Source: Daucus carota subsp. sativus | Taxonomy: Eukaryota; Streptophyta; Magnoliopsida; Apiales; Apiaceae | Reading direction: 5' to 3' | Length of the DNA: 64,000 nucleotides | Assembly: GCF_001625215.2 (NCBI RefSeq) | Contig: NC_030382.2 | Span: forward strand, 48,635,364-48,699,363 | Shown here: one piece after another, positions 1-64,000 of the stretch | Numbering within the stretch: the first letter of the stretch is position 1 | Layout of the letters: each line of letters begins with the position of its first letter | Notes under the pieces: model-generated | The model's database searches: none | Told to the model about the DNA's origin: nothing | The model's input: the letters and a program-made list of their open reading frames with translations, nothing else | Made by a program: the position numbers and the translations under genes

Positions 1-1212
1 CCAATTTTTTGATTTTCGTTTTTTATAACATTGGATATTTATTTATATATTATTAAATCATAAATATCAATATATTACACATATATGTATTGGAATTTTA
101 ATTATGAAGTAATTTAATGCATATTAATGATTAGACATTAATGTCTAATAAATACGTTTGTAATAAAAGTCAATAATGACCTTCAAATATATAAATATAT
201 GTATAATGAGTGAGGGGTAGACTCGTCATTTTGAATTAAATTACTCATAGTTGTTCTATTAGATATATAATAGATTCGTTAGATCTCTCGTCCTCTCTTC
301 CATTCTTCAACTAACTCAACTTAAAATATAAATTTTCATTCCATTCTATTACATCAAAGTGAACACAGTTTTAAACTGTTTTTTCTACCGATAGTAAACA
401 TAAACAGAATAACATGTTAAAAGCAAGATAAAATAGAGTAAATAAGCATATGATATGAAACTACACTGAATCCATTTGAAGTGAAGGTAAAATAGCAATA
501 AAAAGTTCCCTCACATTTTCAGTAATTTCGACCAGTGAAGGATCACGAATAATCCAACTCTCGTTTATTCGTTTTACTCAACCAAACGGTTTTCCTTTGT
601 GAGAGCAAGTCCTATTGTTAAAGTCAAGAAGCTCACAAATTATCCAGCTCTCGTTTTTCTATAAAACTGAATGTTCGACAATCCTGGAAATTTGATAATG
701 AATGACATTCTCTTGGATTTGAGGTAAGTTTTGATAATTTTTATAAATTTTCTTGAGCAAACCTTCAATTTAATCTTTCTCACCATCATTATTTTTTATC
801 TGTAACCTTATTTTATGTATACATTGAGGATGTATAATTGGAAGCTGTATAAGTTGAACTATTTATCTAATATCATGATCTAATACTATGAGCACATGAT
901 AGATTTACAGAACTTGTGAAATTGCCTTCACCTGTAGCAGACAATAGATTTTGCATGAAGATTTGTGTTGTTTTTATTAAGAGAATTCAGTATCCACCTA
1001 GAAGTAATTCTTTTGAAAAATTGTGATAAGATGGATGCCTCGTATGTCATATTGTTACAGATCTTATTTATAAAGAGTAATACAACATACTCTGCAAAAA
1101 TCTCATCAGTTAGTGACAAAGAAATATGCAGCTACAGTTTTAACTGGTTGTGAGGTTCTAAGACCATGTCTAATACGCAAAAGAATATCCAAGGTTACAT
1201 AAATTGAATTAT
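1..1212. other. Intergenic, AT-rich
   Basis: No gene seen. The part nearest 1212 is the likely 3' untranslated region of the minus-strand C2-domain gene. Short open frames between 928 and 1153 overlap on both strands, carry no recognisable domain and look like chance. Confidence 0.6.
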
Positions 1213-3530
1213 CTACCTGAGACCTTTACTACCTGGAACATCAATCCATTCAATTTGGATCTCTACTTTGCCGCTCTTAACATTTTTCAGTCTGAGTACC
1301 ATGTCTTGAGTGATTTTCCCCTTGTTCCAGACAACAGCACTTTCAGTATCAAGACAGTTTTCTTCGTTGGGTGAGACACTGCGGATTTTACTACCATCTG
1401 GAAGCTTTTCTGTCCCTGCTTTTACGCATTCTATATATGGTTTTATGTCAATATCAGCTTCCCCCAGTGCATCGTCCACAGTAAATGTGTCTTTGTCATA
1501 TACTGTCTGGAAAAGAAAATTTGTCATCACTAGTTGCGTAAGTGCTTAGCGCATCCATTACTATTTCCTCAAAGACTTAATTCTTCTTCGTAATCAGCCA
1601 ATAGTAAGCTGATCAAGCCCAAATTTATGGATGTAAAATAGATGTTGATTAAGGCAACTTGAACAATTTACCAGTTATAACCTAAGCACGACCAAGTTCT
1701 CAACTGTATGGATGAGTGGATATCTCTACAAGATGTATATAACAAGGTATATGTGCGAGATTGGGAAAGGCATGGCATAACACTATTAAGAGTGATACAG
1801 AGATCCACACCCAAACAGAGATAGGAACGAAATTTTAATATCTAAACATGTGTAGAGATAATATAAAATAAAATTTGATTGTGAAAGACTTGGTCATGTC
1901 AATGCAACTACAAACTACTAAGATGCAGCTATGGCTTTCTCACTATACAAAAGCAACCAATTGAATCAAGACTTCAATGAGACATGCATGCTACGATTAA
2001 CAGACACTGATGGGCAGTGAACTCAGCTGAGTATGGAGGTATGCTTACTAGTTTGATTGGAGTTGTTAAATCCTTAATTGAGAGGGTCAGATCATCATTC
2101 CACTCAGGACTGCAGTGGTTCTTGACTACAAGAGTCTTCAGTTTCTGCAGATATTTGCATATGCTATCAGCCGAGAAAACATAAACAGCATAGGCTGAAC
2201 ATTGTGGTAGACATAATATAATTCATAATTTCATATCCAATAGGACTGATCATTAAAAAATAACATATACCCCAATTATTTAATAAGATGCTTCAGTTTC
2301 AGTAGAAGGAACAGAGAATAGCCCTTCCACCATTGAAGTCACCAAACCAAAGTTAATTTTGATTATAAAAACAAGCTAACTGTGTCGATTGCAGCTTTAA
2401 TGGTAGCGCGGACCAATTATCCAAATTCCAAAGCCTGGAGGCACATGTTTTTAGCATGTGAAAATTTCCGCCGCTTACTCTCCCCCTCTTGAATGTGTAC
2501 CAAACTCAAAGCAACTTTTAAATCACCTATTAGCCGGACCATGTTTTTAGGCCATGGCCATCAATCAAGTTTTTTTTTTAAAGCTGATCACCTGATCTAA
2601 TACTACTGGTGTAAAGAAGTATAAACATAATCTAGTGGCTAGAGCTCGAGAGTTAAAGATCGTACATGAAGCTTCTTATAGAAGAATCCAAAAAGCTTTT
2701 AAACTGACGGTGATAAAAGAAGCCTTAATCGTGTCACTCAAGGAGTCAAGTTAAAAAGGAATTCCTCTTAATCTGAAGAACCAATTGGAATAAGCAAACA
2801 TGACACGGTAATATTTGTGTAGATGAGCAAAATCAAATGAATACGATGTGAGGTTGCTGAGTCTAAGGTTGCCCTGCTACCATCCTGAGCTTACAAGAAT
2901 TATAATATTCTTTCTGGTCCATTATATAAGTCGTTTAACTTTTTATACGTACCTTAGACATCCTTCTAAAAATAGGTGTAAAAAGTTAAACGCCCTAAAT
3001 AATGGAATAAAGAGTAAAAAATAAACTAGGAATATTTGTGTAAACGGCCGGATTCTATATCTACAAACCTGTCATCGATGTCTTATATTGTAACTCATTC
3101 TGACCTCGTTTTCTCGTACTATAAATTCTTGTGTATTTTTATCGATGGAGGCAGTTTTTGTTCCAATAACATGAGCATCATTATATATTCATATATTCAT
3201 CATCTACGCCATTTAAAAATCATAATCACAGTTCATTGTGATAACAGACAATTTTGACCGGAGAAAGGATTTAAAATATTTCATTAAATTTATAAAATTT
3301 ATGGCACAATGTCAATTATCAAGAAACTGGGATACACGAAGAATATCATGTACACACAAAGGATAACATAAGATATATATAAACAAGAATCAAGAAAGAT
3401 GTAGAAATGAGAGCAAGACCTGATCAGCCATGGTAACGACAACAAAAGGATCACTACCAGTTGTATCACGAGCAACAAGCTCCATTCCTCTGCGCACCCT
3501 AATCCGAAGAAGCCCCATCATATTCTCCAT
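1213..3530 (-). CDS. C2-domain ABA-related (CAR-type) protein
   Basis: Three coding exons on the minus strand: 3530-3420, 2144-2049 and 1506-1213, all with GT-AG borders and joining in phase to 166 residues. The N-terminus (MENMMGLLRIRV) and the end (EWIDVPGSKGL) are hallmarks of the plant single-C2 CAR family. Candidate calcium-loop aspartates are D22, D27, D73, D75, D80 and D81. The CAR-specific insert follows the second loop (LPDGSKIR to VVWNKGK). CAR proteins bind acidic phospholipids in a Ca2+-dependent way and recruit PYR/PYL abscisic-acid receptors to the plasma membrane; some family members were first described as small GTPase-activating C2 proteins. Length is in the usual 165-185 range. 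The 1.27 kb first intron holds a Stowaway MITE. The exon joins are read by eye; the last G-L-R before the stop is slightly longer than usual. Which CAR paralogue it is cannot be told here. Confidence 0.92.
2908..3014. mobile_element. Stowaway-like MITE in CAR intron 1
   Basis: A 107-bp foldback element flanked by TA (2906-2907 and 3015-3016). The inverted arms share the segment CCATTAT through GTTTAACTTTTTA with few mismatches, and the outer ends are decayed versions of the CTCCCTCCGTCCC Stowaway (Tc1/mariner) terminus. It lies wholly inside the first intron, so no effect on the protein is expected. Confidence 0.7.
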
Positions 3531-3742
3531 CTTTAATTTTTTTGATTCGGATGCTTCTCCAGAAATTAAATCTCGAATTATTATGTAAAGTTATGGTTCG
3601 ATGATTTTTGAGCCAGATGACTTCACCGGATAACAAGAAACATGCAAAGAACCAAAAGAAATTTAGATAACAATATTGAAATATATGCTTAGATCGGATA
3701 GATTTATAATTTGCCACCCGTCAAACTTTACAACCTTTACGA
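3531..3742 (-). promoter_or_regulatory. Upstream region of the CAR-type gene
   Basis: Sequence directly 5' of the CAR start codon and up to the possible Helitron end at 3743. No clear TATA box was picked out. The repeat cluster begins only ~210 bp from the start codon, so the proximal promoter is short or extends into repeat DNA. Confidence 0.4.
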
Positions 3743-3771
3743 CTAGCGTAGAAGCCCGTGCAAGGCACGGA
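3743..3771 (-). mobile_element. Candidate Helitron 3' terminus
   Basis: Read on the minus strand, a GC-rich hairpin (CCGTGC/GCACGG arms at 3765-3770 and 3756-3761, loop 3762-3764) lies about ten bases before CTAG (3743-3746), which is followed by T at 3742. This matches the Helitron 3' end rule: short hairpin, then CTRR, inserted between A and T. The element would extend towards higher coordinates, into the duplicated sequence. No 5' TC end was identified and no Rep/helicase coding sequence is present, so at best this is a non-autonomous element. Confidence 0.45.
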
Positions 3772-3819
3772 CCAACACTTATATATAAAATTATATATTA
3801 TTTATTTTAATTAATAAAT

Positions 3820-5065
3820 TTGTTTGTTTTTATAGTATAATTGTGTTTTTATTAAATTCTTAGGTATAATTTTATTTTGAAACCAACTAATAATATCAAT
3901 AATATCTAATTCAGGATAGTAAATATATTTTTATTTACTCAGACTGACGAAATAATTTGTATATGAGAGATTTTTACAATCAGTGAAGTCTGGTGGGCTA
4001 TTCAATCCAATTATAACGACATAGATAGAACTTTTACACGCAAATTATATATTTCAATTTATAAAATAGGTAAATAGTTGAAATTGATTTAATATGTTCA
4101 TAATTTATAGTCACCCTTAGTGATATGATCGAATTCAAGCACATGAACATATAAAAGTTTAACAATACGAATCGATCAAAGTTTGGATACACATAATAGT
4201 TGTGATCTCCCGTTGTCTCTCTTTCTCACCATCGTTGTCTCTCTTTCTCACCATGTCTTTCAATCTTCTTATAGCCGGTCTACACATATTTATATGTCGA
4301 ACAATACTATGATCATCAGTCGGTCGAACGATCATTTGCTACCATATTACTATCTTATCATGAAAGTTTATCAATATTTAATAAGTTGATTATTTTTTAT
4401 AAAATCATATGTGATTATTTTATTTAAAAGTCAATTGTCTAAAATTCGGCTGATTTGAGTTGTAGTTCGGTTAAGTACTTGCACTCGAACTCTTTTCCAA
4501 GCTAATTTTATATTGTTTGGATGATGACTCAATTTTGAGTTCCACTCGAGTAAAACTCGAGTTTTGTTTGTTTTTAATAATATAATTGTGTTTTTATTAA
4601 ACTTTTATGTGTACTTTTATTTTGAAGCCAACTAATAACATCAATAATATCTAACTCTGGATAGTAAATATATTTTTATTTACTCATACTAACACGATAT
4701 AATATGTATATGAGTGATTTTTACAACCAGTGAAGTCTAATGGACTATTCAATCCAATTAATAATGACACAAGTAAAATTTTTAGACGCAAATTATATAT
4801 TTTTATCTATAAAACATATAAATAGTTGAAATTGATTTAATATGTTCACAAGTTACGATCACCTATAGTGATATGATCGAATTCGAGCACATGCACATAT
4901 AAAAGTTTAACTACACGAGTTGATCAAAGTTCAGACACACATAATAGTTGTTATCTCCCTTTGTCTCGCTTTCTCTCCTCCTCTCTCTCAGTCTTCTTAT
5001 AGCCGGTCTACACATATTTATATGTTGAACAATAAGCGGTTGAACGATCATTTGCTAACCTATTA
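3820..5065. repeat. Direct duplication, period about 0.73 kb
   Basis: The segments ~3820-4350 and ~4565-5065 are clearly homologous. They share, for example, the stretch around TAGTAAATATATTTTTATTT and the stretch CTTCTTATAGCCGGTCTACA (4264 and 4988). Offset drifts from ~745 to ~724 bp because of small indels. The intervening ~215 bp is not duplicated. A 21-bp tandem repeat (GTTGTCTCTCTTTCTCACCAT type) sits at 4213-4254 in the first copy only. The second copy ends exactly at a TA followed by a Stowaway terminus. Confidence 0.75.
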
Positions 5066-5085
5066 CTCCCTCCGTCCTTTTATAT
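5066..5085. mobile_element. Stowaway MITE end (one end only)
   Basis: CTCCCTCCGTCC follows a TA dinucleotide at 5064-5065, the diagnostic left end of Stowaway MITEs. It interrupts the homology between the two copies of the local duplication. No matching GGACGGAGGGAG end was found in the next several hundred bases, so the element is truncated or its other end has decayed. Confidence 0.55.
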
Positions 5086-6679
5086 TTACTCTAGTAATGA
5101 GTACTCGATATAATCACTGAGTCAAATCATAATTTGATTTTTAAAATAATGATTACAGAATTTAATTAAGTTGTCACTTGAGTCCATTACATATAAATAA
5201 TTTTTATTTTTTAATAAAATGAGAATTACAAGATCTTAATTTAAATCTATAATTAAAATGATAGTTTGATTAAATGTTCCAAAATAAGTTGAGATAAATG
5301 AGGGGTCATAAATAAGTGAAAAGTGTAATTAACATAAATATTTATTTATGTGCAAATACCTTAATCAATGATATTTAATATGTTAGATATATAATAAATG
5401 AACCATATTGGTATTTTTGTAAATATAGATTAAATAGGGGTATAATGGACATTTCACGCCAAATTCTTTTGCTCTTTTTGTCCTTGGTTGCAATTTAATA
5501 TATAGAAGTAGATTTAAATGATACAAAAACGTCTAATGTTTTTATTTTTAAGCAGTGCTGCTAATATAACATAATTAAGTGACGTTGTTGATATTATAAA
5601 AAATGAATAAAAATTAAAACTGATGAAGGGCAACAATTGGTTGATTATTCAAACAAATTAGAAGGCAATATTTACTTTTTTATTAATTATTTTTCTGGCC
5701 AGGATAATATTTCGAGAATTAAAATATAATATTTACAGCATCCAAATATGTGTGAAAAATATCACCAAAAAATTGAAAGATAAATGAAATTTTAAAAATA
5801 AGAAGTGAATATATTTTTTTTTTATTTTTCAAATATCAAATAAAGAATCGGCTTATATAAAATGAGATGGGTGAGGATAAATTTTGTCGATATTGCAAGT
5901 TGCGAGTGGTGGGCCTGTGGCAGCCGTAGGTGGTTAGACTCTACTGCTGTACTGTAGGGAGGTCCTGCCTAAAAAATTTCTCAACATCCCGGTGCTGAAT
6001 GAAAATTGTGGCAAAATCATCGTTATCAAGAAAAGTTTGATGAAAATTTTATTTGTTGTTTCTTGTTTGTATTTACTATTTAGTATCTTTCCTGAATTCG
6101 TAAAGATTAAAAAGACATTTGGGGGCCCGAAAATCGATTAGATCGATCATAACGTCCGTCAATCTATGTCGATGAATAATTTAAGTTGTCAACTTCAATA
6201 ATTAAAAATAAAGATAGGTAGAGAACAGATCGATTACAGCAAGAGCATGGAATATGAGTGGGAGCCTTGCTTGAGTTGATAACTCTTGAGATGTTTCCAG
6301 AGGACTTGAAATATCGAACGCTATGTGATAAACACGTATACTTGGCCAGCCTTAGATAAACACTAATTTATCTTCGAAATAAAATGCGTTTTTTCACCAA
6401 ACTGTATTATTGTACGGTGCAGCCGTGCAGGTACAACCACTGATTGCGATTTGTAAAATGATGTGTCTATTCAAAATTGTAAAATTGCAAAGAACTTTTC
6501 ATCTTGATGTAGAGTCATGTTCGCTAAGGCCTCAGGGTCATGAATATCCTCCGTACTGTTCTTAGTTAAATCTCAAGTGGTTGAAAAGTTTAATGATCAG
6601 CAGCCTGTTGCATTAGTTTAGTCACGGTTGTTTAAAACTTGAATCACTATATGTCTAATTGATATTTTAATAAATTATA
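5086..6679. other. Intergenic, AT-rich, no gene seen
   Basis: Nothing coding is recognisable on either strand. The stretch probably includes the decayed body of the Stowaway fragment that starts at 5066. Confidence 0.5.
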
Positions 6680-7113
6680 CTCTGTTCGTCCCCTTATACA
6701 TCGGCACGCGGCCTGTTTGGTTCATAGAAGCAGAAGCTGCTTCTGACTTCTGCTTCTCTTGACCCGTTTGTGTAAAGAAGTAGAAGCACTTTTAAAAAGC
6801 TGAGAATGCTAGCTTCTATCTCACAGCTTCTGCTTCTTTTCCAAACACTTTATTAACTTCTTTACTTCTCACTTCTACTCCACTTCTTTACTATAAGCAA
6901 GAAATCACTTCTTTTAAGCTAACCCAAACGGCCCCATAGTCTCATAACTTATTTTTAGAATTTTTCTTTTATGAATAAAAGTTTGAATGTTATATTTTTA
7001 TTCAGAAAAAGAAAATTTTAAAAATAAATTATAAAAATATATTTTACAAAAACATTAAAGTGCGTGTCGAGCAGTGAAAAAGAAACGTATAGAATTAAAT
7101 GGGACAAAGAGAG
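6680..7113. mobile_element. Stowaway-like MITE hosting a Tourist-like insert
   Basis: Flanked by TA (6678-6679, 7114-7115). The left end CTCTGTTCGTCCC and the inverted right end CTCTCTTTGTCCC are decayed Stowaway termini. Its interior is interrupted by the Tourist-like element at 6710-6935; without that insert it would be ~208 bp, normal for the family. Confidence 0.7.
6710..6935. mobile_element. Tourist-like (PIF/Harbinger) MITE, nested
   Basis: Ends GGCCTGTTTGG and inverted GGGGCCGTTTGG. The body is rich in GAAGC/GCTTC inverted motifs and shares long stretches with the copy at 30099-30320 (for example TCTTGACCCGTTTGTGTAAA). No clean TSD remains. It sits inside the Stowaway-like element, so it is the younger insertion. 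Confidence 0.7.
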
Positions 7114-8040
7114 TATACTATTTTAAATTTTTTATTTGAATTTGATTCTACAGGAATTTCAGATAAAGTACTGTAGACCCATATACAGTCTTTGAATTTA
7201 AATACAACTTTTCAAAATAATCACACAAAATCATGACTATTTGAATACGATGAGATTTTAATAAATTTTAAATAATCATAATTAAATTAAATCAAATTTT
7301 AAAATTTAATTTAAAATTATTGATAGACCAAACATAGTAATCTCAATTAAATATCCAATATTCAGATATATTTTATTAAAATCCGAGTTGAATACCCCAG
7401 GATTTCGAGAATATTTTCTTTGAATCCTAATTGAATATCCTCTTTATGAATCTGATTAAATGTAAACCAAATTTTAATCCACATATGTTTTGTTTATACT
7501 TATTTCTCTTAATAATTGTATTAAATATTACAGCCCAGGCTAGGAATATATATTTCTTTAAGCAAGTTATTTAAGCCTATATTTTTATGATTAAAAGTAG
7601 AAGAATATATACATGTGCACATTTTTTCTTCATGTGTGCTTAATTTGACCTGCATGCTGCATCCTTCATTGAATTCTAGAACCTGTGCCGATCATCTTAT
7701 TCTTCCTATTTTGTTATATTCGAAAGTTTGATATGACATTTACCAATTTCATATTTCCATGTATATATTACTGTAAAAAATAAATAAAAAATGTCGAAAA
7801 GATAATCCATCCAAACTTACCTAACTTGGTACGGTAAGGGTAACAACCTGTAATTTACCCCAGCTGGCCACCGCCAAGTAAATTACTGCCAAATTTACCT
7901 AACACAAAGCGCATGATTAATGGGCCGGGTCGGTCATTTATACACCACACTCGAAACAAAAACGTGGTAAAAACCGATATCAATCCTATCAAACCCTAAC
8001 ACACCTCCCCCAAATCAGAATCAATACATACAGCCCCGCC
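7114..8040. other. Intergenic, upstream of the DUF7054 gene
   Basis: No gene or clear mobile element recognised; AT-rich and low in complexity. The distal promoter of the 8388 gene presumably falls in its last few hundred bases. Confidence 0.5.
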
Positions 8041-8101
8041 TATATATAATTATTCCCCTCTGTTCAATAGCCTCCATCAAACACACACACACACACACAC
8101 T
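8041..8101 (+). promoter_or_regulatory. TATA-like box and (CA)n in leader of the DUF7054 gene
   Basis: TATATATAA at 8041-8049 lies ~340 bp before the start codon, followed by a (CA)11 microsatellite at 8080-8101 that would fall in the 5' leader. The position fits a core promoter with a long leader, but the transcription start is not proven by sequence alone. Confidence 0.4.
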
Positions 8102-8387
8102 TTTATTCTCTCTTTGTGCAATTGGATTGTGAATGGTAGAAATCTTAAGTAATTGGTTGATGATCTCCCTCTTCCCTTCAAGGGGGGTCTCTGTTGTTTT
8201 CTCTTTCGGTTCTTGCAAAGAAGGCTGGTACTTTCGCTGCATCGGTGTTGACCCCTGAGATCTCTAACCCCTTCTCACAATCTTTCGTTTTTCCTTTAAA
8301 GTTGGGATCTTTTTCGCATAATCAAACAGCCCTTTTGTTGAATTTTTGTTATTGCTTGTTAATTTCTTGTTTTTGATAATTGCAAAG

Positions 8388-9402
8388 ATGTTGCTTTCTA
8401 AGCAGAAGAAGAATGATAAGGGGAATAGGTTGTTGGTGAGTATTACGGTTATGGGGAGTGCTGGCCCCATCCGGTTTGTTGTTAATGAGAAGGAGCTTGT
8501 AGCTAGTGTTATGGATACTGCTCTTAAGTCTTATGCCCGTGAGGGGAGATTGCCGCTTCTGGGATCCAATCTTGATCATTTTGTACTATACTGCCCCATT
8601 GCTGGCACTGAAGGTATAAACCTTTTCGAGTTTGTTTTGGGTCTTAATTTATGAAAAGTCATTGAATTGCTTTGTGTAATTGTGAATTATGAAATGTTAT
8701 GTGTGTTTGTGTATACTTTCTCGATTAATTACAAATTTATTTGGCTTGGTGATTTGTGTTACTAAGAGTGGCGAGAATTGATTTGGTTGTTTAGCTATGT
8801 TCTTTGGTAGTGTCATGGGTGGCTTGTGCTGCTGTCATGATTGACTTGTAGCTGGTTTTGCAATATGTAGTAATGTGATGGCTAATTTGTGCTCCTATGA
8901 ATGGTGATTTATGGCTGGTTTGAAGAGTTTTGGGGCTAAAATTGTTTACTTTGAACGTGACTATGTTAATACTGTTCAACAAACTAGATGATTACTAGTT
9001 GCACAAAACATCAATGAGTTTAGAACTCTGTTGAATTGGATTTATTGCTTAATCTATAGGTATAATTGAGAAATACTGACTTTCTACTGCATTGAGCTGT
9101 GATGGCAACGTCATTATCACTTGTAGGAAGGCTTTAAGTTAAACTTGTACCAAACAATATACATACGCCTTAAATGTTGATACTTTGCTTATTGTTTACT
9201 TGTTATGTTTGCAGCTTTGAGCCCATGGGAAACAATTGGCTCATTTGGGGTCCGAAATTTTATGCTGTGCAAGAAGCCAGGGGTGGACAAGGTTATCGAC
9301 AACGGAAAGCAAGCGGGAGATGCAACAATTACTAGGAAGGGTGCTGGCAGCTGGAAAGCATGGTTCAACAAGTCTCTCAATCTTAAGATCTCTTCCCATT
9401 GA
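8388..9402 (+). CDS. DUF7054 (At4g22758-like) protein
   Basis: Two exons, 8388-8613 and 9215-9402, joined across a GT-AG intron in phase 1 to give 137 residues. The start MLLSKQKK, the core GSAGPIRFVVNE and TALKSYAREGRLP, and the second-exon block SPWETIG...RNFMLCKKP are characteristic of the plant family annotated as uncharacterised protein At4g22758-like, DUF7054. The core resembles a small ubiquitin-like or PB1-like fold, but no biochemical role is known to me. The C-terminus is basic (ITRKGAGSWKAWFNKSLNLKI). An upstream in-frame ATG-like start at 8346 was not used because homologues begin at MLLxKQKK. A 3' region with AATAAA-like sequence (ATTAAATAAAAT) lies near 9585. Confidence 0.88.
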
Positions 9403-10119
9403 ATTGAGACAAGTTATTGGATAGTGGAGCTGGTGTTTGAAGTTTATTCAGTTTTATTTATTGTTATTGGCTACAATTTGAATTTCTTCTCAAAGATTGT
9501 TCATGTTCTTTCGAGTAATGTCAGAACTGTTGTCTGAGTAACAACATATGTAAACCTTCTGAGGTTTCGTTTTCCATTATTAAATAAAATTTGCCCACTA
9601 TGGCCTTTGCTGCCTTTGGTTTAGATTTGTTGTATACTCGTAGAATTTACATAAGCTGCTTCTGTCCGGTTGGCTAAGATCTAGGATGTTGGAACTCTTA
9701 GATGGTTATGATGATATTATTTAAACAGATTCTTGAAGATATTCTGATGTATACTTCGAAGGAAACCACCCAATTAAAATCTGTCATAATATATAATTTG
9801 AGAAAATAACTGGGGTCCCTAGCATTACCCATACTTTGAAAAATGAAACATGTGTTTCGAAGAATTTAAGCTTAGAAGAAAAACGAGGTTTGAATATAGA
9901 TTACTATCAAAGGACTGGTTAAGCAGTTTCCACATGAAGGTAAGTCAGGAAATTCCCACTTGATCATAGATGGTAAACACCAACCAATGATGTACATTGT
10001 TTTTTTTTTTTTTAGATGGTTGCTAATATGATAATTGATATTGATATACATAATGCAAAATTGACTTTGGTGAATGCATGTATTAGGTACGAAGGTAAAG
10101 TGTATTTTACTTAAATTAA
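9403..10119. other. 3' UTR of DUF7054 gene and intergenic
   Basis: The first ~190 bp is the likely 3' UTR, with poly(A) signals near 9585. The rest is AT-rich with a T-run near 10001-10013. No gene seen. Confidence 0.5.
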
Positions 10120-10784
10120 GGGGCCGTTTGGCTGGACTTAAAAGAAGTGACTTATTGCTTAAAGTAAAGAAGTTGATTAGAAGTGAGAAGTTGATTTAGA
10201 CTTATAAGTTATTACAAGTGTTTGGACACCGTGACTTATAAGTTTTTAAGTGTTTGGATAACTTAACTTATAAGTTGGTATAGTTTCGTAATTTTGTAAT
10301 ATAATTATTTGATATTTACGAAATAAATTGAGAAAAGTTGATGAAAATATTAGATTAAAGTAATATTTATATTATATAAAAAATGGTTTTTGGTTTGCTT
10401 TGTCTCACATTTAAATGATCTATAAGTGTGTTTAAAAATTTATATAAATATAAATATATAATATTGATATATTTAAATATTTCATAAAATTGAAGACAAA
10501 AACTTAAATTAAAAAAAAATCTTTATATTCAATCACCTATGAATGGAGATAACATAAATCAGAAGAATAAAAAATAAATAAAAACAATAGGAAGTGAAAA
10601 GGAGGAAGCAACGGCCGAAAGAAGTTATAAGCTCAGTCCAAAAAAAAGCTCTGATTCGTAGCTTATTTTATCAGCTTCTTTTCCCTTTTTTAAGCCCTTC
10701 ACATCCCTTGCCAAACGGTTGAGAAAAGAGAGGAAGTGGGCTTCTGAGCTTTTAAGCCCAGAAGTTCCACTCCCAAACACCCAC
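10120..10784. mobile_element. Tourist-like (PIF/Harbinger) MITE, 665 bp
   Basis: Left end GGGGCCGTTTGGC, inverted right end GTGGGTGTTTGGG, flanked by TAA on both sides (10117-10119, 10785-10787), matching the 3-bp target preference of PIF/Harbinger. The terminal blocks contain AAGAAGTGACTTATTGCTTAA, shared with the copy at 48347-48637. It is unusually long for the group and has no coding capacity. Confidence 0.8.
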
Positions 10785-10929
10785 TAAAACTTATTAATTA
10801 AAACATTTTAAAAGAACAAACACTATTTTTAATCAAACGATCATATGTGGTCATCGTACATTTTTGCAGAATAGTCATGGCGTACAGATATGAAAAATGT
10901 GGTTGGCATGTGCAAGATTCGTGTGGAAC

Positions 10930-11626
10930 CAGGGATGGCAATCGGTCGGTATGGTTCGGTTTTAACGAAAACCGAAACCGAACCGAATATTGTTTTTCAT
11001 ACTCGAACCGAACCGAATCGAAACCCTAAGTTCAAAAACCAAACCCGAACCACCGGTTTTCGGTTCGGTTCGGTTTTAACCGAAACCGAAAACTATATAA
11101 AAATTTCTAAAAAATTATATCTAAAATATAGGTTCATAAACAAGTCTTTTATTCAAAAATTAACATATCCTCAATTTATTACAAAACATTCATGATTAAA
11201 TTAGCAATTACAATAATTCATAATTAATAAGAAGCTTCATTTTTTTAAGTATTAGTAAAGTATTATTAATTCAGCTTTTTAAAATCCTTTTATTAATTCA
11301 GCTTATTAAAAATAAATATAAGTTAATTGCTATACACAAGAAAATAAAACATTATATTCTAATATAAGATTGTATGGATTTTATTTTATTTATTTAGTTG
11401 AACAAAATTTTTTATGATACTTTTCTTTTGTTCAAATATTATTTAATACTAGATTATGTTTATTTTATTATAAGAATATGTATTTAGTATTTATAAATAA
11501 ATTTGTATCATATTTAATATTTGAATAAGTGATGAAAAATTATTTTAAAAAAAAGATAACAATATAATTATTATTTTTTACACATATCTTTTCATCTTGT
11601 GATAATGACTATTTTATATAAATATG

Positions 11627-11705
<79 letters not shown>

Positions 11706-11932
11706 ATATCGGGTTCGGTCGGGTTTCGGTTTGGTTCGGATTCGAATCGGGTTTCGGATATTCGGGTCGGTATCGGTTCGGTTGGCCTAAAAACCAAACC
11801 CATACCAAATTCAATCGGTTTTTAAAAATAAAAACTAAACCCATAACCAAACCATAAAATTCGGGTTCGGTAAAAACCATTCGGGTCGGTTCGGTCGGAT
11901 ATCCGTCGGTTCGGAAAATTTTGCCATCCCTA
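10930..11932. mobile_element. Complete non-autonomous hAT element, 1003 bp
   Basis: Perfect 8-bp target duplication TGTGGAAC (10922-10929 and 11933-11940) brackets ends CAGGGATGGCAA and inverted TAGGGATGGCAA, a hAT-type terminus. Both ends carry subterminal arrays of CGGTTCGG-type motifs in both orientations (roughly 10945-11095 and 11710-11915), resembling the clustered transposase-binding motifs of hAT elements. The centre is AT-rich and has a compound (CA)n(TA)n microsatellite. No transposase is encoded, so it would need a partner in trans. Short open frames across the arrays are artefacts of the repeats. Confidence 0.85.
11629..11702. repeat. Compound (CA)n(TA)n microsatellite
   Basis: About 14 CA units followed directly by about 22 TA units, inside the hAT element. 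Confidence 0.95.
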
Positions 11933-11994
11933 TGTGGAACCATGCCGCATCTATGGTGATTTAAATAATTCAGGGTTTATATGCGTAAACAATA

Positions 11995-12299
11995 CTCCCT
12001 CGGTCCCATTGATTAGTATACATATGGGAAGTGACACGGAGGTTAAGAAAAAGAGTAATTTAGTAAAAAAAGTAAGAAAAGTTGGTGAAGTGATGGGACC
12101 TTTTAATATTTAATGTGTAAAATGAGTGTAGTGTGAGTTAAATGATGGGACCTACTAATATTTAATGTATAAAGTGGGTATAGTGGAAGAAGGTAGTGGG
12201 TGTAGTTAAGTTTTTATATTATAAAAGTTTACTATTTTTGGTATGTATACAATTAATGGGACGTCCCTAAAAGGAAACTGTCCAATGGGACGGAGGGAG
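11995..12299. mobile_element. Complete Stowaway MITE, 305 bp
   Basis: CTCCCTCGGTCCCATT at the left and its inverted partner ending GGGACGGAGGGAG at the right, flanked by TA (11993-11994, 12300-12301). Size, termini and target all fit Stowaway (Tc1/mariner). It lies 62 bp from the hAT element. Confidence 0.9.
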
Positions 12300-12485
12300 T
12301 AATATTTTTTGGTTTAAAAAATCATATAAAAATAGTACTGTAGTAATGTTTTCTGGCTCATCTCTATTGTTGTAGTCCAATAATTTAAAAGCCCGAACCT
12401 TGTAGAGGCCCATATGGCACTCGTAAGCTTCATCCTCCTTGGGGACGAAATGGTCCAGCTCAAATATAAACCGGCACAATTCTGT
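12300..12485 (-). pseudogene. Exon-like fragment of unknown gene
   Basis: On the minus strand a pyrimidine-rich acceptor (TTTTCTTTTACAG, ~12498-12486) is followed by an open frame reading LCRFIFELDHFVPKEDEAYE, then CHMGLYKVRAFKLLDYNNRD and EPENITT before it runs towards the Stowaway MITE. The composition (charged, Cys, His, aromatic) is more protein-like than the surroundings. I do not recognise the family. No companion exons or donor were found, so it may be a broken gene piece or chance. Confidence 0.3.
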
Positions 12486-14393
12486 AAAAGAAAATATTTA
12501 TTTACATAATAAGCATAAATTTATGACATGTATTTACCAGAGATTTTAATAATTTAATAATAATTTATAAATTTTAATATATTCTATTTGATTTTAATTT
12601 TATACGGATTCTAGAAAAATTGTCACAGAATTGATGTAGAGTACTTGAATTTTATGCACTATATTTCAAAAGTCCGTAAATTGTGAATTCAAAAAATATA
12701 AAATATAATGAACAATCTCACAAAATTTATTATTTTTTGAAATTTAGAAAAGTCATTGGCAATTGAATATCATCATATTTTAATAGATTTTAAATAATCT
12801 CAAAAATCATGATTGAGCATCACAATATTCTTTTGGATAATTTAAAATTATAATTTGATATTTCATAATTGTTATGTATTTTTAAAATTTGAGTTGAATA
12901 CACCTGAATTTTATAAATGAAAAAAATAATATTTAAAATCCCAATTAAATACTCACCGTTAACATTTTGTTCATATTGCGAATTGATTTTTTAGAAATTT
13001 ATTATTAGAAATTATTATTAAAGACAAATTGTAAACCATTGAATTGCCTAAAGAAATGAAATTAGCGTCTAACCACCGATCTCAATCATGTAACCCGCAC
13101 GCACACTCTTCAAATCTCTCCATCATATTCATTTGAGAAGAAGAAATTTAATTTGACCAACATTTGTACGTCTATATACTCAGAATCATTCACTTTGCAC
13201 AGTGCTTTCCCCAGAGCTTTCTATGACCCTCAATTCTGTTTCCACTTGTAGGTTGACTTGGTGAATTTCGGCAACCTATAATGGCATGTCGACGTGAACT
13301 TAACGTCTCTTCTCTTTACATGAATCTCCACTTTTCTCCATGGTCCTAACATGTTGAGAAATTCACTCAGGGACCAAGGAGGGTCCGTTGAGCTAGAAGA
13401 CTGTTATGTCTATGTATACAACGAGCAAATATAAATAAGATAAAATTTGGTTCTGGCAATGCCGCAATGCTAAATTTGAACAATATTTAATTGGTCGAAT
13501 CGAATGCCTTCCATCGATTTTGCTGGAGCTGTAAATGAAGTAAAGACAACGTTCGCATTGTTGTAAAAAATCACGCCGTCCAGCATATGTAAACGAATAT
13601 TCTTAATATTACGCTTATTGTAGTAGCAACTAGCAAGTAAACAATTGACCATGACCAACAAGCACGGCCTTCAGTTGAGCAGTGAAAGCGATGGATTTAA
13701 TTTTTGATACTACTTTCAACAAGGCATTATCCCGCAATCTTCAGTAATTGGGATTAAAAACTCAGGGGTTTAGGATATCTTTTTTATAAAAAAATAAGCC
13801 ATTTATGTTTTAACAAATAAATAAAAATTGAGTACTTTTTTGAAATTAAGTACATAATTTTACATCTTATTATATATGAAGAAAAAGATACTCAAAATAA
13901 ATTCTTAATGAAAATAATGCCTGACAAACCCGTTCTAAATTGTTATGAAAAGACAGCCACTAGCAACACTTGCCTACAAATACAAATTACAAAGTGATGG
14001 CGAAAGATTATGCCGTGGGAGCTGTAAAAGTTTAATTATTTGCCGCAAAAGTTGACACCATCTGTACATGGTTATAAAGGTCGGCTAAATTGGATTGGTA
14101 GATCATTATATAAAATTTGTTAAATATGTAGGATATTTTAATTATTTTGATTGGCTATAATTTAAAAAATATTTATTATTAAATTAAATAAAATGTAGCT
14201 CATTGTGTATTAACAATTTTTTTTAATTTTTTGGTTCTAAATACATAATTCTACATTCTAATATATTAAAAATAAATAAATAATGATGCCGTCCATTATC
14301 TAGTGATCGACAATTTTGATTGTAGCTATTACAATTAATTCATTAAAGATTTGAAATTCATAAGTACAAGTAATATATGATCTTTAAAAATAA
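12486..14393. other. Intergenic, no gene seen
   Basis: AT-rich sequence. The 13050-13700 part is of more balanced composition but holds no convincing exon; the 13470-13661 minus-strand frame shows no known domain. Confidence 0.5.
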
Positions 14394-14717
14394 CTAGAAG
14401 AAAAAAAAGAAAGGCAGAACCATTATTATGTGAAATGAGAAGATACATAAATTCACATCCATTCTTCTACCCATTACCTCCAATATAAAAAAATTAAAAT
14501 ATAAGGGAAGAAAATTGTAAATTAAAAGTTGCAAAAACATCAAAACAAAAGTAGAACCACACAAATGTTGGTACATTACACATGTCTAACATCACAAGAC
14601 TTGTAATATCTCTTTCTTGCAATAATCGCCGTTATCTAGTAGTGCACCACCTCTCTGTGTTGTGATTCGCTGGCACTGAGTGACATAACCCGCTATTATG
14701 AGTTTCAACTGACCGAG
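14394..14717 (-). other. Probable 3' UTR of the DELLA gene
   Basis: Directly downstream of the DELLA stop codon on the minus strand. No other gene recognised. Confidence 0.45.
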
Positions 14718-16358
14718 TTAACCACTGAGTTTCCAGGCCGAGGTAGTAATGAGCGGTCTACTGTGCCAACCCAACATCAAACATCCTTCATGCTCCTCCA
14801 CCCTGTACCCATCCCCACCTGCAAACAAAGCCAATAACATACTAGCTTGCTTAAACGCATTAGATCCCAAGTGAACCGGTTCAAACCGAGCCAAGTTAAA
14901 CCGGTCTCTCCACTGAGTTAATGGTTCATGTCTCTCAATCCGATCAACTCCTTCACAAGCCACCAAATTGCAAATCTGTCTGCCCAAAAACACCTCGGAC
15001 ATCACCTTATCTTGCGTACTCACGGCTGCACCACCATCAACCCCGCCACCACAGCTCTCCAACGAATCAAAAAGAGTTGAATAATAATGCAACGACTCGG
15101 TAAACCGATCCAAGAAAAGCGGTCCGTTATGACTCGCTTCTTGTTCCCCAACCGTTACAATTTCTGGTTTCATCTGCGCCACAGCAGCCATCACCTTCTC
15201 AATCGCACCAGGCCTAGCCAAAAGCTGATGCAACTCAAACATCGAATTCACTGCCACTGTCTCACCTTCCCTTAAATCAAGCATAGAAGCATCAAGATCC
15301 GCCAAGCTATTAGCCACAAACCCCCTGTACTCAAACTTAACCTGAATAGTTTCGGCGAATTGAGCCAATTTCCACCCCACTTCTTGCAAATGATCCGTAT
15401 TATCCTGCGAAGGAGGCCCAATTCCAGTCAACCTAAAAGTCGGCGGTCCACCAGGCCGCAAAGCCAAAGCTTGCATCAAAGCAGGCCATTGCATACCCTG
15501 TTTCATACTAAAATCAATAACATGAACCATCTTCTTATCCGCAAACGCCTCAAGTATAGCCTGATTAGCCGTAAAATGAGCAAACTTCAAATACGGACAA
15601 GTCTCGTAAAAATGCATCTCAAGCATCTCACTAAACCCCGAATCCTTCTGAGTTTGCGGATACAATCTGTATATCCGCCTAGCCAAGGCCTCAGCAAAAT
15701 AAGTAGCCACTTTCCTCATCGCCCCTATCTGCGAAACAGCCAACACTCCAATCTGTTTCACAAGAACCTCCGCTAACTTAAAATTACTCTCCTGCACAGC
15801 TTCGGCACACGCCATCAAACTATGCACTAATCTCACACCATTCTCTTGCGAATCAACCAAAACCTGAACAGCCTGATTCTGAGTTTCGCTCGGGCTCTGA
15901 CTCACCGGAGCCTCCCAACTCGGCTCCGTCTTCAATCTTTTATTTGAATTTGACAAAACAGCGTCCCCTGGGATGGCCTTAAGATCATAATCAGAATCAT
16001 CGAAAATAATCTTACTCGAAGATGACTGAGCAAACATGTCATCGGGCTGATTGGGATTAAATTCACCGATCATTGAATTAAGCCAGGAATTCAAATCAGA
16101 TGGATTATAATGAACCGTATCAGACCCAAGCTGCGAAATCTCCTGTTGTTGGGCCTGGCCCATAGCTGTTTCAAGATGCTGCAGCTTCTCAGCAATATCA
16201 GCCATATCAGATGATTTCACCTTGTACCCAAGAACTGCAAGCAGCTCATCGACCCCGGCGTCTTGTTCGGCGTCGTTCCATTTCATTTTTGATTTTCCCG
16301 GTGAGTAAATATCGCCGGTCATGGACGAGCTAGCGCCGGCGCTGTGGTCTCGTTTCAT
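14718..16358 (-). CDS. DELLA protein (GRAS family), GAI/RGA type
   Basis: Intronless, 546 residues, close to Arabidopsis GAI (533). DELLA proteins are nuclear repressors of growth; gibberellin-bound GID1 docks on the N-terminal motifs and SCF-SLY1 then drives their degradation. Visible motifs in order: [14 protein letters not shown] at 37-50, the LExLE-like stretch LQHLETAM (59-66), TVHYNPSDL at 81-89, leucine-rich repeat I from [14 protein letters not shown] (176), VHVID at 278-282, a PFYRE region around 370-430 and the SAW end at 540-546 (SAWKLSG). Both GID1-contact motifs are intact, so normal gibberellin responsiveness is expected. The Ser/Thr/Val-rich linker (~105-170) is short. RRIYRLYP at 227-234 is conserved. 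A CT-rich leader with a TATA-like box lies upstream. Orthology to a single GAI or RGA copy cannot be assigned from this window. Confidence 0.97.
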
Positions 16359-16530
16359 GGTTGAAATTTTTAGTTTCTCTCTCTAGAAAAAAGAGGTTTG
16401 GATGAAAAGGAGTGATAATTGGGTGAAGAATCTGGGCATTTGAGATTGGATGAGCTGTGAGAAGTGTAGTTGAAGGAGAGAGGAGAGAGAAGCTTGCTTG
16501 TAGACTCTCTCTCTATAATTTATATGCAGA
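16359..16530 (-). promoter_or_regulatory. CT-rich leader and TATA-like box of DELLA
   Basis: On the minus strand TATAAATTATA (16524-16514) lies ~155 bp before the start codon, followed by AG/CT-rich leader tracts, a common plant core-promoter arrangement. Confidence 0.5.
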
Positions 16531-19089
16531 TGCAATAATATGCATGTAAATAATTGAATATGGAGCAGGCATAAAATAGTGCAATACTGTGTGAGAAAGA
16601 AGCTAATGCATCGTGATAGTTGACAGGACGCGAATCCCCATACCAAAATCAAACACGTATCCTCTGATTTATTAAAATATCTTATCAAAAAGCAGATTCT
16701 TTCTTGCAACTAGTGTTGCTAATTAAATCTTTCTGCATAAAATACATAATAAATTAAGTCATTGCTTTTTTTTAGGAAATTAAATGTTTTGGATTGAAAA
16801 TGATAATTTAGATAAAAAGATTATATTTATAATAAAATTAAGGTAAAATAATTTAATGAACTAGGTTATCAGGCACATCAAATGGCATTAAAGAGTCAAA
16901 ATTGGTAAAAAATAATTTTACAAATGTTTTTATTATAGAAGTTCATTTAGTATTTTAAACTTCAATACCTATATATTTTTAAAAAAATTATATAAGCTTT
17001 TAAAATATAAAATAAAATTTATATTTTTTATAAAATTTTACAAATGGCATTAATAGAGTCAAAATTGGTAGAAAATAATTTTACAAATGTTTTTAAATTT
17101 TTTATATTGCATGTTTGGCAACCGAAGTAGAAGTTGCTTCTTATTTCAGCTTTTTTTACCCAACCGTAAAAATAAATTTTTAAGTTGAACGAGAGAGAAG
17201 ACTACTCGGTGCTCACCCCTTCCTTTCTTTACTAATCCTAGGTACCAGGACCAGAGTAGACCTGCTTTTCATGCTGCTTGAGCATTTTACTCTTTTCTTA
17301 CCTTGAAATTTTTAAGAATTGTGTATAATCAATATTTTTATAAATCTTAAAATCCTGTAAAAATTTTAAAATCATAAATATATCATGTGTGATTTTGTAC
17401 GTCATTTGATAACCCTGTATTTCCCGCAGATAACATGGACATATGCTATCATTCGCAACCACCATCATGTTTCATTGTTTCACTTACTGCTGAAACAATT
17501 TGCACTGGTAGTTGTGGATACAGCACATGCTTTTGCCAAAGATTCAGTTGTTTTTTAAGATTCAACCAAACTACAAACATCTCAACTGTGTATACAAAAG
17601 TTTGTTTATTTAAAACACTTAATATTACTGTATTATTAAAATTTTAAAGCATGCTGTAAATTAGTAATAGTACGGGTAGAGTTGTACAGGGATACATAAA
17701 CATACAATGTGAAAGAAAACGGAAAGTGATGAGGGCCATGAAATAGTGGAAGACGGCCCAACTGAATGCATGATTGTTAGAACGGAAATCCGGACAGCTC
17801 ATAAATGGGACCCACACCATCACTTTCTGTTTCTGATGCCAGGCCCATCCACTAGCCTCTCTACTTTTTTCTTTAACAGAACTCTCTCTTGCTTACGGTC
17901 TTTTACCTACACTTCGCTGCATAACCTTGATGATTTTATTCATACATTGCTGTTTGGCTATCTTAAAAGGAACATTTATAATTTATAATTTATAATTAAA
18001 ATTGTTTTCAGAAATGAAAAATAGTTTTTACTTTATACTTTTGGATAAATTTAACATTTATAAATCGAGTATAAGAGTTATTAATATGACAATCAAATAT
18101 TATAAATTATTTTTAAAATGATCCTTAATCTTTTTATAAAACTAAATTTCAAATTCTCAAATTCTGTTTTATAAATCAAAAATTCCCTTATAAATTCTTT
18201 ATATAAACGATACGAATAATTTGTCTCCATATAATCTGCACTTAAAATCAAACCAAACACCATATATATAATCCAATTCGAATTTTGTATTTTTTTTTCC
18301 TCGTTCACTTCTATTCTGTACAAATTGTGAGCACTCTGTCCTGCACGGCTGCACACAGCCTTAGGTGCACTGCAAATGTATATATTTTGATGCGATAAAA
18401 TAGAGGCTTTTATATTGTTTGCCTCGCTGTCGTCTTGATCATCATGTGTGTTCTGGGATCTCCGAATAATCCCAAAGATAGCTCATGGAACTATACATTT
18501 AAGAATAATATATATTCCTTACTCTTCAAGCTCTGCCGTAATATTTTAAAACATATCTAATCTGATAAATAATAATTAATGCCTAGGGACTAGATTAACG
18601 GCAGATCCCGGCCGGCATTATGTCTTCATATGCACGTTGAACGGGCGACGGGCAGTATCGTCAACTTAACTTAAGCAGTTTAGTTTAAGGTGGCGTCACT
18701 TTAAATGAAAACAATGAACACATGGGGTGTGATGCCGTTTCAAAAGCTCCTCTATTCTATTGGTACAGTCTCCGAAAACCGTTTAGGATTATCTTAAAAT
18801 TCATAATAATCATTTTTATATTTTAGGATCTTAAACTGATCAAAATTTAAAATTAGATAAATAATATGAAAAACTATTGCTTTCGTCGGCACCTATCGGG
18901 AAGAATAGGAAGGGTATATGGAACAACTGAGTAAGGGCTAGCGTACTAAATATTTCCATTAAAAATAATAATAATAAATTTTATATAAATATGAAAATAT
19001 TTGATTGTAAACTGTATTTGATATTGGAATATAAATTCTATTTTAATATCAAATTTAATTTTTAATATTATATTATTACAATAATTATA
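16531..19089. other. Intergenic with local repeats, no gene seen
   Basis: AT-rich. A fragment near 17105-17160 (TGTTTGGCAACC then GAAGTAGAAG and GCTTC motifs) resembles the Tourist-like family but lacks ends. A run of unremarkable short open frames (17435-18356) shows no domain. Confidence 0.5.
16879..17095. repeat. Pair of ~54-bp direct repeats, 162 bp apart
   Basis: CAAATGGCATTAA...GTCAAAATTGGTA...AATAATTTTACAAATGT occurs at 16879-16932 and 17041-17095 with one short indel and one or two substitutions. Short direct repeats spaced like this could be remnants of duplication or of a mobile element. Confidence 0.75.
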
Positions 19090-19319
19090 GGGGCCGTTTG
19101 GCTGAGTTTAAAATAAGTGCTTCTTGCTTAAAGTAAAGAAGTAAAGTAAAAGCGAGAAGCAAAGTTAAGACTTATAAGTGATTAAAGTGTTTTGGAAAAA
19201 AATAGAACCCGTGAAACAAAATCTAACATTCCTAACTGTTTATAAATGCTTATTCACTTTTTACCCAAACAGTACAGATAAATGCTTCTACTTATAAATC
19301 CAGAAGAGCCAAACACCCC
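19090..19319. mobile_element. Tourist-like MITE
   Basis: Left end GGGGCCGTTTGGC and inverted right end GGGGTGTTTGGC, with AAGTAAAGAAGTAAAG-type internal sequence as in the 10120 and 48347 copies. Flanks are ATA/ATC, so the target duplication is imperfect. Confidence 0.7.
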
Positions 19320-21498
19320 ATCCCCATGATCACTTTGCTTCTATCATTAGACTTGCTATTGCTGATAATATGAAAGAAAGATTTAAAGTATAAAAATTCA
19401 TAATAAGAAAAAATAAGATGACAAATGTAGGACCATGGGACAGTGAGTAGTGACCCCTGATTCCTGAGGCCCTGACCAACATCCATGTGATTCCTGACCC
19501 TTCTCCTCCCCCCGTCTCCCAAAATCAGCGTTGGATATCATTCACAGACTTTACAGGATTGAGGGTATCCTCCTACCCACCGTTTGTTACCATGATTGTT
19601 TCGTTTATTAAGAGATAGTGGTGGGCTGCTCTCAAATTTCTCGACTCGTTCATTTTGGGCCCAATGTCATCTCTGTATAATTTGGCCCATAACACTCAAC
19701 CAGAGATCAGGCTTTTCAAGGTCATTTAGCTGCTTTTCCCTTCATAAAGATTGATTACTAACAAATGCAGCGCATCTGCAAAATCACAAGTTATCTGATG
19801 AAATTTTGCTACAAAATCAGACATAACATTCTATTGTGTTAGAAGATAAGATGAAAATACCTTACGTTACTCCTAACACCACCTCGATACCCTATATTTC
19901 ATACCTCTGTATGCATAGAATAATTCATTCCAGCATCCAGAACAAAGTTTTCTGGAGGAAAGTTCATCTGGACCATAAGCATCAAGACAAATCCGGAATA
20001 AGCAAAACAGAGCATGACAACCTGCAAACAAACTGAATCGACTGAAAATTGAGTATGAGAAATAATTTTTTAAAAAGCTATAAGAATATTATGGAAGAAA
20101 AAAGTGGACCTTTTGAGTCATCACTCATCTATCAAATTATGCAATTGTTCCCTAAATGTTACAACTATGATTGCTTAAACACTCTACAGCAATGACTTGG
20201 CCCAACATGTAACAAAAGGTATACTACCAAACCTCAAGCCAAAAGTATAGCAAAGGAGCCTGCTAGTTAACAAGTACAAGAAATTGCAGAGAAGTAAATG
20301 TCCCAAGATGGTTATCAATATATAAAATTTCCTTTCTAATACAAGAAATGTACGACAATAGGATTAATATGTTGCAGGGAAAGTTATAGGAATTTTTGTA
20401 TTTCCCTTTAACTTTTATCTAATTACAGCCAACCACTTAGATAATATATTGTGAAAAGGTTTACATCACAAAATTCTACATCTCATCAAGATTTGATCAC
20501 ACAACTGGTGCGCGAAAGCAGGACTTCTACAACCCTACCCAAAGAACAGCTGGGTACACAATCCGAACAACAATGTGCAGTGGAACTAACAGTACTGGCT
20601 TAACAACGATCATACTCGAGACAAGTCCCGGAAAACCAACAAAAATAATTTGACTTGAAAATGTGTCAAGGGTTATATTAAGGATTGCAAAAAAAAAAAA
20701 ATCATTTTCTGTTTTCTAGACATTGCAAATGGAATACGGCTATGCAAACAGATAAATTAGCCATTACGCACATGATCGGAATTCTAGAACCACACACAAA
20801 TACTACTAATCGGGCTACTACTTTTCTCAGACTCACAAGCACTAAACAAGATCTCAAATGACAGAGCAGAATATACATGGACACACAAGACTTGGCTCAT
20901 TTAGCAACATCCAATTTACATATCTAATTTGTATGCTTCCAAGTAACTACAACATTAGGGCAGATGCGCTAACAAAAGTGGGAGTACCTAACTTACCTGG
21001 ACTCTGGGTACGGGTGTCAGACACAGGTGTAGATCCAAGTGTCGGGTTCTTCATTTCTAAACATTTAAGATTCTTGGATGTGGATTCGAATTTGGACATG
21101 GATGTGGGGACCCGGGTATGAATATAGGATACGGGTGCGGGGATTCGGCATGTAAATTTAGTACATCATTAATCTTTCTAATTTTTGTCATATAATTTAA
21201 ATAATTCAAAGTATATGCATATCTCATAATAATCAACTATCCAATCATCATATCTCATAAAAATCAACTCTCCAATCATAAATATGTGGAATTAATAACT
21301 TAAAGTTAACCAAACTAATTCAAAATATCTTTCATTAATAAGCCACCATAAAATTAATTTACCAGAACTAGAATTCCATGCTAAAACTGTTAAAAACCAT
21401 AATAGTTCCATAAAATTGCACAGCAGTACTCACAATTATGGAAGCGAAAAGATAGAACATGAAAGCAACAAGACAGAGCAACCTAATCTTCAATCAAG
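19320..21498. other. Intergenic, no supported gene
   Basis: Composition is less AT-rich than elsewhere, especially 19600-20900, but no exon chain was found. Around 20997-21145 there is a degenerate GGGTACGGGTGT / ACCCGGGTATG-type low-complexity patch. An unannotated non-coding transcript cannot be excluded. Confidence 0.4.
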
Positions 21499-21880
21499 TT
21501 AGATGTCATCCTCCTCTCTTTCCTGTATCATGGCTTCAAATTCTGGTTCATCAAGCGATAGCTGGGCAAATTCTCCAATATGTCCACCGGGATCAAACCT
21601 GTCTCCACCTAAAAATGATGATAATAAAATGTTTGATAACTACGAATAAAAAAATATATTAAGACTATACATAACTTGAAATAGACTTACAAATATCCCG
21701 ATATTTTGAAGGTCTGTTAACATATTCATCTTCCTTGCGCGATAGCACCCGGAGATTAGTATGCCAAAAAAAAAACTAAGCCTTCAATTCTTGATGTTGC
21801 ACACATGTTTCTCTTCACCGTTTGGATTAGCGAATAAGTACTCCAATTTCTTTCCGTACATGAAAAAGAAGCTGGTTGTT
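21499..21880 (-). pseudogene. Possible C-terminal exons of an unidentified gene
   Basis: On the minus strand a last exon 21608-21499 (acceptor TTTTTAG, stop TAA) reads GDRFDPGGHIGEFAQLSLDE then PEFEAMIQEREEDDI. It joins in phase to an exon ending at 21691 (donor GTAAGTC) that reads TNLRVLSRKEDEYVNRPSKY then RDI. Farther upstream (~21860-21795) a frame reads MYGKKLEYLFANPNGEEKHV but is out of register with the next block. The splice signals and acidic tail look real, the family is not recognised, and the 5' part is missing or broken. The upstream part would run towards the MULE at 22473. Confidence 0.38.
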
Positions 21881-22472
21881 CAAGTAATTTGAATGCTAAA
21901 ACTTGTAACAGTGGTAATGTGGTATGCTGGTTCTATGGTTAGCCCGCCAAGAAACTGAACTTTCTGTTATCCTCCCTTCCATGACATGAGGTTGATTTAA
22001 ATACCGATTTTATATTGGAAAAGCTCCAAATTTAGCATAGATTTTTTGCAAGTCTGTAGGATCTGGGAACAACCTCTTAAGTCTTCTTGACTCTTGAGGC
22101 ATTTGTTTTTATATGGAGACCAAAACAACTTAAGCACAATCGAGGGAATTCAATATTCACAGGGGCACTTGAACAAACAATTGGCGGATCAGTAATCAAT
22201 ACATGATTTTATTAATATTAAGAACATGCAAAGGAGGAACAGTTTCATGTATAAGCAAAGAAGACTCACCTTTTGCGTCGAAAGTGTTTATGTTTTGTTG
22301 GTTCTTTGATTGTTTAATGACAGCAAACGAGGATGAAATCAACAACCTGGAACTTTCTATTTTCTAACGTTCGAATAGAATTCTATATTATTAAAAAATA
22401 TTATTTTTTTAAAATAGAATTTTTTCTTTGTCAGGATTTTTTTAATATAGAATTTGAATAGTAAAAGAAGTA
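21881..22472. other. Intergenic, left flank of the MULE
   Basis: No gene seen. The last nine bases (22464-22472, AAAGAAGTA) are the left copy of the MULE target duplication. Confidence 0.5.
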
Positions 22473-25221
22473 GGGTCCTGTTAACCACAGCCCTTAGGGC
22501 TATGGATAATAATTAACTACACATATTTTATTTATTATCATTTATCATTTCCAAGAACATCCAAGAGGTAGATGTGTTATTTTCATAACTCCAGAAATTA
22601 TGATAGTTGACTTTCTTTCACAAATTGATTTCTGGAACAAGAATAACATTATAAATAAAATGCATTTCAACATCAATATCCTTGATCATTTTCATTAGTA
22701 AATCAGAATAAATCAAGAACAAACTTTAGCAAAAATTACATATAATAGGTTTCATCCATCCATGACTTAGTATCACCTAGTACTTAATAGTAAATATGGG
22801 ATTCAATCCTAAATCACCTGCTGATCTTTTGTTTCTTTGGGAGGACATGTTTGAAGTGGTAGCATTATTTTCTTTATTTGGACATGTAGGCTTGGTGTGA
22901 CCGGGTGTATTACATTGAGAGCACGTCTTACTTTTCTTTTTTGCTGCCTCTTTTCCACCTTTGATGCGTCTCTTTTTCGGACGACCTTTTGTTGCTGATC
23001 TCGGAGGACACAACACATCTACAGCATCCAGATCAGCCTCAGCTTCAAGTTGCATAGAAGTCTCTCCTGTCAATACCTCTTCTGATTTTTCACTATCTAT
23101 TAGTGTAGACTCTGAACACCAACGTTTAGGTAGATAAAAAGCTGGGATCTTGAAACAGTTTGTGTGTAAAAATACTCGAAAGATATGTCGACACAATATC
23201 CCCCAAAACTCAAAGTTCTTGCAACTACATAATGCAGTATTACCATCCCAAAATACTTGATGATTTTTGCAATGAAATCCTTCATGGTATCTTACCGTAA
23301 ACTTGTGACCTTCAACTTGAAATAAGAAGTATTGATTTACCCTTTTCAACTCTTCTTGTAACTTCTTAAAAGCAAATGGTGTAAGCACTTGAAAAGCTTG
23401 TTCCTCTAATGGCGACTTTGTTAGTAAAGAAGTGGGTTTTAATGATTCCGCCGATATATTACGCGATTGCACTTGAGTTATCTCCTCGACAGCAAGTTCA
23501 ACCTATAAAAACATAGATGATTATATTGGCACTCTTAAAAAAGTAAATAAACATAGGTTATTGTAAGTAATACCTGTTTAACAAAGCTGCTCAAATCTGT
23601 GTGAGATGAAACAAATCTTTTAATAAAGGCATTTATACTCTCGCATCTTCCTGTAGTCGTCATCCCTCCAAAAAAAAAGTCACGGAGATAACAAGGCGCC
23701 CAAAATCTTTTAATTTTATACAGGCCCTGAACATGTTTATTGTTTTGCATTTTATACTTTGTGACTACTAGAGGCCAATTTTGCTCAAATTCTTCAACAC
23801 TTTCAATTTTATAGAGTTCATAAAAATCAGCACACCACTTTTGATACTCATTTTTTAGTAAAGCTGTGAACCAGCTGCTGAACTTTGAAGTGATATGCCA
23901 AATACAAAAACTATGTTTTGTAGTTGGCATTTCAATTGCAATCGCCTTAGACATCCAAGGATCCTGATCAGTGACAATGGTGTTTGGCGCTTTTTTCATT
24001 GTAGTTACGAAAGTCTGATAAAAATAGAAGAATGACAAAATTATTAACAAGACTTCATTAAAAAGTGAACAAAGCAAAAGAAAATAACAAGTAAAAGAAT
24101 TACGACACGCACCTTCATCAGCCATCTAAAAGTTTGTGTCGTTTCATTTCGGAGCAGTGCACTTCCAAATAAAATCGATTTCCCATGGTTGTCAATGCCA
24201 ACAAAAAATGCACAAGGCATGTCATATGCATTTACCTTATATGTTGTATCAAACACAACTACATCCCCGTACATTTTATACCACTCGAAACTTTGAGCAT
24301 GGCACCAGAACACATTTTCGAGTCTCCTCCCATCATCCATAGTATATATGTATTGAAATTTTTCATCCTTTTGTTTTGCACATTTCAGAGCTTCGATAAA
24401 CCTTTGAGCATCACTGACTTCAACTAATTTTTTCACTTTGACAAATAAATTGCGAACATCTCTTTCGATAAAAGAGAGATCCCCGTGTTTTACCTCCTTC
24501 TGAAGCTCCATAACTCGAATTATCTGTATAACACTAAGTCCGGCTTCTTTATATAATAAAATCTGACTTTCATCTTCTGTGGTGATGACTCGATTTATAG
24601 GAAGCAAGCGCATGCTAGTAGGTGATAATAGGTTGTGATTGTGCTCTTTGATGAATTTTGTGACGTGCCATTCTTCTGGAAAAATATCATTACTCTGTTT
24701 TAATGTAAGACGCATATGGGCTTTGCACTCACATTTAGAAGACTCTCTGTTTCTCTGAACCTTAGAAGGATGAATAGGCTTTAAAGGTTTCTTTCCTCCA
24801 CGGTGACAATACAAATCACGTCTAATGGCCTTTCCATGCCTTGTAGCTGATCGATCTTTGCGAACCGTAAAACCATTTGCCTCAGCGTAATTTTTGTAGA
24901 AGATGTGTGCCTCTTCTATGCTTTGAAAAGTTTGACCAATGAATGGTTCTTCATATTTTTCTTCAGCTAAAGGGATGTTTAAGTCAAGATTAAACATTGA
25001 GAATATCTGGAAAAGCAAGTGCTTCTGATAGGAAAACTCTGTGTACTGATATACATGCATAGATAGTGGAGAGAAAGAGGGACTTTTAATATTCCGAGAA
25101 GTAAAACGCGGGAGTATAAAAATGTGTATTTCATTTTGACGCCTCTCATTATTAATTGACTAAAAAGGTTTGAACATTAAATTTTTATCAAAAGCCCTTA
25201 AGGCTATCGTTAACATTTGCC
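22473..25221 (-). mobile_element. Complete-looking Mutator-like element (MULE), 2749 bp
   Basis: A perfect 9-bp direct repeat AAAGAAGTA flanks the element (22464-22472 and 25222-25230), the diagnostic target-site size of Mutator transposons. Its ends are inverted: left GGGTCCTGTTAACC continuing into AGCCCTTAGGGCT, right (inverted) GGCAAATGTTAACG continuing into AGCCTTAAGGGCT. About 30 of the first 42 positions match. The only gene inside is the minus-strand FAR1/FRS-type transposase, with ~300 bp after its stop and ~225 bp before its start. No second mudrB-like gene is present, as in Jittery-type MULEs. The undamaged target duplication and open reading frames suggest a fairly young insertion, though the TIRs differ from each other. 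Confidence 0.9.
22777..24997 (-). CDS. FAR1/FRS-type MULE transposase
   Basis: Three exons, 24997-24113, 24014-23574 and 23502-22777, join in phase across GT-AG introns to 683 residues without a stop. Domains in order: FAR1 DNA-binding (WRKY-GCM1) zinc domain ~25-122, with C64, C89, C91 and the HNH end at 119-121; MULE transposase with catalytic-position acidic residues D250 (VVVFDTTYK), D311 (IVTDQDPWMSKAI) and E420 (TTTGRCESINAFIKRF); SWIM zinc finger C534-x-C536...C546-x-H548; and a CCHC knuckle C636, C639, H644, C649 after a basic stretch (GRPKKRRIKGGK). FAR1/FHY3/FRS transcription factors descend from such transposases. Because this gene sits between MULE TIRs with a fresh target duplication, I call it the transposase, not a domesticated FRS gene. 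An ATG 63 bp upstream (25060) is in frame; 24997 was preferred because MFNLDLN resembles family N-termini. Confidence 0.9.
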
Positions 25222-25435
25222 AAAGAAGTATTGAAAAAGAAAAACTCTAGTCCCGTGGCAGTTTCGTAAATTGATGCACGACAAAGGTCAAATATGTAAG
25301 AGTGAACTGCGCTAGAGTATATCATTCCCGTTCTCTCCGATCCAAACCTCCTCTCACTTTTTATTACTCCGCGGCGATCTCGGATTGTTTCATCGTCTCT
25401 TTATCACCGTCGTTTCTCTCTTTAATTGTACACAC
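25222..25435 (+). promoter_or_regulatory. Residual proximal promoter and leader of TMEM214-like gene
   Basis: Only 214 bp lie between the MULE end (with its target duplicate at 25222-25230) and the start codon. The pyrimidine-rich stretch near 25325-25425 (CTCTCCGATCC, CTCTCTTTAATTG) is a probable 5' leader. The transposon therefore displaced whatever lay farther upstream. Confidence 0.5.
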
Positions 25436-28400
25436 ATGACGATGGAGGATAAGCTCAGTTCATTCGATTCAAGCCACATTGATGAAGCCGAAGCTACCAA
25501 CAATCACGGCTGGCAGAAGGTCACCTACGCGAAAAAACAGCGGAAACAGCCGGCGAAAAAACCGGATTCCGGAAATATCGTCTCCAACGGATCGGCCTTT
25601 CACGGCGGCGACAGCGTGTTCACGTCGCTGGAGAAGCAATCGGAGGAGCGGCGCCGGAGAATTGAGGCGCAGAAGGCGGCGATTGATTATGATGATGCGC
25701 CGGTTAGATCGTCCAAGCACCGATCGGATGATGATGATGACGAAAGTGATGGTGATGTAGGTAAAGGTGTGCAGAATGGAGTTGCGGTGGCGGAGAAGAA
25801 ACCGAAGGTGAAGAAACAGAAGAAACCGAAAGTCACGATTGCGGAAGCTGCTGCGAAGATTGATGCTGATGATCTCGCTGCATTCCTCGCTGATATATCC
25901 GTGAGTTATTTCTATGAATTAATAGGTTAATTGTCTCGATTTAATGATACATCTGGAGTATAATGAATGCTACGTGTTGTGTATTTTGATCAATTAAATT
26001 AAGAGATGTCTATAGGAGCTTCGATGTGTTTATGCAATGAACACTTGAAGGTGTTGATTTTTTATTGAGTGCTGGTTATTTTGTGACTGCAGGCATCCTA
26101 TGAATCTCAGCAGGATATTCAGCTGATGCGGTTTGCGGATTATTTTGGTAGGGCATTTTCGGCTGTGACTGCATCTCAGTTTCCGTGGACTAAGTTGTTC
26201 AGGGAGTCCGCTATTGGGAAAATAGCAGACGTGAGTTGTTTTTTTTATTTCAATTGTGAATCTTTAAACAGTCCGTATTTCCTCTTTTCATTTAATTACT
26301 CATGTTGGCACTCATTAACTTTGACCTTGGTGGTAGAATATTTAGTTGATTCTTTTAGACTTTAGTGCTAAATGTTTATTTGTGAATATCTGTAGCGATT
26401 CGTTTTTATTGAGACTCTTGTTTTACTTATCTTATCTAGTCCCTGTTATTGATGTGTCGAATTAAAATTGTCTGGTTGTTGGGATCATATCTACCATTAA
26501 GTGTCCACTTTTTGATGCGTATTAGAACGTGTATATATACATTTACGATATATATGTATAAAATTCACAGCATTTATGTTGGTAACGTTCTTTGACGCTG
26601 TTAATACAAATGCAAATGTATCGTAATTGGTGTTAGAATCATACATTAAAATGTTCCGTAATTATTACATATTCTATAATGGATATCATAAATACATTAC
26701 ATATTCTACAACGGATATTCCTTTTTATCTGAACTATCAATAAACGACATGTATTTGGTAGTTGTTAAAAGTATATGACTATATCTCTGATATTAAAAGT
26801 AACTTATTACATGCATCATTATAGATACCCCTTGTAAATACAAGTACAAACACTTGTCTACGCAGAATATATGATATAGTAAAAAGTTTGAAAATAGATA
26901 CAAGTATAAAGGATTTTTGTTTCATTCTCTTGTTTTTGTTTCATGTGTGGTATTATCTGTACTTAGATTACACTCTGCGGACTATATAATTTGTGTGTTT
27001 TAGATTAGGATCTTACTTGTACTCCATTTAGTTTTCTTTGCTAGATAGGAGCATAATTTTATGATATTATTTTACAGATTCCAGTCTCCAACCTATCAGA
27101 AACTGTTTACAAGACATCAGTTGATTGGATCAATCAGAGATCCACTGAGGCTCTAGGTTCCTTTGTATTGTGGTCTCTAGATAGCATATTTGGAGACTTA
27201 GCCAGCCAACAACCTAGTGGTAAGGGTGCAAAGAAAGCCGTGCAACAAACAACTTCTAAATCTCAGGTAAGCTTTATGTATTTTGTTTTAAAAAGTGGAA
27301 GTAGGAAAAAGAGAAGAAGAAGAAAGCTGTTGTAGTACTTAAATACTAGACATATATTACTTAGTTCCTTATGCTACACCAAAAGTAGACAAGGTGGCCT
27401 CTGGTGTCCTTAAATGGATTGTTTTCTGTTTCTTTAATGATTAAGGGATTTATCCACCACCCTTTTCTATTGCACATCAGCTCAATGAAGTGCCCTTCTC
27501 GAAAGCGTTTATACAATGAAATTCATATACTTACTTCTAAGACAATTCATTTGGTTGCATAGTTGTTTTTCTGTTAATGTGAAGAATGTGATGTCCTAAT
27601 ATATGAAGTAATGTGCATGGGCAGGTTGCAATTTTCTTAGTGCTAGCAATGGTATTGAGAAGAAAACCTGATGCCTTCATTAGTATATTGCCGGTTTTGA
27701 ACGAGAACACAAAGTACAAAGGACAAGATAAGCTTCCTGTAATAGTGTGGATGGTAGTTCAGGTGAGCTGGTAATAGTAAATATATTTTGTGAAACCATT
27801 GGGTTTCTTGGAGGGAGCAGATGACGCTTTATGTTCTGTATACATGCTAAACATAATTTTGTATCTTATCCAGGCTTGTCAAGGAGATCTTGCTATAGGG
27901 TTGTACTTATGGTCGCGTATTGTCTTGCCTATAGTTGGTGGGAAACAAGGCTCAAATCCTCAGACGAGGGACTTGGTTTTACAGTTGGTGGAAAGGTATG
28001 TATATATTGTGATACTTTCTTGTTCAAATGCAAGTCTGTAACTCATGTTCTATGGCATAATATATTCCTACTTTCAAATATTTCAGAATTTTGGCTGCTC
28101 CTAAAGCTCGTACTATTTTAGTAAATGGGGCTGTAAGAAAAGGGGAGCGCTTGATGCCACCTTCAGCACTTGATTTGCTGTTGCGTGTAAACTTTCCAAC
28201 ATCATCAGCTAGGGTCAAGGTGTGTGGAACTCTTAATCATACAAGATTGAAAAAAATGCATTGGATGCATATTTTTCTGTTGTTGCATCATTACTGTTTT
28301 AACCTGTTTTCTATTACACAGGCAACTGAGAGGTTTGAGGCCATATACCCCATCCTTAAAGAGGTAGCTCTTGCTGGAGTACCTGGAAGCAAGGGAATGA

Positions 28401-29217
28401 AACTTGTTTCTCAGCAAATTCTCACAATTTGTGCAAAAGCAGCAGAGGAAGGTAGAGAACAAAGTGCATTATATCTCAATGAAATTCCTTGATATTTTTA
28501 AGTTCAATAAAGTAACATAGAGTGTTCTTTCACTTTGTGCAGGCACTCCAGAACTATCCAGAGAAGCAACTGATATTTTTGTTTGGTGTTTGACTCAACA
28601 CCCTGATTGTTACAAGCAATGGGTGAGTTATGTTTATCTGCAGTTTTTTTGAGTAACTCGTGCATCTAAATATCCTTAATCTTGTACATCTATTTACATA
28701 ATTTTGATTTACCAGGATAACATCTATATGGATAATCTAGAGGTGAGTGTTGCGGTTTTGAAAAAGCTTACGGAGGAGTGGAAGCAGCTATCTGGAAAGC
28801 AATCTTCTGTAGAGGGTCTGCGGGAAATGCTCAAGAGCTTTAGGCATAAGGTATTGTCTTTTTTCTTTTGTGTCAGTTGTACATATCAATAATTTAATAG
28901 CCATTAGTCAAATATTGCATACTGTTTGTTCAAATAGCACAACAGTGTCCTGTAAGAAATAACCATGTATTTTATTTTCTTGGTAGAATGAGAAAGCACA
29001 AACGGATGGAGTAGAAGATTCTAGGCAATCACTTGTCAAGACCGCAGACAAATATTGCAAGTGGCTGCTTGGAAGGGTCTCACGCGAGCATGGGTGCTTG
29101 AAAGGTCTTGCGTTTATTGCGATTGCTCTTGGTGTCGGTGCTGTTTTCTTTTCCCCAAGCTTGGATTCGGTTGATTGGAAGGAGCTTACCGCAGTCTTCA
29201 ATCACCAATCCATTTAA
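25436..29217 (+). CDS. TMEM214-like membrane protein
   Basis: Ten exons: 25436-25900, 26093-26230, 27078-27266, 27625-27762, 27874-27995, 28087-28219, 28322-28451, 28543-28622, 28716-28850 and 28987-29217. All have GT-AG borders and join to 586 residues. The family is plant TMEM214-like (At1g70770 and At1g23170 type). Animal TMEM214 is an ER membrane protein linked to caspase-4 recruitment; the plant role is not established. Visible parts: acidic N-terminus and WQKVTYAKKQRK (22-33 region), a Lys/Asp-rich linker with DDDDESDGD, the conserved FADYFGRAFSAVT and PWTKLFRESAIGKIAD block, VYKTSVDWINQRS, and one hydrophobic segment near the C-terminus (GLAFIAIALGVGAVFF, ~548-565). The first ATG is followed by a second one codon later (MTMEDK). 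The MULE ends 214 bp upstream. Confidence 0.93.
26231..27077 (+). other. Long intron 2 of the TMEM214-like gene
   Basis: 847-bp intron, AT-rich. It contains a short imperfect tandem repeat of TACATATTCTA-type units (~26675-26725). Nothing coding seen. Confidence 0.7.
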
Positions 29218-29901
29218 AAGGATGAGCTAAAGAGGCATGCATGCAGGCTAAATGACGTAGACCAAAAACATCATTTTTCGAGGATATCAACAACACAGGC
29301 TAAAAAAAATTAAACTTTACCTTAATAAATTAGTGGCAGAATGCAGTACTTTGTGAGCAAGTGGAGGCGTTTGTGAAATTGGATGCAAGATAGTTAGAAC
29401 TGTTGGTTTTAGGCAAATTTATAATCTTTACATCTTTGATGCATTTTTTAAGTTAGTACTGAGGTGGATGCAGATGTGTTATACAATGTTTGTGGGCTTG
29501 TGGTTTTCTTACATTTATAGTAATTACAACACATTAGACATATTACCTGGTTTTTCAGTTGTCATGCTTTACATTAAGGGTTGAATACATGTTCATTACT
29601 TAGTTGCATATCGTTTTTGCCTTTGCTTGGTTTAAGTAATTGGAGCACATGATTAACCCACTTTCAATGGCTGAGTTTTTCCCTTCTGCTGTGATGAATA
29701 GCAAATGAAAACAAGTATTTCTTCTGATACATCCCATTCTGTATTATTCTTGTCCCTCAATTATTTACATTTCATTTTTTTTAAATTGTGGATTTTTATA
29801 ATATAAAAACTAAGGTAACTATTATCATCCACTTTTTCCAAATTATTTATTGAATATTAATAAGTCTCGTCATTTTATCTATTTTCCTTACTATTTCATA
29901 T

Positions 29902-29936
<35 letters not shown>

Positions 29937-30098
29937 TTTAATTTCTTTGTCCAAAATTGAATAGGACCAGTATGTAAATGTAATGCTTGTGTATAATGCG
30001 CCTGCTGTGCTAGGATCACTTTGCGGGTGAAAACTGAAGACCCTCCTCTTTGCTTGGAGACTCTGAACAGTGAAGAGAGGGAGGGGCAAAGAAATAAA
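29218..30098. other. 3' UTR and intergenic
   Basis: The first few hundred bases are the likely 3' UTR of the TMEM214-like gene. A (TA)n microsatellite occupies ~29905-29933. No gene seen. Confidence 0.55.
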
Positions 30099-30320
30099 GG
30101 GTCTGTTTGTTTAACAGAAGCAGCTTCTGCTTCTGGCTTCTGCTTCTCTTGACCCGTTTGTGTAAAAAAGTTGAAGCACTTTTAAAAAGCTGAGAATGCT
30201 AACTTCTCTCACAACTTCTGCTTTTTTTCCAAACAGTATATTAATTTATTTACTTCTCACTTACTCATTTTTCTAGTTTAAGCAAGAAGCCACTTATTTT
30301 AAGCTTACCGAAACGACCCC
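30099..30320. mobile_element. Tourist-like MITE
   Basis: Left end GGGTCTGTTTG and inverted right end GGGGTCGTTTCGG, flanked by AAA on both sides. The body shares long stretches with the copy nested at 6710-6935 (TCTTGACCCGTTTGTGTAAA and CACTTTTAAAAAGCTGAGAA). Confidence 0.75.
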
Positions 30321-30787
30321 AAAGAATGCATGTGATTTCTTGAATTGTCAAAAGCGATTCAATGCTCTAGTTGAGAGAAACCTACCAATTCAACTTTTAT
30401 GCTCCGTTTATTACTTTGTCAAATGCATAAATGGCCATCCTGCTCAAAACTTGTCTTCTAGAAAATGTTTGCAACATTGACCCTATAAAAAATAAAACAT
30501 TTTTAGTTCAAGCCAGCCAACCAGCAGCGAGCAGACCACCTTGTTTAAAAGCTTGACCACAACATAAAATAAACAAGAAATAGAGACGGTTTATATCACA
30601 AAACTGCAAAAACAAGAATAATATCATGACGAGACTAAAAAGAGGGGGACCGCCAAAAGCCAGCCAAGCAAGAAACGAATAGTAACAACCCCATTTGTTT
30701 CTTTTGTATTCCCCTTTTTTCATCCTTCAATTCTAAAAACAAGAAAAACAAGGAAACACTACTCGAGTATATACACGCAGATTATCC
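30321..30787 (+). promoter_or_regulatory. Upstream region of the PICALM-like gene
   Basis: 467 bp between the Tourist-like element and the start codon. No clear TATA box. The A-rich segment just before the ATG is a plausible 5' leader. A minus-strand frame at 30508-30723 has no recognisable domain. Confidence 0.4.
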
Positions 30788-32250
30788 ATGGCCACTCTCC
30801 AGTCCTGGCGAAAAGCCTACGGCGCTCTTAAAGACCAAACTAAAGTCGGCCTTGCCCACGTTAACAGCGATTTTAAGGTTGTTCACTGTAATTTTACTTG
30901 TAATTTGTTGATCCGTACTTGTTGTCTGAATTTGTGTTTGTGTATGATTAGGAAGTGGATGTTGCGATTGTTAAAGCCACGAATCATGTGGAATGCCCTC
31001 CCAAAGAACGACACCTCAGAAGTTTGTGGCTTTTTACTTTTTCGTATATGTGCTGTTGATTTTGTGTTTTACAGATCTAATTGGGATTTTTGGGTATTGG
31101 GATTTTTGGGTTGCTATGTTAGGGTTTTTTTTGATGTGGGTGTGGGTTTTTGTGCAGAGATTTTACTTTCTACATCGGTGCTTCGGCCTCGGGCTGATGT
31201 TGCTTACTGCTTACATGCTCTTGCTAGGAGATTAGCCAAGACCCATAACTGGACGGTATGACTTTAGGGTTTTTTGTCTTTGGGTTTGTGTGAATCCAGG
31301 TTTTAGAATTTATCGCAGTGTGCAATGTGCTAGGTTTGGGAGCAATCGGAATACTTTATAGAATACTGCATTTTGATGGTCACAGATATTAGGTCTTTTT
31401 AAATTACGAGTTAAATAGAATATACATGATCCTAGGGCGGAATAAGGTTACCGATTTCTTGGATATGAAATTAATTTGGTATTGCTGTATGTTCGGTTAT
31501 AAGGGAAATGTAATGCTAGGACTGAGAAATTAAGAATTTTTTTGGCAGAGGTTTATGTTTATGGATATTCATTCTATGTTCGAGTATCTCACTATACTGA
31601 TCTGCCCCTTTGTTGGACGATATATATAAGCTTTCTGGTAAATAGTAATGTCTTCCCAAATCATAATTATATGTTCCTGTACAGTGGATGTTGAAGAGAT
31701 TAAAGCCCTAAGTTCCTTAATAATTATGTTGGAGGGATATAATGTGTTTGTACTTGATAGTTTGATTATCACGGCTTTTGTCACTACAAGTCGAGGCTTA
31801 ACTTGGTGATAGTATATGTTTGCATAACTTCATGTTTTTCTATGATGAATTAATGATAAATGACTCAAGTTACATGTTGGATCATGTGATGTAAATACAT
31901 TGGACAGATATGTTGATAATATTGGTCCAGTTAAAAGTATAAACAATACTATGCAATATGAAGCAGATGCACATATTAAATGAGATAAAAAATGCGATTT
32001 TAATATAATCTTTGCTGGCTATGTCATGTGGATGTGAGTTTTCCTGATGTTTGAAATATAATCCTGAATTTTACTGGACTTGTGCTTAACAGGTGGCTTT
32101 GAAAACACTTATAGTCATACACAGGGCACTGAGAGACGGAGATCCCACTTTTAGGGAAGAACTACTAAATTTCCATCAACGTGGACATATTTTGCAACTT
32201 TCGAATTTTAAGGATGATTCGAGCCCGATAGGTTAAGACTAATGCAGCAG

Positions 32251-32292
<42 letters not shown>

Positions 32293-33033
32293 CCTCCATA
32301 GTGTTTTATTCTTGCTTAAATTGGAACAGTATCACTTTTAGTGAAAAAATTGTTGATTATATATTTGTCTTAATTTAGCTTGGGATTGCTCTGCCTGGGT
32401 ACGTTCGTATGGTTTGTTTTTAGAGGAACGGCTTGAATGCTTTCGAGTTCTGAAGTATGATATTGAAGCAGAGAATCTTCCTAAACCTGTACAAGGGGAA
32501 GAGAAGGTAATTACAGAATGAATGGGCATGAATATAATTACTGTCTAGTATAATGAAAATGGAGAATTTCTGTTTTATATGGTCAAATATATAGTCCAAT
32601 GAGTGGTTAACCCAACCACACATCTAATATATAAAGAGGAAAAAACCTTAAACGTATAGAGTGTACCTATGATGCAGACCGAAGGTCATGGTCAAATGCC
32701 TACTTGTTATCTGTTATGTCACAGTTGGTCTTTTGACGATATATAAGGTTAAACTTAACCTAGTGGGACCTAAATAAAGAATGCACAGCAGCAATGGAAA
32801 AAGACAAGGTAGTTTTTCAACTCACATGCCATAAGGATTTCTTTCTGGCTAGTAAATGAATGTTATATATTGTAAAACATAATAGAGGAGCAAGGCAAAT
32901 GGCATGCCAGGAGATCTAAACTGTGTCAACACGGTATGAATTACATAGGTTCTAGTATCTCTATTAGTTTATGGGGGCAAGATCTGTATTACTTAAATAT
33001 GCTATTCATGTTGGAGGGGCAAGTGACCCCCCC

Positions 33034-33064
<31 letters not shown>

Positions 33065-35898
33065 ACAGGGCATCTCTCCTCCCCGATGATCAACTTATAA
33101 TTCAAACTTTTCTTTTTGCACAAGGAACCTAAGAACATGCTGACATTGGCCTTTCGCCTCTGTAGTAGTTTTGCAATCAGATTTTCAATTGGATATACAT
33201 TTACCTCCTTTGTTAGAAATGAAAATGTATAACAAAATATTATCCTGCTGCAGAAGTAGATGTATATTGATAGAAAACTTACCATTTTAATAGCATTCCA
33301 AGAAATTATTATCTAGTTCCCTACATCCCTCAGTCGCTATCATATCTTCTTGCAGGTTTACAGCAGTAGAACTAGGGACTTGGACGGCGAACAATTGATG
33401 GAGCAGTTGCCTGCTTTACAGCAGCTTCTGTATCGTCTTGTTGGATGCCGGGTATTTTTTTGTTAGAAGTTGTTGCCTTTTATATTCTTTAATCGCTTCA
33501 CGCATAACCTGTTTTCCTTTTAATCTATGGAGGCTGTTTGGGTATGGGCAAGTTTCTGAGAACCAAATATTATCTCTTTTATTTTGCAGCCAGAAGGAGC
33601 AGCTGGAAGCAATTATGTAATACAGTATGCACTGGCTTTGGTATGTAAAGCAACATGGATGAACTAAAATGTAGTTTTTCAAGTAGGAGATGACCCTTGA
33701 TAATCATCTATATGTTTTAATTTTAGAAATAAGACTACATAGCCAGCTTATTTGTAATTTGGTAGCCGTCTATATAGTAGTATAAATATGTAAGACTATA
33801 TATTTTAATGAAAACAATGGGTATTTGTAATATGAAAATATTAAGTCAATGTCTGTAACTAATTAGTCTTGACATTGTGTATTTATATCTTGAAATCAAA
33901 CATTTGAGTATATATGGTCGTTTTTCAGGTACTTAAAGAGAGCTTCAAATTATACTGCTCAATAAATGATGGAATAATAAATCTTATCGATAAGGTGAAC
34001 TGATTTGGCTATATGTGAGATTCATTAATATGTATTTTGATGCAGTTATTGCTTTAACATAGTGCAACTTTCTCCTTGAATTCAGTTTTTTGAGATGCCA
34101 AGACATGAAGCCATGAAAGCTATGGATATTTATAAGAGGGCTGGTCAGCAGGTCATATATACATTAGAGAACTTTTCAAACGTCTTTGCTATTTAGTAAA
34201 TTTTTAAATTTGAAAATTGTGGTCTTTTTATATATATTTTAATTAATGTGTGATTATATCCTAAAAGCTTTAGGCTTGTGTATAATAAGCCATTCAACTG
34301 CAGGCTTCCACTCTCTCTGAGTTTTATGATGTTTGCAAAGGATTGGAACTTGCCAGAAATTTCCAGTTTCCAGTGTTGAGAGAGGTATGACACTGCAAGT
34401 GATATGTGCGCTGTAGCTATTATAGTCTTATTTTCTAATGAAGTTTGCTAAATATTTGCTTGCTTTCTTTGAAGCCTCCACAATCTTTTCTTTTAACTAT
34501 GGAGGAGTATATTAGAGAAGCACCAAGGATGGTCAGTGCTCCTAGAGAGACATTGGTGAGTCAATTTATGGTCCCAGCAATACTATGAACGCATGCTTTG
34601 CTACTTTCCATAATCTCTAATTCGTCACATTTAAACGTTACTTGATCTCGATTCTACCTAAGCAAGTGTCATTTGTTCATTAGGAATTTCCTGAGAGGCT
34701 TCAGTTGACATATAAACCTGAAGGAGATGCTTCGCCCTCAGAAGAGAAAAACATATCAACTGACGTGCCTACACCTATAAGTTTGGATATAGTACCTGTC
34801 TCAAATGTTGAAGATCCTGTTAATCCCCCCGCTCCTCCAGCTAATTTTGTTTCTGATGATCTTTTGGTGAACATCCTACTTTTTCCTTTGTTTTTAAATT
34901 TCATCCCAATTTTGAGTATCATTCAATTTCACACATATTATCTTCTTGTAATTTAACTTTTGTCCGTCGTGGTTTAGGGTTTAAATTCTCCTACGCCTAT
35001 TGCGTCAGCAATAGAGGAAAATAATGCTTTGGCTTTGGCGATAATCCCATCTGGTATATATTTGTCAAATAATATTTATACCTTTGTTATCTTTAGCTAC
35101 TTTTTGACCACTATCAGCTTCATGATATGATTTGCCAAGTCATGGTAGGAGTATACATATTTGATAGGTGTACATATTTGATAGGTGCAGGTGCCTCATC
35201 ATCTGATCCTTCACCTCTGCAAGCTAAAGATCTGGATCCAACAGGATGGGAACTTGCGTTGGTCAACACTCCTGGAAGCAACATATCTTCGGTTCAGGAT
35301 AGGCAACTGGTAGGCAATATATGTATCAGTATTCTTTCAGATTAATTTCAAATAATTACTTTCAGTTGAATAGTAAATGGCGAGCATCACTTGTTAATAT
35401 TGCATCTGTGTATTATACACTAGTTTAGTTCTCTTTGGAAATCAGTTTCTCTATTTTGTGTTAATTTTACATTAACATAGGGCTTACAAATGGTGAGCAT
35501 CATATGTTAATATTGCATCTGTGTATTTTACGTAACCCCAGGCTGGTGGTTTGGACACTCTCACGCTGAGCAGCTTGTATGATGAAGGGGCGTATAGAGC
35601 TTCTCAGCAGCCAGTATATGGAGCACCAGCCCCCAACCCGTTCGAAGGGCCTGATCCGTTTGCTTATTCAAACAACATAGCTCCTCCGCCTTCTGTTCAA
35701 ATGGGATCAGTGGCTCAATATCAAGACAATCCATTCGGTCCTTATCAGCAACCTTTTTATGCGCAACCCCAACACCAACCAAATTTAATGATGGCCCCAC
35801 AAAATCCGTTTGGTGATACAGGTTTTGGATCATTTCCAGTCAACAATGGTGCACACCCGCAGGCAAGTAATCCTTTTGGAAGCACAGGCCTGCTATGA
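30788..35898 (+). CDS. ANTH-domain clathrin assembly protein (PICALM1 type)
   Basis: Fifteen exons: 30788-30877, 30952-31021, 31158-31255, 32093-32231, 32379-32506, 33356-33451, 33590-33640, 33929-33994, 34086-34151, 34304-34384, 34475-34555, 34684-34866, 34978-35053, 35191-35309 and 35542-35898. All are GT-AG and join to 566 residues. It closely follows Arabidopsis At2g01600 (571 residues) and At1g14910. The ANTH domain spans ~1-290 and holds the phosphoinositide motif K38-x9-K48-x-R50-H51 ([14 protein letters not shown]). The C-terminal half is unstructured, with DPTGWELAL, a DPF motif and several NPF motifs (NPFEG, NPFGP, NPFGD, NPFGS) that bind clathrin adaptors and EH-domain proteins. 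These proteins act in clathrin-mediated endocytosis and R-SNARE (VAMP72) recycling. Introns carry microsatellites and a 17-bp tandem duplication at the exon 14 acceptor. Confidence 0.96.
31256..32092 (+). other. Long intron 3 of the PICALM-like gene
   Basis: 837-bp AT-rich intron; nothing else recognised. Confidence 0.8.
32251..32291. repeat. (CA)n microsatellite in PICALM-like intron 4
   Basis: About 20 CA units, 20 bp after the exon 4 donor. Confidence 0.95.
32507..33355 (+). other. Long intron 5 of the PICALM-like gene
   Basis: 849-bp intron with a C24 homopolymer run at 33027-33050 passing directly into (CA)n to ~33067. No other element recognised. Confidence 0.8.
35153..35190 (+). repeat. 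17-bp tandem duplication at PICALM-like exon 14 acceptor
   Basis: TACATATTTGATAGGTG occurs twice in a row, ending just before CAG at 35190. It leaves candidate AG acceptors at 35184 and 35190, six bases apart and both in frame; the upstream one would add two residues (Gly-Ala). Confidence 0.8.
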
Positions 35899-37102
35899 TG
35901 TTGTCTAGATATAAAAAGCAGATACATGAAGCCATGGAATTACTCTGGTTTGGTTAATTTTGATGTACATGAATGGTAGTGATAATTTGTGCATCTCTTG
36001 TGCTTGGAGCCATTTTTGTTAACTTGTAAAAGTTACTGACATGATAAGGATGCTAATGTTTATAGGTTACGTTATGAATCATATGAAGCTTTGTGCTAGG
36101 TTTCTGTAATCAGTTCCTCTTTGATCAATGTTTATCGAACTTTGAACGTTGCAGATTTGTGAATAAGAAGTTTGTTCTGTACTTGTGGTTGATTCTACGG
36201 GAGAGGAGAGCCGTCTGTAATAAATATTTATTGTTTGCCTGATAGATTTGTATTATTTTACAGCTACGAAAGTGTTGAAAATATGCGACACATCAGATTC
36301 TTCCTAATCTGGGAGGGGCCTATGCTTATGTTCCTGTTTTCACATGGCTTCACAGTCCGTCCTTGTGATACACATTCTTGAGATGAACTTGGCATTTATA
36401 CTTTTAATAATTTTAACAATTTTTTATGATTGATATAAAAATCCATAATTATAAACCGAAGTATATAAGTCTGAATTTATAACGCAAATGTAAACATCCA
36501 CCAAAAATAGAACCTAAAAATGTAGTCCAAGAAAGTGAAATAAATAATAATTAAATGAAATAATAAAAGAGACATAAATGATGAAGTCCAGCATCTTGCA
36601 TCCTTTACAGGTCCCCACACCTTACTTTGTAGTGTGGCCCGCAAACTCATAATTTTGGTACGCAGGACCCACCGTTTGATTAATGAGAAGAAAAAGAGAG
36701 TGGGAAGAGCGTTTATGCAAAAAAAAATTCAGAAAAATAAAAAAGCGTGTTTTCGGATCCAAAGATTTATCTTTAATAACAACCCTTTACTAAACTTCCG
36801 CCGGAGACCTCCTGTCACATCCGTTGAGAAATTCTTTAAGCATTTTATAGCCAATTCATTTCTTAATTATGGTTTTCTAAACTTTAAATTAAACAAAAAA
36901 ACATAACATCCAACTTAAATACAAATGCTTTTCCCGTATGTAATTATAATTTTGGTCTCTCATCAAATTAAATAAACACAACTAAAATTATTATTTTTTT
37001 TTAAAAAATACATTATTATCATATATTAAGTTATTAACACATTTAACGGCATTAAACACCTGGATATAATCATATAACTAGCCCAGACCATCTTCTTCCT
37101 CA
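35899..37102. other. 3' UTR and intergenic before the MyoB gene
   Basis: The 3' UTR of the PICALM-like gene is probably the first ~300-350 bp (AATAAATATTTATTG near 36219). The rest is AT-rich intergenic and promoter sequence. The plus-strand frame at 36634-36906 is Lys/Phe-rich and has no domain. Confidence 0.5.
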
Positions 37103-37109
37103 TATAAAA
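37103..37109 (+). promoter_or_regulatory. TATA box of the MyoB gene
   Basis: TATAAAA ~125 bp before the start codon, followed by a CT-rich leader (37160-37200). Confidence 0.5.
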
Positions 37110-37233
37110 CGCATACCATATTTGCTTCTTTTTATTTCTCCCACGACACAATTTCTGATCACCATAACATATCTCTTTCTTTATCTCTCCTCTCTGTTTG
37201 TACATATACACTAGAGAAAGCAGAGCATCAAAG

Positions 37234-40200
37234 ATGGGCACCAACACATTTGCAAGCATGTTGAATAGAAACACAAACAAATTCACACTTATTCTTGTCT
37301 ATGCACTTCTTGAATGGACTTTAATAGCTCTCCTCCTTCTCAATTCTCTCCTTTCTTATCTCATTGTCAAATTTGCTATTTATTTTGGTCTAAAACCACC
37401 TTGTTTTTGGTGCTCAAGATTTGATCATTTTCTTCAACCTGAAAAAGGTAACAACTTTAACAGAGATCTTTTGTGTGAAGCTCATGCTAATGAGGTTTCT
37501 GTATTGGGTTACTGTAGAAATCATCAAAAGTTGGTGGCCTGTCAGAATATGTGTGAGGATTGCTCATCTTCAAGGCCAGTTTTTCATGGGGTTTCCAAGA
37601 ATTTAAATGTGTTTTCTTGGGTTGAAGAGATTGAGATGATTCATGATGATGCAGAAAAGGTGTTTGATGATGGGGTTTTGAGTTTCAAGTGCTCTTGCTG
37701 TGATGTGAGTTTGGAAAAGCAGCTTAATTCTCCTCATATTTTGGATTTGGAGTGTACTAAAAAAGAGAATTTGATGCCTGATGAAGAAGGAAATGATAGT
37801 GTTACCAAAAGAGATGATTTTTCGGATGGGAGTGGATCGGATATCTTGGTTGATCATTTTGAAGATGATCAAGGGGTTAAAGGCAAGAATGAGGAGCATA
37901 TGATATTTGCTTTTGATGGAGGTTACAGTTTGATTGAAGGAAAAGACGATGACTCGGATTCCTCTGTGTCTGTGTCCAAATTTGGATTAGAGGAACTGAA
38001 AGGAGGGGATGATGATGAAGTTGAAATGCTTTTGCAAGAAGAAAGTGATTTTTTTGAGGAGCAAGATTTAAGTAAGGTAATGGAAGATCTAATTTCTGAT
38101 GAGATTATGAGCCAAGCTTGTCGCAAAGAAAATGTGTCTATGAAAATTCACCCTGAGCATCTGGAGTTTTTTATAGACTTCAGCGGTCATGAGTTGGTTC
38201 CGGTTGAATTAATAGATTTGAACACCGAGGAAAATGAATTAATTAAGGCCGTGGAAAATCAGAAATATAGTGAGTTTCATGAAGAAGATGGTTCTAAATG
38301 TGAAGTTGTGGCACGAGTTGAAGCATCAGTGGCAGAGGAAACCAAGTTTGCCGTGTTTGAATCCATGGAAATGAAAGAGACTGAGAATTCTCTGGTTTTT
38401 TATGCAAAAGAAAACTATTCAGAAAATCAAAATGTTGATAGATCAGCTGTGATGGAAGAGACTGGAAATTCAATGCTTTTTCATGCTAAATTAACTTCTC
38501 CAAAATACGGAAGTGATGATAGATTCATGGACTTTGAAGAGACCGGGAATTCTCTGGTGTTTCATGCTGAAAAAAGTTATTCAGATGATAATATTACTCT
38601 AGCAACCCGAAACTCATTTCAGGATATCATTAATCTTCAAGGCATTTTAACAATTGAGGGGCTAGATTTGGAGTCCAGTTATACTCCCACAGGTAACTTT
38701 ATTGTTTGGTGTTTGTTTAATATTTCATTTGTTTCTCTGCTGAGCTTATCAAATGGATATACATTGTTCTATGCTATGTAGATTGCGAGAAAGGGTCTCA
38801 TGTGCAGAGCAAAGAAAGTGAGCTCGATAATTTTGTTGGGGCAGAAATTTCAGCCCCAGATGCTGAAGACATAGTGTCATATGTTCAAACAGGTAATTAG
38901 ACTGTCAACTTCTAATGTGCAAATATCATGTACATTTTGTTGAGTGAAATTACATAGGGTAAGGTGTTATTTTAATTTATATGTAAATGATGCAAATAAA
39001 CAGTTACCGAAGAAGAATCTCATATTATAGTCAATGAGACTGAAGTAGAAGTCTCCATAGGGACAGAGATTCCAGATCTGGAGTCAGCAGATGAGACTCA
39101 AGCTCAAGATACCATATGTTTTACTGAAGAACCTTCTAAAAGGTCTGCTAATTTTCATGGAACTGAACATGAACATGGTAAGCTTATCCTCTTTTTTTTT
39201 TGGTCTAGAACTGTCATGGTTGATTAGATTTTGTTTTAACCCATCATCTTAATCGTTCTAGGCATGGAGATCAAACTGCAACAGGAAGAAACACTTAGAT
39301 TGGGGAATCTAGCTATCGAAATAAGTGAAAACATGACAGCTAATCAACTCTCTGTAAGCACAGAGAGCAATGGGACAGATGAAGAGAAAATTTGTGATAC
39401 ACCAACTTCATTGGACAGTTTTCATCATTTACACAAGAAGTTGCTACTACATGATGGAAAGGAATCCGGAACTGAAGAATCATTAGATGGAAGTGCCACT
39501 GATTTTGAAAGTGGTGATGGTGTAATGACTGTCGAGTGTTTAACTTCAGCACTAAGGGCTGAAAAGAAGGCTTTACATGTGGTATATGCAGAACTGGAAG
39601 AGGAGAGAAGTGCTTCTGCAGTAGCTGCAAACCAGACAATGGCAATGATAAACAGACTTCAAGAGGAGAAGGCAGCTATGCAAATGGAGGCCTTACAATA
39701 TCAAAGAATGATGGAAGAGCAATCAGAGTATGATCAAGAAGCACTGCAACTCTTGAATGAGCTTATGTTAAAGAGGGAAAGAGAAAAACAACAACTAGAA
39801 AGAGAGTTGGATCTGTACCAGAAGAAGGTAATGGATTATGAGGCCAAAGAGAAGATGAGAATGTTGAAAAGAAGTAAGGATGGCAGTGCAAGAAGTGGAT
39901 TTTCCTCCACTTCTTTTAGCAATGGGGAGGATAGTGATGGTATATCTATGGATTTGAATCATGAAGTCAAGGAAGAAGATGGATTTTATAGTCATCAAGT
40001 CAGCGAAAATCACAATACACCTATTGATGCAGTTCAACATTTGGGGGATTCCTTTGGTGAATTTGAGGAAGAGAGGATGTTGATTTTGGAGCAACTAAAG
40101 GTTTTAGAAGATAAGCTTTTTACCTTAAGTGAAGATGAGCATCGGTACGAAGATGTAAGGCCAATTAAAGATTTTGTGCACATCAGTGGTAATCATTTGG

Positions 40201-40631
40201 ATGAGAATTCTGATTCCAGTGGTGAAGAATTGAATGGATTGGCAAATGGTTGTTCAAAACCAACAAACGGAATACATCATCAAGAGGGAAGATTTATGGG
40301 TGCAAATGCTAAAAGACTTCTTCCTCTTTTCGATGCAATTGCTGCAGAAAATGCAAATGGGGAACTGAGTGGTGATGAAAATGTATTTGAATCGGTTGTC
40401 ACAAGATTCGAATTAGAAGAGAGGAGGGTTGCCATTGAAGAGGAAGTGGATCAACTTTATGCCAGGATGCATGCTCTTGAGACAGATAAAGAGTTCCTAA
40501 AGCATTGCCTCAGCTCTTTGAAGAAAGGTGACAAGGGTATGGACCTGCTTCAGGAAATTTTACAACACCTGCGCGATTTGAGGAACATGGAGCTACGCGT
40601 TAAGGATCTCTCTGATGGCACTCTAGTATGA
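37234..40631 (+). CDS. Myosin-binding protein (MyoB, GTD-binding domain)
   Basis: Four exons: 37234-38692, 38782-38892, 39004-39177 and 39262-40631. They join in phase to 1037 residues, within the range of the Arabidopsis MyoB1-3 proteins. MyoB proteins are membrane-anchored receptors for class XI myosins on motile vesicles and drive cytoplasmic streaming. Visible parts: a long hydrophobic N-terminal segment (~18-53, FTLILVYALLEW to FAIYFGL), then the conserved Cys block PPCFWCSRFDHF with further Cys pairs to ~185 (C-x-C-x-x-C). A long acidic middle region follows, with three copies of an ETGNSLVFHA-type motif. The GTD-binding coiled coil (DUF593) lies at ~670-790, from TVECLTSALRAEKKAL to REREKQQLERELDLY. 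A second coiled coil is near the end (ELEERRVAIEEEVDQL). The start at 37234 is preferred over an in-frame non-ATG extension because MGTNTFASML fits the family. Confidence 0.95.
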
Positions 40632-42759
40632 CATTCTTCATGAACTCTTATGTCCCAGAAGACACTTGGTAATATTTTTATGACCATTGATCAGTTTAAT
40701 TAGTACTCAATAATGTTTCGGTATAATTTATCATGGCTATCTTTAACTGAATATCTTGATATGTCTGTCATCAATTTGCAGAGTTCATTCTCAAAGTAAA
40801 ATGTAAGAAAAGGTCCGGAAGCCCAACATATTAGTTGAGAATTCTTCCAAAATGGATCGGAACCTTCCAAAATGGAGATGGGATCTCTTCCATTGTCTTG
40901 TACACTGTTGACAAGAAAACCAAGCATCTATGCTTTGGTTTCATGTTACTTGTTTGTTCTTTAGTAACCAAAATTTTGTGGATTGTTCTGTTCATCTCTC
41001 CTTTTGAGGAAAAGGATGGTGATGATTGTATGTGTGTGTAGGCTAGTGATAATGAAGCTCCACTCTGTCATTTTGTACATGTTTTGAGACTTGAGAGAAG
41101 AATCCTGGCTAGTGATAATGCTGGTGGATACAGCAAAGGTTCCTCCAGTGCCAGGTAACATAGTGTTAGTTACTTTTAATTATTATTATTATTATTATTG
41201 CTAAAATATTTAATAAGATTAGTTGTTATATCGGAAAGCTAAGATTAAATATCATCTTTGATTTTATTTGAATCTTCTGGAGGGGGGAAAATAGAGCAGC
41301 AAGCCACTTCATTCTTTAGCCTTGGCATAATTTAGTTAGTCAAACTAATTATTTCTTAGTTGGCATTAAAGTTGGTTAAGGTGCATCTAAACAGGGATCT
41401 GTTTGTAAACTATAAATATAAAGTGAGTGTTTCTCTACATGCGGCTGAAAAGTCATCATATTTCATTCTTTTCTCTGTGTTTGTCTATATGAGTATAAAA
41501 ATAATATATCATTTATGTGTGTATTATAATATACTTCTGCCGAGAAAAAGGGATATTTAAGATAAACTTAGTGGTGGATTTTGCTTTAAGCGTAAACAAA
41601 AGTATTGGTATGGACCATTAAGCATATGAGACTTGTAAATATGTTTGTTTTACAGCTAGTAGGTTGGATTAAGACTTGTCATGATTACATAGTTAGGACT
41701 TGGCCCTAATAATCATTTTATTTTGTGCACAAATGCACCAAGCCGAAAGGCAGCTTGGTTCTCCTTAAACTACAAATACTTTGCGGTTTCAGATTATTTA
41801 ATTAGTGATGCTACTGACTACTCTATTATCAAAAATGGACTCCCATATCCTTTTATGTACACAAAACTCATATTAATATTTGGACTTCTGCAATTATATT
41901 CTATAAATGTGTTTGTTTTTGACAATTATATAAATACGTTTACTGAGAGGATTGTAAAAAGTATTATTGTGTATTTTAAAATATTTTATTTGTTTTGACA
42001 TATAACTGATTTTGTAAAAAAATAAATATTAGAATTTGGTCGGGACAAACTCCCGAATTATTAACTATAAAATTCTGAAACATAATACGAGCTAAATAAA
42101 TAACTATTTTGTTTTCATATCACTTAACATATAAAATATTCAAAATTTTTAATTTAAAAAATATTAAAACGACATTTCCCCTAATCCAACCTACATGACA
42201 TTTCCCCTGATCCTAAGCGTGAAACTGATAGTAAGGCAATTGAGATTAAGCACATACTCTAGCGCACCTTTATATTACGTCAATTCATATCGGAGAAATG
42301 AATGCGTTCAAAATATAAACAATTTATTGCTGTGAAAGTAGAGCTTTATTCACCATCTTTGAATCGGTTCCGGTCTTTTAAATCCCAAAATATTGTATAA
42401 ATTTTTAAGAAAAAATCTATAAAAAACCCTGTCAAAATCAAAAAAATATTAAAAGAAAACACATGAACATTTAAAAAGAATGACATAACTAACAATTTTG
42501 ATAATAAAATTTTCTTCAAATTATTCTTATTTTATTAGACTCTTAGCAATCTACAATCATATATGACTTGCGTATTTTCTCTTGACGATGCTTCTTCTAA
42601 TTGCGCTAAATTAAATAGTGACAAAGGGATAGTCGGAATTTTTTCAAAATTGACTGGACTTTAAAAATAGTAAAATAGTGTCTGGAATTTAGATACATTT
42701 TTTCATAAAATGCCGTCCGACAACCGCCGTTAATATAACTACGTTAACTCTTAAAAGTT
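40632..42759. other. 3' UTR and intergenic, no gene seen
   Basis: The first ~550 bp includes the MyoB 3' UTR, possibly with a spliced part. The motif GGCTAGTGATAATG occurs twice (~41041 and ~41108). The rest is AT-rich. Short frames at 41360-41998 have no domain. Confidence 0.45.
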
Positions 42760-43275
42760 AAGAATAAATGACAATGAGGTGGTTGGAATTTTCAAAAGTT
42801 ACAAAATCGTGGCTAGGTTTTTAAAAATAACAGAATAGCGGAACAATTTTTTCTTTTTGCAATTTTCAAAAACTCCACCCACGCCCTTGTCATTTATTCT
42901 TAGGCCGTGTTTGGAAATTAGCGGTTTCAAAAAAAATGAGAGGTTTGGGGTGAGTTAGAGTTTGACCATTTCAATCCGCTAATCACAGTGTTTGATCGTT
43001 AGCGGATTGAAATAGAGGTTTTGGCATAAAAAGCTAATTTTCAAAAAGTTAGTTTGAGGAGTTTTTTGGGTTAGCGGTTTTGGTATGTGCCATAAAAAAA
43101 ATTAATGAAACAGCTATTTATCAAACAGTTTTACACGAAACCGCTAATCTAATCCGCTGGTCAAAATATCTATTTCAATCAGCTAGTCAAAACATTTAAT
43201 TCAATCCGCTAACAACTAACCGCTAACTGCTAATCCCCAAACAGGGTCTTAATTTTTTTGAATTAACGGATCTAC
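42725..43275. repeat. Older inverted-repeat element split by a Tourist insertion
   Basis: TTAAGAATAAATGACAA (~42759) is repeated in inverted form at 42887-42902. If the Tourist element 42903-43248 is set aside, the right arm continues into AATTAACGG (43260-43268), matching CCGTTAAT (42727-42734) on the left. This suggests an older foldback element of unknown family into which the Tourist element landed. Confidence 0.5.
42903..43248. mobile_element. Tourist-like (PIF/Harbinger) MITE, 346 bp
   Basis: Perfect TTA target duplication (42900-42902, 43249-43251). Ends GGCCGTGTTTGG and inverted GACCCTGTTTGG are followed on both sides by ATTAGCGG/ATTAGCAG. Interior subrepeats of CAATCCGCTA type occur in both orientations. 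Same family as 63543-63868. Confidence 0.88.
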
Positions 43276-43897
43276 GTTTTGGTGTTACTATATTTTAATA
43301 TAATATAAAGATATTTTTCTTCCAAATTATCTACAATATCAAATATAATATTTATCATTCTGACTCATTTTAAAAATTTCTATTATTTTCAGTTTCATTT
43401 TTAAACATATGATTCAAATATCTTAAAATTATGTGACTTCACATAAAATGTCTTAAAAATAATTTTCGAAGTTGTGTCTTTGTTGCATAATTGTAATTTT
43501 GTTCGCAATGCGAATTAATCTAAAAACAAATTAAAAGGAAAGAGCCTTACAAAAAAAAAAAAGGAAAGAGATAAAATAACAGTTATATTTTAAATTCAAG
43601 AAATCATTTTTTTTTGAAAAAATCCCAATTGTAAGACAGGAAAATTATTTTTACGTAGATAAAATACGCGCAAGCTTGAACTAGCTCCCTCACGAGTCTT
43701 ACCCCTGGTCAACACGCTTTATTCATATCCGAGTTCTATAGCCATCTTCTTCATTTAGACGTAAACAAAAGTTATAAAATCATCACGGGGAGATATAAAT
43801 TGTTGGTGTTCTAAATTATACGATAAATCCAACAATTCTTTAACAAAGTTACAAAAAGCATTCAACATATTATTCTGATGGGCTCTGGAAATTAAGC
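43252..43897 (+). promoter_or_regulatory. Upstream region of the kinase gene
   Basis: AT-rich, with A-runs near 43550-43562. No TATA box could be singled out. An ATG at 43879 opens a five-codon upstream frame (M-G-S-G-N-stop) just before the main start at 43898. Confidence 0.4.
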
Positions 43898-47295
<3,398 letters not shown>

Positions 47296-48346
47296 GATCA
47301 TCTATTGAAATTTTATTTTATTCTTTGTGTAAATTATGTATCTATGTTATTGCAATGCAAATTTTCGGCAAAAATGACTTGCTAGTATTTGTAGAGGCCA
47401 GTTCTTGCAATCCTATGCATCACAGGAAATAGAACAATAATTTAACAGCTTTCATTATGGACAGTAGAGGTATATAATAGAATTTTAGTTTCGAGATGAA
47501 GGAAGAAAAAGAAAAATCTGAGGAAACTTTCCCTGGGCGCTGAACATTGTTCGGTCACTTATGGCTTTTTACATACAAATTTTTACATACAAATTTAGAC
47601 CTTTTGACAACATACCTAGAATTAATAATTTTAAATTTTGCCATAACCAGAGATTGGTATCAGATTGGTATCACTTGAGTCGAATCTTCTCCATATAAAA
47701 AATCCTTTAATTCATCTATCCCTTTTTACATGGGTTTTTTAAGGAAAAAATTTATCTCAAAACAATTGTCTTTTATTTTTAAATTTATTTTAAATATTTT
47801 CTAAATATAAATGTCTTTCAGATATGATTTCTAAAATTTTACCAATATACATGTGCAAGCATTCAATTTAATTCACGCAATTATTTAAAATCAACAAACA
47901 AGCAAAAAATTCAACAATAACACATTTCTTTAAGATACCTAATATCTTTTAAAAAAGGTATATAAAGAAACTGAAAATATATTTTATAAGAAAAATAGCA
48001 GTTAGACGAATGTAACAATATTTAGGATCAAATTGAGGAAAAAAATATTTTTATCTCAATGGGCCCACAAGTTAGCCTAACAAACTTCTATATTATAGTC
48101 CCCCGTCAATTTACAAGTCCCTTATGAAAAAGAAATTATCTCCAAATACTTGTTTCTCAGCATTTTCAAAATAATGTTTTAAATGATTTTTCTTGAAATG
48201 CTCTTAAAACACAATTTCTAGTATTTGACGAGTAGATTTATACTCACAACACATTTTAATTTGGTGCAACTATCAAGATTTGACAAGAAAATTAAATACC
48301 CAATTAACATTTTCTTAGGATGCGCAATTTTTTCAAAAGAGACTTA
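47296..48346. other. 3' UTR and intergenic
   Basis: Kinase 3' UTR at the start, then AT-rich intergenic sequence with no gene. TTTTTACATACAAATTT-type sequence is locally duplicated near 47568-47596. Confidence 0.5.
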
Positions 48347-48637
48347 GGGGCCGTTTGGCGGGGCTTAAAAGAAGTGACTTATTGCTTAAAATAAAGAAGT
48401 GGATTATAAGTGAAAAGTTGGTTTGAACTTATAAGTTATTAAAAATGTTTGGATACCCGTGACTTATTTTGTTATAATAAGCTACAAACCCAAAAAAAGC
48501 TAGGTTTCCTAACTTTTTTTTTTGAGACTTTTAAGTCTCATTTTAAGCACTTCTCTTAACTTGCCAAACAGTCCATAAATAAGTTGAAGCTGCTTCTTTT
48601 CCAAATAAATCATAAGCTTAGGTTGCCAAACACCCAC
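48347..48637. mobile_element. Tourist-like (PIF/Harbinger) MITE, 291 bp
   Basis: Perfect TTA target duplication (48344-48346, 48638-48640). Left end GGGGCCGTTTGGC and inverted right end GTGGGTGTTTGGC, with AAGAAGTGACTTATTGCTTAA inside, as in the 10120 copy. Confidence 0.88.
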
Positions 48638-48640
48638 TTA

Positions 48641-49160
48641 TAAATTAAGACAGAGGGAATACTATTTAATTTTAGTTTAGAGATATGAAGTTATCCATCA
48701 TTCTTATAACCTCACTCTCGTCTGATTGTTTATATTAGAGTATATGTATTTAAATTTTTTTATAAAATATAATTTTATAAATTATATTAATTCTTTTTAT
48801 GAATAAAAATTTATATTTAAATTTTTTTACAAAAATAATATCTCTTAAAATATTTTTTATATACACTTCAAAATATTTGTCAAGTAATATAAAAATTGTA
48901 AAGAAATGGATAAGATGAAAGGATGTAGAAATGAAATAGAGCAAAACTAAAATAAAATATAACAACAAATATTAGTATATCCTGACAAAAATTTTTTATT
49001 TAGATGGAAGATAAGTATTAATAGAGATTTTTTGTGCTAAAAAAAGTCATCATTATAATGAAATTAGAATTAGTAAAAGTATAAAACTAATTAGAATTAG
49101 TAAAAATATAAAACTAATTTAAATTCATAAATTAAAACTTGGTCTGGACTCTGGCATACG
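48641..49160. other. Intergenic, AT-rich
   Basis: No gene. A GACAGAGGGAATA string near 48649 resembles a decayed Stowaway right end, but the partner end was not found. Confidence 0.5.
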
Positions 49161-49732
49161 AGGGCTGGCAATTTTGGGTTTCGGGTCGGGTTGACAGTCG
49201 CGGGTCAAAAAATTTACCCGATCCGAAATTTTAATGGGTCAGAATACCCAACCCGAATCCGACCCGCATTACCCGCGGGTAACCCGAACCCGACCAGAAA
49301 AATAATATTTACTAATAAATATATTTTTTTAATAATAAATAAATAATATTTTAATTCAAATAAATTAATTTATATTAAATTAAATAATTTTTTTATTGAA
49401 TTTAACTAATAAATATTACAAAAATAATATAAATATATGTATTTTATATAAACATATATAATATTTATACTATATATCAACTTTCGGGTAATTTCGGGTA
49501 ACCCGAATTCAACCCGAAAATGACCCGATTTTTTCGGGTTGATTTTGGGTCAACCCGAATTCGACCCAAACCCGAAAAACTCCAACCCGAATTCGTATTT
49601 TTACGGGTCGAATTCGTGTCGGGTTAATCAACCCGAATTCGACCCAAACCCGAAAAACTCCAACCCGAATTCGTATTTTTACGGATCGAATTCGTGTCGG
49701 GTTGTTGGGTCGGGTCCAATATCGCCACACCA
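49161..49732. mobile_element. Older non-autonomous hAT element, 572 bp
   Basis: Ends AGGGCTGGCAATTTTGG and inverted TGGTGTGGCGATATTGG are imperfect hAT-type termini. The flanking 8-mers GGCATACG (49153-49160) and GGCGTACC (49733-49740) match at six of eight positions, as expected of a decayed target duplication. Subterminal arrays are GGGT(C/T)GGGT / AACCCGA motifs, a different array from the 10930 element. The right part holds a 78-bp tandem duplication. No transposase. Confidence 0.72.
49555..49712. repeat. 78-bp tandem duplication in hAT subterminal array
   Basis: Two near-identical 78-bp units, each containing AACCCGAATTCGACCCAAAC and GTATTTTTACGG. Because 78 is a multiple of three, it shows up as a false 26-residue protein repeat in a minus-strand frame. 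Confidence 0.85.
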
Positions 49733-49740
49733 GGCGTACC

Positions 49741-50274
49741 AAGTTCAGTTCAGATGACACAGGCCTTGACATTGACAGGGAGATGCAAAAACATCCACGA
49801 ACACATCCTTATCAACTTTTAGTCAAACATTGGACCTCTATCTCCTTGAGTCAACTCATCAAAACTGGCCCCACCGGCCCCACTTACTATATGTCCCTCG
49901 GTTTTTGTTCCACCTTTTGTACCTGTTTCGAGCATATCCAATCATACATCACCACATACGCACCCTCCCCTCTTTAAAATTTTCACGCCAGGCGCCATAT
50001 ATTTTATCCACAGTGCCTCAAATATTTTGAAAAAAACATTTTAAATAATAATATAATTTCCACGTCACTAATCCGCGTGAAACTAAAGAAACCCATAATC
50101 CACCGTTGATTTCACTAAAAAACACACACCCCCAGCCGTTGATCCTGTCTAGTTCACTCCTTACTTTCTCTTTACTCGATCCAATCATCTCTAATCTCCT
50201 CCTCTTTTTAAATCCCTCCCTTCACTTAATTGCAAACCCACATCAACTCCATCTCTCTACTCTCTCTCTAGAAA
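49741..50274 (+). promoter_or_regulatory. Promoter region and leader of HMGA
   Basis: Less AT-rich than typical intergenic DNA, ending in a CT-rich leader (CCATCTCTCTACTCTCTCTC, ~50250-50269) directly before the ATG. No canonical TATA box chosen. Overlapping open frames here show no domain. Confidence 0.45.
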
Positions 50275-51005
50275 ATGGCTACCGAAGAAATCGTCTCTGC
50301 TCCGGCTCCTCTCCCTCCTCTTCCTCAATATCCAGAGGTAAATTTAGTGCGAGAAATATTTAATTTAATTTTAATTTAATTGTGATTGTAATTGTAAATG
50401 TAATTGCATGTGAAGTGTAACTAAATATTGGAAACTTTTTTTTCCAGCTGATTTTGGCTGCAATTGAAGCGGTGGACGAGAAAAACGGAGCGAACAAGAC
50501 GACGATATCGAGACACATCGAGGGAATCTACGGTCAGCTACCGGCAGCTCACACGACTCTGTTGTCTCACCACTTGAACAGGATGAAACAATCAGGAGAG
50601 CTCGTGTTGTACAAGAACAACTACCTCAAGCCTGATCCCAACGCGCCGCCTCGCCGCGGTCGTGGCCGGCCTCCCAAGGCCAAAGCGTTGCCTGATCCGG
50701 ACGCGGTTGCGTCGCCGGTGAGGCCACGTGGACGGCCGCCGAAGGTTGTAGATCCGGAGGCCCCGGCGCCTGAGGCGAAGGCGAAGAGTCCGAGTGTGAG
50801 TGGGAAGAAGCGCGGGAGGCCGAAGAAGTCGGAGAAGAAAGATGATGACGTGGTGGAGGCGGAGACAGAAACGGTGGCGGAGGCGGAGACAGAGACGGTG
50901 GCGAAGGCGGAGACAGGGGCGGCGCCGAGTGCACCGTCGAGAGGAAGAGGACGGCCGCCCAAGGTGAAGCCGGAGGCGACTGCTGTGGTGGAGGCTTTAT
51001 TGTAA
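50275..51005 (+). CDS. HMGA: HMGA protein (linker-histone domain plus four AT hooks)
   Basis: Two exons, 50275-50337 and 50448-51005, joined in phase 0 to 206 residues, matching Arabidopsis HMGA (At1g14900, 204 residues). Plant HMGA is an architectural chromatin protein that binds AT-rich minor grooves. A GH1/H15 linker-histone-like domain spans ~18-86 (ELILAAIEAVDEKNGANKTT to LVLYKNNYLKP). Four AT hooks follow at 91-98 (RGRGRPPK), 113-120 (RPRGRPPK), 141-148 (KKRGRPKK) and 186-193 (RGRGRPPK). Between hooks 3 and 4 lies an acidic repeat of EAETETVA type (158-176). The coding region is GC-rich relative to its flanks. The single intron after residue 21 agrees with the family. Confidence 0.95.
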
Positions 51006-52221
51006 TTTTAGAAAAAGAGTTGTAGTTGTAGGCGGTGGAGTGCTGGTTAATCGATGTTTTAGTAGTAATATTAAATTTAAAATTTAAAATTATGGTTTTA
51101 GTGGTATTCAAAGCTTGGTGTTAGTCGGTTAATTAGTCAGGCGAGTAGAAATTGAATTACTGAGGCTGCTGACTGTTACCGTTTGTAAATTTTCGATTTT
51201 CGTGTTTGCGATTGTTTCGATTTAACTTGGTCTAAAAAGTTGAAACTGGTTATAAACTTTTTTCCAAAAGAACAGACGTAGTATATTTGCTGTTTTCAGC
51301 TTTTACTAGTAGTACTGTTTACCCAGGGCGTCATGAGTTGATTCCAGATGCACTCGAATGCGAATATATTATTTAGTATTTACTACTACTCCTTTGTCGA
51401 CCACTTTTTGAGTTCACTATTGTGACATTGTACTTCATTAAGTTTTATGAGCATCTTTGCCTAACTTTATTTTAGACACCGTATATTTTTTGGGATGGTA
51501 TTATGGTTTTATGTTGTTTAAATTAATCTGGGGAAGTCCTTTTTATACTTGATGGGCCATCAATCAGTATCAACACACAGTAGGCTTTCCCCATGGAGTC
51601 CTGAATTAAATACTCCGGGAATATGTTAGGCCCGTAAGACTGTAATTCCGAAGGGCTATTGACGGAGAGAAATACTTCCAATCTATCTATTTCAATCTAT
51701 CTCAATTATGAAGTGAGCGCGATCTAAATATAATTCAATTACATTCGTTATCTGTTAGCACTCCATTAGACAAGGTGATCTCACCGTATTCACAATCTCT
51801 GTGTTGCAATTTATTACAAGTTATACTAGAACACAACGGCAGTTCGCTGTGGCATAATCGAAACTCCTTTAGTTGATGTTTTTTACTTTTATTCTGCACA
51901 TAGACTATCGGATTTCATTAGCCACTTGTGATACTGGTTTCTTAAACATGTATGCTCCGTGACCTCTCTCCATTAGATGACAACAATGTCGAACTAAATT
52001 ACTAACCAATAGTTGTATCATTATCATTTGTAGTGATTGCCAAGTATTCTTGTGATATAGATACCACAAATAAACATTGAACTGTGGAATCAGGCACGTT
52101 GATATTGTACAAAGTCTCCACAATCATGAAATAGTTACCGGAGGTGTGAGCTAACACTGAAGAGGTTTAAATGTTCGATGGCAGGTAATATATATTGAGG
52201 CAACTTTGAGAGGTTAGGACT
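51006..52221. other. 3' UTR of HMGA and intergenic
   Basis: HMGA 3' UTR at the start. The region 51520-52140 has mixed composition, but no exon chain or domain was recognised (the minus-strand frame 51905-52123 has no domain). Confidence 0.45.
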
Positions 52222-52587
52222 TAGCATTCACATTCGGCTCCCAATCCCCAACCCCAAAAACTTACTAAAAATAGTAATTCCTCAAACTTTTTTACAAATT
52301 TTTAAAAGTTTCTACCATCCCATTCCCCATATTCAATCCCTATACCCATAAAAGTATAAGATAAGACTTGATATTTAATAAAATAATAATGAAATGGTAA
52401 TGAAATGAAGGATGAATAGTGTATGGGGCATGAATAGTGAAACCTCAAATATGGGGATTTGTTTCCAGTCCCCAAAACCAAACCCTATTTTAGGGTTCCG
52501 GATATAGACTATATTTTTACAAAAGTTAGTAGATTTCTTTAAATTATGGGGATGGGGTTGGATTTGGGGGTTCAAATGTGAATGCTC
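52222..52587. mobile_element. Foldback MITE, probably hAT-type, 366 bp
   Basis: TAGCATTCACATT at the left and inverted GAGCATTCACATT at the right, followed inward by CCCAATCC...CCCCA-type arms. Flanking 8-mers TTAGGACT and TTAGGATA agree at six positions. The interior is partly self-complementary, with pyrimidine-rich and GGGGAT-rich halves. Confidence 0.6.
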
Positions 52588-53462
52588 TTAGGATAGCAAT
52601 ACTAATAACTGAATCTGAGCAGAGGGAAGAAAACAAAAGTTTATTACAAATGAAGATATTGCAGTATGCTACAGTCACCGAATATTTAGGCATAATGTTG
52701 CAACGTTGCAATGTTCATGACCTTGAATAGAATCCCGAGAACAATTCTATCTCAAAGCATCAGGGCTTCAACATAGGCTTGAATATGGAGTGTGCCGCGT
52801 TTGCACTACATTGCTCAGAAGAGATCAAGTCATCAGAAACAAGATGCTTGGTCAAGTAGTGGTTGCAATGTGTAGATATTATGTTTCATGTTTAAATTCA
52901 GACAACTGCAAAGTTTATCATCGACAGAACAATGTTTGTAAATAGGAATTTCCACTAGTCAGTCCAAGCCTGTTTTTTAAGTTCTATACTAGCTTGCTAG
53001 ATGAAGTTTGTTTTAAAAATATGTTCACCCTTCATGTCAGGTTTTCCTGCTATCCTCAACTGGCTCTAAAGGTGCCACCATTCGGCTGTATAAAAGCAAT
53101 ATGAAAAGGACTCTCTGAAGGTAAGAAAAGATTCTTAAAAAGCTCTTAATTGTCTGGTTCAGCTTCACCTTCTCTAATCACATGTCTAGGCGGCCCTGAT
53201 GCAAGAATTTAGTGGTGGATATCTTAAACTGTCATTGCATAGATGAGGACTATCTATTAATAGTTGTTATGGTCATAGTGAATAGAAGGTAGAATTTGCT
53301 GAAGTGTTGGGTGCAGGACCCCATCTTGCTTTTCTTCTTGCAAGTTTTTCCTATGGCATGCATGGTCATTGATAAGTGAGTACAAGATGAGCTTACCAAT
53401 TATTCAAACTGTTACCCAGCTATACATATTACATAAATCTAAACAAACAGAACATTATTGAT
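52588..53462. other. Intergenic, downstream of the PME gene
   Basis: Includes the minus-strand 3' UTR of the pectin methylesterase near its upper end. No gene seen. Confidence 0.5.
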
Positions 53463-55131
53463 TCACAGCCCAGATGTGAAGGGCACTCCAGTAGCTGCAA
53501 GCCATGATTCATCATCCAAGAAACTCCCAACTGAAAATCTTGCAGCCTCTTCGACATTGGTTATGATATGATACCCGGGCCATTTCACCCTCCCCGCGGT
53601 ACCTGCACCACTTCCCCTGTTCATATATTCGCCATAATACAACGTCTTTAGACCAAATTCCCCGTTCCATGGGAGCCAACCAGACGGGTCAATTAAATCC
53701 TCTAGATAACTTTTTATAACAACTGTTCTTGAATATGCCTTCCATGGTCTTCCAAGATAAGTCTTGTATATACCCTGGACCACTCTCAGATCCGAGGATG
53801 CTGTGATCCAACAATTATGCAACACAATGCCCGTGTTTTCATAAATATTTGTCCTCTGTTGCGCGGTTATGGTGTTCACCTGTCTGCTCATCGGCCTCCT
53901 CACATAAATATTACAATTTTGCAGGACTGCAATAGCATTGCCGAATATAAAGTCTACAGTCCCGTAGATGTCACAGTTGCGGTAGAATTGGCGGTTAGAA
54001 TGGACGTAGAGAGTGTCTTGATAGCCTTTAAAGCTGCAATTGTAAAAAACCGATAAATCTGAGCTAGACCGCATGGCAACAGCTTGGTGTTTTTGGGGTC
54101 CGGCCGTGTTTTCGAAAGTCATGCCCCGAACAATCAGTCCATGTCCTCTAGCAGCTGCGTTACATTTACAACACTTCGTCAATATGAGTATATATAAATT
54201 ATTTTTATCTAGTGATGAGAAAATATGTGTACGCACCAAAAGTTGCTGAACGAAAGGTTGTGAAGCCATCTGCATTATTCTTATTGCCAGTAATAATTGT
54301 AGCGTCAATTCCATCACCAACAAGCATCAAATTCTTGACTTTTTTCTTGATCTCGACGTTCTCTTTGTACACTCCTTTTTTCACGTATATAACAAACCTC
54401 TTAGTCGTACCGGTTTTTACTGCAGCAACAGCCTCGGATATGGTAGTGAAATCACCGGACCCGTCTTGCGCTACAACCAGATCAGCTAAAGGTGGTTTCG
54501 TCTGAAGAAGCCTGCGATTGGTTGCTGATATCCACTCGGGCAGATCATGGTCCAATAAGCCCCGCCCTTTTGATTTTTCACTAGCTAGACCTGAAGTTTG
54601 GGAAGCCAACACGGCTTTATTTATGGCAAGAGAGTTACTAAGAGATTTTGAGAAATTGTTGGAGGGGAAGTATTTTAAATAAGTACTGTATAGATTGAAT
54701 TCGGCAAAGCCATTTTGACAGGTTTCGAGGTTCGTGAGGGCTGCACTTAACCAAGTCTGGACATTAATATTGTGCCTCTTGCTGTTAGTTAAGGACATGG
54801 AAGAGTCTAGTTGGTGAATGCTGTCTTCGTAAAGCTCCACACAATCAGGCCAAGCAGACTTGGCTCGGTCTGCGAAAGAGCTGGTGTCCATTGAAGATAT
54901 GAGATGGTGGACTTGCAGGGCCTCAGCCATTGTGGCTGAAAGGGCCGAATCACGGTGCACAACGAAAGGGGTGGTTTCTTGGTTGGTTTTGTTTGAGATT
55001 ATGAGGGAATGACAGAGACTGGGAAAGGGTGTTTGGCTACATAGTGATGTTTTGGCACCATGCACAGCCACAGCCATGGAAGGAACATACACGATGAAAA
55101 GAAAAGTTGATACAAGAAGAGTATGATCCAT
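53463..55131 (-). CDS. Pectin methylesterase with inhibitor prodomain
   Basis: Two exons, 55131-54237 and 54154-53463, GT-AG, joining in phase to 528 residues. The enzyme removes methyl esters from cell-wall homogalacturonan, changing wall stiffness and calcium binding. Parts in order: secretory signal (~1-25, [20 protein letters not shown]), PMEI-like prodomain with C31, C40, C97 and C138, a basic processing motif NRRLL (205-209), and a mature catalytic domain of ~319 residues. Catalytic residues are all visible: Q322, Q344, D345 (GYQDTLY), D366 ([10 protein letters not shown]), R434 and W436 (LGRPW). The protein is type I/group 2 in layout and should be secreted to the wall after Golgi processing. 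A TATA box lies 76 bp upstream. A PME inhibitor gene on the same strand follows ~5 kb farther upstream. Confidence 0.95.
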
Positions 55132-55206
55132 ATATGACGATAAGGATATAGTAGATGATGAATTTAAGAATTCATTTGAGTTGTGGATGTGAAGTTTGAC
55201 ACCAGG

Positions 55207-55214
55207 TATTTATA
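55207..55214 (-). promoter_or_regulatory. TATA box of the PME gene
   Basis: TATAAATA on the minus strand, ~76 bp before the start codon, giving a short leader. Confidence 0.65.
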
Positions 55215-57118
55215 GGCTATTGGCTTCGTCAAGTGTAATATCGAAAAGTCTTTACGTACAGTATCATGCACAGAGTAATATTTCATGTATTAAGCGATAG
55301 CGATTCACACCAAAGAAATTCCATGACATTAGAATCTTTATAAATTAATATTCAATATAATAGAATTTATAATAAATTAATATAATTCATTGATCTTGAT
55401 AAAGGAACACCTCTAAACTGATATCACCACAAAATTTTATAAAAATCATCACATAAAAGAGTTATATTTCAGTCATGAAATATTCGATGACTAGAATTAT
55501 AGCATTTTTCCGTCATATCTAGCATTTTTTATAGATGAATTAATGCCTAGTGTCAAACGGTTTTTTTTGCAGGATTTGCTAATGTTTATAATATATTCCA
55601 TGGTTGAGAAGCTTATGACAACTTGCAGTTTTTAGCCGTAAAGATTCTAAAATTTATTTATCTATTCAGTGAAAAAAGAATGTTTGATGTTTGATTTCAA
55701 ACATTCAATCATTAAAAAACGTTGAACAGGAAAGAAAATGTTACAATTCTCGAATGAGATATCCAAAGAAATTGTATGCTGCACGGAGCTCCCAAGCATA
55801 CACAACTTCACTCAGGTTAAACCGTTTAGTATATAGCATTAACTTGGCAGCACGAAACTCAAATAGCTATGGTCCCTGAGCTACTACTAGTTTATTAGAA
55901 ACAGTACTAGACTACTACTAGCTACGTAACCGAATATTGATCTCGCCGCTACCGAAAATGAGTTCTTACCTTGACCATTATACTCGTTATTGTCGATACC
56001 GCATATATACTACTCATGTACGATATATGCACCCGCATCCAACTTTATTATTTGTCAAGTTTTATTTAATTAAAAAATTGGTCCGTCTAATCTTCCAAAT
56101 TACACGCTCTAAATTATTCGAATTTACACGCTCTTTATCTTTGCCACCGTTTCAAATGCTAGCAACGGTTTCCTAACTCCATCCGAATCTGGTAAAATCG
56201 TTGATTGAGCAACAAGTATAGAAGATGATGTTTCTCCATACCACAATACAACCAATCAGCCACATAAATGAATACATTTGATAGGGTTGGCACTGTTTAT
56301 TCCTTTTTGCCTGTGTGTTCCGATAACATGTTCTCATTTCCTAATCAGCAAAAGGCATATGTATCAATAAATTAAAGGATGGAGGATGAACCCAATTTTA
56401 GTAGCAAGAAAACTTTAATCATAGGTAACTCTCATGTGAATGAATATGCAACAACAGGGAGGATAGATAATGAAAGACTGTAGTCTAACTATATAGCATA
56501 TTTGCACATATTAGCCATGCCAAATGGAATGACTAGTAGGATCATACATGAAATATTGGATACTAGCTGTTTCAACTACTGCCCAGATAGTAAATACATG
56601 TCAATTATTAGTGCAAATGTTTGATGTATGTTCTGTGTCTCACGGGTGTTAATTATGGCAAATGATTGGTGCATGACTACAATAATTATCAAAGTCTTTG
56701 AGGGGGATTCAAACTCGAAAGTTTAAAAATATTAAGTTGAAGAAATTGAGTTCTTGTAATTACTTAATTCTATTTATCATATTGGTTCCTTTTTTTTTAT
56801 GAATAAATTAAAATAGAGGGGCCAACATGAATATAATATTATATTCTTGAATATATCTACAAATCATATCAAATTTATATATAATTTATGAAAATATGTT
56901 TATTTTGTACAATTAAATTTAATATGTATCTATATACTTAAATATAATTTATTTTCTTTGTGTTTTTTCATGTTATGTATCAAGACTATAATATTTATTT
57001 AATTTCGTATTTTTATACTTGCACTTTGTTTTCATTTTTTTTATTTTTTTTTTGACAGAGCACTTTGTTTTCATTAACCGGAAAAATAAGCGCAAACAAA
57101 CATAAGCGTGTATCCGGC
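55215..57118. other. Intergenic, no gene seen
   Basis: AT-rich upstream sequence of the PME gene. Short frames at 55691-56176 show no domain. Poly-T/A tracts near 56790 and 57038-57052. Confidence 0.5.
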
Positions 57119-57331
57119 TCAAGTTGCTAGAAAGGCCAAATATCGGGATCCAACATAAAGCCCAGGAATCTTTAAAACAACGCGCCCGTAAGTCAGTGTT
57201 CCGAGATATAATGCACTAAAAGATCCAAAGGCTTGGGCTGGGGCCAACCCAAATGGTATTGTGAAGGATCCATACAAGTGGGCTCCTGCTATGTTCACAA
57301 AGATCTGTTGTCTCTTTAACACAGACAAATT
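57119..57331 (-). pseudogene. Exon-like fragment of a possible membrane protein
   Basis: A minus-strand open frame rich in small, aromatic and hydrophobic residues (IFVNIAGAHLYGSFTIPFGL, then APAQAFGSFSALYLGTLTYG) ends in a stop at 57119. About 220 bp farther upstream, 57648-57543 reads as an exon with acceptor TTTTCAG and donor GTAAAT, but its frames do not give a recognisable join. The composition suggests a coding relic, perhaps of a membrane protein. I cannot assign a family. Confidence 0.3.
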
Positions 57332-60036
57332 GTGTTGTTAACTCCATTGTTAAACTTTAAATATCTTTTAAAATAATAAATTTAGAACAAAAATATTTGT
57401 AAGAAATTTTGTATCATGTAGGACAATTTATGAATTATAAAAATATAAAAAAAAATTGACAAATTATTCATTACAATGATGATATAAGATTTTCTCATTT
57501 AATTATAAAACTAAAATAAATAATTGAAAAAAGTATTTACCATCAACAAGTTTATGCAGGACTTGGAGTTTTCCCCGAGCCAATCTTCGCCAGCCAGCGC
57601 ACGCACACACCCATGAATGTGCTGCCTTCACCGGTCCCAACTGAAAATATAATAGAGAAGGAAAGAACAGCTTATCGAACCCGTGAACCCCGAATACAAT
57701 TAAAATTTAAAGACCGAGCTGTCCACACATCTACCTATCGGTTTCTCGCGAATTTGGGGTCTCTTCCTCCTCTGATATAAACTATGTTGGAGTGTTTTTG
57801 GTATATAAATCCAAAAGTGAACGTCCCTATACCTTTCCAACAACGACACTAGTGCACTACACACACCAACCGTATTTGTTTATGTACGCTGTCGCTTCTT
57901 TTATCTGTACGTTCCCTTAGCTTGGACTCATGTGTCTTTTACACAAACACATCAATCTGGTTTATCTATTTTACAACGAATTAACTGTCCAGCCTCCTTG
58001 TCTACGGTCTTCTATTTGGTCTCATTCTCAGACAACTGTACTCGCTCTGAGAACAACCTTTTTCTAAATCATCACCATCGAAGATTCCAAGTATGGAAGG
58101 GTGAAGCAATTTAATACAAAGTTTATTTTATAATGTGTCACGAATTTTAATTAGAGATTTAGCAAGAGAAGCTGATTTTGAAGTTTATGCATGAGTCTTT
58201 TCTGTGTCATCATACACACTAATTATTTTTTATTTAGATGGATAATTTTTATTGATAAAGTTTTTTTGCGCATGCGAGAGGGTCATCATTAATAACAACA
58301 ATCATTAATAACAACAAGATGGGATACAATAAAAATCTGTTACACAAGTATAAAGTGATTATTGATGTATGCCGCACAAAATAGAAATTCTGTTATTTCA
58401 GCTCTAACTAAATCATAATTAAAGAGTTTAATTATTTTATATATAAGTTATGTTATGTAAATGTCGATCGGGGATATCGTATAATAGCAATTGAGAGTGC
58501 TAGTGCCATATGTGTGTAACAATAAGTATATCGTCGCAAGCTACAAACAAAGTGATTAACAAATGTTCCCAGAAAACAGAGAACGCAAACATCATTAGCA
58601 AATAAAAATACTATTCAATAGTTGTACTTTCCCTTGTGTTCATTCTCATCAACGTTCACACTTCACGAGAAGGAAAGATTCAAAGAAACTTTGTCGTCAC
58701 AATACAGTTAAATGGTCCCTTTCTATCCGAATTCTTCGAAAAGAACAATCATGTAAATTATACTGCTTGGCGCTTCCCCACCCATTTTCTTTTCTATACT
58801 CTCCATGACACCCATCTTTTAAACAAAAGTAAGTGGAAAGTTATCTCATTTTTATATTTGGATGTGAGTTTTAGATACAGCTAGGCCATACATGTATGTT
58901 TCGCTACATCTATTATGAATCGAGTTTGTATAATTACCGAATGCTGAAAGTTAATTGCCTTGCCACCGAGAATGTGGAAAAAGTTGTGCAAAAATTGATG
59001 TGCTTCTTACTTCAATGCCTCACTTGGCGTCTCGTGTAAGTAATATCTACATATATTTGATCACTTCTCATGTAGTGGCATAGTGCTACATTTCGCATTA
59101 TGGTTAGCGCCGCACTATGCGTAGCTTAAAAGCAAAAATACTTTCAGTTGTGCCGTTATTTGTGCAGGTATATAATGAATGTCTAGGCACAAATATTCAA
59201 GATTTACAAAGTAGTATTTGTTGTCACGAGCGAGTAAATAGTTATCAACTTTTCAGTCAGAAATTACGTACTTATTTCTGATACGTAAATGTCATATTTG
59301 GCATGACAATCAAACTACTCACTATTGTAAAATGAGTAGCCAAATTATGAGATTTTTTTTTGCTTATTAAAGTGGATTAATATTGCTAACATTAGAAATC
59401 AATGATCAGTAATTTAGCTTAACTAGTAACTAGTACTGTGTGAATATTCTTGAAACTTTTGACGAACCTAAAAGACTAAGTAACAATTAAGAGTGAAACA
59501 TTATTTTTCATTTAATAGTATCATCGCACCAACTTTTTTCCATTCCATTCATTCTTATAAATGCGATTTTGTCCGCGTTTATTTATCGATGTTCGGAGAT
59601 TTCGAACCACAAAAATATGCTATAGTTATAATAATGCATAATAGCATAGAAGTAGTCGCTATGAGCACTACAATTTGGAACATAAACGAAGAAGAAATCA
59701 TCGGCACATATAAGAAGAAAAACGTGCTCTAAAAAGGACAACGAAATTACAACAAGAAGTAAGAAATCTACGATTCACATGTCTCCACCTACACAAATTT
59801 GATTCTCTATTTTAATAAACAACTCCAAAGTTCTTAACAACATAAATACATACATATATTATATTTACACAGACAGTACACCTTCATGAAAATGTTTAAC
59901 GTTTCATTTCCTTTCAACTCTTTTACAGTTTTACACGACGAAAAAGATATAAATATAATAATAATTATATAATTAACCGTAACTTTTTACTAGGGCACAA
60001 AATTATTAACTGTGGGTAACGGCTGATGATGAATCA
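57332..60036. other. Intergenic, no supported gene
   Basis: Apart from the exon-like piece at 57543-57648 nothing is recognised. Frames at 57932-58114, 58636-58884 and 59493-59732 show no domain. Confidence 0.45.
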
Positions 60037-60666
60037 TCATGGGTTGGTTACCTTGGAAACATAACTATTAACCAACGCCAACGCATTACTCGTCACTTGC
60101 GTCACTTTCACCGTCCGATCACACACGTCCTTCTTCATCGGACCGTCGCTCACTTCCTCGAATCCGTCCGTACACGTGTCCTCATTCGTTAACGCCGCGC
60201 TCATGTACGTCTGCACATTGCTCATCTGAAACCTGAGCGACTCGCCGGAGCCGTTCATCACGAGCATCTGCCTGAGCGAGTCTCGTATTTGTTCGACGGC
60301 GTCGCCGAAGACGGAGAAGCAGTCGTGGAGGGCGGAGACGGCGCGGGGCTCGTTGGCGCCGGTGTCGGCCTCCTGGGTTAGGTTGGAGACGTAGTTGGCC
60401 ATGCGCTTGGCGCGGTTGAGGCTCACGCCTATGGCGGCGCGTGCGAGGAGAGCGGGGTCTTCTTGGATTTTCAGGGCGTGGCGGGAGAGTGACCTGTAGC
60501 AGAGCTCGGGGTAGAGAGTTGTTTGGCAGTTTGTGCGGATGAATTCGGAGTTGTTGGCTGGGGAGACGCTCGGGGCGGCGTCGGGCGGAGTTTCAGCGGA
60601 GATATGGTGGAAGTTTAGTAGTATTGAGAGTAAGGACAGAATGGCAAGTGATAGTTGGGTGTCCAT
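60037..60666 (-). CDS. Pectin methylesterase inhibitor (PMEI) family protein
   Basis: Intronless, 209 residues. Members bind plant pectin methylesterases 1:1 in the wall (some instead inhibit invertases). A signal peptide covers ~1-25 (LSLAILSLLSILLNFHHISA). The family disulphide cysteines are present: C47 and C56 (NCQTTLYPELC), and C116 and C165 (LHDC, EDTC), plus C182. The helical core follows AIGVSLNRAKRMANYVSNL, with the AALTNEDTC signature. The frame is open 33 codons upstream, but MDTQLSLAIL is chosen because it starts the signal peptide. Codons are strikingly GC-rich compared with the flanks. It lies ~4.9 kb upstream of the same-strand PME gene; PME and PMEI neighbours are also seen in Arabidopsis (At1g23200/At1g23205). 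Invertase versus PME specificity cannot be read from sequence alone. Confidence 0.93.
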   Translation of the reverse strand: MDTQLSLAILSLLSILLNFHHISAETPPDAAPSVSPANNSEFIRTNCQTTLYPELCYRSLSRHALKIQEDPALLARAAIGVSLNRAKRMANYVSNLTQEADTGANEPRAVSALHDCFSVFGDAVEQIRDSLRQMLVMNGSGESLRFQMSNVQTYMSAALTNEDTCTDGFEEVSDGPMKKDVCDRTVKVTQVTSNALALVNSYVSKVTNP

Positions 60667-60749
60667 TCTTATGTGCAGAAATGGATGAGAATGAGAGAAA
60701 GTTTGGTTGAGTTTAGTTTTGCAGGGGAGAATTTTAGTTGAGGAAAGGG

Positions 60750-60757
60750 TTTTTATA
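60750..60757 (-). promoter_or_regulatory. TATA box of the PMEI gene
   Basis: TATAAAAA on the minus strand, ~84 bp before the start codon. Confidence 0.6.
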
Positions 60758-61977
60758 GGCAGCATGCAACCAAGGACGACTAGGATTTGTTTAACTCTAA
60801 ATTTTGAACTCTCGGCTGGGAAAAATATTTCAGGATTTTTTTTTATTTAGTCTTGTGCTATCAATTATTTTTTATTTAAATAAGAAAATTTAACTAATAA
60901 ACACTTTTGTTTATGCATAAATGATGATTATTTATGAAATTGAAATCAATAAAAATTTGTCCAACTAACTAAATTATGATTAAAAAAAATCTGAATATTC
61001 TAACAATTATGAATACTTATATATTAGTACTATAGGTATACTATAATAATTCGAAACTGAGTCAAATTTTATTTCAACTTTAAAATATAATATATCGTGA
61101 AATCGTGTATATTACGTGGATAATTGTTTCTAGGAACTTCTATTCTAAGCCACCGGATAATTTTAGAAAAATAAATCAAAAGTTCTTATTATAGAACTTA
61201 ATTGTTTGAGGTAGATTAATCAATTTTAACACATTTTTTATTTTAAATTACAAAATTACTCAAGCAAGCTAGCCTAGCTAGCTCTCAAAGTGTTAATTTT
61301 ATTGGAAAATGCTAAGATGTTACATAGATATTAGATAGTAATAAAGAAGATACGCCTCTTGTGATGATTGTTAATCATAATTTGATTGTTTTTTCTTAAT
61401 ATTAGACTGCATTAATCAGGGCCAAGGACTCCATTTTTTTAGTTTATACTTGTACCAAGATAATTGATTAGTCAAGGAGCATATCAAATCTTTATGATAC
61501 AATCCTGATTATGAGCTTTACGTGCTACTTTGGAGCTTTTTATCTAAACATTGCATTATTGATCATCAAGTGTTAATTATTAACTTAAATTATTACAAAA
61601 TAAAATGTTAAATTAAATACATGGTTAAAAAAGCTAACTATTTCTCCAATTAAATATTAAGTCAATAATAAAATGTTTTACAATTAGTTACATACATATA
61701 ACATGAATTTGGATTATGAGTGGTATATTAATTACCAAATTATATTTATAATCATAAACCAAAATATTATACAAATGATAAACTTTTAAAAATAACTTTC
61801 TCAATATATATAATCATACTATATCATTCAGTCATACATCTCCTATTCTATTACGCGATAAGTTTTAATTCTTTCCCATAACAAAAAAGCTCTCTCAACG
61901 TAAAACGAGAGCTAACTCAACAAAAAGATAAATTAAGTAATAAACAGTGTGTGTGTCAACCATGACAGAAAGATCTC
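60758..61977. other. Intergenic, AT-rich, no gene seen
   Basis: Upstream sequence of the PMEI gene with no recognisable gene or complete mobile element. Confidence 0.55.
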
Positions 61978-62270
61978 CTATAATTTGAAATCCAGATAAA
62001 ATGTCAAGATAACTTGTGCAAAGCGGACATGTTTTGAGTTATTAAAACTTGAAAATGAATTTGTAGGATCCAAAAAGTTAATACAAAACAGTAGCTCTGT
62101 GTTTTCTTCTGTAAAACGGTTACCCATCTGTTGGAAAATGAGATTAATAATTTGCTCTGTATTTCCTTCTGTAAAATGGTTACCCATCTCTTGGAAAATG
62201 AGATCAATAACTTGTTAAATAAAAAGGTTAGTAAACAAATTTTATAATAATGAACATCTTCTAAAAACAT
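61978..62270 (-). pseudogene. Decayed hAT-type (TTF zinc-finger class) transposase fragment
   Basis: The minus-strand frame reads MGNRFTEENTELLFCINFLD then PTNSFSSFNNSKHVRFAQVI. This follows the pattern of the ZMYM1/TTF-type hAT transposases common in plants (NNRF-E-NTELLLC--CL-P--SFSAF-K-KLI-LA-FY). A 60-bp tandem duplication (about 62095-62154 and 62155-62214) repeats the MGN-FTE-NTE part. The remainder of the domain is missing on both sides, so this is a relic. Family assignment is from remembered motif pattern and needs a database search. Confidence 0.5.
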
Positions 62271-62989
62271 CTCTCATACATACTTCCTGCCTTAATAGCT
62301 GCAATTTAGTATTCATACTTCAAATCATTGTCATAGTATTTATAATATTCTTAGTTTTTTGTTGTAAAACTTCTGACAAATCATTAGTAATTGTCAAGAT
62401 AATTTTCATCAAATGCAACATAAAGACAATATAAGTCCTTCTTTATGGTATTTATAATTTAGCGGAGGCTAAAAAAATTATATTAACATCAATAATTCAG
62501 GCTAAAAAAATATAACTGTTTTTGAGGTTATGGGAGGCTCTACCATCCCCTAACCCCTCTACTTCCGCCACCGATAAACAGTATGATAAACTGGATTAAC
62601 TACAAAAGGTAAATGATGAACTCAATAAACTGGTGCAGTTTCATGGTCATTCCCTGTGGGCTGCAACTTTTGGGATTCTATGTCTTTAGCCGTCTGGCCA
62701 GTATTATATTGTTTCACTTTCAGTACTCATTTAAACCGTTTTAGTTGCGGACCGCTATTCCTTAATTCAAGAGGAATGATTTTAACTTAGCTTTGTCTTT
62801 TCTATATTTTTATCACCTCGGTGACCCGGTTTTAGATATTTTCTTTGTTTTCGCTTTCTTCGCTTAAGTATCATTATGCAAGATTCAAGATAAGCCGATT
62901 CAGGTTTAATATAGTTATCACTGTAATTATGGTATGGCTGCGCAATTTCAGTGGCTGGTGGGTTTCATTGAGTAGAGTCCCTTTCTTTC

Positions 62990-62992
<3 letters not shown>
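62271..62992. other. Intergenic, no gene seen
   Basis: May contain further unrecognisable parts of the hAT relic. GGCTAAAAAAAT-type strings near 62466 and 62500 are a short local direct repeat. Confidence 0.45.
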
Positions 62993-63055
<63 letters not shown>

Positions 63056-63064
63056 TATATATAT
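62993..63064. repeat. (TA)n microsatellite
   Basis: About 70 bp of almost uninterrupted TA. It creates long false Tyr-Ile open frames on both strands. Confidence 0.95.
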
Positions 63065-63542
63065 AAAAAGTAGCACTCCATAGCATATCCTCTTATATGG
63101 AGTTACGGAGCACACCATTATAAATATATACATAATATATATTCTATTATATTTTTTATGAAATATAATTACAAATTTTGATTATTAAACCAAAAACGAA
63201 GTTATACACTTTTTTTATTCCAAAGATCATCTAAAATTATGCAAGATCTCAAAATGATTCTATAACAGAATAATAATCATCCAGAATTATTCTGTTGTGG
63301 AATCAGTTTCGAAAATATACTTTTTTTAATCAAATTTTAAGTGTTAAATTACTTAAAATAGATTTATTTTAAAGTATTCTATATTAGAATCACGTTTTAT
63401 ATGCATTCTATAATAGAAATTATAATAAAATTGATGATTTATAGTAGCGCACTATGTAACTCAATATAAGAAGTCCCTCTCTGGAATGTTGGCCTATATA
63501 TATATATATATATGCATTGATAATTAATTAAAAGAGGTTTAT
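63065..63542. other. Intergenic, AT-rich
   Basis: No gene. ATTCTATAATAGAA/ATTCTGTTGTGGAA-type palindromes recur between ~63240 and 63420. A second short (TA)n lies at ~63493-63513. Confidence 0.5.
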
Positions 63543-63868
63543 GGCCGTGTTTAGATGTTAGCGGTTTGGAGAAAAATTAGAGTGTTTGTGGTGATTCACA
63601 AGTTTGACCATTTCAATCCGTTAATGATGGTGTTTGATAGTTAGCGGATTAAAATAGAGGTTTGAGATCAAAAAGTTAGTTTGAGGAGATTTTTGGGTTA
63701 GATGCGTGTGTGTCATAAAAAGATAATGAAACAACTATTTACCAAACAGTTTTACAAGGATCCGCTAATTCAACCCGCTAGTCAAATCATCTATTTCAAT
63801 CAACTGGTCAAATCATCTAATTCAATCCGCTAACAGATAACAGCTAACCGCTAATCCCCAAACAGGAC
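63543..63868. mobile_element. Tourist-like MITE, second copy of the TAGCGG family
   Basis: Ends GGCCGTGTTTAG and inverted GTCCTGTTTGG. The body matches the 42903-43248 element over most of its length (TTGACCATTTCAATCCG, AACAGTTTTACA, CAATCCGCTAACA). Flanking TAT/ATA do not form a clean target duplication. Confidence 0.75.
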
Positions 63869-64000
63869 ATATATATATATAATTTAAATAATAATATATA
63901 CTAAAGACAAGTGCCTTTGAGCCACTTCAACATAGATTATATACGTGGAAGGAATTCTCCAAGATTAGAAAACGGTGAGATAAAAGAATCAGCATATTCC

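Follow-up and report, generated by a model that had tools for sequence, protein, structure and literature searches.

Genome annotations routinely list FAR1-type genes as transcription factors, and one such gene in carrot (Daucus carota subsp. sativus) raises the question of whether it belongs to the host or to a mobile element whose ends are still in place. The gene lies in the window analysed here, a stretch of 64,000 nucleotides at C2:48635364-48699363. We consider it highly probable that a complete FAR1-type Mutator-like element (MULE) of a low-copy family, itself probably autonomous, occupies this locus, and a second insertion with the same ends shows the gene to be inside a transposon. 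The three copies found, one of them intact, represent a new low-copy family of FAR1-type MULE of a known kind, a conclusion that is well supported.

The element and its transposase gene

The element proper occupies window positions 22473-25221 and, at 2749 bp with a single minus-strand gene, is the compact one-gene element of 2.75 kb that had been proposed (Table 1). Its inverted ends are identical at 14/20, 21/30, 29/40 and 34/50 positions. The predicted gene model comprises three exons and encodes 683 amino acids. A Pfam search of this protein returned FAR1 (1.8e-19), MULE (PF10551; 2.1e-26), SWIM (4.4e-6) and ZSWIM RNase H-like (1.4e-11) domains, with Transposase_mut (PF00872; 0.00024) slightly below its cut-off. 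The original prediction had assigned to the 683-residue frame a FAR1 domain, a SWIM finger, three acidic residues and a CCHC knuckle; the first three are upheld as such, while the knuckle was detected by pattern and the protein has no Pfam zf-CCHC match.

The acidic residues, in their contexts, are D250 (FDTTY), D311 (TDQD) and E420 (ESINAF). We take these to be the catalytic positions of the MULE DDE transposase, in agreement with two sister genes elsewhere in the genome, L012 and L013, which carry D, D and E at the same positions. The window copy retains an open transposase frame with all three presumed catalytic residues. A start at 24997 (683 aa) may be likelier than one at the in-frame ATG at 25060 (704 aa), on the weak grounds that a 5-bp indel separates the window copy from a dead copy on C9 between the two ATGs and that L012 starts with a similar MIDLN. 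The protein had no match in a PDB sequence search at E up to 1, viral contigs gave no match, and Rfam gave nothing at its gathering score.

Table 1. Features of the window element and of related elements in the host genome
Feature	Position	Strand	Remarks
Left target-site duplication (TSD), AAAGAAGTA	22464..22472	.	Exact match to 25222-25230
Right TSD, AAAGAAGTA	25222..25230	.	Exact match to 22464-22472
Left TIR, ~50 bp	22473..22522	+	34/50 identical to right end
Imperfect palindrome CCACAGCCCTTAGGGCTATGG	22485-22505		In left TIR
Right TIR	25172..25221	-	Upstream of transposase gene
Exon 1	24113..24997	-	Start codon, FAR1 DNA-binding domain, first MULE half, D250
Intron 1, 98 bp, GT-AG	24015..24112	-	Position common to spliced sister genes L012, L013
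Exon 2	23574..24014	-	Second MULE half, D311, CIWH, E420
Intron 2, 71 bp, GT-AG	23503..23573	-	Position common to spliced sister genes L012, L013
Exon 3	22777..23502	-	SWIM zinc finger, basic stretch, CCHC pattern, stop
L012 and L013	C6 and C3		Sister family, ~4.2 kb, 97.8% alike
L014	C2		Inverted repeats 442 bp at 91%; 10-bp TSD, one base off repeat end
L051	C5		Inverted repeats ~720 bp at 91%; may not be element tips
L052	C1		Inverted repeats ~300 bp at 91%; may not be element tips

The family inserted at two separate places

A search of the host genome (441,086,747 bases in 11 contigs) with the element returned 11 match rows. Besides the window itself there were three close rows at two places, on C9 and C5; the other seven rows had 64-71% identity over portions of the gene. 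The C9 copy (C9:4345272-4347959) is 93-94% identical in two rows and covers element bases 1-2749 minus a 73-bp deletion. Homology starts at the base corresponding to 22473, the first of the left TIR, and stops at the other tip, with TTTAAAAAAA in both flanks as a perfect duplication of 10 bp (9 or 10, as it lies in an A run). The flanks of the C9 copy are unrelated to those of the window copy and the element boundaries are the same. Two separate insertions with identical boundaries and different target duplications demonstrate transposition of this family.

By its sequence the C9 copy is clearly dead, with stops at codons 101, 166, 315 and 674, its 73-bp deletion in exon 1, D311Y, and four frameshifting indels of 1 or 2 bp distributed over exons 2 and 3. 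The C5 copy consists of the left 573 bp at 90% identity and ends inside exon 3; an 8-bp deletion lies within the palindrome of its left end, and the 3.8 kb examined contains no second copy of its 9-bp outer flank. When the ends were used as queries, the left end was found at at least three places and the right end at at least two, each of them the window, C9 or C5 copy. A search with both ends for further copies and duplications, as had been suggested, was answered by the C9 copy with its own duplication and by the C5 left end. The joined flanks matched this assembly only at the window locus, as two halves, with no empty site seen, and open-licence full text queried with GGGTCCTGTTAAC and shorter strings contained no earlier description of the element ends.

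The traits of the MULE superfamily are found in these copies: a duplication of 8-11 bp (9 bp in the window copy, as above in the C9 copy); TIRs, which many MULEs have and some lack, and which are short and imperfect here; ends common to more than one insertion; and a MULE DDE transposase domain, recognised from PF10551 and the triad. In the mechanism that we propose, the transposase would bind the element ends via its FAR1 domain, perhaps at the terminal palindrome, would pair the ends and would then excise the element with its DDE RNase H-like core. The excised element would be joined to a new A/T-rich site, where a stagger of 9-10 bp would give rise to the duplication.

At the window locus the element would have landed upstream of a host-like open frame and head-to-head with it, the right TSD ending 205 bp before the ATG at 25436. 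The first 164 codons of this frame have no Pfam match; it is presumably a host gene. With A|AA ... TA|T, the insertion site is in line with the A/T-triplet preference that has been reported for the citrus element CitMule (PMC4334395). Elsewhere in the window, the minus strand contains an open single-frame DELLA/GRAS gene (14718-16358), a pectinesterase with a PMEI domain in two overlapping frames, probably with an intron between them (53463-55131), and a separate PMEI-domain gene (60037-60765). A 78-bp unit is repeated in tandem at 49550-49703, in two copies that match at 98%.

Host selection, end decay and chance as alternative readings

We considered whether the host has co-opted the window copy as a young FAR1/FRS-type regulator that host selection keeps intact while the transposon ends are still visible. 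It is the sole intact copy of the three found, as such a takeover would have it, and the purifying selection on its lineage points the same way. Over 657 of the 683 codons, the window and C9 copies differ with dN 0.040 and dS 0.103 (ratio 0.39), and of 100 changes 62 are nonsynonymous (stops counted), where 80% of the sites are of that class (one-sided p=2.8e-5); judged by these codon changes, the lineage was constrained. Changes were polarised with sister elements, a rough procedure in that the outgroup protein identity is 51% (349/680) and the L013 row is a 377-aa piece. The window branch received 13 synonymous and 13 nonsynonymous changes (departure from neutrality, p=6e-4) and the C9 branch 17 synonymous, 27 nonsynonymous and 1 stop (p=0.005), with 8 synonymous, 18 nonsynonymous and 3 stops assigned to neither. 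Amino-acid differences numbered 6 for the window, 16 for C9 and 39 for neither (6 vs 16, p=0.05). The difference in constraint between the two branches was not significant (Fisher p=0.33), and since they are alike in this respect the signal could largely be older than both insertions.

Comparison of the full-span copies gives 50 differences in 694 non-coding positions (four rows summed), which a manual estimate at a substitution rate of 7e-9 per site per year places at roughly 5 My of separation. At the same rate a neutral frame of 683-aa length would have a half-life of 0.2-0.5 My, depending on the indel rate assumed, which, set against the separation of the copies, favours a takeover. Constraint would be expected just as much, however, if the transposase had remained mobile until a recent landing here, and the catalytic triad is retained. 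Furthermore, domesticated MULE genes generally lack TIRs and TSDs, a lack that itself serves as a criterion in the work describing them (PMC2528002), whereas the window copy has both. We judge a host takeover to be unlikely. A similarly low probability attaches to a domestication that is just starting, in which an intact transposase gene inside its own ends and duplication would be under host selection and might drive its head-to-head neighbour through a promoter common to both, the other full-span copy having decayed.

Returning to a complete and probably autonomous MULE as the preferred reading, the dissimilarity of its two ends requires explanation. The TIRs had been described as imperfect and as unusual in this respect for a young element; the imperfection stands and is explained, the asymmetry being inherited and present in the C9 copy also. 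An identity of just 29/40 would suit a dead, old element whose TIRs decayed after insertion. Left and right ends differ at 11/40 positions within the window copy and at 12/40 within the C9 copy, whereas between the two copies the left ends differ at 1/40 and the right ends at 4/40. Because like ends are near-identical across copies and unlike ends are not, the asymmetry is older than both full-span insertions and was already present in their common ancestor; the mismatched ends reflect inheritance within the family, not decay. In an ungapped comparison the left end of the C5 copy differs from the other left ends at 18/40 positions, owing to its 8-bp deletion. To reach the present ends from identical TIRs would take ~24 My at the substitution rate used above, and over that time a TSD would stay intact with P ~0.05 and a neutral frame with P 3e-24. 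We reject post-insertion decay on the asymmetry shared with the C9 copy together with this calculation, and accord very little probability to a dead, old element. CitMule, which is Jittery-related and which its authors inferred to have moved in the Arrufatina sport, likewise has degenerate TIRs (17 bp at 100%, 34 bp at 88% and 65 bp at 78%; PMC4334395). Recent activity, put forward earlier as a possibility, is in keeping with the intact frame and the constraint on the lineage. An intact duplication is a separate matter: as the dead C9 copy also has a perfect one, a perfect TSD alone is no clock and no proof of youth.

The last possibility is coincidence. Among all pairs of exact 9-mers in the window lying 118-20,000 bp apart, homopolymers excluded (n=15,875), only the pair flanking the element has inverted inner ends of at least 27/40. 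Across 40 first-order Markov windows, the maximum among 421,894 pairs was 25/40. In a weaker control using local alignment, 1 of 4984 random window 70-mer pairs scored at least as high as the element ends. The 9-mer AAAGAAGTA occurs six times on the plus strand of the window (22464, 25222, 2613, 6774, 19135 and 39868) vs 0.77 expected per strand, and not at all on the minus strand. Owing to this over-representation the repeat by itself is not rare, and it is the combination of TIR and TSD that counts. The reading of an ordinary host FRS gene whose inverted ends and 9-bp repeat are coincidental, which would draw on that over-representation and on the FAR1-MULE-SWIM layout that FRS genes also have (PMC6000157), is refuted by the 0 of 421,894 chance pairs that attain the observed 29/40 and by a C9 copy with the same boundaries amid unrelated flanks, and its probability is close to nil. 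The original prediction, that 22464..25230 is a whole MULE with a FAR1-type transposase and a perfect 9-bp duplication, is thus borne out by the chance test and by a second insertion that has the same boundaries and its own duplication.

Known systems and sister families

The element had also been called Jittery-like, which holds for its architecture with the qualification that plant MULEs of the Hop group can have the same look (PMC6446971). Traits of the Jittery group (group 36) found here are an N-terminal FAR1 domain, a C-terminal SWIM or CCHC, one ORF and a TIR within 39-292 bp; the plant Hop subgroup overlaps the group on these traits, and the TSD of group 36 is tabulated as 8 bp or not indicated (PMC6446971). 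Jittery of maize resembles the window element in the FAR1 domain of its group, the absence of mudrB, three cDNA exons, low copy number and a 9-bp TSD, a likeness by architecture; its TIRs are ~200 bp long and those of the window element ~50 bp and imperfect (PMC9569675, PMC6446971). Compared by description, CitMule shares the FAR1, MULE and SWIM domains and the 9-bp A/T-rich duplications; it is 6.8-6.9 kb long with five exons and four copies (identity above 99%), as against 2.75 kb, three exons and one intact copy here, and by its authors' usage the window element would be classed as non-TIR (PMC4334395).

OsMULE-JSS of rice is also a FAR1/MULE element of ~2.7 kb with a perfect 9-bp duplication and few copies, inserted 0.4 kb upstream of a gene much as the window element is upstream of an open frame, and its absence from other rices has been demonstrated. 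It differs in having 80-bp TIRs more than 95% identical and a longest frame of 1.1 kb, where the window element has an intact 683-aa gene (PMC4178011). In the ys3 allele of maize, an FRS5-like MULE insertion is comparable in that its reference matches are annotated as a FAR1-related gene, but its TIRs of 130 bp and 8-bp duplications are unlike those of the window element (PMC5826256). The domesticated FHY3/FAR1/FRS factors have the same three-domain layout as the window protein; the Arabidopsis members have most likely lost transposase activity, and mobile ends are not among the features described for them in that source (PMC6000157).

Within the carrot genome, genes related to that of the window are flanked at five places (L012, L013, L014, L051 and L052) by inverted repeats of 229-727 bp. 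The repeats of L012 and L013 are 237 bp at 97.0% and 229 bp at 99.6%. An exact TSD was sought and not found at either of these two copies, nor was a TSD found at L051 or L052, and no inverted repeat spanning the gene was found at L015, L053, L054 or L055. In sister genes other than L012 and L013, the protein matches break near the same points as the two introns. In a midpoint-rooted tree of 28 rows (the window and 27 selected loci of this host genome, for which 72 match rows were listed), the window falls into one group with L009, L012-L015 and L051-L053 (support 1.0), with a support of just 0.438 for the exclusion of L053 from the rest. With families in one genome ranging from ~50 imperfect bp to several-hundred-bp inverted repeats, the minimal end symmetry of a MULE can be asked about directly, and the window element is a compact candidate source element.

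Five of the six ends of L012, L013 and L014 contain the palindrome CCTGTGCCCTCAGGGCACAGG or a similar one, with 10 paired bases per arm, the maximum scored, starting 11-15 bases from the listed tip; the left end of L014 scores 5. The window left end scores 8 at base 13, and the C9 ends score 6 (left, base 13) and 5 (right, base 14), while the best score at the window right end is 4, from a different palindrome. Among 3000 random window 60-mers, a score of 10 was reached in 0.3%, at least 8 in 3.1%, at least 6 in 23% and at least 5 in 47%. By this comparison the palindrome is strong in the sisters and fair at the window left end, and the score at the right end is no better than chance. Mosquito Muta1, another MULE, is known to have a palindromic motif at its tips (PMC5225508), and the tip palindrome of several of these elements offers a testable guess at a putative FAR1-domain binding site.

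The end pattern TGTTAACNNNAGCCYTWAGGGCT, with up to two mismatches, was found at 12 places in the host genome (reversed control, 0 and 2). Five of these lie in the window and C9 copies, one being the window left-end palindrome in the opposite reading, and seven lie elsewhere. Inspection of five of the seven outside places (L061-L065) found no direct non-autonomous derivative of the window family. L062 and L065 have no short inverted pair of the kind present at L061 and at L063/L064 (one place), in which the two members are ~290 bp apart and have a GCCCTAAGGGC core. These ~290-bp sequences are possibly a Mutator-type MITE sharing the end design. The inverted pair of the C8 sequence (C8:12751224-12751501, L063/L064) resembles the element ends, as does a similar one at C4:3680737 (L061), and two further places, C9:36279393 and C9:36318388, are similar to the C8 sequence by end pattern only.
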